This document shows positions 1-64,000 of a stretch of 64,000 bases of DNA, piece by piece; position 1 is the first letter of the stretch; every line of letters starts with the position of its first letter. The notes under the pieces are model-generated. The model was not told where the DNA came from and ran no database searches. It saw only the letters and a program-made list of their open reading frames with translations. The stretch comes from Psychrobacillus vulpis (lineage in GTDB: Bacteria > Bacillota > Bacilli > Bacillales_A > Planococcaceae): the NCBI RefSeq assembly GCF_006861825.1, contig NZ_VDGI01000008.1:409-64408 (forward strand). The letters run 5' to 3'. Made by a program: the position numbers and the translations under genes.

Positions 1-59
1 GCATGTATTAGGCACGCCGCCAGCGTTCGTCCTGAGCCAGGATCAAACTCTCCATAATA
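1..59 (-). rRNA. 16S rRNA, 5' end (partial)
   Basis: Read on the minus strand, this is the conserved 16S 5' region: the GAGTTTGATCCTGGCTCAG universal primer site is followed by GACGAACGCTGGCGGCGTG. The gene continues off the left edge. The exact mature 5' end (about 58-60) is estimated by comparison with other Bacillales. It lies downstream of gyrA in the same direction, the position of the first rrn operon in Bacillus subtilis. Confidence 0.97.
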
Positions 60-224
60 GAGAACTTAAAAAGCTCATTTTGTTTTGCTGGCATCATCAT
101 TAAATGATGTCAAAATTGTTTGCTATCGGACTAACCGAAGTTAGTCTATCAAGCTATATGTCTTAACGTTTTGCATGTTCAGTTTTCAATGTTCATGTTG
201 CCGTCTTGTTTTGACGACTTCTCT

Positions 225-253
225 ATATTATCAAGGTTTGGTATACATGTCAA
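225..253 (-). promoter_or_regulatory. rRNA operon promoter
   Basis: On the minus strand, a perfect -35 TTGACA (248-253) and a -10 TAATAT (225-230) are separated by 17 nt. They lie about 165 nt upstream of the 16S 5' end, leaving a leader of typical length. A strong sigma-A promoter is expected for an rrn operon. Confidence 0.85.
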
Positions 254-275
254 CACAATATTATAAAATATATAA

Positions 276-309
276 AACTCTTTCCTTTTTTGTAGAATAG
301 GAAAGAGTT
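276..309 (-). terminator. Terminator of the HD-GYP-like gene
   Basis: A 10-bp perfect inverted repeat (AACTCTTTCC / GGAAAGAGTT) with a 14-nt loop lies 10 nt past the stop codon of the 319-1425 gene and is followed by a T-rich run on the minus strand. It separates that gene from the rrn promoter. Confidence 0.75.
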
Positions 310-318
310 AGAACTAGA

Positions 319-1425
319 TTAAGATAAGACATTTTCTATATATAATGATCGTTTTGCAGCTAAATCAACAATTTGTCCCGTTTCAATTAGTCGGATCATT
401 GGTCGCATAGGTGAGTCTCTATGTAAAAATACTACCTCTCCTACTTCTCCATTTGATAAACGAACACGTGTAGAAATAGGTAAAGCACCTGCTAATGATA
501 TCAATGCATTTACAACCTCAATATTATATTTACCAAACTCTTCTTCTCTTATCATTTCTAATACTTTAAAAGAAGAACTTTTTGCACGATATATTCGTTC
601 AGATGTCATTGCATGATATACATCTGCAACTGCAATTATTTGAGAGTATATCGAAATGCTATCCATTTTATCTCCCTTTGGATAGCCACTGCCATCTAAT
701 CTTTCATGATGTTGAAAAATAGCAAGCTTCATTTCTGGTTTTAATAATGGACTATCTTTAACCATTTGGAAACTGTGAATTGTGTGTTTCTTAATTTCGG
801 AGAAGTCTGATTCAGTTAAGTATGTCTTCTTTTCTCTAATTTTACTCTCTACTTTTGCCATTCCAACATCGGCCATTAAACCAGCGGTTGCAATTTGAAT
901 AATTTGTCCAGTTGGATACCCCATTTTTTTAGCTAGTGCTCCTGATATAATTCCAACAGCTATAGAATGATGGGCACTATATTTTTCTATAGAAGAATAA
1001 TCGTTCAAATGGAAAATTACTTGTCGTTCAGTTGTTACTCTTTCAACTAAAGGCATAATAATATTTCTTAACTTTGCTACATCTACTTTTGTACCAAGTT
1101 CCCATGAGATAAATTCCTTGTGGTAGTTGTTAACTGCCTCATTATATTGCTTTTCAAAATTGCCATTATTTAGTGGTAAAACTTCTTCAATTCTTTTGTC
1201 CATTTTTTCATCGTTTAATTTATTTAATTCTTCCTCGGTTCTATTAAATACATTATCCAATGCAATGGGAACCTTATTTATATTAAATGCACGTAATACT
1301 TGAATATGGTCTCTTGTAACTTTTGTATCTTTTCGAATGATAGGAGTTTTTGTATTTACTAAAATATCTTCTGCAATAACACTTCCTAACCTTAATTCTT
1401 CCAAATTTTCTAAAGTATGATCCAT
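319..1425 (-). CDS. HD-GYP domain protein, catalytic dyad altered
   Basis: 368 aa. The C-terminal half is an HD-GYP domain, a family of cyclic-di-GMP phosphodiesterases: it shows a YSAHHS segment, HHERLDGSGYPKG (the GYP loop) and DVYHAMTSERIY. Where active enzymes have the metal-binding His-Asp pair (LLHDIG-like), this protein reads LMADVGM, so the His is Ala (codon GCC). Other conserved His residues remain. No signal peptide or membrane segment is evident, so it is probably cytosolic. The N-terminal 140 residues are not recognised. The start has a strong AAAGGAGGG ribosome site. It sits alone between gyrA and the rrn operon, bounded by terminators. It may be a degenerate, signal-binding or regulatory HD-GYP protein; activity on c-di-GMP is uncertain. 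Confidence 0.85.
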   Translation of the reverse strand: MDHTLENLEELRLGSVIAEDILVNTKTPIIRKDTKVTRDHIQVLRAFNINKVPIALDNVFNRTEEELNKLNDEKMDKRIEEVLPLNNGNFEKQYNEAVNNYHKEFISWELGTKVDVAKLRNIIMPLVERVTTERQVIFHLNDYSSIEKYSAHHSIAVGIISGALAKKMGYPTGQIIQIATAGLMADVGMAKVESKIREKKTYLTESDFSEIKKHTIHSFQMVKDSPLLKPEMKLAIFQHHERLDGSGYPKGDKMDSISIYSQIIAVADVYHAMTSERIYRAKSSSFKVLEMIREEEFGKYNIEVVNALISLAGALPISTRVRLSNGEVGEVVFLHRDSPMRPMIRLIETGQIVDLAAKRSLYIENVLS

Positions 1426-1492
1426 TGAATTCCCTCCTTTTTCTTATAATTTTCCTTAATTATACTAAATATTCTTTATTTATGTATATGTA

Positions 1493-1528
1493 AAAACACT
1501 CTTAAACAAATTTGTTTAAGAGTGTTTT
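1493..1528 (-). terminator. Terminator after gyrA
   Basis: A perfect 36-nt palindrome (AAAACACTCTTAAACAAA and its complement) begins a few bases past the gyrA stop on the minus strand. It separates gyrA from the HD-GYP gene. Being symmetrical, it ends in a T-run on both strands, although no plus-strand gene needs it. Confidence 0.85.
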
Positions 1529-1531
1529 AAT

Positions 1532-4039
1532 TTACTCACTTACTTCTTCAGTTGATGATGAATTGGTTTCTTCAGAAGTAACTTCTGGGTTTATTTCATC
1601 TTCTTCGTCTTCTTCTTTTTCTACTTTTGCAACTGTTGCGATCAACTCGTCTTCAGACAATCTCATTAAACGAACACCTTGTGTACTTCTACCAGTTACA
1701 GATATATCTTTTACATCCATTCGGATGAGCATACCATTTATCGTTATTAACATTAAATCTTCTGATCCGTCTACTGCTTTTACTGCTGATAAAGGACCAT
1801 TTTTATCAGTGATTTGACAAGTTTTTACACCCATTCCACCACGACTTTGTAAACGGTACTCAGTTTCAGGAGTACGTTTTCCATATCCGTTTTCCGTAAC
1901 TACTAAGATTTCCTGATCAGGTTCGATAATTTCCATACCTACAACATAATCATCATCTTTTAGTCGAATGCCTCTTACTCCACTAGCAGTTCTTCCCATT
2001 GAACGAATATCTGTTTCTTCGAATCGTAATAATTTACCTTGACGAGTACCAATAATGATTTGCTTGCTTCCGTCTGTTAAACGTACAGCAATCAGCTCAT
2101 CCTCCTCGCGTAAGGAAATGGCGATCAGACCATTTGCTCGGATATGGGCAAAACCAGATACAGGAGAACGTTTAGTTACACCTTGTTTGGTAGTGAAGAT
2201 GAAATAATTATCTTCTTCAAACGATGCCATTGGGATCATTGCTGTAACTTGCTCATCTTTTTCAATACCGAGCAAATTGATAAGCGGTAATCCTTTTGCT
2301 GTACGTCCATACTCAGGAACTTCAAATCCTCTAGCACGATAAACTTTCCCTTTATTTGTAAAGAATAAAATCGTATCGTGTGTCGATGTATACAATAGAT
2401 GCTCTACAAAATCATCATCATTTGTACCCATTCCTTGAACACCGCGACCTCCACGTTTTTGACTCTTATACGTATTGGCAGGTAATCGTTTGATATATCC
2501 TTTATTTGTTAGTGTTAGCACAGAATTTTCTATTGGGATTAAGTCTTCATCCTCTAAAACTTCTGCTCCTCCAGCAACAATTTCTGTTCTACGTTTATCT
2601 GCAAAGCGATCTTTAATTTCAGTGATCTCTTCTCTAATAATTTCAAGTACGCGATATTCATTCGCTAAAATGAATTTTAGATCTTCGATTAATTTAATTA
2701 ATGCATTATACTCATCTTCAATTTTATCTCGTTCTAATCCAGTTAAACGTTGCAAACGCATATCTAAGATTGCTTGCGCCTGACGATCGGACAAATTGAA
2801 TTTTTCCATTAAGCCGTGTTTTGCTTCTTCTCCAGTTTGGGAAGCTCTAATTAACGCAATGATTTCATCAATATGGTCTAAAGCAATTCGTAATCCCTCT
2901 AAAATATGAGCTCTATCTTCTGCCTTATTTAATTCATATTGAGTACGGCGGCGAATAACTACTTTTTGATGTTCTAAGTAATGATAAATCATTTCTTTTA
3001 TGTTCAACACTTTTGGTTGGTTGTCTACAAGTGCGAGCATATTAACACCAAAACTTGATTGCAAAGCGGTTTGTTTATATAAATTATTTAATAGAACATG
3101 TGAATTTGCATCTTTTCGCACTTCGATGACAATTCTCATCCCATTACGGTCAGATTCATCAGCTAAATGCGTAATACCGTCAATTTTTTTATCACGAACT
3201 AATTCTGCAATTTTTTCTATTAAACGAGCTTTGTTTACTTGGTAAGGTAACTCCGTAACGATAATTACTTCTTTGCCACTAGGTTTTTGCTCAATTTCGA
3301 CTTTAGCACGAATTAATACAGATCCTCTTCCTGTCTCATATGCACGACGAATACCACTTCGACCTAAAATAATCCCTCCAGTAGGGAAATCTGGACCTGG
3401 AATAATTCCCATCAGTTCGTCTATTGTAATTGCGGGATTTTCGGATAATGCTAACACTCCATCGATAACTTCACCTAAATTGTGTGAAGGAATATTCGTA
3501 GCCATCCCTACCGCAATTCCAGAAGCACCATTTACTAGTAAGTTCGGATATCGACTTGGTAAAACAACAGGTTCTTTTTCTTGTCCATCATAGTTATCTT
3601 TATAATCAATTGTATTCTTGTTAATATCGCGCAATAACTCCAAAGCAATTTTAGACATGCGCGATTCCGTATAACGCATCGCTGCTGCTCCGTCACCATC
3701 AACCGATCCAAAGTTACCATGTCCATCTACTAACATATAACGATAGCTAAAATTTTGCGCCATACGTACCATTGCTTCATAAATAGAAGAGTCACCATGT
3801 GGATGGTATTTCCCCATTACATCTCCCACTATACGAGCAGATTTTTTATGAGGTTTATCCGGAGTATTTCCCAATTCTTGCATTCCGTATAAAATACGTC
3901 TATGTACAGGTTTTAGCCCGTCACGAACGTCTGGTAATGCGCGGGATACAATTACACTCATCGCATAGTCAAGAAACGATGTTTTCATTTCTTGACTAAT
4001 ATTGATCCCCTTGACACCTTTATTCGGTTGTTCTGACAT
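1532..4039 (-). CDS. gyrA: DNA gyrase subunit A
   Basis: 835 aa, slightly longer than the usual 820 or so because of an acidic, Ser/Thr-rich tail. GyrA carries the DNA breakage-reunion activity of gyrase (A2B2), which introduces negative supercoils. The catalytic tyrosine is Y123 in AAMRYTE. The quinolone-resistance region reads [14 protein letters not shown], the susceptible-type Ser and Glu. The C-terminal beta-pinwheel carries the GyrA box (QKRGGRG), required for DNA wrapping, and several repeats of the kind TxxGYxKR. The start is preceded by GGAGG. It lies 27 nt downstream of gyrB, same strand, so probably cotranscribed, with a strong terminator after it. Confidence 0.99.
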
Positions 4040-4066
4040 CCTAAAGACCTCCAGTCACACACATTC

Positions 4067-6091
<2,025 letters not shown>

Positions 6092-6167
6092 TTATAAACA
6101 ATGACTTGAATTTATAATATTTTATCTATTTTGTAAGGATAAAGAAAAACGTTAAAATGTAATAATT

Positions 6168-7283
6168 TTATCTAACTACAACTGCTCCTTGTTCCACATG
6201 AAACATTTGAGCACGTTGGATTGTTTCATGTGCTAGACCATCTACGCTTGTCGTTGTGACAAACGTTTGGACATCCCCTTGTATAGTGTTTAACAAATGT
6301 GACTGTCTATAATCATCCAGTTCAGACAAAACATCATCTAGCAATAAAACAGGAGCTTCTCCTACCTCCTGTTTTATAAGTTCAATCTCTGCCAACTTTA
6401 AAGACAAGGCAGTTGTTCGCTGTTGCCCTTGTGACCCATATGTTTGTACATCATAGTCATTTACAAAAAATTGAAGATCATCTCGATGAGGACCTGTTAA
6501 AGTTACCCCACGATCAAGCTCTCGTTTAAGATTTTCAAATAGCTTTTTTTCAAGATGGTCTTTCATTTCTATCTCTGACCAATTTGCTTTAATACCTGAT
6601 GCTGAATTATACGAAACGGTCAATTTTTCTAATCCTCTAGATATACCAAAATGAATTGGTTCTGCCCATTTTTGTAATAAATCCATAAATTGAAACCTTT
6701 TTTGAATAACTTTTACTGCCGAATCTATATATTGTTCTGTATAAACATCAAACATGACATCATTTAATAATGATTTCCCTTGATGCTGTTTTAAAATATG
6801 ATTTCGTTGTTTTAATACCTTTTGGAAATGAAGTAAATCATGTAAATACACAGGGGAAATTTGACCGATCTCCATATCAAGAAATCTTCTTCTAACTTGT
6901 GGGCTTCCTTTTACTAAATATAAATCCTCTGGAGCAAACATTACGACGTTCAGCTGTCCTATATAATTACTCAGTTTAGTTTGCTCTAAATGGTTTACTT
7001 TTGCTTTTTTACCTTTTTTAGACAATGTCAACTCTAAAGGTATGTGTCCGTATTTTTTTTGGATACCACCTTTTATTTTACCATAGTCTGCTTCCCAACG
7101 TATTAATTCTTTATCATTTGCAGTCCTATGTGACTTTGCCATCGATAATACATAGAGTGACTCCATTAAGTTCGTTTTCCCTTGTGCATTTTCTCCAATA
7201 AGGACATTAATTTTAGAGGAAAAATCCAATTGAATTGAATCATAATTACGGTAATCTTTTAATTCTAATCTTTCGATATACAT
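6168..7283 (-). CDS. recF: DNA replication and repair protein RecF
   Basis: 371 aa from the chosen start. RecF is an SMC/ABC-like ATPase that, with RecO and RecR, helps load RecA at single-strand gaps. It shows Walker A GENAQGKT (residues 30-37), the signature region [16 protein letters not shown] and Walker [12 protein letters not shown]. An ATG 24 nt upstream exists (7307), but [14 protein letters not shown] at 7283 matches the usual N-terminus and starts 1 nt after the yaaA stop, indicating translational coupling. The 3' end of the gene contains a parS-like site at 6190-6205. Confidence 0.97.
6190..6205. other. parS-like site within recF
   Basis: TGTTCCACATGAAACA matches the Bacillus parS consensus TGTTNCACGTGAAACA at 15 of 16 positions, the central G being A. 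A second, weaker match (about 3 mismatches, opposite orientation) lies at 6222-6237. Near-consensus parS sites around oriC are where Spo0J (ParB) loads to organise origin segregation. Confidence 0.7.
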
Positions 7284-7284
7284 A

Positions 7285-7512
7285 TCAATCCCCGTTCTCT
7301 GGTCCAACCATTTGAAATCTTCCTACTCCAGGTATATTCACAATGTCTTTATTTCGAAGTTTTCGACCTCTTCGTTGATCTACTTCACCATTTACATAAA
7401 CGATATGTTCGCTTAAGAACCATTTGGCCATCCCACCCGAATCTATTGCATCTGTCATTTTCAATAATTGACCAAGTGTGATAAATTCTGAGTCAAATCG
7501 AATCTCTTCCAA
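7285..7512 (-). CDS. yaaA: S4 domain protein YaaA (RNA-binding)
   Basis: 75 aa, the usual size of this family (71 aa in B. subtilis). A single S4 RNA-binding fold: residues about 10-60 carry the pattern [17 protein letters not shown]...[15 protein letters not shown] typical of S4 domains. The gene always sits between dnaN and recF in Bacillales. Its role is poorly known; a link to ribosome assembly (name rlbA) has been proposed. Its stop is 1 nt before recF, so the two are cotranslated. Confidence 0.93.
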
Positions 7513-7580
7513 AAGTATTTCAACCTCTTCTCATTTTCATTATCCCTTCATTTTACTCTAAATAGCCGAATAAGTAAAAA

Positions 7581-7604
7581 AGATAGTCACAACAGTGACT
7601 ATCT
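7581..7604 (-). terminator. Terminator between dnaN and yaaA
   Basis: 10-bp perfect stem (AGATAGTCAC / GTGACTATCT) with a 4-nt loop, followed on the minus strand by TTTTTACTT, 30 nt past the dnaN stop. It probably ends most dnaA-dnaN transcripts, so yaaA-recF would depend on read-through or a separate promoter. Confidence 0.8.
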
Positions 7605-7633
7605 ATCTTTATAAATTAATTATTACGTTAAAA

Positions 7634-8770
7634 TTAATACGTTCTTACAGGTAAAATCAGTTGCAAAATAGAGTCATCATGAACGGACTTCAATACAAAT
7701 GGTCTCATCGCACCTGTAAATAATATTTTCACATCTTGTCCATCAATTGCTTTAAGAGCATCCATCATATATTTTGCACTGAACGAAATTTTTAATTCTT
7801 CTCCTTCGATAGACCCCGCTTGAATTTGTTCTTCTACATTTCCTATTTCAGGTGAATTAGAAGATACTTCTACAAAACCTTGTCCCATTGTGGAAAAACG
7901 AACAACATTATTTCTTTCTTCTCTTGCAAGTAAAGAAGCACGATCAATTGCTTGTAGTAAGGATTTTCCATTTACTAATATAGTTGTTTTATATTCGTTT
8001 GGAATTAATCGAGATGTATCTGGGTAATTTCCTTCAAGTAATCTTGAATAAAATAATACATCTCCTGTTTTAAATAAAATTTGCTGTTGTGTCATTACAA
8101 TTGCAACTTCAGAAGACGTTTCTTCTAAAATTTTATTTAATTCATTTAGGCTTTTACCTGGAATAACAACACTATATTCTTCTTCTGGTAAGTCTTTAAT
8201 TGCAGTTTTTCTTTTTGCTAATCGATGACTATCTGTTGCTACACAGTGTAATTCGCCATCTTTCACTTGCCAGTTTACACCTGTGAGTACTGGGCGACTT
8301 TCAGAAGTAGATACTGCAAATACAGTTTCTTTAATAATCGATTTTAATAAGTCTGAAGGCATGAAAAATTGACGGTCTTCTTCAATTTGTGGAAGTAATG
8401 GATATTCAGATGCATCTAATCCAATTAAACTAAATTCAGATTTACCAGAGCGAATATGTGTTTGAAATTGATTTGTTACTTCGATTTCTACATCATTTGT
8501 AGGTAATTTACGTACAATTTCGTTAAATACTCTAGCTTGTAAAACAATTGAACCAGTTTCAGTAATTTGAATTATTTGTTCTCCATCTTTTTCAATCGGA
8601 ATAAACGTTTGAATAGTGATATCAGAATCACTTCCTGTAATATAAAGTCCTTTCTTTGTAACTTCTAATTTGAGACCAGTTAATATTGGAATAGTTGTTT
8701 TCGAACTAACTGCTTTCATTACATCATTTAATCCTTCCAACAAACTATCTCTCATTACTTCGAATTTCAT
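7634..8770 (-). CDS. dnaN: DNA polymerase III beta sliding clamp
   Basis: 378 aa, exactly the family length. DnaN forms the ring-shaped homodimer that tethers DNA polymerase to DNA and is a docking platform for repair proteins. Recognisable segments are EVMRDSLLEGLNDVMKAV at the N-terminus, SESRPVLTGVNW in the middle domain and the C-terminal hydrophobic-pocket region AMRPFVL...LPVRTY. The start has a GAGGT ribosome site. It follows dnaA across a 172-nt gap that contains the unwinding part of oriC. Confidence 0.99.
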   Translation of the reverse strand: MKFEVMRDSLLEGLNDVMKAVSSKTTIPILTGLKLEVTKKGLYITGSDSDITIQTFIPIEKDGEQIIQITETGSIVLQARVFNEIVRKLPTNDVEIEVTNQFQTHIRSGKSEFSLIGLDASEYPLLPQIEEDRQFFMPSDLLKSIIKETVFAVSTSESRPVLTGVNWQVKDGELHCVATDSHRLAKRKTAIKDLPEEEYSVVIPGKSLNELNKILEETSSEVAIVMTQQQILFKTGDVLFYSRLLEGNYPDTSRLIPNEYKTTILVNGKSLLQAIDRASLLAREERNNVVRFSTMGQGFVEVSSNSPEIGNVEEQIQAGSIEGEELKISFSAKYMMDALKAIDGQDVKILFTGAMRPFVLKSVHDDSILQLILPVRTY

Positions 8771-8942
8771 TTTTATACCTCACTTATATAATTATTATTT
8801 ATTTAAAAGATTAATAGTTATAGTAATAGGGCCTGTGGATTTGTTGATAAGTCTATTTTTTCTTACTCACGACAAACTATCCACATGTGTACAAGTTGTG
8901 GTTAAAGAGGATGGAAAGTCATCAACTTATCCACAATCTAAT
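8771..8942. other. oriC, unwinding region between dnaA and dnaN
   Basis: DnaA boxes: exact TTATCCACA at 8927-8935; one-mismatch boxes at 8877-8885 (CTATCCACA), 8897-8905 (TGTGGTTAA) and 8842-8850 (TGTTGATAA); a weaker box at 8834-8842. Beside the last two lies a short GC-rich GGCC (8829-8833) and then the triplets TAA TAG TTA TAG TAA TAG (8812-8829), followed by very AT-rich DNA (8771-8811). This box, GC spacer, DnaA-trio, AT-rich order is the basal unwinding system described for B. subtilis oriC, so the duplex probably opens here. Confidence 0.85.
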
Positions 8943-10286
8943 TTATCTCCCTAAAATAGATTTTATTTGTTTTACATCATCTTGTAGGCCACCATCATCT
9001 TTTAACATTTTTGAAATTTTTTCATGTGCATGGATTACGGTTGTATGATCACGTCCTCCAAATTCTTCTCCTATTTTAGGCAAAGAAAAATCCGTTAACT
9101 CGCGAGACAGATACATTGCTACTTGGCGAGGAAACGCAATTGATTTTGTACGTTTTTTGGCAGTGAAATCTTCTAATTTTATATGAAAATGTTCTCCAAC
9201 TACCTTTTGAATATCGAGTATTGTAATTATTCTTGGCCTAGCATTTGGCATAATATCTTTTAGTGCTTCAGCTGCTAGATCGGAATTTATATCTTTATTT
9301 ATGAGGGATGAATACGCAACTACTCGTATTAATGCTCCTTCTAATTCTCGAATATTGGAATCGATTTGATTTGCAATATAAGCCATTACTTCATCAGAAA
9401 TATCTAGTCCATCTGCTCTAGCTTTTTTGCGTAAAATAGCAATTCTCGTTTCTAAATCTGGCGGAGCAATATCTGTTATTAATCCCCATTCAAAACGTGA
9501 GCGTAATCGATCTTCTAGTGTTGGAATCTCTTTTGGAGGTCGGTCACTTGAAATGACAATTTGCTTCGATTCTTCATGTAATGCATTAAAAGTATGAAAA
9601 AATTCTTCTTGGGTTGATTCTTTTCCGGCAAGGAACTGAATATCATCTATTAATAACACATCTATATTTCGGTATTTATTGCGAAACTCAATTGTTTTGT
9701 TATCTCGAATAGAGTTTATGAATTCATTCGTGAATTTTTCAGAAGATAAATAAACCACTTTTGCATTTGGATTGTGTTCTTGGACATAATGACCAATCGC
9801 ATGCATTAAGTGGGTTTTACCTAATCCTACTCCTCCATAGATAAATAGAGGATTATATGCTTTTGCAGGTGCCTCTGCTACCGCTAAAGATGCAGCGTGA
9901 GCAAAGCGGTTTCCAGATCCTATTACAAATGTATCGAAAGTATATTTGGAATTTAACATTCCAGGTGAAAAATCAGGTTGATCATCTTGATTTGCAGGGA
10001 TTTTCGGTTTTGGTATTTCAAAATCATCAAAATCTTGATTCTTCGGTACAACAAAAGAAATAAGTAGTTCATTGCCTGTTAACTCAGTTAATATACCAGC
10101 AATTAGATGAACGTAGTGATTTTCAAGCCAATCCCTAGCAAAGGAATTAGGGGCAGCGATCGTTACTGTTTCTCCTTTATATGAAAGTAGTTTTGTTGAC
10201 TTTAACCAAGTTTCAAAACTAGGTTTAGATGTCTTTTTTTCTACTTCAGAGAGAACCTTAGCCCATAGTTCTTCTAAATGTTCCAA
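8943..10286 (-). CDS. dnaA: Chromosomal replication initiator DnaA
   Basis: 447 aa from a TTG start at 10286 (446 in B. subtilis). DnaA binds DnaA boxes at oriC, melts DNA and loads helicase. Domain I begins MEHLEELW; the AAA+ domain III has Walker A GGVGLGKT (residues 151-158) and Walker B LLIDDIQF; domain IV has the box-binding signature [11 protein letters not shown]. An open frame continues upstream to an ATG at 10400, but that part reads into the DnaA boxes of oriC and lacks homology, whereas TTG 10286 has AAGGAG 10 nt upstream. It is first in the dnaA-dnaN operon and probably autoregulated through the boxes upstream. Confidence 0.98.
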
Positions 10287-10344
10287 TAATCTAATCTCCT
10301 TCTCATTAGGATAATAAATATGTATAAATAAATAAGATATACAC

Positions 10345-10652
10345 AAATCCACCAGCTGTGGATAAACATTATAAACGTATGGTAAAAAACTTGTCCACAT
10401 ATTATCAACAATTGTGGATAATGTTTTTCAGTGAAATTTTGCTAGAAAAGTAAAACACAAATATCGTATCAAAAAAACAAAGAGATTACAAGCTATTTCG
10501 GACTTATCCACAAAAGAAAAAATATTAACAATACAAGTTGTCCACAAGCTATTGGTATGTTCAAAACATGTTTATAAGCTATGTGGATAATTTTTTTGCG
10601 TTTATTTTTTATTCACAGCACTTTAAGGGGATGTTATTCGAGTTGTGGATAA
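10345..10652. other. oriC, DnaA-box cluster upstream of dnaA
   Basis: Exact boxes (TTATCCACA or complement) at 10357-10365, 10413-10421, 10504-10512, 10582-10590 and 10644-10652. One-mismatch boxes are at 10391-10399 and 10538-10546 (TTGTCCACA) and 10402-10410 (TTATCAACA). With the cluster at 8771-8942 this forms the bipartite origin of Bacillales, with dnaA in between. Five perfect boxes in 300 nt is far above chance. The dnaA promoter should also lie in this 489-nt gap between dnaA and rpmH. Confidence 0.93.
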
Positions 10653-10690
10653 CATGTTCTTTTTATTTTGGGGAGGTAAAATAATAACAA

Positions 10691-10720
10691 TTGACAAAAG
10701 CTATACATTTTATATATAAT
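10691..10720 (+). promoter_or_regulatory. Promoter of rpmH-rnpA
   Basis: Perfect -35 TTGACA (10691-10696) and -10 TATAAT (10715-10720) separated by 18 nt, 55 nt before the rpmH start. Confidence 0.85.
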
Positions 10721-10775
10721 ATCGGAGACTGTCTAAAGAAGATTTATAGATGATCACTCAGGAGGTGTCACATAG

Positions 10776-10910
10776 ATGAAACGTACATTCCAACCAAATA
10801 GCCGTAAACGTAGCAAAAACCACGGATTCCGTGCACGTATGAGTACTAAAAACGGTCGCCGCGTACTTGCAGCCCGTCGTGCAAAAGGAAGAAAAGTATT
10901 ATCAGCATAA
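10776..10910 (+). CDS. rpmH: 50S ribosomal protein L34
   Basis: 44 aa, exactly the family length. [19 protein letters not shown] followed by [20 protein letters not shown] is the highly basic L34 sequence. L34 is a small component of the large ribosomal subunit. The ribosome site is CAGGAGGTGTC. It starts the rightward arm next to oriC and is followed by a terminator 3 nt past the stop, with rnpA just after, an arrangement common across bacteria. Confidence 0.98.
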
Positions 10911-10912
10911 GT

Positions 10913-10931
10913 CCACTGACCATTTCAGTGG
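10913..10931 (+). terminator. Terminator/attenuator after rpmH
   Basis: 7-bp stem (CCACTGA / TCAGTGG), 5-nt loop, then a long T-rich run. It lies between rpmH and rnpA and probably gives the high L34 to RNase P protein ratio by partial termination. Confidence 0.8.
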
Positions 10932-10973
10932 TCTTTTTTTCTTTTATAACGATTAGTTGAAGCAGGTGAATCG

Positions 10974-11318
10974 ATGAACAAGAGTCAACGAGTAAAAAAG
11001 AATGAGGAATTTCAGGCAATTTTTAAAAACGGAAAATCATTTGCTAATAGGCAATTTGTTGTTTATTGCCTGGAAAATGAACAAGCGTATTTTCGTGTTG
11101 GTTTATCTGTAAGTAAAAAAGTAGGTAATGCAGTCGTTCGAAATCGTATAAAAAGATATATAAGACAAACCTTCTTAGAATTGACAGATCAAATATATCC
11201 GAATATGGACTATATTATTATCGCCAGAAATCCGGCGGCCAAATTAGATTTTCATGAAACAAAGAAAAGTCTTGAACATGTGATGAAAATAGCAAAAGCA
11301 ATGAAAAAGAAAAGCTAG
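10974..11318 (+). CDS. rnpA: Ribonuclease P protein component
   Basis: 114 aa. Protein subunit of RNase P, which with its catalytic RNA removes tRNA 5' leaders. It carries the RNR signature [17 protein letters not shown] at about residues 53-69, plus the N-terminal LKKNxEFxxIFKxGKS-type motif and [13 protein letters not shown]. The start has AGGTGA 5 nt upstream. It lies between rpmH and spoIIIJ as in nearly all bacteria. Confidence 0.97.
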
Positions 11319-11386
11319 TTAAGACTTTCTGATAAATGGTAATATAGAATGAATATATATTTTTGTATTAAATAGGGGGAAGAAGG

Positions 11387-12157
11387 TTGAAAAAAAGATT
11401 ATCATTAGTGTTTTTACTAATAGTAGCAACTGGATTACTTGCCGGTTGTTCGGAATTTGACCAACCAATTTATGCAGATTCAGAAGGTTTTTGGAATCAG
11501 TATATTGTTTGGCCTTTAGTTTCTGCGATTACATTTTTTAAAGATTTACTAGGCACGTATGGTTTAGGTATCATCACGGTAACTATTATTATACGTTTAG
11601 TAATTCTACCTTTAATGATCAAACAAACAAAAAGCTCCAAAAATATGCAGGAAGTTCAACCAGAATTAAAGAAGTTAAAAGAGAAGTACAGTTCTAAAGA
11701 TGCTGTAACACAACAAAAGTATCAACAAGAAATGATGGCTCTTTTTAAAGAAAGAGGAATCAATCCAGCTGCTGGATGTTTACCAGTTTTCATTCAAATG
11801 CCAATTCTTATCGGTTTCTACCATGCAATTAGTCGGATGAATAACACACCAGAAATTAATTTAGGTAGTTTTTTAGGCTTTGCATTAGCAGATCCAAGTA
11901 TTATCCTTGCAATTCTTGCAGGAGTGATGCAATTCATCGTTCTGCGCACAGGTCCTGCAATGGATAATCCTCAAATGAAAATAATGATGTATATTATGCC
12001 GTTTATGATTATGGGGTTTGGTATTGTATTACCCGCAGCATTAACGCTATATTGGGTTGTCGGAAATATAATCTCTATTATTCAAAATTTATTCATTTAT
12101 AAACCTTGGAACAAACCAAAGGCTGAATCAGTCAAATCGGGAGGGGCAAAAAAATGA
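11387..12157 (+). CDS. spoIIIJ: Membrane protein insertase YidC/Oxa1 (SpoIIIJ)
   Basis: 256 aa from a TTG start, with GGGGGA just upstream. A lipoprotein signal ends LLAGC (lipidated Cys21), followed by about five membrane segments and a basic tail. The 60KD_IMP/YidC domain includes YGLGIITVTIIIRLVILP and FQMPILIGFYHA-like helices. YidC proteins insert and fold membrane proteins; in B. subtilis SpoIIIJ is the vegetative paralogue and is also needed for forespore sigma-G activity. It overlaps jag by 4 nt (ATGA), indicating coupled translation. Confidence 0.96.
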   Translation: MKKRLSLVFLLIVATGLLAGCSEFDQPIYADSEGFWNQYIVWPLVSAITFFKDLLGTYGLGIITVTIIIRLVILPLMIKQTKSSKNMQEVQPELKKLKEKYSSKDAVTQQKYQQEMMALFKERGINPAAGCLPVFIQMPILIGFYHAISRMNNTPEINLGSFLGFALADPSIILAILAGVMQFIVLRTGPAMDNPQMKIMMYIMPFMIMGFGIVLPAALTLYWVVGNIISIIQNLFIYKPWNKPKAESVKSGGAKK

Positions 12158-12891
12158 ATCAGATTACGCAAACTGCACCTACAAAAGAAGAAGCTATAAC
12201 TGTTGCATTAGAAAAACTTGGGGTAACAAAACAAGAAGTAACAATTACAGTGTTAAATGAAGGTAAAAAGGGTTTTCTAGGATTTGGAGTTAAGCCTGCA
12301 GTTGTACAAGTAACTGTTCTTAAAAATGAAGAAAAAATAGTAGAAGAAGTTCCACAACAAGTAGAAGAAGTAATAAAAGAAGAAAAAAATATATCCACTA
12401 CCACTTTTGGTGAGGTGGAACATATAGAAGGCACAAACGATCAAGCAATTGAAGAAACAATTCAATACGTAATGGAAATTGCTAAAGAAATGAATATCGA
12501 TGATTTAACAGTTGATCAAAAAAGAGAAGGGAAATTTGTACACCTTCACTTAAATAGTAAAAAAGCTGCTCTATTAATCGGAAAAAGAGGACAAACACTA
12601 AATGCTCTTGAAAGTTTATCTCAGTTAGTTGCCAATAAGTTTTCCAATTCATTCATCATTATTAAATTGGACGTTGGAAACTACCGTGAGCGTAGACAAG
12701 AATCGTTAGAACAATTAGCAGAACGAATGGCAGATAAAGCAGTAAGAACTGGGAATAAAGTAGAATTTGAGCCAATGTCCTCTTTTGAAAGAAAAATTAT
12801 TCATAATGCATTATCCGTTCGAGTGGATATTGAAACTTACTCGGTCGGAACAGACCCAAATCGATATTTAGTTATCGAACCAATAAAATAA
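12154..12891 (+). CDS. jag: RNA-binding protein Jag/KhpB (Jag-N, KH, R3H)
   Basis: 245 aa, longer than B. subtilis Jag (208) owing to a Glu/Val-rich linker. The N-terminal Jag domain (residues about 1-55) has the KKGFLGFG motif; a KH-like domain has ALLIGKRGQTLNALESL at about 143-159; the C-terminal R3H domain has FEPMSSFERKIIHNAL. KhpB binds RNA and influences cell elongation and sporulation. Translation is coupled to spoIIIJ through a 4-nt overlap, with GGGAGGGG as ribosome site. A terminator follows. Confidence 0.95.
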   Translation: MNQITQTAPTKEEAITVALEKLGVTKQEVTITVLNEGKKGFLGFGVKPAVVQVTVLKNEEKIVEEVPQQVEEVIKEEKNISTTTFGEVEHIEGTNDQAIEETIQYVMEIAKEMNIDDLTVDQKREGKFVHLHLNSKKAALLIGKRGQTLNALESLSQLVANKFSNSFIIIKLDVGNYRERRQESLEQLAERMADKAVRTGNKVEFEPMSSFERKIIHNALSVRVDIETYSVGTDPNRYLVIEPIK

Positions 12892-12897
12892 TAAAGA

Positions 12898-12930
12898 ACG
12901 GATTTTAGCTGACAATAGGCTGAAATCCGT
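12898..12930 (+). terminator. Terminator after jag
   Basis: Stem ACGGATTTT / AAATCCGT with an inner AGC/GCT pair, followed by TTTTTCTT, 7 nt after the jag stop. It closes the rpmH-rnpA-spoIIIJ-jag unit. Confidence 0.8.
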
Positions 12931-13069
12931 TTTTCTTACTTTTTTAGTAAATTATTTGCTTAATGGTAACTATTTGTTCACATAAAGTAAAGTAACTATG
13001 CTTCTGATTTTAAAGAATTTATGTTATTGTTATATGTTAGATAGTCATGTTCGTTTTTACTTATTCACA

Positions 13070-13078
13070 TGTGGATAA
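13070..13078. other. Isolated consensus DnaA box upstream of mnmE
   Basis: Exact TGTGGATAA, 27 nt before the mnmE start codon and about 2.4 kb from the main oriC clusters. It overlaps the likely leader of the mnmE-mnmG-rsmG operon. Confidence 0.6.
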
Positions 13079-13104
13079 GTAAAAATTTTAGGAGGTGGAC
13101 ACTT

Positions 13105-14490
13105 GTGGAATTCGATACAATAGCAGCTATCTCTACTCCACTTGGAGAAGGGGCTATTGCAATAGTAAGACTAAGCGGAACTAATGCAATATCCATAGCA
13201 AATAAAGTTTTCCGTTCACCAAACGGAAAAGATTTATTTACCCAAGCATCCCATACGATTCACTACGGTCATTTAGTAGATCCTAAGAAGGATGAAGTAG
13301 TAGAAGAAGTAATGTTATCGCTGATGAAGGGTCCAAAAACTTTTACAAGAGAAGATGTTGTAGAGATTAACTGTCACGGAGGACTTGTAACGGTTAATCG
13401 CGTTTTACAACTTATTTTAATAAATGGTGCACGTTTGGCAGAACCTGGAGAGTTTACGAAACGGGCATTTTTAAATGGAAGAATCGATCTATCACAGGCT
13501 GAAGCTGTCATGGATTTAATAAGAGCAAAAACAGATAAGGCGATGAATGTAGCATTAGGTCAAATGGACGGGCGATTATCTAGACTTATTAAATCATTGA
13601 GGCAAGCATTACTAGAGACATTGGCACAAGTAGAAGTGAATATTGATTATCCAGAATATGATGATGTAGAAGAGATGACTCTTCCATTAATGATTGAAAA
13701 ATCAACATGGGTTCGAGATGAAATAGATAAGCTATTACTAACTTCATCACAAGGAAAAATACTTAGAGAAGGACTTTCAACTGCGATAATTGGAAGACCA
13801 AATGTAGGGAAGTCATCTCTTTTAAATAGTTTGATTCAAGAAAATAAAGCAATTGTTACGGATATAGCAGGAACAACGAGAGACATTATAGAAGAGTATG
13901 TAAATGTACGTGGAGTTCCATTAAAATTAGTAGATACTGCCGGAATTCGTGAAACAGAAGATATAGTGGAACGAATTGGGGTAGAAAAGTCAAGACAAGT
14001 ACTAAATGAAGCAGATCTAATTTTATTAGTTTTAAATAATGCCGAGCAACTTACAGAAGAAGATAGAAGGCTGTTTAAAACAATTGAAGATATGGATAGC
14101 ATCATTATTATTAATAAAACAGACTTACCAACCGAAATTGACGTCGACGAAGTGAAACAATTAGCAGGAAATAAGCGAGTTGTTACAACTTCTTTACTAA
14201 AAGAAGAAGGAGTCGATGAACTAGAAGAAGCAATTGCTTCTTTATTCTTCGAGGGTACAATTGAAGCATCGGATTTAACATATGTGTCAAATGCACGACA
14301 TATCTCATTATTGCATTTATCGAAATCAACCATTACGGATGCAATTGAAGCAGCACAAAGTGATGTGCCAGTTGATATGATTCAAATAGATGTGACAAGA
14401 ACTTGGGAAATATTAGGTGAAATTATAGGAGATACAGTAGAAGAAAGCCTAATAGATCAGTTGTTTGCACAATTTTGTTTAGGAAAATAA
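13105..14490 (+). CDS. mnmE: tRNA modification GTPase MnmE
   Basis: 461 aa from a GTG start (459 in B. subtilis). With MnmG it builds the 5-carboxymethylaminomethyl group on wobble uridine 34 of some tRNAs. The N-terminal folate-binding domain begins [19 protein letters not shown]; the GTPase domain has G1 GRPNVGKS (residues 230-237), DIAGTTRD and [10 protein letters not shown]; the C-terminus is the required C(L)GK motif. An ATG 36 nt upstream is open, but GTG 13105 has GGAGGTGG correctly spaced and matches the family N-terminus. It heads an mnmE-mnmG-rsmG run. Confidence 0.97.
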
Positions 14491-14512
14491 ATTATGAAAG
14501 GAAGAAACGAAC

Positions 14513-16402
14513 ATGCCAAACTTTGAAGCAGGCAAGTTCGATGTGATTGTTGTTGGAGCAGGACATGCAGGTGTGGAAGCAGCACTAGCAGCTGCTAAAA
14601 TGGGTGCAAAAACGCTTGTTTTAACAATAAATCTTGATATGATTGCATTTATGCCATGTAATCCATCCATCGGAGGGCCGGCGAAAGGAATTGTTGTGCG
14701 TGAAATTGACGCATTAGGCGGGGCCATGGGGAAAGTAATAGATAAAACACATATTCAAATGAGAATGTTGAACACAGGGAAAGGACCTGCTGTTCGAGCA
14801 CTACGAGCACAAGCGGATAAAGTGTTATATCAAAATGAAATGAAACGACTTCTTGAAGAACAAGAGAACTTAACAATTCATCAAGCAGTAGTCGAAGAAC
14901 TATTAGTAGAAGATGAAAAAGTTATTGGATTAGTAACACAAGTTGGGGCTATTTACCGCGCGGAAACAGTTATTATTACGACAGGTACATTTTTACGTGG
15001 TGAAATAATAATTGGAGACTTGAAATATTCAAGTGGGCCAAACAACCAGCAGCCATCTATTAAATTGGCGGATAGCATTCGAGAATTAGGTTTTGAATTA
15101 GTCCGTTTTAAAACAGGTACGCCACCGCGAGTAAATAGTAAAACAGTAGATTATAGTAAAACAGAAATTCAACCAGGAGATGATGTTCCAAGAGCATTCA
15201 GTTATGAAACAACTGAATTTATCATGGATCAATTGCCTTGTTGGTTAACATATACAAGTGAAACGACTCATCAGATAATTAATGAAAATTTACATTTATC
15301 TCCTATGTATTCTGGTATGATTAAAGGTACTGGACCTAGATATTGTCCTTCCATTGAAGATAAAGTAGTTCGATTTAATGATAAGCCAAGACACCAAATT
15401 TTCTTAGAACCAGAAGGAAGAAATACACGCGAAGTATATGTCCAAGGATTATCTACAAGTCTTCCGGAGCATGTACAACGTCGTTTGATTGCTTCTGTTC
15501 CAGGACTTGAGAATGCAGAAATGATGCGTGCAGGTTATGCAATTGAGTATGATGCAATTGTCCCAACTCAACTATGGCCTACTTTAGAGACAAAGAAGAT
15601 TAAAAATCTTTATACTGCTGGTCAGATCAATGGTACTTCTGGTTATGAAGAAGCAGCAGGTCAAGGATTAATGGCCGGAATTAATGCAGCACTTCGTGTT
15701 TTGAAAAAAGACGAAATAGTATTGAGTAGATCAGACGCGTATATCGGTGTATTAATAGATGACTTAGTTACAAAAGGAACAAATGAACCTTATCGTCTAT
15801 TAACATCACGCGCGGAATACCGATTATTACTACGTCACGATAATGCTGATTTACGACTTCTTGAAATAGGTTTCCAAATTGGTCTTGTACCACAAGAACG
15901 TTATGAAAAGTTTTTAGGTAAAAAACAACGAATTGAAGATGAATTAAGTCGTTTACGTAACTTAATGATTAAACCAAATGAAACAACTCAAGCACTAATT
16001 CGTAGTGTAGAAGGAAGCGAATTAAAAGATGGTATTCGTGCAGCAGATTTACTAAAACGTACAGAAATGAACTACGATTTAGTTGGTCAATTAGTACCTT
16101 CTGAAATTGAGTTAACTTTAGAAGAGAAAGAACAAGTAGAAATTCAAGTGAAATATGAAGGGTATATTGAAAAATCTCTTCAGCAAGTAGAAAAACTTAA
16201 AAAAATGGAAGACAAAAAAATACCTGACCAAATTGATTATAATGCAATTTCAGGAATAGCAACGGAAGCTAAACAAAAATTAAAACAAGTACGCCCATTG
16301 TCTATTGCACAGGCATCTAGAATTTCAGGAGTAAATCCAGCGGATATTTCAATTCTACTTATTTATATTGAACAAGGAAAAATTGCAAAAATAACTGGAT
16401 AG
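14513..16402 (+). CDS. mnmG: tRNA uridine-5-carboxymethylaminomethyl synthesis enzyme MnmG
   Basis: 629 aa (628 in B. subtilis). FAD-dependent partner of MnmE. The FAD-binding GxGxxG is [19 protein letters not shown] at about residues 13-31; the family signatures [18 protein letters not shown] ([17 protein letters not shown]) and [17 protein letters not shown] are present. The C-terminal helical domain binds tRNA and MnmE. The start has GAAAGGAAG upstream. It is 22 nt after mnmE and 23 nt before rsmG. Confidence 0.98.
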
Positions 16403-16425
16403 TCTAAATTGATAAGGAGAGCTAC

Positions 16426-17142
16426 ATGAACGAGGAACAATTTATTCAATCCCTGCATGAAAAAGGAATTGAACTAACTTCGAAACAAGTACAGCAATTC
16501 AGAAAGTATTTTGAACTACTTGTTGAATGGAACGAAAAAATGAATTTAACGGCAATTACTGATAAACCATCTGTTTATTTAAAGCATTTTTTTGATTCTA
16601 TAAGTGCATCTTTTTACGAAAATTTTGATGGCTCTTTCTCTGTTTGCGATGTTGGGGCAGGGGCTGGTTTTCCAAGTATTCCTTTAAAAATTTGTTTCCC
16701 TAATTTGAAGGTCACTATAGTTGACTCATTGAATAAAAGAATTCAATTTTTAACTCATTTAAGTAAGGAATTACAATTATCGGACGTAAATTTTGTACAT
16801 GCACGAGCAGAAGAGTTCGGACAAAATGTTGAATATAGAGAAAAATATGATATTGTTACAGCAAGGGCTGTTGCAAGACTTTCTGTTCTGGCAGAACTAT
16901 GTGTACCGCTTGTTAAAGTAGGTGGTAAATTCATAGCTATGAAAGCATCGAGTGCGTCAGATGAATTAAAAGATGCCAAAAAAGCAATTGAGGTTTTAGG
17001 ATCTGAAAAAAGTGCTGAGTATTCCTTTCTTTTACCGATGGAAGATAGTGAAAGAACGTTATATGTCTTTTCTAAAACAAAGAGCACACCGAAAAGATAC
17101 CCTCGAAAACCAGGTATTCCAAACAAAACACCTATTACTTAA
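16426..17142 (+). CDS. rsmG: 16S rRNA (guanine-N7)-methyltransferase RsmG
   Basis: 238 aa (239 in B. subtilis). SAM-dependent methyltransferase that makes m7G near position 527 of 16S rRNA; its loss gives low-level streptomycin resistance. The SAM-binding motif is [16 protein letters not shown] at about residues 69-84; the family motif [11 protein letters not shown] and [14 protein letters not shown] are present. The ribosome site is AAGGAG. It is the last gene before noc, and a parS site lies 8 nt past its stop. Confidence 0.97.
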
Positions 17143-17149
17143 TGAGGAA

Positions 17150-17165
17150 CGTTCCACGTGAAACA
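17150..17165. other. parS site between rsmG and noc
   Basis: CGTTCCACGTGAAACA matches the parS consensus TGTTNCACGTGAAACA at 15 of 16 positions (only the first base differs). It is in the intergenic region just upstream of noc. Confidence 0.85.
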
Positions 17166-17233
17166 TTTATAGTATTGTAATTTTTATCGTGAATATTTAG
17201 TGTACAGAGTTTCTAAAAGGTGGTGCTTGTTAG

Positions 17234-18106
17234 ATGAAAAGTCCTTTTTCACGTTTTTTTGGAGGTTCCGAAAAGCAAGGACAGGATGAAATTGTGGCGA
17301 CTACACAAAATCATTTAGAAGAAGTAGTGAATGTGGCAATTGAAAAAATAGTGCCGAATAGATATCAGCCTAGAACAGTTTTTGATGATGATAAAATTGA
17401 AGAATTGGCTAGAACTATTCATACTCATGGTGTCATTCAACCTATCGTAATCCGTAAAATGGATGATGAAAAATATGAAATTATTGCTGGTGAACGTCGA
17501 TTTAGAGCAATGACAAAACTACAATGGGCAGAAGTACCAGCAATCATTCGTAATCTAAGCGACAAAGAAACTGCTTCTATTGCTTTAATTGAAAACTTAC
17601 AAAGAGAAGAGTTAACTGCAATAGAAGAGGCAGTCGCTTACCAAAAATTATTGAAGCTTCACGAATTAACACAAGAAGCATTAGCTCAACGTCTTGGAAA
17701 AGGACAATCTACTGTTGCAAATAAACTAAGATTATTAAAGTTACCAGAAGAGGTTCAAGAATCTATACTGAAAAAAGAGCTTTCTGAAAGACACGCTCGA
17801 GCTTTAATGTCTATAAAAGAAAAAGAAATTCAAATTCAATTAATGAATTTGGCAATAGAACAACATTGGAACGTAAAACAGCTAGAAGAGAAAGTAGAGG
17901 AACTCCAAAATCCTCCTAGTAAGGAAGAAAAAAAATCTCCAAAATCAAAAAGAAAAGCAGTAAGTAAAGATGTTCGAATTGCATTAAATACAATCAAACA
18001 TTCTTTATCGATGGTAACTAAAAGTGGAATAAACATAAAAACAGAAGAAGAAGATACAGAAGAATTTTATCAAATCACAGTAAGAATACCTAAAAAGAAA
18101 TCATAA
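17234..18106 (+). CDS. noc: Nucleoid occlusion protein Noc
   Basis: 290 aa. ParB-family CTPase that spreads from its own binding sites and blocks division-septum assembly over the nucleoid. The N-terminus [11 protein letters not shown] is the amphipathic membrane-targeting helix typical of Noc and absent from Spo0J. The CTP-binding motifs GERRFRAM (about 85-92) and ENLQREE follow, then the HTH with [17 protein letters not shown]. Noc rather than ParB is supported by the N-terminal helix and the position between rsmG and soj. The ribosome site is AAGGTGG. A terminator follows. Confidence 0.94.
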
Positions 18107-18125
18107 CATATATATATTTTATTGA

Positions 18126-18151
18126 AACTCTCACAAATAACTGTGAGAGTT
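18126..18151 (+). terminator. Terminator after noc
   Basis: Perfect 10-bp stem AACTCTCACA / TGTGAGAGTT with a 6-nt loop, then TTTTTT, 20 nt after the noc stop. Confidence 0.9.
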
Positions 18152-18244
18152 TTTTTATTGTAACAAGAATAACATCCAAAATTCTTTGAAAGTTTGATAG
18201 AATGAAATATAGTAAGTATAAATGACGTGGAAGTAGGTGCAAGA

Positions 18245-19006
18245 GTGGGAAGAATTATTGCAATAGCGAATCAAAAAGGTGGGGTAGGGAAGACAACTAC
18301 ATCGGTGAACTTAAGTGCCTGCCTTGCATATTTAGGAAAGAAAGTATTACTTGTAGATATTGATCCACAAGGAAATGCTTCGAGTGGTGTAGGAGTTAAT
18401 AAAGGTGATGTCACTCATTGTATATACGATGTCTTAATAGATGATGTAAATGTGTTAGAAACAATTCTAGAGACAAAAGTGGAAAACTTACATATAGTTC
18501 CTGCAACAATCTCATTAGCAGGTGCAGAGTTAGAACTAGTTTCTACTATTTCAAGAGAAGTAAGACTCAAAAAAGCGCTTCAAGAAGTGAAAGATAAGTA
18601 CGATTACATCATTATAGATTGTCCACCATCATTGGGATTGTTGACGATTAACTCTTTAACGGCATCCGATGCGATTATAATTCCTGTACAATGTGAATTC
18701 TATGCATTAGAAGGTTTAAGTCAGTTATTAAGTACAATTAGACTTGTACAGAAGCATTTAAATAAGAGTTTGGAGATAGATGGAGTCTTGCTTACTATGT
18801 TTGATGCTCGTACAAATTTGGGAATTCAAGTAATTGAAGAAGTGAAAAAATATTTCCAAGAAAAAGTATATAAAACTATTATTCCTAGAAATGTTCGTCT
18901 AAGTGAAGCACCTAGCCACGGTGAACCAATTATTATTTATGATCCAAAGTCAAGAGGAGCAGAAGTATACTTAGATTTAGCAAAGGAAGTGATTCGCAAT
19001 GGCTAA
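18245..19006 (+). CDS. soj: Chromosome partitioning ATPase Soj (ParA)
   Basis: 253 aa from a GTG start, identical in length to B. subtilis Soj. ParA-type deviant Walker ATPase: QKGGVGKTTTSVNL with K11 and K16, then IIIDCPPSLGLLTINSL. It acts with Spo0J in origin segregation and regulates DnaA. An upstream in-frame GTG (18227) would add six residues, but GTG 18245 has AGGTG six nt upstream and matches MGKIIAI-type N-termini. It overlaps spo0J by 8 nt. Confidence 0.96.
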   Translation: MGRIIAIANQKGGVGKTTTSVNLSACLAYLGKKVLLVDIDPQGNASSGVGVNKGDVTHCIYDVLIDDVNVLETILETKVENLHIVPATISLAGAELELVSTISREVRLKKALQEVKDKYDYIIIDCPPSLGLLTINSLTASDAIIIPVQCEFYALEGLSQLLSTIRLVQKHLNKSLEIDGVLLTMFDARTNLGIQVIEEVKKYFQEKVYKTIIPRNVRLSEAPSHGEPIIIYDPKSRGAEVYLDLAKEVIRNG

Positions 19007-19838
19007 AGGATTAGGTAAAGGAATTAACGCATTATTTCCAGGGGAAGATCTAAATGAAACTGAGAAAGTTGAGCAGATAGCTCTTGAAAAAATTAAACCA
19101 AACCCTTTCCAACCAAGAAAAATATTCGATGAAGAGGCTATGAAGGATCTTTCTGAATCCATAAAAGAACATGGAGTTCTACAGCCAATTATACTTCGAA
19201 AAAAAGGTTCTAAATATGAAATAGTAGTAGGAGAAAGAAGATTTAGAGCATCTGAATTAGCTGGTTTAGATGAAATCCCTGCTGTTATAAGAGAATTAAA
19301 TGATCAACAAATGATGGAAATTGCTATTTTAGAAAATCTTCAAAGAGAAGATTTGACTCCTATCGAGGAAGCAGAAGCCTATCAAAATTTAATGGAAAAC
19401 TTAAGTTTAACACAAGAACAACTTGCATTTCGATTAGGAAAAAGCCGTCCGCACATTGCAAACCATATAAGATTACTAACACTTCCAGAGGAAGTTAGAA
19501 ATTCAATTTCTAGTGGTGAGTTAACTATGGGACATGGTAAGGCATTATTAGGATTAAAAAAGAAAAAGAATATACCTCTTATAATGGTAAAAACAATTAA
19601 AGAAAAACTAAATGTTCGTCAATTAGAAGCATTAGTACAGCGTTTAAATGATAATGTTCCACGTGAAACAACTAAAACAGAGAAAAAAGATATATTTACA
19701 GTAGAAAAAGAATCTGAATTAAGAGAATTATTTGGTACGGGTGTTTCTATTACTAAAAATAAAAATAAAGGGAAAATAGAAATAGAATTTTATTCAGATG
19801 ACGATTTAGAAAGAATATTACAACTATTAGAAAATTAA
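18999..19838 (+). CDS. spo0J: Chromosome partitioning protein Spo0J (ParB)
   Basis: 279 aa (282 in B. subtilis). ParB CTPase clamp that loads at parS, spreads, recruits SMC and controls Soj. The N-terminus MAKGLGKGINALFP is the Soj-interacting peptide; GERRFRAS and ENLQREDLTPIEEAEAY are CTP-binding motifs; LGKSRPHIANHIRLLTLP is the parS-binding HTH. The reading frame contains a perfect parS site (19655-19670), as in B. subtilis. Translation is coupled to soj by overlap. Confidence 0.97.
   Translation: MAKGLGKGINALFPGEDLNETEKVEQIALEKIKPNPFQPRKIFDEEAMKDLSESIKEHGVLQPIILRKKGSKYEIVVGERRFRASELAGLDEIPAVIRELNDQQMMEIAILENLQREDLTPIEEAEAYQNLMENLSLTQEQLAFRLGKSRPHIANHIRLLTLPEEVRNSISSGELTMGHGKALLGLKKKKNIPLIMVKTIKEKLNVRQLEALVQRLNDNVPRETTKTEKKDIFTVEKESELRELFGTGVSITKNKNKGKIEIEFYSDDDLERILQLLEN
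19655..19670. other. parS site within spo0J
   Basis: TGTTCCACGTGAAACA, a 16/16 match to the Bacillus parS consensus and a near-perfect palindrome, inside the spo0J coding sequence. It is the strongest of the three sites seen here. Confidence 0.95.
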
Positions 19839-19844
19839 AAGTGA

Positions 19845-19872
19845 CCTATTTCTAGTTGTACCTAGAAATAGG
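19845..19872 (+). terminator. Terminator after spo0J
   Basis: 11-bp stem CCTATTTCTAG / CTAGAAATAGG with a 6-nt loop, followed by TTATCTTTTTA, 7 nt past the stop. Confidence 0.85.
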
Positions 19873-19927
19873 TTATCTTTTTAAAGAATATGAAAGTATA
19901 TAAGTTTATAGAATGGATTCAGTTCCA

Positions 19928-20616
19928 AGCGGACGCTTTCCGCGGGCGTTGCCACAGCCTCCTCGCTTCGAGGCCACTGAAAAAGTGTTATTCTAATAAA
20001 TTTTCTATCAAATAGGCGTTAAGAGAATTTATCGCTTTGGCATTTGCTTTCCGCGGGCGAGCGACGAGCCTCCTCCTTCGCTCTGCTTCGTGCGGGGTCT
20101 CGTCTGTCTCGCTTTCCCGCAGGAGTCTCATGTGTCGCGCTAAATTCTCTTAAATAATCCAGCAAAAGATCATACAAAAATACTAATTCGATTTTTTCAG
20201 TGGCCTGCTCGCACAGCTGGCGGGTCTTCGACTAACGCTTATCCCGCAGGAGTCGCCGCTTTTCTCTACATCCTTGTTGTATAGAAAAATGTATTCATGC
20301 TCTTTCTAATCTAGTATTTTTACGGAGTACTTACTTCTATATTCTAATAAATTTTTATCAAATAGTCCTAAGAGAATTTATCGCTTTGGCATTCGCTTTC
20401 CGCGGGCGAGCGACGAGCCTCCTCCTTCGCTCTGCTTCGTGCGGGGTCTCGTCTGTCTCGCTTTCCCGCAGGAGTCTCATGCGTCGCGCTAAATTCTCTA
20501 AAATAAATACAGCAAATAGTTCCTACAAAAATACTAATTCGAGTTTTTCAGTACCCTCGAGGTACGAACGAGGAGGCTTGGCGATTAGTCAGCGGAAAGC
20601 GAGTTCATGCTTCGGA
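19928..20616. repeat. Nested GC-rich palindromic repeats, two core copies
   Basis: This 920-nt gene-free gap after spo0J is filled by GC-rich repeats in AT-rich DNA. Two almost identical cores, 20022-20150 and 20371-20499, are bounded by inverted arms AGAGAATTTA / TAAATTCTCT and contain CTTTCCGCGGGCG, GAGCCTCCTCC, GCGGGGTCTCGTC and CCCGCAGGAGTC. Core 1 with its AT-rich flanks is bounded by CCACTGAAAAA (19974) and TTTTTTCAGTGG (20193-20203). Outside those lie the split halves of another, diverged element (19931-19973 and 20204-20260). So one copy appears inserted in another. A short spurious frame (20386-20628) runs through core 2 and is not a gene. Confidence 0.85.
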
Positions 20617-20758
20617 AAACAACAGTGAAGAACAAAATGCATTTAAAGGGCGCTTTTCTAAAAAGTTAGTATAAAATTTTCGTTTTAGAAATGATTTGCT
20701 TTACGTTTAAGAATATCAATTGCTCTTCTATTTCTAAATAAGGGAATGAGGAATAGGG

Positions 20759-21466
20759 ATGGTTTTACTAGGTACAATTGTTAATGCGATACTAATTATT
20801 GTTGGCTCGATTATCGGTAGATTTCTAAAAGATATTCCTGAAAATATGAAGCAGACAGTTATGAATGCAATAGGTATTGCAATTGCCGTCTTAGGTATAC
20901 AAATGGGATTTAAAAGTAATAACTTTGTAATAGTCATCATTTGTATAGTGTTAGGAGGAGTTCTAGGTGAATGGATTGACCTAGACAAATGGTTAAATAG
21001 ACTAGGTAATTATGTAGAGAAAAAATTCGGTTCTAAAGCAGCACAAGGCGGCAGTATCGCGCAAGGATTTGTTACAGGTACATTAATATTCGTAATCGGT
21101 GCAATGGGAGTATTAGGTGCGTTAAATAGCGGTCTACAAAATGATCATGAATTATTAATTAGTAAAGGAATAATAGATGGATTTACTTCCATCATCCTTG
21201 CAGCAACATTAGGTATTGGAGTTCTATTATCAGCGATACCTGTAGCAATCTATCAAGGTGCTATCGCATTATTTGCTACTCAAATTACAAAAATAATTCC
21301 AGAAGCTGCTCTTGATTTATTTCTTCAAGAGATGACAGCCACTGGAGGAATTATGATCATAGCGATAGGGTTAAATCTACTTGGTTTAACAAAAATAAGA
21401 GTGGCAAATCTTCTCCCAAGCTTAGTTATAGTTGCGATTGCTGTTACTTTTATTTATAATTTTTAA
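20759..21466 (+). CDS. DUF554 family membrane protein (YdfK-like)
   Basis: 235 aa, about seven hydrophobic segments. It begins MVLLGTIVNAILIIVGSIIG and contains GVLGEWIDLDKWLNRLG and FVTGTLIFVIGAMGVLGAL, typical of DUF554 proteins (E. coli YqgA, B. subtilis YdfK). They are presumed inner-membrane transporters or channels of unknown substrate. The ribosome site is GAGGAA. Its 3' end overlaps the convergent yyaC gene by 45 bp. Confidence 0.9.
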   Translation: MVLLGTIVNAILIIVGSIIGRFLKDIPENMKQTVMNAIGIAIAVLGIQMGFKSNNFVIVIICIVLGGVLGEWIDLDKWLNRLGNYVEKKFGSKAAQGGSIAQGFVTGTLIFVIGAMGVLGALNSGLQNDHELLISKGIIDGFTSIILAATLGIGVLLSAIPVAIYQGAIALFATQITKIIPEAALDLFLQEMTATGGIMIIAIGLNLLGLTKIRVANLLPSLVIVAIAVTFIYNF

Positions 21467-22021
21467 ATTATATCTATGCCATGCTAGAAGAAGTGCACGA
21501 GAAATAACTTTGCCCATTTCGTACGTAATGTTTAGTCGGGTGCTTTGTAGAACATTATATTCCATAAAGCCACCTATATTTACGATTGCTTTTATTGAAA
21601 TTTCACCAATCGGTGGTAATTCTTTTTTTACTGCTTTTCCTGGGTAAAGAGGACCAGGATGAACAATAATTTGACCAATATTACCTGCATTTCCTAAGCA
21701 CGCATCAATAGCAATGATATAAGGTTTTGTAGGAGAGTTAATTAATTCATTTGTAATATCTTCTATATTTAGAGCATGTAACGGATTATCAAGTGTTCCG
21801 ACAATTTGAAAAGGAAAAGAAGAGAGCTGTGTTAAAAATGAGCCAGTCATTGGACCAAGCGCATCACCAGTAGATCGATCAGTTCCGATACAGCAAAATA
21901 CTAAATTCGGATGATCGAAAGGGATTTGTTCTAAGAAATAGTTACTTAATCGCCACACAACACCTGTTTCTTTGTAATAAATAGTAGATGAATTTTTAAC
22001 CGTTGCAGCTTGAGAATTCAT
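21422..22021 (-). CDS. yyaC: Spore protease-like protein YyaC
   Basis: 199 aa (about 205 in B. subtilis). YyaC/DUF1256 is related to the germination protease Gpr. The core reads VFCCIGTDRSTGDALGP, then DNPLHALN, then AIDACLGN and HPGPLYPGKAV, so the acidic residues expected of this fold are present. Found in spore formers and thought to act in the forespore. On the minus strand, TGAATA (22072-22077) and GTATATG's complement CATATAC (22049-22055), spaced 16 nt, weakly resemble a sigma-G promoter. The tail overlaps the DUF554 gene convergently by 45 bp. Confidence 0.88.
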   Translation of the reverse strand: MNSQAATVKNSSTIYYKETGVVWRLSNYFLEQIPFDHPNLVFCCIGTDRSTGDALGPMTGSFLTQLSSFPFQIVGTLDNPLHALNIEDITNELINSPTKPYIIAIDACLGNAGNIGQIIVHPGPLYPGKAVKKELPPIGEISIKAIVNIGGFMEYNVLQSTRLNITYEMGKVISRALLLAWHRYNLKIINKSNSNRNYN

Positions 22022-22098
22022 ATATAGACTCGCTTTCTTTTTAATACAGTATATGTAATTAACAAACTATTTATTCAGTGAGGTGGCAAACAAGCTTT

Positions 22099-22917
22099 AT
22101 GGACGCAACATTACAGAAGGTAAAAGAGTATTTATTTAAACAAGAGACTTGGGAGCAATTCGGTTTAATATTTTTAAAAGTAATAGTAATCTTATTATTA
22201 ACTGCAATTGCAGTGAGAGTCGGTAAACATATTATCCAAAAAATATTTTTGGTCAGACAAAAAAGTCCTTTAGCATATTCAGAACGTAGACAGACCACGT
22301 TAATGAAGCTACTTCAAAATATTTTATCCTATGTTGTTTATTTCTCTGCCATTATCGCTATATTAAGCACTTTTGATATAAAAGTGACTGGGCTACTGGC
22401 AGGAGCAGGAATCCTCGGGCTTGCAGTTGGTTTTGGTGCACAAAGCTTAGTGAAGGATGTCATTACAGGGTTTTTCATTGTATTTGAAGATCAATTTGCA
22501 GTAGGTGATCAAGTACAGATAGGCACAGCTAATGGAATCGTACAAGAGATAGGATTACGTACAACAAAAGTGAAAAGTTACACAGGGGAACTTCATATTA
22601 TTCCGAATGGAAGTATTTTAGTCGTTATAAATTACTCCATTTATAACTCATTAGCATTAATAGATATAAGTGTTGCATCTGAAACAGATATTCCAACATT
22701 AGAAGAAAATATACAAGAATTTCTCAAAGAATTACCGATTAAATATGAAGAACTTGTTAAACCACCAAGTTTTTTAGGAGTACAAAGCTTTGATGCAACT
22801 CAAATAGTCGTACGCATAACTGCTGAAACTATTCCAACGAAACAAATGGGAGTTGCCAGAAAAGTACGTAGAGATTTAAAGGAATTCCTAGAACAAAAAG
22901 GTATTAAAATTTCATAA
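22099..22917 (+). CDS. Small-conductance mechanosensitive channel (MscS family)
   Basis: 272 aa from ATG 22099. About three membrane helices (residues about 15-45, 65-90, 95-115), then the pore helix and MscS domain: TGLLAGAGILGLAVGFGAQ followed by SLVKDVITGFFIVFEDQFAVGD. MscS channels release solutes during hypo-osmotic shock. An in-frame GTG at 22078 would add seven residues, but its bases (GTGAGGTGG) look like the ribosome site itself. A relative sits beside DUF951 and ychF in many Bacillales; it is separated from DUF951 by 45 nt. Confidence 0.92.
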   Translation: MDATLQKVKEYLFKQETWEQFGLIFLKVIVILLLTAIAVRVGKHIIQKIFLVRQKSPLAYSERRQTTLMKLLQNILSYVVYFSAIIAILSTFDIKVTGLLAGAGILGLAVGFGAQSLVKDVITGFFIVFEDQFAVGDQVQIGTANGIVQEIGLRTTKVKSYTGELHIIPNGSILVVINYSIYNSLALIDISVASETDIPTLEENIQEFLKELPIKYEELVKPPSFLGVQSFDATQIVVRITAETIPTKQMGVARKVRRDLKEFLEQKGIKIS

Positions 22918-22962
22918 CCGCAAATGGTTTATTTCAAAGTAAAATATAAGTAGGTGAATGAA

Positions 22963-23163
22963 ATGGAAAAGAAACAATTTCAGTTAAATGATATTGTAGA
23001 AATGAAGAAGCAGCATCCTTGTGGGACCAATGCTTGGAAAATAATACGAATGGGAGCGGATATTCGTATAAAATGTGAAGGGTGCCAGCACAGTGTGCTT
23101 ATCCCTCGAAAAGAATTTGAAAAAAAGATGAAGAAACGTTTAGTACAGGCAGATACAGAGTAA
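22963..23163 (+). CDS. DUF951 family protein (YyzM-like)
   Basis: 66 aa from ATG 22963, with AGGTGA 5 nt upstream; a GTG at 22954 is the alternative. The pattern VEMKKQHPCGTNAWKIIRMGADI...KCEGCQHSVLIPRKEFEKK is the DUF951 signature, with two or three cysteines (C28 of the PCG motif and CEGC) that may bind metal. The function is unknown. It is nearly always next to ychF, 84 nt downstream here, and probably cotranscribed. Confidence 0.93.
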   Translation: MEKKQFQLNDIVEMKKQHPCGTNAWKIIRMGADIRIKCEGCQHSVLIPRKEFEKKMKKRLVQADTE

Positions 23164-23247
23164 GGATAGACTTTTATCTTTGAAATCAATATAATTAACA
23201 GGTTATATAAAATCGAATTGTTTAAAAATAGAAGGGTTGTGAAATAT

Positions 23248-24348
23248 ATGGCATTAACAGCAGGAATCGTAGGGTTACCAAATGTAGGGAAATCCACATT
23301 GTTTAATGCAATTACAAAAGCTGGAGCACTTGCGGCTAATTATCCGTTTGCAACAATAGATCCGAATGTAGGAATTGTTGAAGTTCCAGATTCACGCTTA
23401 GATAAATTAACAGAACTTGTTGTTCCAAAGAAAACCGTTCCAACAGCATTTGAATTTACTGATATTGCAGGAATTGTGGAAGGTGCTAGTAAAGGAGAAG
23501 GACTTGGAAATAAGTTCTTAGCTCATATTCGTGAAGTAGACGCTATTTGTCAAGTAGTACGATGCTTTCATGATGAGAACATCACGCACGTTTCTGGAAA
23601 AGTAGACCCAGTTGCAGATATCGAAGTGATTAATTTAGAATTGATTTTAGCAGATTTAGAAAGCGTAGATAAGCGTCTAGCTCGCGTTTCCAAAATGGCG
23701 AAACAAAAAGACAAAGATGCAATGGTAGAAGAACCTATACTAGCTCGCTTAAAAGAAGCTTTTGAAGCAGGAAAGTCAGGTAGATCTGTTGAATTTACAG
23801 AAGAAGAGCTTCGAGTAGTAAAAGGACTTCATTTATTAACAGTGAAACCTATGTTATACGTTGCGAATGTATCAGAAGATGATATTATGGCATCTGAAGA
23901 AAATGAATATGTACAAAAAGTACGTGCATTTGCAGATGCAGAAGGTGCACAAGTAATAGTTGTATGTGCGAAAATTGAAGAAGAAATGGCCGCACTAGAA
24001 GATGATGAAAAGTTAATGTTCTTAGAAGAGTTAGGAATTGAAGAGTCAGGATTAGACCAGTTAATTAAAGCATCATACTCTTTACTTGGGCTAGCTACAT
24101 ACTTTACTGCAGGTGTACAAGAAGTAAGAGCATGGACGTTCCGAAAAGGAATGAAGGCTCCACAATGCGCGGGTGTTATTCACTCTGATTTTGAAAAAGG
24201 ATTTATCCGAGCTGAAACAGTAGCTTACGATGATTTGGTTGCTACTGGTTCTATGACAGCGGCAAAAGAAGCAGGTAAAGTTCGATTAGAAGGAAAAGAA
24301 TATATTGTACAAGACGGGGACGTTATGTTATTCCGTTTTAACGTTTAA
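23248..24348 (+). CDS. ychF: Ribosome-binding ATPase YchF
   Basis: 366 aa from ATG 23248, exactly the family length. OBG-family P-loop protein that hydrolyses ATP rather than GTP and binds ribosomes; it is linked to stress responses. G1 GLPNVGKS lies at residues 9-16; the G3 segment is DIAGIVEGASKGEGLGNKFL; a coiled-coil insertion and a C-terminal TGS domain (ending YIVQDGDVMLFRFNV) follow. Ten extra upstream residues (from 23218) lack homology and were dropped. Confidence 0.97.
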   Translation: MALTAGIVGLPNVGKSTLFNAITKAGALAANYPFATIDPNVGIVEVPDSRLDKLTELVVPKKTVPTAFEFTDIAGIVEGASKGEGLGNKFLAHIREVDAICQVVRCFHDENITHVSGKVDPVADIEVINLELILADLESVDKRLARVSKMAKQKDKDAMVEEPILARLKEAFEAGKSGRSVEFTEEELRVVKGLHLLTVKPMLYVANVSEDDIMASEENEYVQKVRAFADAEGAQVIVVCAKIEEEMAALEDDEKLMFLEELGIEESGLDQLIKASYSLLGLATYFTAGVQEVRAWTFRKGMKAPQCAGVIHSDFEKGFIRAETVAYDDLVATGSMTAAKEAGKVRLEGKEYIVQDGDVMLFRFNV

Positions 24349-24357
24349 TAAAAATTT

Positions 24358-24383
24358 AGGATTAGCGATTTTTCGCTAATCCT
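24358..24383 (+). terminator. Terminator after ychF
   Basis: 10-bp perfect stem AGGATTAGCG / CGCTAATCCT with a 6-nt loop, then TTTTTT. Confidence 0.92.
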
Positions 24384-24401
24384 TTTTTAAAAGAAAAGTT
24401 T

Positions 24402-24762
24402 TGCTTTCCGAAGCTTACCGCTCGCTTTCCATCGCGAAGAATTTAGCCTCCTCGTCGCAGGCTGAGGGCACTGAAAAAGTGTCATTCATATAAATTATCT
24501 ATCAAATAGTCCTAAGAGAATTTAGCGCTTTGGCATTCGCTTTCCGCGGGCGAGCGACGAGCCTCCTCCTACGCTTCGCTTCGTGTGGGGTCTCGTCTGT
24601 CTCGCTTTCCCGCAGGAGTCTCATGCGTCGCGCTAAATTCTTTAAATGATATACAGCAAATAGTTCCTATAAAAATAATAATTTTGAGTTTTTCAGTGGC
24701 CTCCGCAGGCTCTTGCGGGGTCTAAATTACTCCGCTATTCCCGTAGGAGTCGAGCGGAAGCT
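24402..24762. repeat. Nested GC-rich palindromic repeat, third core copy
   Basis: The core 24515-24642 is nearly identical to those at 20.0 and 20.4 kb. Its AT-rich flanks end in GGCACTGAAAAA (24468-24479) and TTTTTCAGTGGCC (24690-24702). These ends are bracketed by the halves of a diverged outer element: CTTTCC...TAGCCTCCTCG on the left and GCGGGGTCT...CCGTAGGAGTCGAGCGG on the right. This is the same nested arrangement as at 19.9 kb but with different outer halves. Confidence 0.85.
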
Positions 24763-24892
24763 TCTCCAAACAACTGATTATGTGCCGCCATTTTGTCCTA
24801 TCCCTCTCGAAAAGTATGAATAAATGAATCAGTCTATTGAAATTATTTCGGACGGTGGCTTTTAGAAAAATTGTAGTAGCATCTCTAAATTA

Positions 24893-24961
24893 AGAAGTGA
24901 ATAGCACCCGAAATTGTATCTTCGGGTGCAGCTCTCCAGAGAGAGAGTATCTATTCTTTCT
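24893..24961. other. Candidate three-helix structured element
   Basis: Three helices can form together: an outer GAATAG (24899-24904) with CTATTC (24951-24956), an inner 9-bp GCACCCGAA (24904-24912) with TTCGGGTGC (24921-24929), and CTCTC (24932-24936) with GAGAG (24941-24945). No gene or known RNA family is recognised. The strand is unknown. It lies in the 807-nt gene-free gap between ychF and the DUF3267 gene. Confidence 0.4.
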
Positions 24962-24979
24962 TTAACCTAAAGAAAAAAT

Positions 24980-25154
24980 AACTTGACTCCAAGCATTTCA
25001 AGAGGGCGATGGACAAACGATACCCATATTATTATCGAAAAAGAGGGATGTGAAGTGGCTTGCCACTTCACATCCCTCTTAAAACTTACCTGGTAATAAT
25101 ATGGTCGACGTGCACGCTGGAACCCAATGAAGTCAAGTTGCACTTAAAGAGTGC
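24980..25154. other. Candidate structured RNA or mobile-element remnant, three concentric helices
   Basis: Nested inverted repeats: AACTTGACT (24980-24988) with AGTCAAGTT (25131-25139); CCATATTATTATC (25024-25036) with GGTAATAATATGG (25092-25104), 12 of 13 Watson-Crick and one G-U if read on the plus strand; and an 18-bp perfect hairpin 25041-25080 with a CTTG tetraloop. A further small hairpin GCACT / AGTGC closes the region (25140-25154). The outer repeats could equally be terminal inverted repeats of a small non-coding element. No protein gene is present. I cannot name it. Confidence 0.45.
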
Positions 25155-25155
25155 C

Positions 25156-25704
25156 CTATTCTTTTCTCAGTATATATAGTTTCGGTTTTTCCGGATCATC
25201 TTTAATTAATACATCTGCAGGATATTTTCTTAACTCTTTATACATCGCAAAATCTCCAGCTGCACCGGCGATTAACCAAGCGCCTAAAAGAACAAACATA
25301 GGTGATTGTATGATGTATCCTATAAACATGGGAGCGACACCGGTCATCCAAAAAGGAAGCAGTAACGCTTTTTTCATAGCATGGTTTGGCAAAGGAATGG
25401 AAGTAGTTGCATATGCAATACCCAGTTTGAGATTGACACCGTAATCCATGCTACTCCAAGGAACTCTTCCAAAAAACCAGAATCCGATTAAATGAAAAGA
25501 TTCATGTAAAACAATTAGTAGTACGTATCCAATAAGAAATAATAGGAAGTCTAGGATTGAAAACGTTATTTCAAAGCCATTATACAAGAGTACATAAAAA
25601 AGTAAACCAAAAATGGATGTAACAACTGTCATTATTAAACTAGACCATGCAACTTTTTTTAAATCGATTTCAATAATGGACAGAACATCTTCTTTTATTT
25701 CCAT
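25156..25704 (-). CDS. DUF3267 membrane protein with HExxH zinc-protease motif
   Basis: 182 aa from ATG 25704, preceded by GGAGGAG; an open frame reaching 25986 overlaps rpsF and has no homology. Four or so membrane segments. HESFH lies in helix LLIVLHESFHLIGFWFFG, the pattern of intramembrane or membrane-linked zinc metalloproteases, and matches DUF3267 (putative zincin peptidase). Substrate unknown. It points away from rpsF and stands alone; downstream lies the structured 24.9-25.15 kb region. Confidence 0.85.
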   Translation of the reverse strand: MEIKEDVLSIIEIDLKKVAWSSLIMTVVTSIFGLLFYVLLYNGFEITFSILDFLLFLIGYVLLIVLHESFHLIGFWFFGRVPWSSMDYGVNLKLGIAYATTSIPLPNHAMKKALLLPFWMTGVAPMFIGYIIQSPMFVLLGAWLIAGAAGDFAMYKELRKYPADVLIKDDPEKPKLYILRKE

Positions 25705-25764
25705 GAACATCTCCTCCATATAAATTAAATATACATGAATTGTGAAAAAAAGGGAAAGTGATTC

Positions 25765-25793
25765 TTGATATAAATTATGCTTCATGTTACAAT
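25765..25793 (+). promoter_or_regulatory. Promoter of the rpsF-ssb-rpsR operon
   Basis: -35 TTGATA (25765-25770) and -10 TACAAT (25788-25793), 17-nt spacer, about 80 nt upstream of rpsF. Confidence 0.8.
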
Positions 25794-25804
25794 ACATTGA
25801 TGTG

Positions 25805-25846
25805 AGTAATAACATTACTTGCTCCTTGTCGACTGTCAACAGTCGG
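25805..25846 (+). promoter_or_regulatory. rpsF leader hairpins, possible S6:S18 autoregulatory site
   Basis: The leader has two small stems, AGTAAT / ATTACT (25805-25819) and CGACTG / CAGTCG with a TCAA loop (25830-25845), the latter followed by GCC. An S6:S18-binding leader motif is known in front of rpsF in many bacteria. The position fits, but the assignment is inferred; I cannot verify the consensus. Confidence 0.4.
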
Positions 25847-25873
25847 CCAAAGACCATAGGGAGGTGTAAATAG

Positions 25874-26164
25874 ATGAGAAAGTACGAATTAATGTACATT
25901 ATCCAACCAGCAATCGAAGAAGATGCGAAGAAAGCTTTAGTTGAGCGTTTCAACGAAATCTTAACTTCAAATGGTGCGGAAATCATCGAAGCAAAAGAGT
26001 GGGGTAAACGCCGCTTAGCTTACGAAATCAATGACTTACGTGAAGGTTACTACCAAATCGTTAAAGTAAACTCTGATTCTAAAGCAATCGATGAATACAT
26101 TCGTTTAGCAAACATCAATGAAGACATTATCCGTCACATTGCTGTTCGTATCGACGATAAATAA
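25874..26164 (+). CDS. rpsF: 30S ribosomal protein S6
   Basis: 96 aa (95 in B. subtilis). [20 protein letters not shown] and [20 protein letters not shown] are S6 signatures. S6 pairs with S18 on the platform of the small subunit. The ribosome site is GGGAGGTG. It is first in rpsF-ssb-rpsR, with an upstream promoter and leader. Confidence 0.98.
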
Positions 26165-26206
26165 TAAAATCGACTAAAAAAGCTGGATGAGGGAGGTTGT
26201 ACACTG

Positions 26207-26707
26207 ATGATTAACCGTGTCGTATTAGTTGGAAGACTAACTAAAGATCCGGAACTTCGCTATACACCAAGTGGTGTTGCAATGGCAAGATTTACACTAG
26301 CTGTCAATCGAACATTCTCCAACCAATCAGGTGAAAGAGAAGCTGATTTTATCAACTGTGTCGTTTGGAGAAAACAAGCGGAAAACACTGCTAATTTCTT
26401 GAAAAAAGGAAGCTTAGCAGGTGTTGAAGGGCGTATTCAAACGGGTAGTTATGAAGGACAAGATGGAAAGCGTGTTTATACGACGGATGTTGTCGCAGAC
26501 AGCGTTCAATTCTTAGAACCACGTAACGGCTCGGGTGACCGTGGACAAAGTGGGCAACCATATGGTGGCGGTCAACAGCAAAATCCATATCCAACATATC
26601 AGCAAAACCAACCAATGAATCAGCAAAACTATACACGTGTAGATGAAGATCCATTTGCGAACAGTAGCGGGCCAATCGAAGTATCGGATGACGATCTACC
26701 GTTCTAA
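26207..26707 (+). CDS. ssb: Single-stranded DNA-binding protein
   Basis: 166 aa. An OB fold at residues 1-105 ([21 protein letters not shown], then [18 protein letters not shown]) binds ssDNA as a tetramer. A Gly/Gln/Asn-rich linker follows, then the acidic C-terminal tip DDDLPF that recruits repair and replication proteins. The ribosome site is GGGAGG. It lies between rpsF and rpsR, the ancestral Firmicutes arrangement. Confidence 0.98.
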
Positions 26708-26752
26708 ATGACTTCACACGTTTTACTTTAATCGAAAAGGAGGCAACCAATT

Positions 26753-26989
26753 ATGGCACCACGTCGCGGAGGCAAAAGACGCCGTAAAGTGTGTTACTTC
26801 ACAGCTAACAACATCACTAACATCGATTACAAAGATGTAGATTTGTTGAAAAAATTCGTGTCAGAACGTGGGAAAATTCTTCCACGTCGTGTGACAGGAA
26901 CTAGCGCGAAGTACCAACGTAAGCTAACACGAGCTATCAAAGTATCTCGTATCATGGCTTTACTTCCATTCTCTTCTGATGAGAGATAA
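26753..26989 (+). CDS. rpsR: 30S ribosomal protein S18
   Basis: 78 aa (79 in B. subtilis). [18 protein letters not shown] and [17 protein letters not shown] define S18, which binds 16S rRNA with S6. A single N-terminal Cys is present, as in the zinc-free form. The ribosome site is AAAGGAGGC. It ends the operon, with a terminator 13 nt downstream. Confidence 0.98.
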
Positions 26990-27002
26990 GTTAATAAATT
27001 GA

Positions 27003-27024
27003 AAAGACCGGGAAACCGGTCTTT
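27003..27024 (+). terminator. Terminator after rpsR
   Basis: Stem AAGACCGG / CCGGTCTT with a short GAAA-like loop, followed by TTTTTTT. Confidence 0.92.
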
Positions 27025-27133
27025 TTTTTGTAAATTATTTTACATAAAATAGCAAACAGAAATAAAAGGAATTTTAGTTGTTGTAAGAAATCTGTTACAA
27101 TGGATAAATGATTACAACAAAGGAAGGTCCTTT

Positions 27134-28075
27134 ATGCAAAAAAATCAGACAAGCTATTTAACTTATGGAGCTATGATGATTGCACTATTCACTGTGCTTT
27201 TAGCAATGGTCGTGTATGTTCCGTTAGTTGGTGTTATTGTTTCATTTATTGTGCCACTGCCAATTGCTTGGTTTAGTGCTAAATTCGAACGAAAACATGC
27301 TCTGTTTATTACGATGATCAGCATTGTAATTTCCTTTATTATTGGTGGAATAGCAGGTATTGTATTTGCATTACTTACTGCACCAATAGGCTTTATAATA
27401 GGGGATTCTATTCGAAATAATAGGTCTAAGGTTTATATGCTGATGGCTTCAGGCATATTTTTATTACTTATGACTATTGCACAATACATAGTAACTATTT
27501 ATATGTTGAATATAAATTTATTTAAGCAATTTTTAGAGCTTGCTGAAATATACTACGAGCAAGTGGGAAAAATTATGTCTTCTGCTGGGAAGTTACCAGA
27601 AGGATATGATGAGTATGTTTCGCAAATCTTATTACGTATTGAAACCATTATGCCTACCTATTTTATTGGGACTATATTTATCAGTGCCTTTATTTATTTG
27701 GCAATAAATTTGCCATTATTGAAAAAGTTGAAACTAGACGTTCCAAAATTTTCAAAGCTCATGGATTTTAGGCTTCCAAAAGTAGTGTTATGGTATTATT
27801 TAATTGTATCCATTTTATCACTATTTATTTCTTACGAAATTGGATCGTTTGGCTATATGGCTAGTGCCAACGCTCTGCTTATTTTAAGAGCTCTTTTGTT
27901 TATACAAGGGGTGTCTTTCATACATTATTATTTTCATGTTGCTGGCTATCCGAAATGGGCGGCGGTACTAGCATCATTTCTTGCCGTACCACTGTTTACG
28001 TTTACAATTATATTAGGTGTATTTGACTTAGGGTTTAATTTACGAGGGTTTATAAAAGGCAGGCACAAAAAATAA
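27134..28075 (+). CDS. yybS: DUF2232 membrane protein YybS
   Basis: 313 aa (309 in B. subtilis). About eight membrane helices, with an N-terminus of type LTYGAMMIALFTVLLAMVVY and GGIAGIVFALLTAPIGFIIG characteristic of YybS/DUF2232, distantly like ECF S-components. Its function is not established. It starts a yybS-gdpP-rplI-dnaB run with tight spacing (12 nt to gdpP). The ribosome site is AAGGAAGG. Confidence 0.9.
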   Translation: MQKNQTSYLTYGAMMIALFTVLLAMVVYVPLVGVIVSFIVPLPIAWFSAKFERKHALFITMISIVISFIIGGIAGIVFALLTAPIGFIIGDSIRNNRSKVYMLMASGIFLLLMTIAQYIVTIYMLNINLFKQFLELAEIYYEQVGKIMSSAGKLPEGYDEYVSQILLRIETIMPTYFIGTIFISAFIYLAINLPLLKKLKLDVPKFSKLMDFRLPKVVLWYYLIVSILSLFISYEIGSFGYMASANALLILRALLFIQGVSFIHYYFHVAGYPKWAAVLASFLAVPLFTFTIILGVFDLGFNLRGFIKGRHKK

Positions 28076-28087
28076 GGAGCTGATCAA

Positions 28088-30064
28088 GTGGCGTCTTTTT
28101 TTAGAAAACGACCAATTCGATATCCACTCGTTTTGTTTATGCTTCTCGGTGGGGTTGCATCTTATTTACTCCTGTCTAACAATATTTTAGTCGGGCTATT
28201 ATTTGCTTTATTAGTTGTTGGGGTATCTATATATGCTTGGATTTTAGAACAGCGAGTATATGAGGAAACAGAAAAACATATCGAAACGCTTTCTTACCGA
28301 ATGAAAAAAGTTGGAGAAGAAGCACTGTTAGAAATGCCGATTGGAATTATATTGATAAATGATCAATATACCATTGAATGGGCAAATCCTTATATGACAC
28401 AAAAGCTTCCATTCGATACGATTATTGGTGAGGAGCTTCTTTCCATATCAAGCGATTTTCAACAGCTTATAAAACAAGAAGACTCAAAAGAATTGATAAT
28501 ATCCTTTGATAATAACAATTATAAAGTTTTATATAAGGCAGAAGAAAAGTTGCTTTATTTCTTTGATATTACAGAACAAGTAGAAATAGAATCTTTGTAT
28601 TACGGGGATCGAACGGTTATTGGTGTTTTATTTATCGATAATTATGATGAAATTGCTCAAGGTATGGATGACCAAACGAGAGGCCAGTTAAATAGTATTG
28701 TTACATCTTGTGTAAATAATTGGGGTGCTCAATATGGCATTTACGTGAAAAGAATCTCCTCGGATCGATTTCTAGCTGTATTTAATGAATCTATTTTGGT
28801 AGAACTAGAAAAAAATAAATTCTCTATTTTAGATGATATTAGAGGTGCCACTTCTAAATTTGGATTTTCTCTAACTTTAAGCGTTGGTGTTGGTGCAGGG
28901 TCCACTTCACTTGTGGAGCTAGGAGAATTAGCACAGTCGAGTCTTGACTTAGTTTTAGGACGAGGTGGAGACCAAGTAGCTATAAAAGACCCAAATGGAA
29001 AAGTGAAGTTCTACGGAGGGAAGACAAATCCGGTAGAAAAGAGAACACGTGTCAGAGCAAGGGTTATTTCACATGCACTTCGTGATTTAATACAAGATAG
29101 TGATAAAGTATTTGTTATGGGACATCGAATGCCGGATATGGACGCGATTGGATCGGCAGTCGGAGTAAGAAAAATGGCTGAGATGAATAAAATAGAAGGC
29201 TATGTTGTTATCGATTTTAATGAGTTAGACAAAAGTGTGCTTCGGTTAATGGATGAAATAAAAGAAAAGCCGGAACTATATGAGCGTTTTATTAGTCCTG
29301 AAGAAGCAATGAGTAAAATGACATATAAAACGTTATTAGTAGTAGTGGATACACATAAACCCAGTCTAGTTATTGATGAAAAATTACTAAACAAAGCAGA
29401 AAAAATAGTTGTAATAGACCATCATCGAAGAGGAGAAGAGTTTATATCCAACACAATGCTCGTTTATATGGAACCATACGCATCTTCCACTTCAGAGCTT
29501 GTGACTGAGTTAATAGAGTACCAACCGAAAAATGAAAAAATAACGATGCTGGAAGCAACATCGATGCTTGCAGGAATAATAGTCGATACTAAAAGCTTTA
29601 CACTTCGTACGGGAGCAAGGACGTTTGAAGCGGCTTCCTATCTTCGTACGCATGGTGCAGATACGGTGTTAGTACAGAGTCTTTTGAAAGAAGACATTGA
29701 TACGTATATTGAACGTTCTAAAATTGTTCAGAATGTGGAATTTTTTAAAGAGGGAATTGCAATTGCACATGGGGAAGAAGATTTATCTTATAGCCAAGTA
29801 CTACTAGCTCAAACTGCTGATATTTTATTAACGATGAATAATATTACAGCATCTTTTGTTATCGGACGTAGAAGTGACGCAACGATAGGTATAAGCGCTA
29901 GATCACTTGGAGATGTGAATGTCCAATTAGTAATGGAAAAGCTTAATGGCGGAGGGCATTTAACAAATGCAGCTTGCCAATTAGAGAACTCAACAATTGA
30001 AGAAGCAATTGAACTTCTAAAAAAAGCAATTGAAGAGACAATTGAAGGAGGAACAACAGAATGA
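28088..30064 (+). CDS. gdpP: c-di-AMP phosphodiesterase GdpP
   Basis: 658 aa from GTG (659 in B. subtilis). It degrades the essential second messenger cyclic di-AMP. Two N-terminal membrane helices (residues about 10-55) are followed by a PAS-like domain, a degenerate GGDEF-like domain (about 175-305) with weak ATPase activity in the family, a DHH phosphodiesterase domain ([12 protein letters not shown], and DHH at 444-446) and a C-terminal DHHA1 domain with [11 protein letters not shown]. All metal-binding signatures are intact. It overlaps rplI by 4 nt. Confidence 0.97.
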
Positions 30065-30510
30065 AAGTAGTATTCTTAAAAGATGTAAAAGGAAAAGGTA
30101 AAAAAGGAGAAATTAAAAACGTTGCAGATGGGTATGCACATAATTTCTTACTAAAAAACAATCTAGCAGTCGAAGCAAATGCAGCTGCTATTAGTGCGTT
30201 AGAAGGACAAAAGAAAAAATCTGAAAAAGAAGCTGCAGAAGAATTAGCTGAAGCAAAAAAATTAAAAGAAGTATTAGAACAACTAACAGTGGAGCTGAAA
30301 GCAAAATCAGGCAGTGACGGTCGCTTATTTGGTTCAGTAACAACTAAACAAATTGCAGCACAATTAGAAAAATCACATGGTATTAAACTAGATAAACGTA
30401 AAATGGAATTAAATGATGCAATACGTGCATTAGGATTTACAAATGTTCCTGTAAAACTACATCATGAAGTAGTAGCGACGTTAAAAGTACATGTAGCAGA
30501 AGAAGCATAA
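30061..30510 (+). CDS. rplI: 50S ribosomal protein L9
   Basis: 149 aa, identical in length to B. subtilis L9. [20 protein letters not shown] and [15 protein letters not shown] form the N-terminal rRNA-binding domain. A long charged helix leads to the C-terminal domain with [19 protein letters not shown]9 extends from the large subunit and affects frame maintenance. Translation is coupled to gdpP (ATGA overlap). Confidence 0.98.
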
Positions 30511-30522
30511 GGAGAGAGGTCA

Positions 30523-31881
30523 ATGAGCGATCCATTATTGGACCGTGTGCCACCACATAACCAAGAAGCTGAACAATCTGTCATTGGAGCAATATTTTTA
30601 GAACCCCAAGCATTAATAACTGCAGCAGAAATTATTATGCCGGAAGACTTTTATCGAGTAGCACATCAAAAAATATTCCAAACGATGCTAAGGTTAAGTG
30701 ATCAAGGAAAAGCAATTGATGTTGTTACGATAACAGAGGAACTTTCTGCAAAAAAAGAATTAGAAGATGTAGGTGGCATTTCTTACATAAGTGAGATAGC
30801 AAACGCAGTACCTACTGCGGCCAATATCGGACATTACGCTAAAATTGTGGAAGAAAAATCTGTCTTACGTAGATTAATCCGTGTAGCTACAACCATTGTA
30901 GAGGACGGTTTTACAAGAGAAGATGAAGTAGAAGCCTTATTATCTGAAGCTGAACGAAAAATGATGGAAGTTGCCAGCAGAAAAAATGCTGGCGATTTTA
31001 AGCATATAAAAGACGTTTTAGTGGAAACATATGATAACATCGAAAAACTTCATACAAGAAAAGGCGATGTAACTGGTATTCCAACAGGATTCCGTGATTT
31101 AGATCGTATTACAGCTGGATTTCAACGAAATGATTTAATCATTGTAGCTGCACGTCCATCTGTAGGGAAAACGGCATTTGCATTAAACGTTGCACAAAAC
31201 GTAGCAACAAAAACGGACGAAAATGTAGCAATCTTTAGTTTAGAGATGGGTGCAGAGCAATTAGTAATGCGTATGATTTGTGCCGAAGGAAATATCGATG
31301 CTCAAGTATTACGTACTGGTTCTCTCACAACAGAAGATTGGCGGAAGCTCACTATGGCAATGGGGAGCTTGTCAAATGCTGGAATATACATTGACGACAC
31401 ACCAGGTATTCGTGTTAACGAAATACGTGCTAAATGCCGTCGATTAAAACAAGAGTCTGGCTTAGGAATGATATTAATTGATTACTTACAGCTTATTCAG
31501 GGAAGTGGCGGGAGTGGACAAGCAAATCGTCAACAAGAGGTTTCTGAGATTTCTCGATCTCTTAAAGGTTTAGCACGTGAACTTAAAGTTCCTGTGATAG
31601 CACTCTCACAGCTCTCCCGTGGTGTAGAACAGCGACAAGATAAGCGACCGATGATGTCCGATTTACGTGAATCTGGTTCGATTGAGCAAGATGCGGATAT
31701 TGTTTCGTTTCTATATCGTGAAGACTATTATGATAAAGAAACCGAGAACCAAAATATGATTGAAATAATTATAGCCAAACAGCGTAATGGTCCTACTGGA
31801 ACGGTAACATTAGCTTTCGTGAAGGAATTTAACAAATTCGTCAATATTGACTGGAGTCAGCATCAAGCACCTCCGGCATAA
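30523..31881 (+). CDS. dnaB: Replicative DNA helicase (DnaB family; DnaC in B. subtilis)
   Basis: 452 aa (454 in B. subtilis, where the gene is called dnaC). It forms the hexameric helicase at the replication fork. The N-terminal primase-interacting domain starts RVPPHNQEAEQSVIGA; the RecA-like domain has Walker A ARPSVGKT and LIDYLQL, plus the conserved SLKGLARELKVPVIALSQLSR segment. No intein. The ribosome site is AAGGAGAGAGG. Last in the run; a hairpin with PurR boxes follows. Confidence 0.97.
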   Translation: MSDPLLDRVPPHNQEAEQSVIGAIFLEPQALITAAEIIMPEDFYRVAHQKIFQTMLRLSDQGKAIDVVTITEELSAKKELEDVGGISYISEIANAVPTAANIGHYAKIVEEKSVLRRLIRVATTIVEDGFTREDEVEALLSEAERKMMEVASRKNAGDFKHIKDVLVETYDNIEKLHTRKGDVTGIPTGFRDLDRITAGFQRNDLIIVAARPSVGKTAFALNVAQNVATKTDENVAIFSLEMGAEQLVMRMICAEGNIDAQVLRTGSLTTEDWRKLTMAMGSLSNAGIYIDDTPGIRVNEIRAKCRRLKQESGLGMILIDYLQLIQGSGGSGQANRQQEVSEISRSLKGLARELKVPVIALSQLSRGVEQRQDKRPMMSDLRESGSIEQDADIVSFLYREDYYDKETENQNMIEIIIAKQRNGPTGTVTLAFVKEFNKFVNIDWSQHQAPPA

Positions 31882-31884
31882 TTT

Positions 31885-31928
31885 AAACACGAACGATAAA
31901 TGTAACTAGCATTTATACGTTCGTGTTT
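31885..31928. promoter_or_regulatory. PurR-box pair upstream of purA, also a terminator-like hairpin
   Basis: Inverted CGAAC (31890-31894) and GTTCG (31919-31923) 24 nt apart, each inside a PurBox-like sequence (AAACACGAACGAT on the left). The whole forms a long inverted repeat ending in TTTTT, so it may also terminate dnaB transcription. The same core spacing occurs before pbuG (62240-62273). purA is a PurR target in B. subtilis. It lies just upstream of the purA promoter. Confidence 0.7.
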
Positions 31929-31942
31929 TTGAATGAAATCAA

Positions 31943-31971
31943 TTGACGAGAGACTTGTTGATTGGTACAAT
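31943..31971 (+). promoter_or_regulatory. Promoter of purA
   Basis: -35 TTGACG (31943-31948), 17-nt spacer, -10 TACAAT (31966-31971), about 50 nt before the start codon and 20 nt downstream of the PurR-box pair. Confidence 0.75.
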
Positions 31972-32022
31972 TACAACTGATTTAAATCAGGACATATAAA
32001 ATGTCTGACGGAGGTGTTGGCA

Positions 32023-33309
32023 ATGCCATCAGTAGTAGTAGTAGGTACACAATGGGGAGACGAAGGAAAAGGAAAGATTACAGACTTTCTATCCGAGAAT
32101 TCAGAAGTAATTGCACGATACCAGGGTGGAAATAACGCGGGACATACAATTATTTTTGGGGGAGAAACATACAAGCTTCACCTTATTCCATCAGGTATTT
32201 TTTACAAAGATAAAATCTCTGTAATTGGGAATGGTATGGTTGTAGATCCAAGAGCACTTGTAAAAGAACTAAAAGGATTACATGATCGTGGAGTTACTAC
32301 AGAAAACTTACGTATTTCTAATCGTGCACACGTTATTCTTCCATATCATATTAAGCAGGATGAAGTAGAAGAAGCACGAAGAGGTGCAAATAAGATTGGA
32401 ACTACAGGTAAGGGTATTGGTCCAGCATATATGGATAAAGCAGCTCGTGTCGGTATCCGTATGGCCGATCTTCTTGATTACGAAGTATTTAAAGAAAAAT
32501 TAGAGCATAATTTAGCTGAAAAAAATAGAATGTTTGAGAAGTTTTATGAAACAGAAGGCTTTACTGTTGAAGAAATTTTAGAAGAATTTTATGGTTATGG
32601 TAAAGAAATTGAGAAATACGTAACAGATACTTCAAAAGTATTAAACGACGCATTGGATGACGGGCGTCGCGTGCTATTTGAAGGTGCACAAGGAGTAATG
32701 CTTGATATCGACCAAGGTACGTATCCATTCGTTACTTCTTCTAACCCTGTGGCTGGAGGAGTTACTATTGGTGCAGGTGTAGGTCCAACAAAAATTTCCC
32801 ACGTGGTTGGAGTATGTAAAGCATATACATCTCGTGTAGGAGATGGTCCATTCCCAACTGAACTTTTTGATGAAGTTGGAAACCAAATTCGTGAAGTCGG
32901 AAAAGAGTATGGGACAACTACAGGTAGACCACGTCGTATTGGCTGGTTTGACACAGTAGTAGTAAGACATGCTAGACGTGTTAGTGGCTTAACGGACTTA
33001 ACTGTTAACTCTATTGACGTGTTAACCGGCCTAAAAACTGTAAAGATTTGTACCGCATATAGATACAAAGGTGAGCTAATAACTGAGTACCCAGCAAATC
33101 TTCGCATACTTGCTGAATGTGAGCCAGTTTATGAAGAACTACCAGGCTGGAGCGAAGATATTACTAGCTGCAAAACACTCGATGAGCTTCCTGAAACAGC
33201 TCGTCACTATCTAGAGCGTATTTCACAACTAACTGGTGTACAAATTTCTATCTTCTCGGTAGGACCGGATCGTACACAAACGAATATTATTTCAAGTGTT
33301 TGGCGTTAA
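32023..33309 (+). CDS. purA: Adenylosuccinate synthetase
   Basis: 428 aa (430 in B. subtilis). It joins IMP and aspartate using GTP to make adenylosuccinate, the first committed step to [17 protein letters not shown] is the GTP-binding P-loop, followed by [20 protein letters not shown] and [12 protein letters not shown]. The start ATG 32023 has GGAGGTG 6 nt upstream; the GTG at 32014 lies inside that ribosome site. Single gene with its own promoter and a strong terminator. Confidence 0.98.
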
Positions 33310-33314
33310 TTGAA

Positions 33315-33346
33315 AAACCGTCAAGAAGTATAACTTCTTGACGGTT
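33315..33346 (+). terminator. Terminator after purA
   Basis: Near-perfect stem AAACCGTCAAGAAG / CTTCTTGACGGTTT with a 5-nt loop, then TTTTTT. Confidence 0.95.
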
Positions 33347-33707
33347 TTTTTAATATAAAGATTATAAAGAGCATACTAATTGGATATACGAAGTTACTTC
33401 TTTTTGTCGAAACAAATTGAGAGAACATATGATAATCTTCTATTATGACAAATATAACAAAGAATAAAAGAAGTAGATGTATAAAATTTGGTTATTTTGG
33501 TGAAAGTTTAACTATAATAGTCGAAAACTTTACAAAATGATATGAAAAATAGAATAACATGGAACATATTTCAAAAATATGGTTCTAATTATACAGTTTC
33601 TTTACAATCGGAACTATTACTACACTAAACTATGTCATTTGTGTTAAATTAAAAGAGCATGAAAATAAGAAGTATTAACTTTTTATGAAATTGGAAGGGG
33701 CTTTATC
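33347..33707. other. Gene-free AT-rich region before the M23 gene
   Basis: About 360 nt without an open frame of substance. A TATAAT lies at 33513-33518 but with no good -35 at normal spacing. An imperfect hairpin (GAAC...GTTC) lies at about 33563-33588. The promoter of the downstream peptidase should be here, but I cannot place it; I did not find a clear WalR box (TGTWAH-N5-TGTWAH). Confidence 0.5.
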
Positions 33708-35183
33708 ATGTTTTTGAAAAGAAAGAATGATGAGCAAAAAGATAGTTATCTAGTTGTTCATTCAAACAGAAAGTCAAATATGATGAAAAAAGCAGCCATA
33801 ACCGTATTGCTTATTTCAGGTATATCTTTTAATATGGCTTTTGCAAATGAAGGTGAAGGTAGTGCATTAAAAGAAATTTATCATATATATTCAAACGGGC
33901 AATACGTTGGAGCATTGTCAGACAAAACAGAGATGCAAACAATCTTTGATCAAAAAATAAAAGCTTCAAGCTCCCAGTACAAAGATCTTACTTTAAAAGC
34001 AGGTTCCAATATATCAGTGATTGCTGAACAAGTTTTTACACCTTCTACAAACGATGAAGCTACTCTTAAAAAGTTAGACAAATTAATCGGAGTAGAAACA
34101 ACGGCATTTGCTTTATCTATCAATGACGAGATGGCCGTCTACGTCAAAGATTTAGAAGCTTACCATGAAGTTATTCGTAAGCTTAAATTGCATTTTGTTA
34201 GTGAAGAAGACCTTAAAGCACTGGAAGCAAGAAAGAGTTCTAATGAACCTTTACCCGAATTAAAAGAAAATGAAACTAGAATGATTGACATTCTTTTAAA
34301 AGAAAAAGTTTCTGGAGTTACAGTAGACGTGAGTCCTGAAAAATTAGTATCTGCAGATGAAGCTGTTAAACTTCTATTAGACGGTACTCTTGAAAAAGAA
34401 ACGTATAAAGTAACAGAAGGCGATGTTTTAGGAACAATTGCAAGCAAGCATAATTTAACAACTGCTGAGTTACTAAACATAAATCCAGGCGTTACAGAAT
34501 CTACAGTTTTACAAATAGGTCAAGAGTTAAATGTAACTGTCTTAAAACCACTTATTAATGTAGAAGTACAATATGAGAAAAAAGCAGTTGAACCGATTAA
34601 GCATACTAAAAAAGTAGTAGAAATAGATGAAATGTTTAAAGGCGATACAAAAGTAAAACAAGAAGGCTCAGATGGTAAAAAGATAGCAACTTACCTAGTT
34701 CGTAATGTAAATGGAACTCAAGTAGGTCAATCAGTTAAAGAAGAGACAATTCTTGTAGAACCAAAAGAACATATCGTATTAAAAGGAACAAAGGTGATTC
34801 CTTCTCGAGGATCAGGAATTTTTGCTTGGCCCGCTGAAGGTGGATATATTTCTAGTCAAATGGGTTATCGTTGGGGTAGAAAGCATGAAGGTATTGATAT
34901 TGCACGTCCTAGTGGTTTTACGATTAAAGCAGCAGATAATGGTGTTGTCGTAGCAGCGGGATGGGATGGTACATACGGTCAACGAATTATTGTCGACCAT
35001 AAGAATGGTTACAAAACAACTTATGCCCATCTTTCATCAATAAGTGTCAATGTCGGGGACGTTGTACCTCAAGGATCTAAATTAGGTGTAATGGGAAGTA
35101 CAGGGCGTTCAACAGGTACCCACTTACATTTTGAAGTAGAGAAAAATGGAGTTACGATCAATCCGGTATCTGTGTTAAAATAA
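33708..35183 (+). CDS. Cell-wall peptidase: LysM, G5 and M23 domains
   Basis: 491 aa. A signal-anchor or cleavable signal lies at about residues 26-46 (MMKKAAITVLLISGISFNMAFA). A LysM domain follows at about 242-280 (YKVTEGDVLGTIASKHNL), then a G5 domain (about 284-364), then an M23 peptidase with zinc ligands H393 and D397 (HEGID) and catalytic H472/H474 (THLHFE). M23 enzymes cleave peptidoglycan cross-links; LysM and G5 bind wall glycans. All active-site residues are present. It sits just before the walRK operon, which controls wall hydrolases, so WalR regulation is plausible but not shown by a visible box. Confidence 0.93.
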   Translation: MFLKRKNDEQKDSYLVVHSNRKSNMMKKAAITVLLISGISFNMAFANEGEGSALKEIYHIYSNGQYVGALSDKTEMQTIFDQKIKASSSQYKDLTLKAGSNISVIAEQVFTPSTNDEATLKKLDKLIGVETTAFALSINDEMAVYVKDLEAYHEVIRKLKLHFVSEEDLKALEARKSSNEPLPELKENETRMIDILLKEKVSGVTVDVSPEKLVSADEAVKLLLDGTLEKETYKVTEGDVLGTIASKHNLTTAELLNINPGVTESTVLQIGQELNVTVLKPLINVEVQYEKKAVEPIKHTKKVVEIDEMFKGDTKVKQEGSDGKKIATYLVRNVNGTQVGQSVKEETILVEPKEHIVLKGTKVIPSRGSGIFAWPAEGGYISSQMGYRWGRKHEGIDIARPSGFTIKAADNGVVVAAGWDGTYGQRIIVDHKNGYKTTYAHLSSISVNVGDVVPQGSKLGVMGSTGRSTGTHLHFEVEKNGVTINPVSVLK

Positions 35184-35193
35184 TAATATGTAG

Positions 35194-35225
35194 GAGACGG
35201 TCACTTGTTTGGCTGTCTCTTTTTT
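35194..35225 (+). terminator. Terminator after the M23 gene
   Basis: GGAGACG...TGTCTC stem (35193-35219, one internal mismatch), followed by TTTTTT. Confidence 0.7.
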
Positions 35226-35264
35226 ACTTGAAAAGACAAATAGACATTTTTACATAGTTACTAA

Positions 35265-35278
35265 ATTTCCTGGGAAAT
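35265..35278. promoter_or_regulatory. Candidate Noc-binding site
   Basis: ATTTCCTGGGAAAT matches the B. subtilis Noc-binding sequence ATTTCCCGGGAAAT at 13 of 14 positions. It is 190 nt upstream of walR, in non-coding DNA. noc is in this window (17234-18106). Confidence 0.55.
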
Positions 35279-35464
35279 AATTCGACAATCATCGACTTTA
35301 TGATTCTATAAATTAGGAAATTTGTAGGCCTGTGTAAAACTTTGCTACTTTTCATAAAGGATGCGAATACATTAAAAGCATGTTAGAGTAAAAGAATAAA
35401 TGTAAATAAAAATACACTTTCATATATTAATAAATAGAACAAATCACGAAAAGGGGTTCAATCA

Positions 35465-36169
35465 ATGAGTAAAAAAATATTAGTAGTCGATGATGAAAAA
35501 CCAATTGCAGATATACTTCAATTTAATTTGAAAAAGGAAGGCTATCAAGTATATTGTGCGTATGATGGAGATGAAGCACTATTAAAAGTAGAAGAAATTC
35601 ATCCTGATTTAATGTTACTTGATATTATGCTCCCAAACCGAGATGGAATGGAAGTTTGTAGAGAAATTCGTAAAAAGTATGATTTCCCAATTATAATGCT
35701 GACGGCTAAAGATTCGGAGATTGATAAAGTGCTTGGATTAGAACTAGGTGCAGATGACTATGTAACTAAACCATTTAGTACACGAGAGTTAATAGCACGT
35801 GTGAAAGCGAACATGCGAAGACATCAAACATTACAAGAGGGTGTAGAGGTCATAACGAATGACATAACGATTGGACCTTTGACGATTCAACCAGATGCTT
35901 ATCTAGTGTTAAAAAGAGATGAAACAATTGAATTAACACATCGGGAGTTTGAATTATTACATTATTTAGCTAAGCATATTGGACAAGTTATGACAAGGGA
36001 ACATTTACTTCAAACGGTATGGGGATATGATTATTTTGGAGATGTCCGTACGGTAGATGTAACAATTCGCCGTTTAAGAGAGAAGATAGAAGATAATCCT
36101 AGTCACCCAACTTGGATTGTAACAAGAAGAGGCGTTGGTTACTACCTACGAAATCCTGAACAGGAGTAG
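35465..36169 (+). CDS. walR: Response regulator WalR
   Basis: 234 aa. OmpR/PhoB family. The receiver domain has [20 protein letters not shown], phospho-acceptor D53 in [11 protein letters not shown] and K103 in DYVTKPFS. The C-terminal winged helix has [15 protein letters not shown] and [10 protein letters not shown]. WalR is the essential regulator of peptidoglycan hydrolase genes. First gene of walRKHIJ; 5 nt before walK. The ribosome site is AAAGGGG. Confidence 0.98.
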
Positions 36170-36174
36170 AAAGA

Positions 36175-37998
36175 ATGCAAAAGGTTGGTTATTTAAAATC
36201 GATTCATGTGAAAATTGTGTTCATTTATATATTACTAATAATTATTGCGATGCAAATTATTGGTCTATACTTTGTAAAAGGACTCGAGCAAACGTTAAGA
36301 GATAACTTTCAAAGTTCTATTTATGATCGAGTAGGTCTTATTGAATATAGCGTGAGAGAAGAAATGCTAAAAGTAAGAAACGAAGGAGACGCAACTTTAG
36401 AACAAAGCTTGCGTTCTATTTTGTCTGGATTGAATTCCTCTGATATTAAAGAAGTTCGAGTGATAGACGCAAGATATCAAATTCTCGGAACATCCGATAT
36501 TAATAACCAATCAATTGTAGGACAAAGATCAATGGATGAGCTAGTAAAAAAATCCATAACTGCAGAAATTCCTTTTGATAATATCTCACTTGACTCGGAA
36601 ACAAGAAAACGAATTTGGATTTTAGCAACTCCCATTACTTCTAAGGGAGAAGTAATAGGAACATTGTATATCGAATCAAATATCGAAAATGTATTCGGTC
36701 AAATGAATGAAATTAATCGAATTTTAGCAGGTGGTACAGCTGTTGCATTAGTTATTACGATAATACTTGGAATATTAATCGCGCAAACAATTACACGACC
36801 AATATCAGACATGAGAAGACAAGCACAAGCAATGGCAAAAGGTAACTTTTCAAGAAAAGTACGAGTGTATGGGAATGATGAAATTGGTCAGCTTGCAATA
36901 GCATTCAACCATTTAACCAATCGATTACAAGAAGCTCAATCTACGACAGAAGCGGAACGAAGAAAACTTGCATCTGTACTTACAAATATGACAGATGGAG
37001 TAATTGCTACGGATCGCAAAGGAAGAGTTATTTTAATCAACGATCCAGCGTTAAGATTATTGCGAATTCCTAGAGAAATGGTGTTAAATCGCCCTATTAT
37101 TTCTGTATTAGGAATTGAAATGGATCAAACATTTGAAGATTTGATTCATACACAGGAATCTGTGACACTTGACTTTAGTACAAATGAACGCCCTTTCATA
37201 TTACGAGTAAATTTCTCGGTTATTCAAAAAGAAACTGGATTTGTAAATGGTTTAATAGCAGTTCTTCATGATAATACAGAGCAAGAAAAGATTGATATGG
37301 AACGAAGAGAATTTGTAGCTAATGTTTCCCATGAGCTTCGTACTCCACTTACAACGATGAGTAGTTATTTAGAGGCATTGGCTGATGGTGCATGGAAAGA
37401 CGAAGAGATTGCTCCATCGTTTTTACAAGTTACACAAACGGAAACGCAACGAATGATTCGACTAGTAAATGACTTACTGCAACTATCTAAAATGGACAGT
37501 AGAGATTATGATTTAAATCGTGAAATTGTGAACTTCAATCAATTTTTCAATCGAATAATCGATCGGTTTGAGTTGTCTAAATCTCAAAATGTTACGTTTC
37601 ATCGAATGTTATCCGATACACCTTATTATGTAGATATAGACACAGATAAATTAACCCAAGTAATCGATAATATTATTTCCAATGCGTTAAAATATTCACC
37701 TGACGGTGGAAATATCCGATTTGGAATAGCTGTAAAGGATAATGTATTGAAGGTTATGATTTCAGATGATGGGATGGGTATTCCATCCGAAAATGTCGAT
37801 CGAATTTTTGACCGATTTTACCGAGTAGATCGTGCTAGAGCAAGGTCTATGGGCGGAACTGGTCTCGGTTTAGCTATTGCCCGGGAAATGATAGAAGCAC
37901 ATGGAGGTTCTATTTGGGCGGAAAGTGAAGAAGGCCAAGGCACGACTATATTTTTTACACTTGAAATTGAAATGGACGAGGAAGGTGAGTGGGATTGA
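36175..37998 (+). CDS. walK: Sensor histidine kinase WalK
   Basis: 607 aa (611 in B. subtilis). Two membrane helices (about 13-34 and 183-205) flank an extracellular PAS-like domain; a HAMP domain (about 206-258), a cytoplasmic PAS (about 265-370) and the kinase follow: phospho-acceptor H386 in NVSHELRTPLT, N box DNIISNALKYSPDGG, and G boxes DDGMGIP and GGTGLGLAI. It senses wall state and phosphorylates WalR. The stop overlaps the TTG start of walH. Confidence 0.98.
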   Translation: MQKVGYLKSIHVKIVFIYILLIIIAMQIIGLYFVKGLEQTLRDNFQSSIYDRVGLIEYSVREEMLKVRNEGDATLEQSLRSILSGLNSSDIKEVRVIDARYQILGTSDINNQSIVGQRSMDELVKKSITAEIPFDNISLDSETRKRIWILATPITSKGEVIGTLYIESNIENVFGQMNEINRILAGGTAVALVITIILGILIAQTITRPISDMRRQAQAMAKGNFSRKVRVYGNDEIGQLAIAFNHLTNRLQEAQSTTEAERRKLASVLTNMTDGVIATDRKGRVILINDPALRLLRIPREMVLNRPIISVLGIEMDQTFEDLIHTQESVTLDFSTNERPFILRVNFSVIQKETGFVNGLIAVLHDNTEQEKIDMERREFVANVSHELRTPLTTMSSYLEALADGAWKDEEIAPSFLQVTQTETQRMIRLVNDLLQLSKMDSRDYDLNREIVNFNQFFNRIIDRFELSKSQNVTFHRMLSDTPYYVDIDTDKLTQVIDNIISNALKYSPDGGNIRFGIAVKDNVLKVMISDDGMGIPSENVDRIFDRFYRVDRARARSMGGTGLGLAIAREMIEAHGGSIWAESEEGQGTTIFFTLEIEMDEEGEWD

Positions 37999-39311
37999 AG
38001 TATATTGAACAAGTAAAATCCGTTATTTTACTCCTACTTATCCTGCTAAGCCTAACACTGACTTTTACGATATGGACATACTCTCCTTCCTATGACACGA
38101 TTGAGACGCCTATCGTGAATATTTCCATTGCAGAAAAAAAGAAAATGGAAGATGTAGTGAAGCCATATCGAATATTGTACAGTCAAGAAGAAACGCTAAA
38201 TGGTTCTATTACTTCGCCTAATATTGAAAAAGTATTAAGTTCGTTGAAAAAATGGGAAATACAAACTGTAGAACTTTTGAACAATAAGGCAAGTTTTCAA
38301 CAAATTAATGATTATATTAAAACACCTAATCGAATAACATTATTTTATCCTGCTGAGGTTCCCTTAAAGACATTTAGTACTATACTCTCTTTTGCTGATC
38401 CTAATTTACCGGATGCATCTTTTAATCGTTTAGTAATTGAATGGAATGGCAAAGAAGATGATGAAATGAAACTATATTTTATAAACACTTTAAAACAGAA
38501 AGTGTATACTTCTCGAGCGGATAAAGTTGATAAAAAAGGATTTACAGATATCATCATTAAGCAAGCAAGTAATTTGCCGGAGTATAATGAAATTGAGAGA
38601 CCAGGTAAGCTTTCGCTCTATGTTACGAACAATCCAGAAGATATGATGAGTTATACGTATATCTTAGAAGAAATTGCTCCGGAAAAGTTTAAGAATGCTT
38701 TATTTTCTAGTCCTGGTCTTGTACGAAGTAATTCAGGTGGGTCAAGTGGACAACAGTATACGGATGACAGTGCACTAATGAATGTGGACTTTTTATATAA
38801 AAGATTAAGTTATGTCAATCCGGCTGCAGAATCTGAAAATCCGGCCAAACCAGATGAACTCATTCAAAATAGCTTAAATTTCATAAATGAGCATGACGGC
38901 TGGACCGATGATTATCGATATAATCGTATTAATCCACTTAACCAACAAGTTAGCTATCAGCTTTACTTTTCTGGATTGCAAGTATTAAGTAGTGATACTT
39001 GGACAGAAATTACACAGTATTGGGGATTGAATCGAGTCTATCGATACATTAGACCATACTACATGTTAAATGGTTCTTCTTCTATAAAAACAAGTCATGT
39101 GCAATTACCATCTGGACAATCTACATATGATTTGATTTCCAAAATACCAGATGCATCGTTAATAGAAGATATTATCATATGTTATTATTTGTCTCGGGAT
39201 GATCACCAGGATTTAGTGAAGCTAGATCCTTCTTGGTATTATTTAATAAATGGGACATGGACGCGAGTTTCCCCAGAAATACTGGGAGGTGGTAAGCTTG
39301 GATTGGAATAA
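37995..39311 (+). CDS. walH: WalRK regulator WalH (YycH)
   Basis: 438 aa from TTG 37995 (455 in B. subtilis). One N-terminal membrane anchor (VILLLLILLSLTLTFTIW), the rest extracellular. WalH and WalI bind WalK in the membrane and lower its activity in B. subtilis. A GTG at 37989 is open too, but GGAAGGTGA ends right before it, whereas TTG has a 6-nt spacing and overlaps the walK stop by 4 nt. It overlaps walI by 14 nt. Confidence 0.93.
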   Translation: MKYIEQVKSVILLLLILLSLTLTFTIWTYSPSYDTIETPIVNISIAEKKKMEDVVKPYRILYSQEETLNGSITSPNIEKVLSSLKKWEIQTVELLNNKASFQQINDYIKTPNRITLFYPAEVPLKTFSTILSFADPNLPDASFNRLVIEWNGKEDDEMKLYFINTLKQKVYTSRADKVDKKGFTDIIIKQASNLPEYNEIERPGKLSLYVTNNPEDMMSYTYILEEIAPEKFKNALFSSPGLVRSNSGGSSGQQYTDDSALMNVDFLYKRLSYVNPAAESENPAKPDELIQNSLNFINEHDGWTDDYRYNRINPLNQQVSYQLYFSGLQVLSSDTWTEITQYWGLNRVYRYIRPYYMLNGSSSIKTSHVQLPSGQSTYDLISKIPDASLIEDIIICYYLSRDDHQDLVKLDPSWYYLINGTWTRVSPEILGGGKLGLE

Positions 39312-40101
39312 AACAAAGACGATATTCATTATTGTATTTTCTATTTTAAATGTATTTTTATTTTCCTTATATTTGAATAGATATAATGATGCATCAAAGG
39401 TACAAGTGCCAAGTGATACTCCGATAGAAGAAAGGTTACTATTGGACAATATTAAATTTCCAAAATTGGAATCACTCGTGCAGGAAGCATCGTATGTTTC
39501 TGGAAATGTTCATCTATTCAGTGAGGAAGAACTAAATAAATTATCGAATCAGACAATAGAAATGAAAAACGGGAGTGAATTAGTAAGTATATTTAATAAG
39601 CCACTTCCCATTACAGAAGAGAACTCTTTAGAAAAATTAGTCCATGACAATGTTCTAAAAGGAGATTCATATGGGTTGTGGAAAATCGATGAAGAGAATA
39701 ACTCAGCGATTCTATTTCAAAAAGTAAATAGTCGATTAGTTTATTACAATCCTAATGCGATGTTAATCGTTCATTGGAATGATGAAAAAGAAATTATTCA
39801 GTATAACCAAACAATATTGGATAATCTAGAGGATTATAATGAATCGAAAAATCTATTACCGTACATGCAAGCGATTAAAGTTTTATATTCCCGTGGGTTA
39901 TTAAAGCCCGACTCTACGGTAAAAGAAATTAAACTAGGGTATTCCACATTAGCCCAAGTAACAGAAACTCAAGTATTTGCACCAACTTGGCATGTATTAG
40001 TAGAGCTTTCAGATAAAACATCGGAGGAGTATTTTGTTAATGCTGTCGAGGGAAGAATTATTGAAATTCCAAAAGAGACGGAGCAATTAGAAGTAGAGTA
40101 A
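39298..40101 (+). CDS. walI: WalRK regulator WalI (YycI)
   Basis: 267 aa from TTG 39298 (280 in B. subtilis). It starts MDWNKTKTIFIIVFSILNVFLF, the WalI N-terminal membrane anchor, followed by an extracellular domain of YycI type (SGNVHLFSEEELN...ALILHW-like strands, and a C-terminal FAPTWHVLVELSDK). It is a membrane partner of WalK and WalH. The longer open frame from 39250 lies inside walH and is not supported; GGGAGGTGG lies 8 nt before TTG. Confidence 0.93.
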   Translation: MDWNKTKTIFIIVFSILNVFLFSLYLNRYNDASKVQVPSDTPIEERLLLDNIKFPKLESLVQEASYVSGNVHLFSEEELNKLSNQTIEMKNGSELVSIFNKPLPITEENSLEKLVHDNVLKGDSYGLWKIDEENNSAILFQKVNSRLVYYNPNAMLIVHWNDEKEIIQYNQTILDNLEDYNESKNLLPYMQAIKVLYSRGLLKPDSTVKEIKLGYSTLAQVTETQVFAPTWHVLVELSDKTSEEYFVNAVEGRIIEIPKETEQLEVE

Positions 40102-40113
40102 GGAGTTTTAACA

Positions 40114-40902
40114 ATGAATTTTAGTGTACTAGCAAGTGGCAGCAGTGGAAATGCTATTTATGTGGAAAATGATGAGCATTCCTTTTTAGTAGATGTAGGC
40201 TTAAGCGGTAAGAAAATGGAACAACTTTTTAGTGGGATTAATCGAGATATGAAAAAACTTTCTGGCATTTTCGTTACGCATGAACATAGCGACCATATAA
40301 AAGGATTGGGTGTTGTCGCAAGAAAATACGGTGTTCCTATTTTTGCAAATGAAAAAACGTGGAAAGCAATGGATCCCCTTATTGGCAATGTGCCGGCAGA
40401 CCAACGCTTCCAATTTGATATGGAAACGGTTAAAACATTTGGAACAATAGATATCCAGTCTTTTGCAGTGTCACATGATGCTGCGGACCCAATGTTTTAT
40501 ATATTTCATGAAAATGGTCGTAAACTCGTTTTAATTACGGATACTGGGTATGTTAGTGATCGGATGAAAGGTCATATTAAGGGAGCAGATTCATTTGTCT
40601 TTGAAAGTAATCATGATGTTAGTATGCTTCAAATGGGACGTTACCCTTGGTCTATTAAAAGAAGAATATTAAGTGATGTAGGGCATGTGTCTAACGAAGA
40701 TGCAGCTGTCGCAATGAGTGAAGTAGTAGATACAAAAAATACACATATTTATTTATCTCATTTAAGTAAAGATAACAATATGAAAGATCTTGCGCGTATG
40801 AGTGTGTCACAAACACTACAATCCTGCGGCATTATTGCTGGAGAGTATGTACACCTCCATGATACAGATGCAGATAAACCTACTGAGTTAGTTGTTGTCT
40901 AA
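40114..40902 (+). CDS. walJ: Metallo-beta-lactamase fold exonuclease WalJ (YycJ)
   Basis: 262 aa (264 in B. subtilis). The N-terminus [16 protein letters not shown] and the metal-binding [11 protein letters not shown] (HxHxDH) motif are those of YycJ, a double-strand 5'-3' exonuclease implicated in mismatch repair and linked to cell-wall/division coordination. Last gene of walRKHIJ, 12 nt after walI. The ribosome site is AAGGAG. A strong terminator follows. Confidence 0.96.
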
Positions 40903-40909
40903 TAAGAGT

Positions 40910-40933
40910 CCCAAAAGCATTTTTGCTTTTGGG
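40910..40933 (+). terminator. Terminator after walJ
   Basis: Perfect 9-bp stem CCCAAAAGC / GCTTTTGGG, 6-nt loop, then TTTTTTTT. Confidence 0.95.
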
Positions 40934-41002
40934 ATTTTTTTTGCTTTACGAAACAATAAAATTTTGTACATAAAGATAACTTCCTACAAGTGTTTCTACC
41001 TC

Positions 41003-41120
41003 CAGACTCCAGCGCCTTGCCCCTCGAGGTCAAATGTGAAATAGCTTCGGTGGCTAGAGAGCTGCCTCCTCACTATTCCCCATTTGCTTGTCGGAGCACG
41101 ATAGGCGCTTGCGCATTTGC
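41003..41120. repeat. Intergenic repeat of a second family
   Basis: A GC-richer block in AT-rich DNA with internal symmetry: CTCCAGCGCCTTGCC near the left end and ATAGGCGCTTGCGC near the right (AGCGCC / GGCGCT), and CAAATG / CATTTG inside. It begins with CTCCAGCGCC...CCCTCGAGGTCA, which I recognise as a short repeat scattered between genes in many Bacillus genomes. It is unrelated in sequence to the nested family. It fills the gap between walJ and htrA and contains no gene. Confidence 0.7.
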
Positions 41121-41235
41121 TACATCCAAATTTCATCTACGTTTTATTTAATTTTTAATTGATTTTCATCTAATTTTAATGTGGATTGGGTAAATTAAGA
41201 ATACAAACATATATGTATAAGAAAGGGAGATGAAA

Positions 41236-42432
41236 ATGGACAATTATAATCCATATGAACCAATAGAAGAACCAAAAAAAGAAAAGAAAAAAGGATTGGC
41301 AGGTTACTTTTTCAGTGCTTTAGCAGGAGTGATGGTAGGGGCTTTACTCGTTTGGTTTTTAATACCTTCGGTTGTAACGAACTTACCAATAACAAAAACT
41401 GCTAAAACACCTATGGAAACAAAACAGTTATCTGTTGATGTGACAACGGATGTTACGGGAGCAGTTGAAAAAGCTTCAGGAGCGGTAGTCGGTGTTACAA
41501 ATATTCAATCGGTTACTGATTTTTGGAGTCAATCACAATCTACAAAAGAAGCTGGAACAGGTTCAGGAGTTATTTATAAAAAAGAAGGTGGAAAGGCATA
41601 CGTCATTACAAATTACCATGTTGTTGAAGGTGCGAAAAAATTAGAAGTAACATTAGCCGACGGAACAAAAGTAGAAGCAAATCTGGTAGGTAGTGATATT
41701 TGGAGCGATTTAGCAGTGCTTGAAATTGATGATGCAGGAGTAGAATCCGTAATTGAATTCGGAGATTCCGATGCATTAAAACAAGGAGAAACAGTAATTG
41801 CTATTGGTAATCCACTTGGACTTGAGTTTTATGGGTCTGTAACAACTGGTGTTGTATCAGGTAAGGATCGTGCAATTCCTGTAGATTTAAATGAAGACGG
41901 TGTGGAAGACTGGCAGGCAGAAGCTTTACAAACTGATGCAGCGATTAACCCTGGTAACAGTGGTGGTGCTTTAATCAACTTAGCTGGTCAACTAGTAGGT
42001 ATTAACTCCATGAAAATTTCTGAATCGACAGTAGAAGGAATGGGTCTTGCAATTCCAGTAAACTCTGCAATTCCGATTATTGAAGATCTGGAGCAAAACG
42101 GAAAAGTAAATCGTCCTTCTATGGGTGTAACATTAATAGACTTAACAAATGTACCAGCATTCCATCAAAGAGATACATTAAAATTACCTGAAGAAGTAAC
42201 TACAGGCGTAGTAATCGATGAAGTTGTTCCGAATTCACCAGCAGAAACAGCTGGAATGAAATCCTATGATGTCATCGTGGAAATGGACGGGAAGAAAATA
42301 GAAAATACAATTGATTTAAGAAAACACTTATACAACGAAAAAGAAATAGGTGACCAATTAAAAGTAAAAGTATATCGACAAGGAAAACTAGTTGAACTAA
42401 CACTAAAATTAGTGGAGACAGACACCTTGTAA
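41236..42432 (+). CDS. HtrA-type trypsin-like serine protease with PDZ domain
   Basis: 398 aa. N-terminal cytosolic tail, a membrane anchor (about residues 20-47), an extracellular protease domain with triad H128 (TNYHVVEG), D158 (SDLAVLE) and S242 (NPGNSGGALIN), then one PDZ domain (about 305-395). HtrA proteases degrade or refold misfolded exported proteins. The B. subtilis neighbour at this locus is HtrC (YycK). ATG 41236 was chosen because AAAGGGAG is 7 nt upstream; ATG 41230 lies against it. CssRS control is known for htrA/htrB paralogues, but no operator was identified here. Confidence 0.95.
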   Translation: MDNYNPYEPIEEPKKEKKKGLAGYFFSALAGVMVGALLVWFLIPSVVTNLPITKTAKTPMETKQLSVDVTTDVTGAVEKASGAVVGVTNIQSVTDFWSQSQSTKEAGTGSGVIYKKEGGKAYVITNYHVVEGAKKLEVTLADGTKVEANLVGSDIWSDLAVLEIDDAGVESVIEFGDSDALKQGETVIAIGNPLGLEFYGSVTTGVVSGKDRAIPVDLNEDGVEDWQAEALQTDAAINPGNSGGALINLAGQLVGINSMKISESTVEGMGLAIPVNSAIPIIEDLEQNGKVNRPSMGVTLIDLTNVPAFHQRDTLKLPEEVTTGVVIDEVVPNSPAETAGMKSYDVIVEMDGKKIENTIDLRKHLYNEKEIGDQLKVKVYRQGKLVELTLKLVETDTL

Positions 42433-42435
42433 ACA

Positions 42436-42850
42436 TGTGGATAACATACAATTGTAAATAAAAGATTTACACTGTGAGTAGGGAAAGAAACGCTTGTCTT
42501 TCCTACTCACTTTTTGTTTGGTAAAATAGGTTGTGGATAAGAACGTACAATATGTGTATAACTTAGCGAATTATTTGTAAATAGAAAGGAAGCGAAAAAT
42601 TGAGAATATTCAGTTGCGAAACCCATATAAATCAAGCGTTAGACATGTTCGTTGCAGAACAAAAAACTTTTCCAATGCTAGAAGAATTAAAAGATGACGA
42701 AAAGTTATCCACAAAATGCACATACTGTGATAACTCTGCAGTATATATTGTGGCAAACGAAAAATAAATTACAATATGTAGATAAGTTTGTGGATATGTG
42801 GATAATTAATGTGCATAATTTGTTTGTAAATGAATTGTAAAGGTGGATAA
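42436..42850. other. DnaA-box cluster around the CxxH/CxxC gene and rlmH start
   Basis: Exact boxes at 42436-42444, 42532-42540, 42705-42713 and 42797-42805. One-mismatch boxes are at 42553-42561 (TGTGTATAA), 42777-42785 (TGTAGATAA), 42789-42797 (TGTGGATAT) and 42842-42850 (GGTGGATAA). Eight boxes in 415 nt, all but one in the same orientation, running through a small gene. In B. subtilis a DnaA-box cluster that restrains replication initiation lies at the rlmH (yydA) locus, so this is probably its counterpart. Confidence 0.8.
42600..42767 (+). CDS. Small CxxH/CxxC protein (BA_5709 family)
   Basis: 55 aa from TTG 42600, with AAAGGA 9 nt upstream. Too short to be called easily. The sequence starts MRIFSCETHINQALDMFV and ends STKCTYCDNSAVYIVANEK. 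CETH near the N-terminus and CTYC near the C-terminus are the paired metal-binding motifs of a small family found just upstream of rlmH in Bacillales. Presumably binds zinc; function unknown. A consensus DnaA box lies inside the gene. Confidence 0.88.
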   Translation: MRIFSCETHINQALDMFVAEQKTFPMLEELKDDEKLSTKCTYCDNSAVYIVANEK

Positions 42851-42853
42851 CTT

Positions 42854-43333
42854 GTGAATATACAAATTATCTCTGTTGGGAAACTAAAAGAGAAATACTT
42901 AAAAATGGGGATAGAGGAATATACAAAACGATTAAATAGCTATGCAAAAATCGATCTAGTAGAAGTCCCTGACGAAAAAGCTCCGGAGCAACTAAGTCCT
43001 GCCGATATGGAAATCGTGAAGAAAAAGGAAGGAGATCGTATTTTAGCAAAAATAGGTGCGGATACATACGTCATTGCCCTAGCAATTGACGGCAAAATGA
43101 AATCTTCTGAAGAACTAGCAAGTGGATTAGAATCCCTAATGACCTACGGAAGAAGTAAAGTAGCATTCGTTATTGGTGGTTCACTTGGTTTACACGACGA
43201 AGTGTTGAAACGAGCAGACGAAAAGCTATCATTCGGGAAAATGACATTACCCCATCAGCTAATGAAGTTAGTGTTAGTGGAGCAGATCTATCGGAGTTTT
43301 AGAATTATGAAGGGTGAACCGTATCATAAGTAA
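42854..43333 (+). CDS. rlmH: 23S rRNA pseudouridine-1915 N3-methyltransferase RlmH
   Basis: 159 aa from GTG, exactly the B. subtilis and S. aureus (OrfX) length. SPOUT methyltransferase: [19 protein letters not shown] at the start, [18 protein letters not shown] in the SAM-binding knot and the C-terminal [19 protein letters not shown]. It methylates pseudouridine 1915 in helix 69 of 23S rRNA. In staphylococci the last 15-20 bases of this gene are the SCC integration site; the corresponding bases here recur twice downstream (44844, 45944). Confidence 0.98.
43314..43332 (+). repeat. rlmH 3'-end att-like site, copy 1
   Basis: GTGAACCGTATCATAAGTA at the very end of rlmH. It contains TATCATAA, as the SCC integration site in staphylococcal orfX does. 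Near copies lie at 44844-44862 (16/19) and 45944-45962 (18/19). Confidence 0.65.
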
Positions 43334-43350
43334 GTGCGGTTTATGAAAAG

Positions 43351-43389
43351 AACCACCAAAACGTAATAATCATGCGTTTTAGGTGGTTT
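43351..43389 (+). terminator. Terminator after rlmH
   Basis: AACCACCAAAACG / CGTTTTAGGTGGTT stem with a 12-nt loop, then TTTCTTTTT. It could also serve the convergent minus-strand gene at 43429-43947. Confidence 0.8.
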
Positions 43390-43428
43390 CTTTTTATTTA
43401 ATAGACATCAATCGATTTACTCGTCATC

Positions 43429-43947
43429 TTACTTAAAGCGTATCTTCATTGTATTAGCATCCAAAATTAATGCAACAGGTTTGCCAATAATAAATTCTTC
43501 AGCACTTATATGAAGTAGCTGATTATCCCAATGTTTAAACTGAATCATATCTAAATCGATTGGTGGATTTATTTCTTGTTGCTGTGAAAGCGTTCCTTCG
43601 ATTGTAAAAATTGTATAATCGTCTGAAAAAATAGGGTCTCCATTAGGTGTAACAGTAAAATTCCTTAATGTATGCCCTAAATCCCAAAAGTCATGTGCTA
43701 TATAGTCAGTAGGATTATTACAGTCAATTTCGTATAAATAATTACCCGTTAACACATAGCAAGTTGCGTACTTTGAAGAAACAGCAACACTATATGGTGC
43801 CCCACGAAATTGTCCATAAAACTCGTTGTAATTTTCGTCTTCAAATTTTACCCATGTCCAATCTTCAACGGAAATAGGCGCATCGAAAATTTGTTCAGGA
43901 TATTTGCCAGCTAGTGGTTGCTCTGTTATTTGTACGTGTATAATCAT
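43429..43947 (-). CDS. Hypothetical protein
   Basis: 172 aa, not recognised. No signal peptide or membrane segment; rich in aromatic and acidic residues and probably mostly beta strand (TWVKFEDENYNEFYGQFRG, GNYLYEIDCNNP, DYTIFTIEGTL). The start has AGGAG 8 nt upstream. It is the first gene after rlmH, convergent to it, in the segment bounded by rlmH-end-like repeats, so it is probably accessory cargo. Confidence 0.7.
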   Translation of the reverse strand: MIIHVQITEQPLAGKYPEQIFDAPISVEDWTWVKFEDENYNEFYGQFRGAPYSVAVSSKYATCYVLTGNYLYEIDCNNPTDYIAHDFWDLGHTLRNFTVTPNGDPIFSDDYTIFTIEGTLSQQQEINPPIDLDMIQFKHWDNQLLHISAEEFIIGKPVALILDANTMKIRFK

Positions 43948-44094
43948 TGTGGTTAGCTCCTATAAAATAACTGCCTACAGTCTTTAAGTGCTTAACGTTG
44001 AATTATAGCAAGAGTTTTTAATTTATATTAAGACATAGTATATAATAAGTATATTAAAAATATGAAAGCTAAGGCTTTGAGAGGAGCTGAAAAA

Positions 44095-44820
44095 ATGTTC
44101 GAACAAATCGATTTAAAAAAGCATCAGCTGGATGCAAAACGACCACTTTCTAAATATACAGTCCAAAGTCTGCGTGAAAAGCTATTTTTAGAATGGACAT
44201 ACAACTCAAACGCAATCGAAGGAAATACATTAACAATCAATGAAACGAAAGTAGTCCTTGAAGGGATTACTGTCGGTGGCAAAACGATGCGAGAGCATTT
44301 AGAAGTCATTAACCATCGAGATGCGATTTCATATGTTGAAGATATTGTACGAAAAGAAGAGCCGTTTTCAGAGTGGCAAATTAAAAATTTACATCGTTTA
44401 GTGTTAAAGGGAATTGATGATGGTTATGCGGGCGTGTACCGTGATCAGCAAGTGTTTATATCAGGTGCTATCCATACACCGCCACCACCGTTTAAAATTC
44501 AGGAGCAAATGGACGCTTTAATGAGTTGGTATGACGGGGAAGCACAGAATTTACATCCAATCGTTCGAGGTGCAATGCTGCATGCCATTTTTGTAGGCAT
44601 TCACCCGTTTATTGATGGGAACGGTCGTACATCAAGATTGTTATTAAACTTAGAGTTAATGAAATCTGGCTATCCTCCAATTATTATTCGGGTAGAGAAT
44701 CGTTTAGCGTACTATAATGCTTTAGATAAAGCACATACGACAGAGGATTATACGGACTTTGTTGAACTAGTTGCGAAGGAAGTTGAAGCTTCATTAGATT
44801 TATATTTGAGTGCAGTATAA
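44095..44820 (+). CDS. Fic family protein (AMP-transferase fold)
   Basis: 241 aa from ATG 44095, with GAGGAG 8 nt upstream; an ATG at 44062 is in frame but lacks a ribosome site. The core motif HPFIDGNGRTSRL (H170) is a complete HPFx(D/E)GN(G/K)R active site. TYNSNAIEGN at about residues 30-39 matches the (S/T)xxxE(G/N) inhibitory helix of class II Fic proteins, which blocks ATP binding until relieved. The family transfers AMP (sometimes other nucleotides) to target proteins. The target is unknown and no antitoxin gene is adjacent, consistent with built-in inhibition. It sits between two rlmH-end-like repeats. Confidence 0.93.
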   Translation: MFEQIDLKKHQLDAKRPLSKYTVQSLREKLFLEWTYNSNAIEGNTLTINETKVVLEGITVGGKTMREHLEVINHRDAISYVEDIVRKEEPFSEWQIKNLHRLVLKGIDDGYAGVYRDQQVFISGAIHTPPPPFKIQEQMDALMSWYDGEAQNLHPIVRGAMLHAIFVGIHPFIDGNGRTSRLLLNLELMKSGYPPIIIRVENRLAYYNALDKAHTTEDYTDFVELVAKEVEASLDLYLSAV

Positions 44821-44843
44821 AAACCGCACTTACATTAGTTGCG

Positions 44844-44862
44844 GAGAACCGTATCACAAATA
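44844..44862 (+). repeat. rlmH 3'-end-like repeat, copy 2 (within a hairpin)
   Basis: GAGAACCGTATCACAAATA matches the rlmH end at 16 of 19 bases and continues AAGTG..CGGTT as rlmH does. It also forms a perfect 12-bp hairpin with the following bases (GAACCGTATCAC 44846-44857 / GTGATACGGTTC 44864-44875) that can end the fic transcript. Just before it, 44821-44833 (AAACCGCACTTAC) is an exact inverted copy of 43330-43342 at the rlmH end. Confidence 0.6.
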
Positions 44863-44875
44863 AGTGATACGGTTC

Positions 44876-45231
44876 TTTGCTTATGAAATAGGAGTAGATT
44901 TGTACAATTATTCATAAAAATATTTAGGACTATTTTGGTAATGTGGGGGATAAATCAAATCAAGATAATCTAAGTCTAGTAAATAAAAAAATTATAGTTT
45001 TTTTAGATAGTTAATAATAGAGAAAAATAATAAAATTATATTTGAGGATAGATGTATAAAATGTATGCGATGTTATAATTTTTGTCTTAATAAAACTATA
45101 AAAAGGAAAGGAGAAGCTACTAGATAAAATATCAAAAATAAATAGTCAGAGTACAAAGAATTCATAAAATATTGATAAATAGGTATTCAAAGTTATTTTT
45201 TGTATATATCTTGAGTAGTAGCGATAGAAAA
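44876..45231. other. AT-rich gene-free region before the Dph6-like gene
   Basis: About 355 very AT-rich nt. TATAAT lies at 45074-45079 but without a good -35. A ribosome-site-like AAAGGAGAAG lies near 45109-45118 with no start codon at useful distance, as if an original 5' end had been lost. Nothing else was recognised. Confidence 0.5.
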
Positions 45232-45912
45232 ATGAACAAATGGATTGATGGTGCAAAAAATAAAAAGTTCGTAGCATCATATAGTGGAGGGAAAGACAGT
45301 ACTTTAGCATTATATAAAACTATGCAAGAAGGAACAGCCATAGGAATTATTGTAATGATGGAGGCAACTGGAGAAAGGTCAAGATCACATAGTCTTATTC
45401 CATCGGTGCTTAAAGCACAAGCAGAATCTATAGGACTTCCGCTTTACACAGGGGCTGCGACATGGGAGGGTTATGAAGGAGTTTTTGTAAAGCTACTAAA
45501 AGAAGCGAAAGAAATAGGAGCAGAGGTGCTTGTAACAGGTGATATTGATGTACCAGAACAAGATTGTTGGCATGAAAGAGTTACAAGCAGTGTAGGGCTT
45601 GAACTTGGTATGCCACTTTGGCAAAAGGGCCATAAAGATGTAGTAGAGGAGTTTATACATTTAGGCTTTGTAACAAAGGTAGTGACAGTTAATTTGAAAA
45701 AAGGAATGAAAGAAGAAGATCTTGGACGTGTACTTACTTTAGAATATATGAAAGAGTTAGAAGAAAGGGGTATCGACCCTTGTGGCGAAGCAGGAGAGTT
45801 CCATACTACAGTTATAAGTGGGCCACTTTTTAAACAAGATTTAAAGGTTAAAAATGGTGAGATTACGTCAAAAGGTGATTACATGTACCTAACATTAGAA
45901 TTAGAAAATTAA
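45232..45912 (+). CDS. Dph6-related ATP pyrophosphatase
   Basis: 226 aa from ATG 45232. PP-loop SGGKDST at residues 18-24, then GDIDVPEQDCWHERV and a C-terminal GIDPCGEAGEFHT, the hallmarks of the Dph6/MJ0570 family (diphthine-ammonia ligase in eukaryotes). Bacteria lack diphthamide, so the substrate here is unknown; some bacterial relatives work on small cofactors. The start is uncertain: no clear ribosome site precedes ATG 45232, and a TTG at 45172 would add 20 unlike residues. It lies alone between two rlmH-end-like repeats, so was probably acquired. Confidence 0.85.
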   Translation: MNKWIDGAKNKKFVASYSGGKDSTLALYKTMQEGTAIGIIVMMEATGERSRSHSLIPSVLKAQAESIGLPLYTGAATWEGYEGVFVKLLKEAKEIGAEVLVTGDIDVPEQDCWHERVTSSVGLELGMPLWQKGHKDVVEEFIHLGFVTKVVTVNLKKGMKEEDLGRVLTLEYMKELEERGIDPCGEAGEFHTTVISGPLFKQDLKVKNGEITSKGDYMYLTLELEN

Positions 45913-45943
45913 CATTTTGAAAATAACATCCATTGAAGGTGCA

Positions 45944-45962
45944 GTGAACCGTATCAAAAGTA
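45944..45962 (+). repeat. rlmH 3'-end-like repeat, copy 3
   Basis: GTGAACCGTATCAAAAGTA matches the rlmH end (43314-43332) at 18 of 19 positions, preceded by a similar TGAAGG. It lies 31 nt after the stop of the Dph6-like gene and is in the same orientation as the other copies. Confidence 0.6.
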
Positions 45963-46171
45963 TTTTGTTAGATGTTTTTGTAGCATCACTTACGGGATTC
46001 TTAAAAAAGCTGAAATATACAAATTTCTTATAATTATTTATGTATATCTCAGCTAGAATCTCTTCAGTTAGTGTCTGCGAAATGGATCAAGTATTACTCT
46101 CAAAAATTTGGGATAAATAAAAACCCTATAAATTTTTTAATCTGAACTAATACAATGTTTTTCCATAACTT

Positions 46172-46663
46172 CTAACACCAAACTATAATTTTATAGGGTG
46201 TGGTTTGGGCGGGAATACTTCTTGTAGTAGGACCATAGATAACAATTAGATTTCGGTTTGCAGGATTTTTTGTAAAAGCTTGCCCATTTGTCAATAATAT
46301 TGGAGTATATGGTGAAATATTTAATTTTAATTGCCCATCACTACTCACCAATTGACTATTAAAGTAATCTACTTTTACATTTTGATTAATACTATCTTTT
46401 ACTACAACCAGTGCCCGATATTGCGGTGGGTAAATAAGAGGAACAGGGGCATTTCCATCATAGTATCCAGTTACCCTATCTCCTACTGTTACCATTACAT
46501 GGTCTACAAAATAAGTAGTGGGTGACACTACGAAATTTACTAAAGACCCGTTTCCGTTATCTACAGACATTAATGTATAACAACCTTCCCCTTCACCATT
46601 AACCCCTATCATAAAATCACTAATCATGGTAACGGTACCATGAAACGCTTGAAAATTTACCAT
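46172..46663 (-). CDS. Conserved hypothetical protein
   Basis: 163 aa from ATG 46663 (GGAGG 7 nt upstream; a TTG at 46669 is possible). No signal peptide or membrane segment. The sequence looks like a single beta-rich domain: VNFQAFHGTVTMISDFMIG, FVVSPTTYFVD, VGDRVTGYYDGNAPVPLIYP and TTRSIPAQTTPYKIIV. It resembles proteins annotated only as hypothetical in Bacilli and Clostridia, as far as I can recall; I cannot assign a function. An inverted repeat ACCCTATAAA / TTTATAGGGT (46123 / 46190 region) brackets its stop. Confidence 0.75.
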   Translation of the reverse strand: MVNFQAFHGTVTMISDFMIGVNGEGEGCYTLMSVDNGNGSLVNFVVSPTTYFVDHVMVTVGDRVTGYYDGNAPVPLIYPPQYRALVVVKDSINQNVKVDYFNSQLVSSDGQLKLNISPYTPILLTNGQAFTKNPANRNLIVIYGPTTRSIPAQTTPYKIIVWC

Positions 46664-46795
46664 ACTCAAACCTCCATCGCTATTTAAACATATACCAATG
46701 TATGTTATGCATTCCTATTGAAAATGGTCCCCCTCGGACGAATGGTATAAATAAAGGCAAAATTAAAAGTTAACTTAATTAACAAGGAGAATGGC

Positions 46796-46888
46796 ATGAC
46801 GATTTTTGACGCTATACTCCTTTTTGTATCTATTTCTATTTCATTATTGGAAGATTATCGTTACCATAAGGATATGAAATCCAGATAA
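46796..46888 (+). CDS. Tiny single-pass membrane protein (30 aa)
   Basis: An ATG with AAGGAG 8 nt upstream opens 30 codons: an N-terminal hydrophobic helix (IFDAILLFVSISISLL) followed by a charged tail (EDYRYHKDMKSR). It ends 41 nt before the sensor kinase start, same strand. No homologue is known to me. The good ribosome site, the membrane-helix composition and its place just ahead of a kinase support a real gene or regulatory leader peptide. Confidence 0.45.
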   Translation: MTIFDAILLFVSISISLLEDYRYHKDMKSR

Positions 46889-46929
46889 TCTATGTGTTTC
46901 AATTAATAAAGAAGGAAGTACCTGTTTTT

Positions 46930-48237
46930 ATGAAAAATCGTAAAATAAAACTAATTTTAGTGTTATCTACTGTTTTATTATTATTGTTTACAAGCTTAAA
47001 TGTCTTTACCTCTTATGTGAAGATGAAAAGGACGGTTGAAGAATCAATCGGAAACCAAAGTCTTGAAGCAGCAAAAACCATTGCGGCAGCAATAGATACA
47101 GATACATATCAGCAATTTTTGAATGACCCCGTGAGAAATGAATATTATTGGGAATTGAGAAGCTATTTAAATGATGCAAGAGAAAAACTGGGTGCTTTAT
47201 ATGTGTATACATTGGAAGTAGATAATCCTAAAGTATCGAAAGCAATGATAGCCGGAGTACCGAAGGAAATAGAAGAGGGCTTTATAATTGGAGAGGCTTG
47301 CACAGTACCCGAAGAGCAGGTCAAAAGAGCCTATGAAGAAAAAACATATGTAACAGGTGTAATTGAGGATTCTAGTTATGGCTCTTATCTTTCAGTTGGA
47401 GTACCGATAAAGGATGAAGCAGGAAAGGTGATAGGATACCTAGGAATTGATATTAGTGCAGATACACTCAATGATATCAAAGGGAAAGTACTGAAAAATA
47501 ATATCCTCCTCTTCGTCTTTAATGGTGTTTTTATTTTGATCGTAGTAGGATCTTTTTTATTTTTACAAAGATGGTATCAAAAAGAAGTGACAAAGGAGAT
47601 AGGGTATACAGAAGATACGTACCAAACAGAAATTAAAACATTAATCACCTCTGTCTCCTCTTTAAGACATGATTTCACCAATCATATTCAAGTTTTACAC
47701 GGACTTCTTCAATTAGGGGAATCTGCTCAGGCACAACAATACGTAGAATCATTGTCTAAAGAAGTTCAGGCTATTGAATCTCTAAAATTTAATATAGATC
47801 ACCTTGGTCTTTCTATATTATTGCAAACAAAGAAACTGGCTGCACAAAATTATAATATTGATATGGATTTTACAATTTCTCATGATGCATTCAATAAAAT
47901 AAAAACAACAGATTTAATCAAAATACTATCGAATTTAATAGATAATGCCATTGATGCAACAATAGAATTACCTGAGGATGAACGTAAAATTACGATTGGC
48001 TGTGAAGCAGATGATACGCATTATGTATTTAAGATTACAAATACAGGGCCTAAGATTATGGAAAATGAACATATTTTTAAACAAGGCTATTCAACAAAAA
48101 AAATAGAAAAAGGAAAAATAAGAGGGCAAGGATTATTTATTGTGAAGGAAATAGTGAGTAAGTATAATGGAAAAATCTTAATCGATTCAACAAATGAATT
48201 AGAGACTACAGCTATTGTGGAAATCCCTCGAAAGTAA
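46930..48237 (+). CDS. Orphan sensor histidine kinase (CitA/DcuS-like core)
   Basis: 435 aa from ATG 46930 (GAAGGAAG upstream); an open frame from GTG 46894 has no ribosome site. Two membrane helices (about 7-27 and 190-210) flank an extracellular sensor domain resembling a Cache/PAS fold (AGVPKEI..., GVPIKDEAGKVIGYLGIDIS). The kinase core has SLRHDFTNHIQVLHGLLQLG, the SpoOB-type phospho-acceptor helix of citrate/malate and natK-type kinases, then NLIDNAIDAT and a GHKL ATPase. No response regulator lies nearby on either side; the small ORF before it may be a partner. Confidence 0.88.
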   Translation: MKNRKIKLILVLSTVLLLLFTSLNVFTSYVKMKRTVEESIGNQSLEAAKTIAAAIDTDTYQQFLNDPVRNEYYWELRSYLNDAREKLGALYVYTLEVDNPKVSKAMIAGVPKEIEEGFIIGEACTVPEEQVKRAYEEKTYVTGVIEDSSYGSYLSVGVPIKDEAGKVIGYLGIDISADTLNDIKGKVLKNNILLFVFNGVFILIVVGSFLFLQRWYQKEVTKEIGYTEDTYQTEIKTLITSVSSLRHDFTNHIQVLHGLLQLGESAQAQQYVESLSKEVQAIESLKFNIDHLGLSILLQTKKLAAQNYNIDMDFTISHDAFNKIKTTDLIKILSNLIDNAIDATIELPEDERKITIGCEADDTHYVFKITNTGPKIMENEHIFKQGYSTKKIEKGKIRGQGLFIVKEIVSKYNGKILIDSTNELETTAIVEIPRK

Positions 48238-48245
48238 TGAAAGTG

Positions 48246-48277
48246 AAAGCTCCCTACAACTTATTGTAGGGAGCTTT
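48246..48277. terminator. Terminator after the sensor kinase (bidirectional)
   Basis: 14-bp perfect stem AAAGCTCCCTACAA / TTGTAGGGAGCTTT with a 4-nt loop, then TTTTTT. It lies between convergent genes and may serve both. Confidence 0.9.
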
Positions 48278-48298
48278 TTTCATATCTCTTTTTAATAA

Positions 48299-48832
48299 CT
48301 ATTTAAATAATGGAATTTTTTTCAGTACAACACAAACTGGAATGGCAATAAGAATCCCTACAACATTTTGAACTATGTTTCCAGGAATAGAAGCCACTGG
48401 TATAATCCAACTACCATATAGAACCCGTTCACAAATGTAATAAACACCTAGCATAACTGGAATTGAAATGATGGTAGCTAGTAGATTGAAAGCAATACTG
48501 TTTCCTTTGCGGCCGATTGACCAAGCAATTTTTCCGACTATATATCCTTGCAAGCCACGTGCCACAATGGTGAAGGGTGCCCATAATGTCCAACCAGATA
48601 CTAAGTCAAATAAACCCATACCTATAGCACCAGCGAGTGCTCCTTTTTTAGGACCAAATAAGATGGAAGCTATAAAGAGCATAGCTGTTCCAAGATGCAC
48701 TAACCCACCGTTTGCGGCGATAGGTAGTTTGATATTTAACAAGAGCGTAGCAACGAATACAAGTGCAATTAACATTGATGATAAAATTAAATCGAAAGTA
48801 CGTGCGTTTGAATAGCTTGTTGTTTTTTGCAT
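48299..48832 (-). CDS. ECF transporter S-component
   Basis: 177 aa with about six membrane helices. FDLILSSMLIALVFVATLLLN, HLGTAMLFIASILFGPKKGALAGAIG and ARGLQGYIVGK are typical of ECF substrate-binding (S) subunits, which share an energising module encoded elsewhere. The substrate (a vitamin or related compound) cannot be read from the sequence. The ribosome site is AAGGAAGG. Its 5' leader contains a hairpin (48872-48899) but no riboswitch family I recognise. Alone on the minus strand, convergent to the kinase. Confidence 0.85.
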   Translation of the reverse strand: MQKTTSYSNARTFDLILSSMLIALVFVATLLLNIKLPIAANGGLVHLGTAMLFIASILFGPKKGALAGAIGMGLFDLVSGWTLWAPFTIVARGLQGYIVGKIAWSIGRKGNSIAFNLLATIISIPVMLGVYYICERVLYGSWIIPVASIPGNIVQNVVGILIAIPVCVVLKKIPLFK

Positions 48833-48871
48833 AGTTATAAACCTTCCTTATCTTTCTTAAATAGGCATCCA

Positions 48872-48899
48872 GGAATAACAGCGCAAGGTTGCTGTTTCC
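48872..48899 (-). promoter_or_regulatory. Leader hairpin of the ECF S-component gene
   Basis: GGAATAACAGC (48872-48882) can pair with GCTGTTTCC (48891-48899), bulging two bases, about 40 nt before the start codon. Thiamine, folate, preQ1 and other known vitamin riboswitch consensus sequences were looked for by eye and not seen. Confidence 0.3.
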
Positions 48900-49065
48900 C
48901 ATGAAATCCTTACTTTTTAAATTAGTTTTCACATTTACTGATTTACCTTAGCAAAGGATTGGTCTTTTTAAAAGTATCAATTTAGCAAAAAACTTAGGGG
49001 TCAGTTTATACAAAAAGCGCAAAGATTATATGTTGCATCATGAAATCAAGCGTTCAAGATTTTAA

Positions 49066-49276
49066 ATAGGATAATTAACACAACAAAATAGACCTAGCGC
49101 GACGCATGAGACTCCTGCGGGAAAGCGAGACAGACGAGACCCCGCACAAAGCGTAGCGAAGGAGGAGGCTCGTCGCTCGCCCGCGGAAAGCGAATGCCAA
49201 AGCGCTAATTCTCTTAGCTTCAATTTAATAGAAAAATTAATAGAAAATTTATTAGAATACCACCTTTTCAGTGCCC
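49066..49276. repeat. GC-rich palindromic repeat, fourth core copy (inverted)
   Basis: The core at 49095-49215 is the reverse complement of the cores at 20.0, 20.4 and 24.5 kb (GACTCCTGCGGGAAAGCGAG...GAGGAGGCTCGTCGCTCGCC). One AT-rich flank is conserved (TTCTAATAAATTTTCTATTAA type, here inverted) and ends in TTTTCAGTGCCC (49265-49276). Unlike the 24.4-kb copy, no outer half-element is evident. The rest of the 650-nt gap between the ECF gene and metN holds nothing else except the metN promoter. Confidence 0.85.
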
Positions 49277-49407
49277 TCAAAACTATAGGTGGTTTTTCAA
49301 AATCAAAGATAATCTCTGTCCATCAGTGTCCTAAAGTTCTAACTTACTGGTGGTCAGAACCTGTCGTTTGCAAGGCTTGTACTTTTGTTTACGAAATTAT
49401 CTGCCAA

Positions 49408-49436
49408 ATGACAGTCCCAGTATATTAGGCTATAAT
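49408..49436 (+). promoter_or_regulatory. Promoter of the metNIQ-like operon
   Basis: -35 ATGACA (49408-49413) and -10 TATAAT (49431-49436), 17-nt spacer, 46 nt before the start codon. No SAM riboswitch or T-box sequence is visible between promoter and gene. Confidence 0.65.
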
Positions 49437-49482
49437 TAGAAACATTGTAATCACCCTTCAACTACTAGAAAGGGGTTTTTTT

Positions 49483-50232
49483 ATGATTAAATTACATAAT
49501 GTCAGTAAAAGTTTTTCACGGTTCCAGGCCATTAAATCTATACTTTTAACGATAAATAAAGGAGAGATTCATGGAATTATTGGAGCTAGTGGAGCAGGTA
49601 AATCGACCTTGCTGCGGCTAATGAATTTGTTGGAAGTCCCAGATGAAGGTGAAGTTGAAGTGAATGGTCAAAAGTTAACAAATTTGAGCAGCAAAGAACT
49701 TCGACAAGCACGGAAATCGATAGGGATGATTTTTCAACATTTTAATCTAGTGGCGAATAAAACGGTTTACGAAAATGTAGCTGTGTCTTTAGAATTGGCA
49801 AACTTTCCAAAGAAAGAACGCCGGAGCCGAGTACTGGAGTGTCTTCAATTTGTCGGATTGGAGAGTTTCGTGGAAAAATATCCCGCACAATTAAGTGGCG
49901 GACAAAAGCAGCGCGTTGCAATTGCAAGGGCATTAGCGAATAATCCGGAAGTTTTGTTGTGTGATGAACCGACCTCTTCTCTTGATCCTAATACAACTGC
50001 TGAAATATTAGGGGTATTAGACAATATAAATAAAAGCTTTGGTGTTACAATTGTCATCGTCAGTCATGAGATGGAAGTGATTAAAAGTATATGTAATCGA
50101 GTAACTGTAATGGCAGCTGGAGAAATCTATGACACTGCATTAATTGAACCAAAAGGGATTCAAAATCTAGATAATAGCCCAAGATATTTTATAGAACAAT
50201 TAACAAAGGATGGTGATCTAGACCATGCCTGA
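49483..50232 (+). CDS. MetN-like ABC transporter ATPase, short form
   Basis: 249 aa. Walker A GASGAGKST (residues 34-42), signature LSGGQKQR and Walker B LLCDEPTSSLDP are intact. Best match is the methionine-uptake ATPase MetN, but MetN is usually about 340 aa with a C-terminal NIL domain that binds methionine and inhibits transport; that domain is missing. The frame ends normally and overlaps the permease start by 8 nt, so this is not a visible truncation. AAGGGG precedes the start. With the next two genes it forms an uptake system for methionine or a related compound. Confidence 0.88.
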   Translation: MIKLHNVSKSFSRFQAIKSILLTINKGEIHGIIGASGAGKSTLLRLMNLLEVPDEGEVEVNGQKLTNLSSKELRQARKSIGMIFQHFNLVANKTVYENVAVSLELANFPKKERRSRVLECLQFVGLESFVEKYPAQLSGGQKQRVAIARALANNPEVLLCDEPTSSLDPNTTAEILGVLDNINKSFGVTIVIVSHEMEVIKSICNRVTVMAAGEIYDTALIEPKGIQNLDNSPRYFIEQLTKDGDLDHA

Positions 50233-50887
50233 CATATTAGTTCAATATGAAGCTGAGATTTGGGCGTCTATTGGAAAAACCTTTGTAATGGTTGGTGTTT
50301 CTATATTAGCTGCGATTCTATTAGGACTCCCAGTTGGGACTTTACTTTTCCTTTGCAGGAAGGGTCAAAAGCTTGAGAACCGGATAGTTTTTTCCATATT
50401 AAATCTATTGGTAAATATTATCCGTTCTTTTCCGTTTTTATTATTAGTTGTTTTTTTAATCCCATTTACAAGATTAATCATTGGGACTGCCATTGGCACA
50501 GCGGCTGCAACAGTTCCACTATCGATAATAGCCATTGCGCATTATTCGAGATTAGTCGAACAATCTTTATTGGACGTTCCAAAAGGTGTAATGGAAGCGG
50601 CCATTTCAATGGGTGCATCTGTTAAGGAGATTATTTTTAAATTTCTTTATGTGGAGGCTCGTTCTGGACTAGTTCTCGGATTAACAACATCAATTATTAG
50701 TTTTATTTCCTATTCGACGATTATGGGAGTAGTCGGAGGCGGTGGTATAGGAGACTTTGCCATTCGGTACGGATATCAACAATTTAAAACAGAATTAATG
50801 ATTTATATGATTATTATTATGGTCATATTGGTACAGCTCATCCAATTTACTGGAACAACTGTATCAAGAATGATTGATAAAAGATAA
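50225..50887 (+). CDS. MetI-like ABC transporter permease
   Basis: 220 aa with five membrane helices. The EAA loop reads VMEAAISMGASVKEIIFKFLY, and the N-terminus EAEIWASIGKTFVMVGVSIL fits MetI of the methionine uptake family. GGGIGDFAIRYGYQQFKTELM is the usual C-terminal signature. Translation is coupled to the ATPase gene by an 8-nt overlap; metQ follows 18 nt later. Confidence 0.92.
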   Translation: MPDILVQYEAEIWASIGKTFVMVGVSILAAILLGLPVGTLLFLCRKGQKLENRIVFSILNLLVNIIRSFPFLLLVVFLIPFTRLIIGTAIGTAAATVPLSIIAIAHYSRLVEQSLLDVPKGVMEAAISMGASVKEIIFKFLYVEARSGLVLGLTTSIISFISYSTIMGVVGGGGIGDFAIRYGYQQFKTELMIYMIIIMVILVQLIQFTGTTVSRMIDKR

Positions 50888-50905
50888 ATAATAGGAGGAA
50901 AGAAA

Positions 50906-51733
50906 ATGAAGAAAATACTCTTTCTAATTACAATGTTTATATTAATATTAGCTGGTTGTAGTCAAAAGAATGAGGCGAATGATAAGGGAAAAGTGAAAGA
51001 TAATGATCAGGAAGAAGTGACATTGAAAGTAGCTTCTTTAATTCCCCCAATGACGGAAATGCTAGAACTTGTTAAACCAAAACTAGCAGAGGAAGGGATT
51101 AATCTTGAAATTGTTGTATTAAGTGATAATGTTCAGCCTAACAGCGCGCTTGCGGCAAAAGAAGTAGATGCGAACTTCTTCCAACATGTTCCGTATATGG
51201 AGCAATTCAATAGGAACAATGATGCAGAGTTAGTTCCAGTTGCACCGATCTATTTTGCGAATTATGGTGTATATTCTAAACAATACAATTCGATGGACGA
51301 ATTACCGGAGGGTGCAGTCATCGCTATTGCGAATGATATTTCCAATATAGATCGATCATTGGCATTGTTAGCTCAACACAATGTTATCACTCTAAAAGAA
51401 AAAACAGGTCCATATTACACGATAGCTGATATTGTTGACAACCCAAAAAACTATAAGTTTGAAGAAGTAGATTTGTTAATGTTAGCGAGAATGTATGATG
51501 ATGCAGATGCAGTATTCCTGTACCCTGCTTACGCTGCTCCACTTGGATTGACACCAAAAAGTGATGCTATCCTTACGGAAGGCATTGAAAATGACTTTGC
51601 GATTACGCTAGTAGCACGCAAAGATAATGCTGACTCAGAGGCAATCCAAAAGCTAGCTGAAGCTATGACGAGTTCAGAAGTACGCAAGTTTATAGAAGAA
51701 AATTATGATGAAACAGCAATACCGGCATTCTAA
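50906..51733 (+). CDS. MetQ/NlpA-family substrate-binding lipoprotein
   Basis: 275 aa. Lipoprotein signal ending ILAGC (lipidated C18). NlpA/MetQ fold: LKVASLIPPMTEMLELVKP, VDANFFQHVPYMEQFN (family motif DANxFQHxPY), VAPIYFANYGVYSKQYNSM and IAIANDISN. MetQ members bind D- and L-methionine; the ligand here is inferred. The ribosome site is AGGAGG. It ends the operon, with a terminator 8 nt past the stop. Confidence 0.93.
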   Translation: MKKILFLITMFILILAGCSQKNEANDKGKVKDNDQEEVTLKVASLIPPMTEMLELVKPKLAEEGINLEIVVLSDNVQPNSALAAKEVDANFFQHVPYMEQFNRNNDAELVPVAPIYFANYGVYSKQYNSMDELPEGAVIAIANDISNIDRSLALLAQHNVITLKEKTGPYYTIADIVDNPKNYKFEEVDLLMLARMYDDADAVFLYPAYAAPLGLTPKSDAILTEGIENDFAITLVARKDNADSEAIQKLAEAMTSSEVRKFIEENYDETAIPAF

Positions 51734-51741
51734 TACAGATA

Positions 51742-51789
51742 AAAAAGGGCTATTCGAGTTGTTTTAACAACTGGGAATGGCCCTTTTTT
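51742..51789 (+). terminator. Terminator after metQ
   Basis: Long stem: AAAAAGGGC / GCCCTTTTT outside, ATTC / GAAT, and TTGTT / AACAA inside, followed by TTTTTT. Confidence 0.85.
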
Positions 51790-51928
51790 ATAAGAATGCA
51801 AATTTATATTATTGCTAATAAGTACTACCCAAAGATTTTTGGTTAAGGTATCGTTAAAAAATATGTTAAACGGAATAATACTTACATATTGATTAATTTG
51901 AAGGTCTAAATGAGAGAAGTGAATAGAA

Positions 51929-52714
51929 ATGAATGAAATCATTAGAAAAAAATTAATAGAAATAGAAGAGAAGTTTCAAGTAAAGGTTTTGTATGCTGTA
52001 GAATCTGGTAGCCGAGCTTGGGGGTTTCCTTCAAAAGACAGTGATTATGATATTCGATTTATTTATATTCATCAACCAGAGTGGTATCTTTCTATAGATC
52101 CCCAGGGAATTGGTACTAAGAGAGATGTAATTGAAGTGCCAATCAATGATTTACTAGATATTAGTGGTTGGGAAATTACGAAAGCTTTGCAACTTTTTAG
52201 AAAAAGCAATCCACCTCTTTTGGAATGGCTGAGAAGCGATATTATTTATTTTCAAAGTTACTCATTTATCGATAAGTTGCGATCGTTAGAATCAGAAGTT
52301 TTTTATCCAAACGCTAGTTTGTATCACTATTTAAATATGGCAAAAAATAATTATCGAGAGTATTTGCAAGGATCAGAAGTGAAAATCAAGAAATATTTTT
52401 ATGTACTTCGACCTGTATTGGCTTGTAAATGGATTGAGGAATACAAAAATGTGCCACCTATTGATTTTCATGAATTACTTAAAAACATGATTCCAGAAGG
52501 TAAATTGAAAAATGAGGTTGAACATCTTTTAAAACGAAAGATAATAGGCGATGAATTAGATATTGAGCCGAGAATCAATGTAATTAATGATTTTTTAGAA
52601 AGCGAAATGATTCGGCTTGAAGAGTACATTAAAACACTCACTGTTGAAATTGATGATCCAACTAAAAAACTAGATGATTTATTTAGATACACATTGAAAG
52701 AAGTTTGGGGATAA
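51929..52714 (+). CDS. Nucleotidyltransferase of the YcgL/RlaP family
   Basis: 261 aa. GSRAWGFPSKDSDYDIRFIY (residues about 27-46) is a pol-beta nucleotidyltransferase motif with the two catalytic acidic residues (DYD); the DVIEVPINDL and YVLRPVLACKWI segments match PF10127 (predicted nucleotidyltransferase, YcgL). The substrate is unknown; relatives occur with RNA-repair genes, but none is adjacent here. It has a GAAGTGA ribosome site and stands alone between the methionine transporter and a repeat cluster. Confidence 0.85.
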   Translation: MNEIIRKKLIEIEEKFQVKVLYAVESGSRAWGFPSKDSDYDIRFIYIHQPEWYLSIDPQGIGTKRDVIEVPINDLLDISGWEITKALQLFRKSNPPLLEWLRSDIIYFQSYSFIDKLRSLESEVFYPNASLYHYLNMAKNNYREYLQGSEVKIKKYFYVLRPVLACKWIEEYKNVPPIDFHELLKNMIPEGKLKNEVEHLLKRKIIGDELDIEPRINVINDFLESEMIRLEEYIKTLTVEIDDPTKKLDDLFRYTLKEVWG

Positions 52715-52841
52715 AAAAGAAGAAAATATTTCGATTTTGAACGAAGTGTCGCCGTTATAATACAACAGTGCATTTCTCAATAAAATCGATGCTTTTTTTT
52801 TAAAAGATAATTACTTACTCATTTCTAGAAAATCGTTGAAA

Positions 52842-53095
52842 AAGGCGACACTCCAGCGGGAATAGCGTTAGTCGAAGTCCCCGCAGCGAAGCGAGGAGGC
52901 TGAGGAAACGCCCGCGGAAAGGGAGGGCACTGAAAAAGTCACTTTTTTTCAAAAAATAAAAACGAAATCCCATAATTCCTTCACTTTTTAGGGTGTTTAT
53001 GGGGACGTCATGCCAATTTTGATACAAATATACTTCTCAAGTGGTGACTTTATTTTCTGAATTTTGGTTTTTCAGTGGCCTCCGGAAAGGGAGCC
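52842..53095. repeat. GC-rich repeat split by a CACTGAAAAA-ended insertion
   Basis: 52842-52925 is a diverged GC-rich element (GGCGACACTCCAGCGGGAAT, GTCCCCGC, GCGAGGAGGCT, CGCCCGCGGAAAG). It is broken by a 155-nt AT-rich insertion with inverted ends GGCACTGAAAAAGTCAC (52926-52942) and GTGACTT...TTTTTCAGTGGCC (53044-53080), then resumes briefly. This insertion has the same ends as those at 19.9 and 24.4 kb but no GC-rich core. The rest of the 810-nt gap to the CAP gene contains one decayed repeat trace (53145-53170) and nothing else I can identify. Confidence 0.75.
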
Positions 53096-53528
53096 GTTTC
53101 AACGATTTTCTTTTTGATTGGAATATTAAACAACCTCATCTGAATTCAGGAGCGTAGCGAAGGTACTGAAGAACTGTCTATTTTCTAAGGTAAATATTTT
53201 TTCATTTCAACGATTTCTTCTCTATTGGGTTATTGTACCTAGTTTCTCGCGGGAGGCATCCACAAAGCTCCTAAGTGAATACTATAGGGAATACTTAGTG
53301 AAAGTAATATATATAGTCGAATTTTCATAGTAATATTTCCCTGTTATAGTTATATTTCAAACATATTACCAAACTTTTTATAGGGAAACGTTGTATCTCA
53401 AGTAATTTAAAATTGTTTATTTCACGTGTAATGAAATTGTAAAAATCCTTCCATATATTTAGTGGTGAATTACTATACGAAACTATTTACCATAAATAAA
53501 TAAATAAAGTACTGGAAGGATTGATTTG

Positions 53529-54137
53529 ATGTTTAAAAAAGTAAGTAAGGTTGCTATTGCTTCAGTTGTATCTATATCTTTACTATTACCAACAAGCGCT
53601 ATGGCAGATAGTTCATATTCAGTAGTTACAGGAGATACTCTTTGGAAAATTGCAATGAAAACAAAAACTGGAGTACAGGAATTAATCGATGCAAATCCAC
53701 AGCTTGCTAATCCTAATCTTATCTACCCAGGGCAAAAGATTAATGTTCCTACAAAAGAACAAGCTAGTGTAGAACAAGAAGTAATCAAACTCATTAATAT
53801 TGAACGAGCAAATGCTGGACTTCCAGCTTTGAAAGATGATTGGGAGCTTGCTAGAGTGGCAGAGTACAAGTCTCAAGATATGCATGACAAAAAATATTTC
53901 GATCACACAAGTCCAACATACGGTTCACCGTTTACAATGATGAAAAACTATGGAATTACATATAAATCAGCTGGAGAAAATATTGCAAAAGGTCAAAAGA
54001 CTGCAGCTGAAGTAGTGAAAGCATGGATGAACAGCGATGGTCATAGAGCGAATATCCTTAGTAAAAACTTTACGCATATTGGAGTAGGATATGTGAAGGA
54101 CGGCAATTACTGGACACAAATGTTTATTCAAAAATAA
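53529..54137 (+). CDS. LysM and CAP domain secreted protein (YkwD-like)
   Basis: 202 aa from ATG 53529 (GGAAGGA 8 nt upstream). A signal peptide ends near AMA-DS (residue 26). A LysM wall-binding domain (about 30-72: YSVVTGDTLWKIAMKTKTG) is followed by a CAP/SCP domain (about 80-200) with HTSPTYGSPFTMMKNYGI, AGENIAKGQ and WMNSDGHRANIL. Similar small CAP proteins such as B. subtilis YkwD are common in Bacillales and their function is unclear. Monocistronic. Confidence 0.92.
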   Translation: MFKKVSKVAIASVVSISLLLPTSAMADSSYSVVTGDTLWKIAMKTKTGVQELIDANPQLANPNLIYPGQKINVPTKEQASVEQEVIKLINIERANAGLPALKDDWELARVAEYKSQDMHDKKYFDHTSPTYGSPFTMMKNYGITYKSAGENIAKGQKTAAEVVKAWMNSDGHRANILSKNFTHIGVGYVKDGNYWTQMFIQK

Positions 54138-54268
54138 GAGCGTTTTTACAAGGGTACTTGGTGATAAATTTCCAGCCAGTGCTTAAAATCATCTAAATTA
54201 AACACACTATCATTACTACTTGAATAAGATGTCTAATGGAAATACCTTATAGCTAGGAGTACGATAGT

Positions 54269-55264
54269 GTGAAAAGATGGTTTGTTGCAGTAGTAATTTT
54301 ATGTTCCATAGGACTGGCTGGTTGTCTAGAAAAATCAGTAAATGAAGAGTTAGTAGCAAATGATGATGAACAGAAACAACCGATGGAGGAGCAAAAAACA
54401 CCCGTAACTTATAACAAAGAAACTGAAAAGACAAAAGAGCCTTTAGTTGTAAATATCATTGATCCAAATACGTTAGAAATAATTAAAACGTTGTCACCAC
54501 AAGATTTAGGGTATGAAGAAGATATCGAAACATATAAAAAGGAAATTGAACAATTAGCTTATGAATTGGCAAGAGGTACAGAAACAGAAGCTGGTTATGA
54601 TAAGAAAATGGTTCTTGATAAAGTGGACGAAGATGGTCAGATTATTAAAGGAAGCCCAAGGATTATTTTAAAAGAAAGTGAATTGGTAGATAGGGTTTTA
54701 GAGGCATCAATTACAGGTAACGACGTTAAAATTCCCTTGTATGTGACAGAAAGTAATTATTATGTGGAAGATATTCCTCTTTTAGAGGACGTATTAATTG
54801 CTTCGTATACAACTTATTTTAATCCCTCGGATGTAGACAGAAACAAAAATATTGAACTTTCAGCAAATGCTATTAATAATGTAGTCGTTGGAAGTGGGGA
54901 TATTTTCTCGTTTAATATTATGACAGGACCAAGAGTTGAAGAAAATGGCTACAAACCCGCACCGGAAATAATAAATAAGAAACTCGTCATGGGTATCGGT
55001 GGAGGTGTTTGCCAAACTTCCTCTACACTTTTTAATGTAGTCGATCAACTACCAGTAAAATATGTGGAAAGACATCATCATTCATTAGACATAGGATACG
55101 TACCAAAAGGAAGAGATGCAACTGTTTCATATGGTACATTAGATTTCAGATTCCAAAATACAAGTGGGGCACCTTTTTTAATAAAAGCAATTTATGACAA
55201 TGGATCTTTGACGATAGAAGTAAGAACTTCGAAGAAATATGAAGATACTTTTATTGCAGAGTGA
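54269..55264 (+). CDS. VanW family lipoprotein
   Basis: 331 aa from a GTG start with GGAG 9 nt upstream. Lipoprotein signal ending LAGC (lipidated C19), then an acidic linker (about 25-65). The VanW domain covers about 180-330: FNPSDVDRNKNIELSANAIN, GDIFSFN, GGGVCQTSSTLFN and HHHSLDIGYVPKGRDATV. VanW occurs in some vancomycin-resistance clusters, but its biochemical role is unknown and the domain is common on Bacillales surfaces. No van genes lie nearby. A strong terminator follows. Confidence 0.92.
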   Translation: MKRWFVAVVILCSIGLAGCLEKSVNEELVANDDEQKQPMEEQKTPVTYNKETEKTKEPLVVNIIDPNTLEIIKTLSPQDLGYEEDIETYKKEIEQLAYELARGTETEAGYDKKMVLDKVDEDGQIIKGSPRIILKESELVDRVLEASITGNDVKIPLYVTESNYYVEDIPLLEDVLIASYTTYFNPSDVDRNKNIELSANAINNVVVGSGDIFSFNIMTGPRVEENGYKPAPEIINKKLVMGIGGGVCQTSSTLFNVVDQLPVKYVERHHHSLDIGYVPKGRDATVSYGTLDFRFQNTSGAPFLIKAIYDNGSLTIEVRTSKKYEDTFIAE

Positions 55265-55282
55265 TTCTGTAAAGAAAATGTG

Positions 55283-55316
55283 AAAGCACATCAATGTCTA
55301 AAATTGATGTGCTTTT
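55283..55316. terminator. Terminator after vanW-like gene
   Basis: Stem AAAGCACATCAA / TTGATGTGCTTT with a 9-nt loop, then TTTTT. It lies between convergent genes. Confidence 0.9.
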
Positions 55317-55330
55317 TTGTTATTCTAAGG

Positions 55331-56095
55331 TTAGACACCTTTTTTCATTATAAAACTAAGGTGTCTACCACATTGTTTATCTTGACGATAGGAGAAAGCA
55401 TCCGGGTTTAAAAACGTACACGTCGGATCAATCGTAATTTGTTCAGCTGGTATACCAGCCAGCTCACATTGCTTTTTTACGGTTTGCTGATTGTCGATGT
55501 GATACTTGTTGGTTTGCCCGTTGTAATACATAAAATCATCCGCATATCCAAGATCTTTGAACTTTACATACACATCTTCATCAACTTCAAATTTTTCCTG
55601 GCTCAACGCTGCACCAATCTGAACATATACATCGCTCATATTACAATGTTCCACTTGCTTTAAGTATTCAAAAAAGTTCAAGGAAATTTCTTTGACTGTA
55701 CCTTGCCATCCAGAATGGATTACACCAATAAGGCCGTTATTTTCATTGTAAAAGATCACTGGGACGCAATCGGCAGTAAAACTGCATAATAACAAATTTG
55801 GCTCGTACGTATATAAGGCATCTGTATCCGCAATTGCCGTATCCACTCGATCAGCGCCTCTCCCTTTATCCTCAAGGGTTACCCGATGGAAATTTGAACT
55901 ATGCGTTTGATTGGCACAAACGAAGTTCCCTAGCTCGCAATGCAAGGAAGCAGCTAATTTCTTACGATTTTCCAATATACTATTTGGGTTTTCACATGCA
56001 TGAAGAGCCATGTTGTTGCTTTCAAATTCGGCTGAATCTTTAATCGTCATTCCTGCTATGAATTTCTCATTGTTTAAGTATATGTTTGTCTTCAT
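55331..56095 (-). CDS. pgeF: Peptidoglycan editing factor PgeF (laccase-domain purine nucleoside phosphorylase family)
   Basis: 254 aa. PF02578 fold: CANQTHSSNFHRV, DTDALYTYEPNLLLCSFTADCVPV and GVIHSGWQGTVKEI carry the conserved His/Cys ligands (TH, C, H) of the YfiH/YlmD family. Members have been given purine nucleoside phosphorylase/deaminase and peptidoglycan-editing activities. A closer YlmD orthologue is normally in the division cluster, so this may be a second copy. The start has AAGGTGATG. Single gene. Confidence 0.88.
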   Translation of the reverse strand: MKTNIYLNNEKFIAGMTIKDSAEFESNNMALHACENPNSILENRKKLAASLHCELGNFVCANQTHSSNFHRVTLEDKGRGADRVDTAIADTDALYTYEPNLLLCSFTADCVPVIFYNENNGLIGVIHSGWQGTVKEISLNFFEYLKQVEHCNMSDVYVQIGAALSQEKFEVDEDVYVKFKDLGYADDFMYYNGQTNKYHIDNQQTVKKQCELAGIPAEQITIDPTCTFLNPDAFSYRQDKQCGRHLSFIMKKGV

Positions 56096-56292
56096 ATCAT
56101 CACCTTGTTTAAATATATAATAGTGACCTGCAGATGTATAGCGTAGTATAAAAAGTGATTTTTTTTCCTGTTAACAAAGGATATGTAAAAAGCCTTTAGG
56201 AATTTTTCCGAAGGCTTCAATGAGCCGCTAGTTTCTTTTAAAAGTTCGTTCTCAAGAATAATTTGTACTTCGACATGTTGAAATCTTAAGAG

Positions 56293-56323
56293 AAAGGCTT
56301 GGTTTATAGTCAACCAAGCCTTT
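56293..56323 (-). terminator. Terminator downstream of the GyrI-like gene
   Basis: Perfect 12-bp stem AAAGGCTTGGTT / AACCAAGCCTTT with a 7-nt loop, 37 nt past the gene at 56360 on the minus strand. The T-run after it is weak. Another small hairpin, AAGCCTT / AAGGCTT, lies at 56191-56218. Confidence 0.6.
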
Positions 56324-56359
56324 TACTAAAAGTAAAGAGTAGAAATATCTAATCCCTTA

Positions 56360-56842
56360 CTAGCTTTCAATGGGAATAAACAGATCAATTTCATTAGTTG
56401 AATTTTCCGGTTCATATCGGTCATCCCATAGTTCCATGTCATACCCAATTGGTTTATAGCCATTTTCATTCATCCATTTTCCATATAAGTATTCGTATGT
56501 TTTGTGTAGATCTGCTTCAGGTCCTTTATGTGTATAGGCTGCATAAAGGTTCTCCGGAATGGTATGATGGATCGCTCCCTCTGGGACATCAGTTGAATGT
56601 GATACTTCAAAAGCAATAATTTGTGTAAATTTATCTTTAAATGCGTTAAAATCCTCTTTCATTGGATAAATTTGAATTAAGTAAATATGATCTCCTACTT
56701 TATTCAAAATCTTATCTGAAGTTTCCTGTAATCTAGTTAATGCTTTTTTGCATAAGTTTCCTGCCTCTATTTCCTGAAGATTCGCTTCAAATGTATATCC
56801 AATTACTTGAAACGATTTTTTCTTAATAATTTTTGGTTCCAA
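56360..56842 (-). CDS. GyrI-like effector-binding domain protein
   Basis: 160 aa from a TTG start; an ATG at 56851 lies directly against AAGGAG (no spacing), while TTG 56842 has a 9-nt spacing and gives MEPKIIKKKSFQVIG, the usual N-terminus. GyrI-like/BacR effector-binding fold (as in AraC and SOUL families): FQVIGYTFEANLQEI, PEGAIHHTIPENLYAAYTHKG, and C-terminal DRYEPENSTNEIDLFIPI. Such stand-alone domains bind small amphipathic molecules. No DNA-binding domain. The ligand is unknown. Confidence 0.85.
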   Translation of the reverse strand: MEPKIIKKKSFQVIGYTFEANLQEIEAGNLCKKALTRLQETSDKILNKVGDHIYLIQIYPMKEDFNAFKDKFTQIIAFEVSHSTDVPEGAIHHTIPENLYAAYTHKGPEADLHKTYEYLYGKWMNENGYKPIGYDMELWDDRYEPENSTNEIDLFIPIES

Positions 56843-57158
56843 AACGGTCATCTCCTTTATAATTCAAATGTTATTTATCTACTAGAACAGCCTAGTAGTA
56901 TAAATTAAAGCTGTTTTTGGTGCTGTGATTCCTTTATGTACACTCCTTTCATTTTTTTCTTCAGTTTTCCGGTTAAATCGTACATTTCTGTTATCTAGGA
57001 GGAATGAAGCTTGTTAGTAGTGGGTTAAAGAAGGGACAAGGCTGGGAAAGCTGCTGTGCATCTGATGTAGTTATTAGAGTTGAAGTATATAGCAAGTTTC
57101 CTCATATAGAATAATTTCGCTACCTATTTGTTTTTTCCTTTCTCCAGTTGAAATAATT

Positions 57159-57188
57159 TTGATAGGTTGATTGTTGGTAAACTATAAT
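57159..57188 (+). promoter_or_regulatory. Promoter of the GlnK/GlnL-like operon
   Basis: -35 TTGATA (57159-57164), 18-nt spacer, -10 TATAAT (57183-57188), 59 nt before the kinase gene. Otherwise the gap 56843-57246 holds only an unconvincing 36-codon frame (57004). Confidence 0.6.
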
Positions 57189-57246
57189 GGGGCGTAAAGG
57201 AAAAAGTCATTAAAGTATAAATGTATGTTGGAAATGGGAGAATATT

Positions 57247-58527
57247 ATGTTTTTTACACATCGATTTTTTAAGAAAGAATTTTATAGATCAGGTTTTATG
57301 TTAATGCTTTTGATAGCCTTGGTGACATCGATTATTAGTGAAGTCAAAGTTATTCCATTCGATGAAGAATCATTTAGGTTCGGATTAGGAAGCATCACTT
57401 TTTTTCTACTTATCCTTATTTGGTCACCCGCATCTCTGATTCGGACTGGATTTGTTACGGGGCTGACAGTTGTATGTTTGAGAATATTTGGGGATGTTGT
57501 TCTAAACGATATCCAAGTGACATTAAGCCTAAAAAATCATCTTCCGGCTTTTTTATTTTACTTTTTATTTGCATTGGGTTTACACATAATAAAGGTTAAT
57601 CGGTATAAAACATTTCCACTTCTATTAGGTGCATGGGCTACTCTTTTTGAATTTCTAGGAAACGGTATGGAGCAGCTTACCCGGCAATTACTATTACATC
57701 ATACATTATTAAGTTTGAAAGAGTGGGCATTATTACTAGGCGTTGCTTTGTTTCGAAGCTATTTCGTAGTAGGATTGTATAGTTCCTTTACTATTTCGGA
57801 ACAAAAGAAGCGTTTGGAAGAAACGCTTGGAGTAGGCTCTGAATTATATGCAGAAACACTTTATTTGCAAAAATTAATGAATCATATTGAACAAGTTACT
57901 GCTTCTAGCCATGATTTATATCGACAATTAAAAAAGAAAGAGTTACATGAGTTAAGTATTCAAGCGTTGCATATTGCACAAGAAATTCATGAAGTGAAAA
58001 AAGATTCCCAACGTATTTTGTCAGGGCTTTCTAAAATAACTGTAAGTAAAGTAGATAACCCTCTTTTTCTTTCGGATGTACTTAACTTCGTCGTTAGTGC
58101 AAATGAAAAATATAGTGAGCTATTAAAGAAAAATGTAACCTTCCATTTAATGGCGACAATCGATTATGAAACGGATCAGCAAATTCCGCTTCTAGCACTT
58201 CTTAATAATCTAACAGCAAATGCTGTTGAAGCTATTTCCCATAAAGGTGAAATTATGATTGAAATTTTTGAGGAATCAACTCGAACTTGTTTTGTTATAA
58301 AAGATACAGGTGCAGGAATTTTAGAAGAGGATGTATCTGTGATTTTTGAACCGGGTTATACGACAAAGTTTAATGATCAAGGGGTTGCAGCGACAGGAAT
58401 TGGATTATCTCATGTGAAAGAGATTATTCATACGCTAAAAGGGAAGATTCAAATTGAAACACCGAAAATAGGTACCGTTTTTCGGATTGAAATCCCAACT
58501 GAAAACATACGAAAGCGAGTGGAATAA
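57247..58527 (+). CDS. Sensor histidine kinase, GlnK (YcbA)-like
   Basis: 426 aa. The N-terminal 200 residues hold about six membrane helices; a coiled region (EQKKRLEETLGVGSELYAETLYLQK) follows. The phospho-acceptor helix is probably EIHEVKKDSQRI, the form used by GlnK/YcbA-type kinases. The ATPase has LLNNLTANAVEAIS, DTGAGILEEDV and GIGLSHVKEI. B. subtilis GlnK/GlnL induces glutamine utilisation genes. Two nt before its regulator, and followed by a glutamate symporter, so sensing of glutamine or glutamate is inferred. Confidence 0.85.
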   Translation: MFFTHRFFKKEFYRSGFMLMLLIALVTSIISEVKVIPFDEESFRFGLGSITFFLLILIWSPASLIRTGFVTGLTVVCLRIFGDVVLNDIQVTLSLKNHLPAFLFYFLFALGLHIIKVNRYKTFPLLLGAWATLFEFLGNGMEQLTRQLLLHHTLLSLKEWALLLGVALFRSYFVVGLYSSFTISEQKKRLEETLGVGSELYAETLYLQKLMNHIEQVTASSHDLYRQLKKKELHELSIQALHIAQEIHEVKKDSQRILSGLSKITVSKVDNPLFLSDVLNFVVSANEKYSELLKKNVTFHLMATIDYETDQQIPLLALLNNLTANAVEAISHKGEIMIEIFEESTRTCFVIKDTGAGILEEDVSVIFEPGYTTKFNDQGVAATGIGLSHVKEIIHTLKGKIQIETPKIGTVFRIEIPTENIRKRVE

Positions 58528-58529
58528 AA

Positions 58530-59420
58530 CTGCGTTATTTTATTGTAGATGATGATACAGCAAGTAGAACAATGCTGAAGAAAATTATTATGGAAGGTGA
58601 ACTAGGAGTTGTCATAGGCGAGGCGGAAAGTGGAGTTGCTTCTATTACATCCATTCTAGATATGCAACCTGACGTTGTCCTAATTGATTTGTTAATGCCA
58701 GAACTGGACGGCATTGAAACAATTATGAAGTTACGAAAAGAAGACTTTCAAGGACAATTTATAATGATTTCTCAAATTGTTAACAAAGAAATGGTAGGGG
58801 AAGCTTATGAAAATGGAGTAGAGTTCTTTATACATAAACCAATTAATCGTGTGGAAGTGCAGAGTATTTTAAGAAAAACAGCAGAGCAATTTAGATTAAA
58901 AGATTCGCTTCTAGCAATACGGGAATCATTAGAGAATATTAATCCTGGTAAAACAATGCAAAGAAAACAAAGCGTAAAGGAGATAGTTTTGTCGATTTTG
59001 AATGATATGGGGATTATCGGTGAAGTAGGAAGTGATGATATTGTTAAAGCTATGGAAGTACTTATGAATGAAAGTGAAAGAAGGACACAATTACCCCCAT
59101 TAAAAGATTTATATGAAGCAGTTGCTGCAAAGCTAGACTCGCCTAAAGTTGATATAAAAAAGGAAAGTAAAGCGATCGAACAGCGGATTCGTAGAACAAT
59201 TCTAGCAGCTATAAATAATTTAGCTTCATTAGGCTCAATTGATAATACGAATCCAGAGTTTGAATACTACGCACCACGTTATTTTGACTTCCAAGAAATT
59301 AGACATCAAATGCTCCATATTCAAGATAGTAAATTTGATTCACTGAAAGTAAAAATCAATAGTAAGAAGTTTCTTCAAGTGTTATATTTAGAAACTTTGG
59401 ATAAATACAAAAAGCAATAA
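58530..59420 (+). CDS. Response regulator, GlnL (YcbB)-like
   Basis: 296 aa if translation starts at CTG 58530. The frame from there reads (M)RYFIVDDDTASRTMLKK, the complete first strand and acidic pocket (VDDD) of a receiver domain; the first ATG (58572) would delete those residues. No ATG, GTG or TTG exists between the preceding in-frame stop and CTG 58530. The phospho-acceptor lies in VVLIDLLMPELDG and the conserved Lys in FFIHKPINR. The C-terminal YcbB domain (about 150-290) has an HTH-like IKKESKAIEQRIRRTILAAINN region. It starts 2 nt after the kinase stop, probably by translational coupling. Confidence 0.85.
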   Translation: MRYFIVDDDTASRTMLKKIIMEGELGVVIGEAESGVASITSILDMQPDVVLIDLLMPELDGIETIMKLRKEDFQGQFIMISQIVNKEMVGEAYENGVEFFIHKPINRVEVQSILRKTAEQFRLKDSLLAIRESLENINPGKTMQRKQSVKEIVLSILNDMGIIGEVGSDDIVKAMEVLMNESERRTQLPPLKDLYEAVAAKLDSPKVDIKKESKAIEQRIRRTILAAINNLASLGSIDNTNPEFEYYAPRYFDFQEIRHQMLHIQDSKFDSLKVKINSKKFLQVLYLETLDKYKKQ

Positions 59421-59448
59421 TGAAAACAATAAATTTTTAAATGTCGGA

Positions 59449-59464
59449 TTTTGTCGGATTTTAT
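59449..59464 (+). promoter_or_regulatory. Candidate GlnL operator before gltP
   Basis: TTTTGT-CGGA-TTTTAT matches TTTTGT-N4-TTTTGT, the direct repeat I recall as the B. subtilis GlnL operator, at 11 of 12 fixed positions. It is within a visible direct repeat TGTCGGATTT (59442-59461), 77 nt upstream of the symporter and just after the glnL-like stop. Confidence 0.5.
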
Positions 59465-59503
59465 AAGTCACCTGTAAAATATTCTAAAGGCTACTTTTAA
59501 GTG

Positions 59504-59517
59504 AGAAAGCGTTTTCA
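59504..59517 (+). promoter_or_regulatory. Candidate CcpA cre site before gltP
   Basis: AGAAAGCGTTTTCA fits the cre consensus TGWNANCGNTNWCA at all but the first base, with the central CG. It lies 23 nt before the gltP start, where CcpA would repress in glucose-rich conditions. Confidence 0.55.
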
Positions 59518-59540
59518 ATATTAAAGAGGTGATTTATTTT

Positions 59541-60815
59541 ATGAAGAAAAAGTTTAAATTTACTTTGGCATATCAGATTTTAACCGGATTAATACTAGGG
59601 GTTATTGTCGGAGCTATTTTCTTTGGAAATCCTGCAGTAGAGAAAATTTTGCAACCAATTGGTACCATCTTCATTAATATGATTAAAATGATTGTTGTAC
59701 CAATCATTGTTTCTACTTTAATCTTAGGTGTTGCAGGGACTGGAGATATAAAGCAATTAGGTAAACTTGGTGGGAAAACATTAATTTACTTTGAAGTTGT
59801 TACAACGATTGCTATTATCGTTGGTCTTCTTTCGGCAAATATTTTCCAACCAGGTGAAGGTGTGGATATGTCCACTCTTTCTAAAGGGAATATCGATCAA
59901 TATGTTCAAACTACGGAAGAAGTACAAAGCCATGGTTTTGGAGATATCCTTGTAAATATTGTTCCAAGTAATATTGTCCATTCAATGGCAGAGGGTGATA
60001 TGCTTGCTATTATTTTCTTTTCTGTAGTATTTGGCTTAGGAATTGCAGCCATTGGTGATAGAGGAAAACCAGTACTTGCATTTTTCCAAGGTACAGCAGA
60101 TGCAATGTTTTGGGTAACAAATTTCATTATGAAGTTTGCTCCATTTGGCGTATTTGCTCTAATTGGTGTGACGGTTTCAAAATTCGGTTTAGAATCTTTA
60201 GTACCACTTGGAAAATTAATGATACTTGTTTATGCAACAATGATCTTCTTCATCATTGTTGTACTTGGTGGTATTGCGAAGCTAGTAGGAATTAATATAT
60301 TCCACCTAATTAAAGTGTTGAAAGATGAGCTTCTTTTAGCATATTCTACATCTAGCTCAGAAACAGTATTGCCAAAAGTAATGGAGAAAATGGAGAAATT
60401 CGGATGTCCAAAAGATGTTGTATCTTTTGTTATTCCAACCGGTTATTCGTTTAACTTAGATGGTTCTACATTATATCAAGCAATTGCAGCAATTTTTATT
60501 GCGCAAATGTATGGTATCGATCTAAGTATTACGGAACAAATTACATTAGTATTAGTATTAATGGTTACGTCTAAAGGAATCGCGGGTGTACCGGGAGTGT
60601 CTTTCGTTGTATTACTAGCAACTTTAGGAACTGTAGGTATTCCAGTAGAAGGTCTTGCGTTCATTGCTGGAATTGACAGACTTCTAGATATGGCTCGTAC
60701 AGTAGTAAATGTAGTAGGTAATGCATTGGCTACAGTTGTTATGTCTAAATGGGAACATCGATTCGACACGGATAAAAAAGAGGAGTATTATGCCTCTCTT
60801 AATGAACCAGCATAA
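59541..60815 (+). CDS. Glutamate/dicarboxylate:cation symporter (DAACS family)
   Basis: 424 aa from ATG 59541 (AGAGGTGA 9 nt upstream; GTG 59529 is inside that site). Eight membrane helices and two re-entrant loops are expected. Family motifs: NMIKMIVVPIIVSTLILGV, STSSSETVLPKVMEKM (first hairpin Ser-rich motif), PTGYSFNLDGSTLYQ (unwound helix 7) and the C-terminal GIDRLLDMARTVVNVVGNA, with DxxRTxxN substrate-binding residues. Glutamate or aspartate is the likely substrate; C4-dicarboxylates are possible. It follows a GlnKL-like pair and has candidate GlnL and CcpA sites. Confidence 0.95.
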   Translation: MKKKFKFTLAYQILTGLILGVIVGAIFFGNPAVEKILQPIGTIFINMIKMIVVPIIVSTLILGVAGTGDIKQLGKLGGKTLIYFEVVTTIAIIVGLLSANIFQPGEGVDMSTLSKGNIDQYVQTTEEVQSHGFGDILVNIVPSNIVHSMAEGDMLAIIFFSVVFGLGIAAIGDRGKPVLAFFQGTADAMFWVTNFIMKFAPFGVFALIGVTVSKFGLESLVPLGKLMILVYATMIFFIIVVLGGIAKLVGINIFHLIKVLKDELLLAYSTSSSETVLPKVMEKMEKFGCPKDVVSFVIPTGYSFNLDGSTLYQAIAAIFIAQMYGIDLSITEQITLVLVLMVTSKGIAGVPGVSFVVLLATLGTVGIPVEGLAFIAGIDRLLDMARTVVNVVGNALATVVMSKWEHRFDTDKKEEYYASLNEPA

Positions 60816-60824
60816 AAAACAACA

Positions 60825-60852
60825 AACCGGCTGTCCATTTAGAGGCCGGTTT
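60825..60852. terminator. Bidirectional terminator after gltP
   Basis: AAACCGGC / GCCGGTTT stem with a 12-nt loop, then TTATTATT. It sits between convergent genes and overlaps the end of the MFS gene. Confidence 0.8.
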
Positions 60853-62035
60853 TATTATTGTATTTTCGATTTTGTGTATTTGAAGGCGTTTTAACTTTAA
60901 GCATACAGGCTAAAGCAAAGAGCATGCTTCCAGCAGTAGCGTTAAATAAAATTCCAAAACCAAATAAATCAATTAATAAACCTAAAATTGGAGGTGAAAT
61001 AATTGCAGCTAATGAAGAAACTAAATAATACAAGCCTGTTCGTGTTCCAAAACTATGTTCACTCCCAAAAGAAACGATATAGGGATATGAATTAATATTT
61101 ATACTAGCCCAAAACATCCCTCCAAGTAATAGAAGTGTGCGTAAGAAAAAGACAGTTTCCACCCAATTTAATAGAAAAAAAACAAAAAATAAACCAATGA
61201 TTCCGATTAAAATCATTTTTTTCTTCCCATATTTAGCTCCTAATAGCCCACTCGGTATAGCGGAAAGTACAAAGCTTAATGAAAAGAAGGCTAAAGAAAA
61301 AGCGGAAGCACTTTTTGATAAGCTAAGCTCATTTATCCCATATAACGTAAACAATGCCTCCATACCTTGAATTGCCATAAACCAAAAAAAGATAGCTGCT
61401 AATAGGAATATTGTTGGTGCATTTAGTTCCACTTTGTAATTAATTTTTGGTGTAGTCAAAATTGTATAAGGTATAGCATCTCTGTTTTCTTTAATTTTAT
61501 TAAAAACAATTAATAAAGCTATTAAGAACATTGCCGAAACTGCTAGGAATGGTAATGATTCTTCTATATCAAATAAAAGTGAACCGGCACTAAATGCTAA
61601 TATACCACCGCAACCCCCCATAAAATTTATTATTCCGTTAGCTTTTGTACGTTCAGTTTCAGGAGTAATATCTGGCATTAGGGCAATGGTAGGTGAGCGA
61701 AAAATCGCCATAGATAAATTCATACATACCATAAAAATGATTAAAGTAAGCAAACTAGTATGGAAAGGAATAAGACCGAAGAACAAAGCTGCAATCGGAA
61801 TACCGATAAGTAAGTAAGGCATACGCCGACCGTAGCGTGTATTTGTTCGATCACTACGATTTCCTATATAAGGCTGCAAAAAAAGAGCAAAATAATTATC
61901 AATTGTCATTAGAAAACCTATCAATGCAGTACTAGTAAGATAATTATCAAGGAAGAACGGGACAAATCCATTGTATAAGGACCATCCTAAACTAATGCTA
62001 AAAAATCCAAACCCTAATAGCCATATTTTTTTCAA
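60839..62035 (-). CDS. MFS transporter
   Basis: 398 aa from a TTG start (GAGGGAG upstream). About twelve membrane helices; PYIGNRSDRTNTRYGRRMPY between helices 2 and 3 carries the MFS signature and resembles SLC45/sucrose-type permeases (GxxSDRxxTRxGRRxP). The substrate may be a sugar but is not established. It is convergent with gltP and stands alone; no regulator gene is adjacent. Confidence 0.88.
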   Translation of the reverse strand: MKKIWLLGFGFFSISLGWSLYNGFVPFFLDNYLTSTALIGFLMTIDNYFALFLQPYIGNRSDRTNTRYGRRMPYLLIGIPIAALFFGLIPFHTSLLTLIIFMVCMNLSMAIFRSPTIALMPDITPETERTKANGIINFMGGCGGILAFSAGSLLFDIEESLPFLAVSAMFLIALLIVFNKIKENRDAIPYTILTTPKINYKVELNAPTIFLLAAIFFWFMAIQGMEALFTLYGINELSLSKSASAFSLAFFSLSFVLSAIPSGLLGAKYGKKKMILIGIIGLFFVFFLLNWVETVFFLRTLLLLGGMFWASININSYPYIVSFGSEHSFGTRTGLYYLVSSLAAIISPPILGLLIDLFGFGILFNATAGSMLFALACMLKVKTPSNTQNRKYNNKTGL

Positions 62036-62234
62036 CTCAGCTCTCCCTCGTATAGCAAATATAAAAAAGAATTGTACTTACTATATATATGGATTTTTTC
62101 ATGAATAAGTCCTTTTGGTTTTTATAAGCTCTACCAAAAAGGGTTATGAGAATGAACAAAAAATTGTAAATGTATATTCGCATTTTTAATTATTTAATCC
62201 AAAATTAAAAATTTTAGAGGTTAAATATACCTAA

Positions 62235-62281
62235 AAATACGAACGATAATCATTGACATGTTTGTAATGTTCGTTTAATAT
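62235..62281 (+). promoter_or_regulatory. PurR-box pair and promoter of pbuG
   Basis: Inverted CGAAC (62240-62244) and GTTCG (62269-62273), separated by 24 nt as before purA, lie in PurBox-like sequences. They embrace a -35 TTGACA (62253-62258) and -10 TAATAT (62276-62281) with a 17-nt spacer. PurR would block the promoter when PRPP is low. Confidence 0.7.
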
Positions 62282-62322
62282 AATGTCCGTAGTAATTATT
62301 AAATGAACAACTAAAAACACTT

Positions 62323-62391
62323 CATTCGTATATTCTCAGTGATAAGGTCTGAGAGTTTCTATTAAGAACCGAAAATTCTTAACTACGAATG
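62323..62391 (+). ncRNA. Purine riboswitch aptamer, guanine class
   Basis: P1 CATTCGTA / TACGAATG encloses P2 (CTCAG / CTGAG) and P3 (TTAAGAA / TTCTTAA), with the conserved core GAGTTTCTA and ACCGAAAA. The specificity base before TACGAATG is C (62383), as in guanine/hypoxanthine aptamers; adenine riboswitches have U. The host gene is a hypoxanthine/guanine permease, in agreement. Confidence 0.93.
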
Positions 62392-62415
62392 GGGAGATTC
62401 GTCTTCCCATTTTTA
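62389..62415 (+). terminator. Riboswitch-controlled terminator of pbuG
   Basis: ATGGGGAGA / TCTTCCCAT stem with a TTCG loop, followed by TTTT. Its left arm overlaps the 3' strand of P1 (ATG 62389-62391), and ACGAAT / ATTCGT offers an alternative pairing, so ligand binding should favour termination. Confidence 0.85.
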
Positions 62416-62445
62416 GTTAGGAATTTTTTATTTTAAGGAGGAAAT

Positions 62446-63735
62446 ATGGAACGTTTATTTAAATTAAGTGAACTGGGCACAAATGTGAAAACGGAGATAC
62501 TAGCAGGCTTTACAACATTTTTAACAATGGCATATATTATTTTTGTTAATCCGGCAATTCTATCGGCAGCAGGTGTCCCATTTGATCAAGTTTTTATTGC
62601 GACAATCGTTTCAGCAGTAATTGGAACGTTAATAGTGGCTTTGTTTGCAAATTATCCTATTGCTATTGCACCTGGAATGGGGATGAATGCTTATTTTACT
62701 AGTGTTGTTGCGACACAAGGGGTTAGTTATCAAGTAGTTTTTGGAGCAGTTTTGATAGCTGGTTTATTATTTCTTTTATTAACGTTTACTAAGTTCCGTG
62801 AACTACTTATCGAATCTATCCCAGCTTCCTTAAAGTATGGAATTACTTCGGGTATTGGGCTTTTTATTGCTTTTGTTGGTTTAAAAATGTCAAAGATTGT
62901 AGTAGGTAATAATGATGCATTAGTAACGCTTGGCAATTTACGTGACCCAGTTGCTATGCTGTCTATAGCAGGCATATTAATTACATGTGTTTTAATTGCT
63001 CGTAAAGTTAAGGGAGCCTTATTTATAGGAATGTTTGTAACTGCTATAATCGGTTATTTTACGGGGATGTTGCAATTTGAAGGTATTGTTTCGACTCCGC
63101 CGGAAATTGTATTTTTTGATTTAGATATTGCGGGAGTTTTTTCAAATTCTTTATATACAGTTGTGTTTTCATTTTTACTTGTTACTATTTTTGATACGAC
63201 AGGTACAATGATTGGAGTAACGGAGCAGGCTGGTCTCATGAAAGATGGCAAACTACCAAAAGCAAAATCAGCTCTTACAGCGGATGCTGTGGCGACAACA
63301 GTTGGTGCGGCTTTAGGTACGAGCCCATCTAGTGCATACATCGAATCGACAGCTGGAGTAGCAGCTGGTGGTCGTTCAGGATTAACTGCGTTCGTAGTAG
63401 CGATTCTATTCTTAGGTGCTTTATTCTTTTCTCCATTAGTATCGGCTATTTCATCACTTCCAGCAATTACAGCTCCAGCCCTAATTATTGTTGGTTGCTA
63501 TATGATGGAAGGGTTAGCAAAAATAAATTGGAAGAAGTTTGATGAAGCTTTTCCTGCCTTTGTAGTTATTCTTACGATGCCTTTAACTTCTAGTATTGCG
63601 ACAGGAATTGCACTAGGATTCATTACTTATCCATTAATTAAACTTGCGAACGGTAAAGGAAAAGAAGTGCATCCAATTATTTATATCTTTGGAGTTATTT
63701 TTGTTCTTCAAATGGTCTTTTTCCCAGGACATTGA
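62446..63735 (+). CDS. pbuG: Hypoxanthine/guanine permease PbuG (AzgA family)
   Basis: 429 aa, about 12 membrane segments. MERLFKLSELGTNVKTEI, GFTTFLTMAYIIFVNPAIL and APGMGMNAYF are AzgA-type NCS2 motifs; DTTGTMIGVTEQAGL and GTSPSSAYIESTAGVAAGGR are the conserved binding helices. It imports hypoxanthine and guanine by proton symport. The ribosome site is AAGGAGG. Controlled by the PurR-box pair and guanine riboswitch upstream; a terminator follows. Confidence 0.95.
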   Translation: MERLFKLSELGTNVKTEILAGFTTFLTMAYIIFVNPAILSAAGVPFDQVFIATIVSAVIGTLIVALFANYPIAIAPGMGMNAYFTSVVATQGVSYQVVFGAVLIAGLLFLLLTFTKFRELLIESIPASLKYGITSGIGLFIAFVGLKMSKIVVGNNDALVTLGNLRDPVAMLSIAGILITCVLIARKVKGALFIGMFVTAIIGYFTGMLQFEGIVSTPPEIVFFDLDIAGVFSNSLYTVVFSFLLVTIFDTTGTMIGVTEQAGLMKDGKLPKAKSALTADAVATTVGAALGTSPSSAYIESTAGVAAGGRSGLTAFVVAILFLGALFFSPLVSAISSLPAITAPALIIVGCYMMEGLAKINWKKFDEAFPAFVVILTMPLTSSIATGIALGFITYPLIKLANGKGKEVHPIIYIFGVIFVLQMVFFPGH

Positions 63736-63785
63736 TAGATATATTAGAAGGTAAGAGATCTGGTTTAAGAAAACAAAGTATCATA

Positions 63786-63834
63786 AAAAGTGTAGCATAT
63801 TCTCTTTTATCCATTGAGAGAATGCTACACTTTT
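63786..63834 (+). terminator. Terminator after pbuG
   Basis: Stem AAAGTGTAGCAT / ATGCTACACTTT with an inner TCTC / GAGA, followed by TTTTT. Confidence 0.9.
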
Positions 63835-63835
63835 T

Positions 63836-64000
63836 TAGATTAAAGGGATTAGGTTAGGTGAGGAGTAAACTTATAGAAGATTCTTACCACGCAAAACCAA
63901 TCTTTTGATCAGTAAACTATAAAACACCGTTTTCTTTTTTTGTCTCCATTTGAAAGAAGGGTGGGTATAGGGTGACACGAATCGAGTACTTATAGGATAT
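63836..64000. other. Right edge of window, no feature seen
   Basis: 165 nt with no convincing coding frame, hairpin or repeat copy. The next gene starts beyond the window. Confidence 0.5.

Follow-up and report, generated by a model that had tools for sequence, protein, structure and literature searches.

The 3′ end of rlmH in Psychrobacillus vulpis is followed by two small gene segments that are probably non-autonomous mini-cassettes of an SCC-like kind, mobilized in trans by a CcrB-like recombinase that is only rarely resident. The region was analyzed within a window of 64,000 nucleotides (contig NZ_VDGI01000008.1, the whole stretch of DNA under study), in which positions 43316-45963 would constitute a two-cassette array at the rlmH 3′ end. 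A sequence-only reading of this DNA had proposed that SCC-like cassettes, or what remains of them, lie here in tandem and were moved in trans. This account remains the best supported; its inferred parts are the circular intermediates, the crossover at GA, the action in trans and the order in which the cassettes were inserted.

rlmH and the two segments in the window

The gene for the 23S rRNA pseudouridine-1915 N3-methyltransferase, rlmH, occupies positions 42854-43333 of the plus strand (NCBIfam NF000985, 258 bits, cut-off 172). Three co-oriented copies of its 3′ end flank a segment with a Fic gene and a segment with a Dph6-like gene. The 19-mer copies were located on the strand and at the coordinates reported in the sequence-only reading (43314-43332, 44844-44862 and 45944-45962), with 0, 3 and 1 mismatches of 19. 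That reading had equated the 19-mer with the last 19 bases of rlmH; the repeat is real, but because the gene ends at 43333, its final base lies outside the 19-mer. In dinucleotide-shuffled windows, the mean number of matches was 0.01, and three copies were obtained in 0/100 shuffles. Chance or a low-complexity repeat was ruled out as the source of the copies by these shuffles and by the reversed-pattern controls given below.

The gene content was also as previously described. Segment 1 contains a hypothetical gene on the minus strand (43429-43947, 172 aa), for which no match was found in NCBIfam, Pfam or PADLOC, and a Fic protein gene on the plus strand (44062-44820, 252 aa; PF02661, 84.6 bits). 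The Fic protein was matched by SoFic and PDC-S04 in PADLOC. It contains the active-site motif HPFIDGNGRTSR and, towards the N-terminus, SNAIEG, which matches the class II inhibitory motif. Segment 2 encodes a Dph6-like ATP pyrophosphatase on the plus strand (45172-45912, 246 aa from the first TTG; PF01902, Diphthami_syn_2/Dph6-like, 152 bits), which falls under the cut-off of the Dph6_archaeal equivalog (109 vs. 197 bits). No PF07508 large serine recombinase was detected in the window, in agreement with the earlier statement that it lacks a ccr gene. A terminator-like hairpin (AACCACC...GGTGGTT and a T-run; plus strand, 43351-43395) was read by eye just inside segment 1; it is outside the 24 sites that were counted as having this motif after them.

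Architecture and distribution of the sites

A full site is symmetric about a central GA and has the outer arms AACCKCAYTTA and TAARTGMGGTT. Site 1 (attL-type; plus strand, 43316-43342) has its central GA at 43316-43317; its left half is rlmH, and its right half features the outer arm TAAGTGCGGTTT. Just inside the repeats of segment 1 are inverted arms that had previously escaped notice, GTAAGTGCGGTTT at 43330-43342 and AAACCGCACTTAC at 44821-44833. The latter is the left outer arm of site 2 (plus strand, 44821-44863), the core of which is GAACCGTATCACAAATAA (44846-44863); the right arm of this site is degenerate, deviating from the consensus. Site 3 (attR-type; plus strand, 45922-45963) has a degenerate left arm and a core at 45946-45963. 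It has no right arm, as expected for a chromosomal right half, and its end is present as a cleaner site in two other genomes (G013 and G258).

These sites were not confined to the window. The genome of P. vulpis contained 13 matches at no more than three mismatches, compared to four for the reversed-pattern control. In 261 genomes of the family, 767 sites were counted, rlmH ends included (reversed pattern: 99), and at least two copies were present in 169 of the genomes (reversed pattern: 12). The sequence-only reading had held that a 19-mer common across the genome would speak against cassettes. The 19-mer does recur, but several of the recurrences have the same arms and delimit other segments, and they therefore extend the cassette idea.

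Polarity was assessed at 80 named rlmH loci by counting sites on both strands downstream and in 0.81 Mb upstream, with the reversed pattern as a control. At no more than two mismatches, 61 extra sites were found downstream on the plus strand, with none on the minus strand, none upstream and none in the control; they were distributed over 41/80 loci. With three mismatches allowed, there were 82 plus-strand sites and one minus-strand site downstream, one site upstream and three in the control overall (51/80 loci). The arms were distributed unevenly. The left arm was present at 0/51 rlmH sites that had further sites downstream, at 45/82 sites beyond rlmH and at 1/1600 random positions; the right arm was present at 41 of those 51 rlmH sites. 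It also persisted at 30/51 last-seen sites, where a true array end should not have one (the flanks extend to 10 kb). Within single cassettes, the left and right ends agreed weakly (p = 0.013, 52 cassettes).

In the proposed model, the rlmH 3′ end serves as an attB-type attachment site. The half-sites of a cassette, when joined in a circle, would form a symmetric site of about 50 bp centered on GA, i.e. the attP of a large serine recombinase. If such a circle recombined with the rlmH end at the GA, it would become inserted, with rlmH restored and a repeat of the gene end left at the far side. Repeated insertion next to rlmH, the proposed order of events, would build up a row of cassettes that all face the same way.

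The outer arms are inverted repeats of each other, and several sites fold into hairpins. This feature is what could recommend the notion that the sites work in a folded, single-stranded form or via a tyrosine recombinase, as integron attC or REP elements do, yet no covariation was seen between the arms within a site (at the variable position, 22/50 pairs were complementary; permutation p 0.56), and none of the listed PF00589 matches in G003, G009, G013 and G016 was located within the site clusters. We regard this idea as scarcely credible. For want of covariation, the whole site was likewise not interpreted as a functional hairpin or RNA terminator, although some sites fold. Integron arrays line up small cassettes of varied cargo in a common orientation, and their enzyme is encoded elsewhere. 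The present arrays resemble them in all of these respects; in contrast to integrons, the site architecture fits a serine recombinase acting on double-stranded DNA, the arrays that were checked yielded no integron integrase, and there is no resident enzyme.

Sites also occur far from rlmH. Five copies on contig C44 of P. vulpis form one 8.7-kb array away from the gene. No syntenic empty site for this secondary array was found among relatives: its left gene was present in 19/19 genomes of the genus, the rest of the region gave no alignment in the six relatives fetched, and the right flank matched two relatives only (68-69%). Secondary arrays retain the core at the last site, which is unexpected from simple insertion at an unrelated site.

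Segment content and exchange between genera

Cutting at the sites delimited 111 segments, all smaller than 9.5 kb, with a median of 2.2 kb; 47 of them had a single ORF of at least 100 aa. A large serine recombinase was encoded in 3/111 and absent from 108/111. For cargo searches, 118 ORFs were chosen by hand from the 163 in segments of up to 5 kb (all 111 segments contain 234 ORFs). The cargo ORFs matched 192 Pfam families, none with more than three members, and there were some PADLOC matches. No unifying cargo theme emerged from the Pfam and PADLOC matches of the 118 ORFs.

Segments were found again in other genera with identities reaching 97.5%, next to rlmH genes that were only 73-79% identical. 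Viridibacillus arenosi and Psychrobacillus G013 share 4.0 kb at 94.5% identity (rlmH, 76.3%), and Lysinibacillus xylanilyticus and Solibacillus palustris share 2.2 kb at 97.5% (rlmH, 78.8%); in both cases, both ends are at sites. The last 973 bp of the Dph6 segment of the window are 94.6% identical in V. arenosi, with the similarity stopping at the site. Of 94 segment alignments of at least 250 bp, four ran from site to site, 39 had one site-bounded end and 51 had neither. At 37/47 site-bounded ends, no homology of at least 100 bp continued beyond the site; at the other 10 it ran past the site, several times into rlmH.

Two rival accounts were weighed against these data. In the first, homologous recombination (e.g. 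after natural transformation) swaps the cassettes by way of the repeated sites or of rlmH, and no site-specific recombinase is involved. The many shared stretches that end off sites, the conservation of rlmH on the left side and the lack of a matching recombinase in most array-bearing genomes are all compatible with such exchange. Nonetheless, the shared cassettes adjoin strongly diverged rlmH genes, 37 of the 47 bounded ends halt at a site whose conserved part is only about 50 bp, symmetric arms are also found at recombinase-bearing loci, and sites are present far from rlmH; this account is highly improbable. In the second, the segments derive from ordinary autonomous SCC-like elements in which the recombinase gene was deleted once they had inserted, and no segment moved as a mini-cassette. 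We consider it unlikely: two recombinase-less units are common to different genera from site to site, some units that have both arms measure 0.2-1 kb, and the great majority of segments (108, as above) lack a recombinase. In its favor are the elements with CcrB-like recombinases at rlmH in relatives, the degenerate arms at some sites, the shared stretches that are mostly not full site-to-site units, and composites described in PMC10061031.

Some relatives lack a given segment, and in them the same flanks were joined at the core, in line with mini-cassette movement, the preferred reading. For P. lasiicapitis vs. P. soli, the right flank gave 46, compared to 22 for the sequence now beside rlmH; for Planomicrobium CPCC 101079 vs. 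101110, the values were 49/53 and 23/53. Three further filled/lacking pairs agreed, and two did not. The empty site that the sequence-only reading had suggested seeking was thus found at rlmH in other species pairs, but none was found for the two segments of the window. The opposing possibility, that the Fic and Dph6-like genes have the same flanks in all relatives, proved false: with the two best candidates scored per genome, a match to any part of the segments was present in 84/261 genomes (E ≤ 1e-20). Most of the Dph6 segment was found at 91-95% identity in three genomes besides that of P. vulpis; the copy in G016 had no site. In G153, the Fic gene is behind rlmH with a different neighbor gene. 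Among 16 Fic loci fetched, a site was at the 3′ end in five, on the 5′ side only in three, and absent within 1.5 kb in eight. Carrier replicons for the window segments were sought and rejected: plasmids and phages matched at 60-80% identity over at most 28%, and no viral contig matched one exact 27-letter site pattern.

Recombinases and related cassette systems

The only PF07508 large serine recombinase of P. vulpis is encoded on contig C18, unlinked to any site, and resembles the CcrB model weakly, scoring 123 bits (cut-off 900). It was rejected as the mobilizer, being 26% identical to the L. sphaericus 2362 enzyme and having no site in the fetched 14 kb. In G003, G009, G013 and G016, PF07508 had no match, and the PF00239 frames did not exceed 228 aa. 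The search for ccr genes suggested by the sequence-only reading yielded just this unlinked gene in the genome itself; in relatives, it yielded CcrB-like recombinases adjoining sites with the same outer arm.

Elements with such recombinases occur at rlmH in relatives. The enzyme of L. sphaericus 2362 (L091:14702-16363) scored 454 bits against the NCBIfam CcrB equivalog (cut-off 900); it is related to, and outside, the curated family. For recombinases at least 50% identical to it, the nearest 3′ site was co-oriented at 12/12 loci and carried the mini-cassette outer arm at 11/12 (the exception being L195). In a class with 38-41% identity (six loci), this arm was present at 0/4 far-end sites seen; the arm of the other recombinase class is TTTTGCCTCT. 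The apparent link between enzyme and cassettes is this association of arms. The enzyme acting in trans would be CcrB-like and transiently present, encoded by elements that are larger, less common and share these outer arms. Because no compatible recombinase was found in P. vulpis, or at 50% identity or more in 94/102 genomes with at least three sites, its past residence must be assumed.

By published accounts, staphylococcal SCC and pseudo-SCC elements share with the window the insertion at the rlmH 3′ end, rlmH-end repeats with inverted repeats, the central GA, tandem composites and accessory cargo. The window segments lie at the rlmH 3′ end, the position from which other segments are missing in relatives, and have direct repeats and inverted ends; the inverted ends are clear for segment 1, but segment 2 has a degenerate right end. 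Unlike SCC, the window has no ccr gene complex (ccrAB or ccrC) and the genome no CcrB-family recombinase; the segments are small, the outer arm is AACCKCAYTTA/TAARTGMGGTT, sites are found away from rlmH as well, and the host is Psychrobacillus rather than a member of the Staphylococcaceae. As there is no ccr complex, SCC in the strict sense is inapplicable; with SCC-type att sites and no ccr, the window corresponds to a pseudo-SCC or SCC-like recombinase-less element.

PMC10581047 states that CcrAB requires the central GA and that ccrDE moves an SCC without itself moving along. CcrAB also recombines attSCC x attSCC and attR x attR, and is thought to fuse SCCs; findings of PMC3714108 are given as relayed in PMC10581047 and PMC5595907. 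SCC-like islands and composites at rlmH have already been published (PMC6222049, PMC10061031). The islands of other Bacillota, as presented in PMC10061031 and PMC10581047, are alike in target gene, large serine recombinase class, repeats and tandem composites; they encode a recombinase, whereas most segments examined here are recombinase-less and some occur in more than one genus. According to PMC6222049, the Enterococcus cassette chromosome (ECC) also uses the rlmH 3′ end, with att sites of about 50 bp containing TATCATAA, and was shown to transfer; it differs in encoding ccrAB_Ent, and the ECC under test measured 32 kb. The open-licence literature searched yielded no account of rlmH cassette arrays without recombinases in Caryophanaceae/Planococcaceae. 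What is new here is recombinase-less rlmH arrays on such a scale, SCC-like islands and composites being known.

One family holds a large pool of mostly recombinase-free segments that have the same target gene and kind of site as SCC, the vehicle of methicillin resistance. With this pool, mobilization of passive cassettes in trans by SCC-type recombinases becomes open to direct testing, and the core plus outer arm provides a simple DNA signature for cassette boundaries and for matching them to recombinase classes. Tentatively, and less probably than not, Caryophanaceae/Planococcaceae may possess an integron-like system of gene sharing by serine recombinase. If so, single genes between SCC-type half-sites would be traded across genera and accumulate in rows downstream of rlmH as well as at secondary loci; helper elements would occasionally bring in a CcrB-like enzyme; the outer arm would be an address naming the class of recombinase that moves the cassette; and staphylococcal SCC would be one specialized offshoot of an older cassette pool.

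Repeats of the rlmH end and anatomy of the site

The window is part of contig C75 in a 76-contig, 4.02-Mb genome. The three 19-mer copies claimed in the sequence-only reading were recovered on the plus strand at 43314, 44844, and 45944, with 0, 3, and 1 mismatches, respectively (rlmH ends at 43333); dinucleotide shuffles gave a chance expectation of 0.01 per window. Its gene content was also confirmed: a hypothetical gene and a Fic gene in segment 1, and a Dph6-like gene in segment 2.

When copies from the retrieved Psychrobacillus loci were aligned by eye, the full site proved longer than the 19-mer. It comprises, in order, an AACCKCAYTTA arm, a spacer, TACGG, a central GA, ACCGTA, a spacer, and a TAARTGMGGTT arm, and its halves are symmetric about the GA. 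Symmetric halves about a center are the layout expected for the attP of a large serine recombinase. Outer arms are found at both ends of segment 1 (43330-43342 and 44821-44833). Parts of published accounts state that the central GA is required by CcrAB (PMC10581047) and that the att sites of an Enterococcus element are ca. 50 bp long, with TATCATAA (PMC6222049).

The outer arms followed, in part, the grammar that insertion predicts. Among the 51 rlmH ends followed by further sites, none had the left arm and 41 had the right arm; the respective counts were 18 and 23 at internal sites (n = 31), 27 and 30 at the last-seen sites (n = 51; the 10-kb flank sets how far “last seen” can reach), and 1 and 23 at random positions (n = 1600). 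The right arm should be missing at a true array end. It was found at 15 of the 29 rlmH ends lacking a further site; thus, some arrays may reach past 10 kb, or their far site may have been lost. The variable letters in the two arms of one site did not covary (22/50, p = 0.56), and those at the two ends of one cassette agreed to some extent (33/54, p = 0.034). The whole-arm test yielded p = 0.013 for 52 cassettes versus p = 0.11 for 50 sites. This end-to-end agreement weakly favors the cassette, not the site, as the inherited unit.

A hairpin-like motif, ACCACCTAGAACGTT (up to 4 mismatches), occurred within ca. 100 nt to the right of 24 of 217 sites, compared to 41 of 4000 random windows; examples are L010:10146 and sites in loci L142, L149, and L159. 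The motif perhaps insulates rlmH from the cassettes. A hairpin at 43351-43395 in the window resembles it by eye and was not counted among the 24.

Distribution and exchange of segments

The 19-mer was sought across the same genome, as the sequence-only reading had proposed; with up to 3 mismatches allowed, it matched 13 times versus 4 for the reversed control. Contig C44 of this genome carries five of these sites within 105370-114045, amid accessory genes such as those for an AlbA_2-domain protein and a EutH-like transporter. A dispersed repeat of ca. 72 bp adjoins this array (L010:9257-9328, i.e. C44:105256-105327); more than 100 partial matches to it were among those listed across Psychrobacillus genomes.

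Sites were present in 17 of the 19 Psychrobacillus genomes. Those more than 20 kb from rlmH numbered 7 of 11 in G003, 4 of 8 in G013, and 6 of 11 in G016 (all assemblies of one or two contigs), and 0 of 2 in G009. The 261 family genomes contained 767 sites (rlmH ends included) versus 99 reversed-control matches, and 102 genomes had at least three sites versus one for the control. Among the best 80 of 394 named rlmH loci found, 61 downstream sites were detected on the plus strand at up to 2 mismatches, with none on the minus strand and none upstream; at up to 3 mismatches, the downstream counts were 82 (plus) and 1 (minus), with 1 upstream and 3 for the control. A second rlmH-like end (VIFEQLYRAYRILKNEPYHK), divergent and perhaps truncated, was noted at L150:7424 (G013:C1:1149424); it is accompanied by a site copy of its own, and an oppositely oriented site is located 0.8 kb from it.

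An rlmH site lacking a segment, which the sequence-only reading had proposed to look for in relatives, was identified in five of seven pairs, all concerning other segments. In these five, the post-segment sequence matched the relative's rlmH-adjacent sequence at 40-49 of 53 bases, and the present rlmH-adjacent sequence did so at 15-24. The remaining pairs, L045/L059 and L095/L093, matched poorly over the first 53 bases when ungapped (23/53 and 18/53); longer alignments exist. Some segment-lacking relatives have further downstream sites of their own, so only that particular segment can be called absent there.

The segments came from a set of 115 loci: the window, four further stretches of the genome that contains it, 30 stretches from the genus, and the 80 rlmH loci. 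With identical segments entered once, 111 distinct ones running from site to site and below 9.5 kb in length were obtained (median, 2206 bp). The 94 pairwise alignments of at least 250 bp, which are non-independent, were site-to-site in 4 cases, site-bounded at the left end only in 29, at the right only in 10, and at neither in 51; 8 segments had a full-length partner, and 46 had a partner with at least one common site-bounded end. Because the segments had been cut at sites, homology beyond the sites was checked: for 24 of the 33 left ends and 13 of the 14 right ends, no homologous stretch of at least 100 bp extended beyond the site, and at the remaining site-bounded ends homology ran past it, several times into rlmH. 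Full-length units were shared across genera by V. arenosi and G013 (4.0 kb, 94.5% identity; rlmH, 76.3%) and by L. xylanilyticus and S. palustris (2.2 kb, 97.5%; rlmH, 78.8%). Further cross-genus stretches (L059/L144, L073/L146, and L072/L076) reached 92-97%, with rlmH at 73-78%. Both V. arenosi (94.6%) and G013 (90.5%) have a counterpart of the window's Dph6 segment from base ~151 up to the site, at which the homology ends. Of 16 fetched Fic loci, 5 had a 3'-end site as in the window (81-83%), 3 had one on the 5' side only, and 8 had none; in G153, the Fic gene is directly behind rlmH with a different neighbor gene.

Recombinases and arm classes

A large serine recombinase was encoded in 3 of the 111 segments, a set that by construction left out larger elements. 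No PF07508 match was obtained in 10 of the 19 Psychrobacillus genomes; these include four of one or two contigs bearing 2-11 sites, in which no PF00239 match lay in an open frame longer than 228 aa. Two sites in L. sphaericus 2362 (L091) enclose a 9.4-kb element that encodes a P4-type primase and a recombinase of 553 aa; the recombinase scored 454 bits with the CcrB model (cut-off, 900) and 324 with CcrC. The search of relatives for such enzymes, also suggested by the sequence-only reading, was positive in the family and negative in the genus: with up to five candidates scored per genome, proteins at least 50% identical to the L091 recombinase were found in 12 of 261 genomes (L. sphaericus 2362 included) and in none of the 19 Psychrobacillus genomes.

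At these 12 loci, the recombinase was always co-oriented with the nearest 3' site, which bore the mini-cassette arm (AACCKCAYTTA/TAARTGMGGTT) in 11 (exception, L195). In six loci of a 38-41% class, the recombinase was convergent to rlmH; the nearest site was the rlmH end in five, and no site was within the limit in one. The four far-end sites seen matched the mini-cassette arm at no more than 5 of 11 positions; one locus of this class, L207, had that arm at two further array sites. Judged from these arms, the outer arm would be the address linking the mini-cassettes (recombinase-less, site-bounded segments) to the class of at least 50% identity. This second CcrB-like class, convergent on the rlmH end and having other outer arms, was represented by L205-L210, L083, L084, L087-L089, and L100; TTTTGCCTCT/AGAGGCAAAAA arms occurred in L206, L207, L209, and L089, and the other loci differed again. 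Two tandem, overlapping recombinase genes were observed in L089.

The only large serine recombinase of the window's own genome is on contig C18 (loci L009 and L157; recombinase at L009:805-2526). Its gene runs convergent to one judged by eye to encode an RlmCD-like rRNA methyltransferase and overlaps the 3' end of the latter, possibly a second rRNA-methyltransferase insertion hotspot.

Relation to known SCC-like systems

Parts of published accounts describe, for several Bacillota, SCC-like islands at rlmH that encode a large serine recombinase, tandem composites included, and Planococcus antarcticus appears in a table of them (PMC10061031); such islands are also published for Enterococcus (PMC6222049) and listed for other genera (PMC10581047). 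CcrAB recombines attSCC with attSCC and attR with attR, which is thought to fuse SCCs (PMC5595907, in part). The target, enzyme class, and stacking were therefore already known. Among the papers found in our literature search, none reported for this family recombinase-less cassette arrays of such extent, secondary loci, or cassettes shared between genera. For want of a ccr complex, the array in the window does not count as SCC sensu stricto; it probably functions as a pseudo-SCC array does. The proposal of tandem SCC-like cassettes was right in substance, and the array is a recombinase-less variant of known SCC-like systems.
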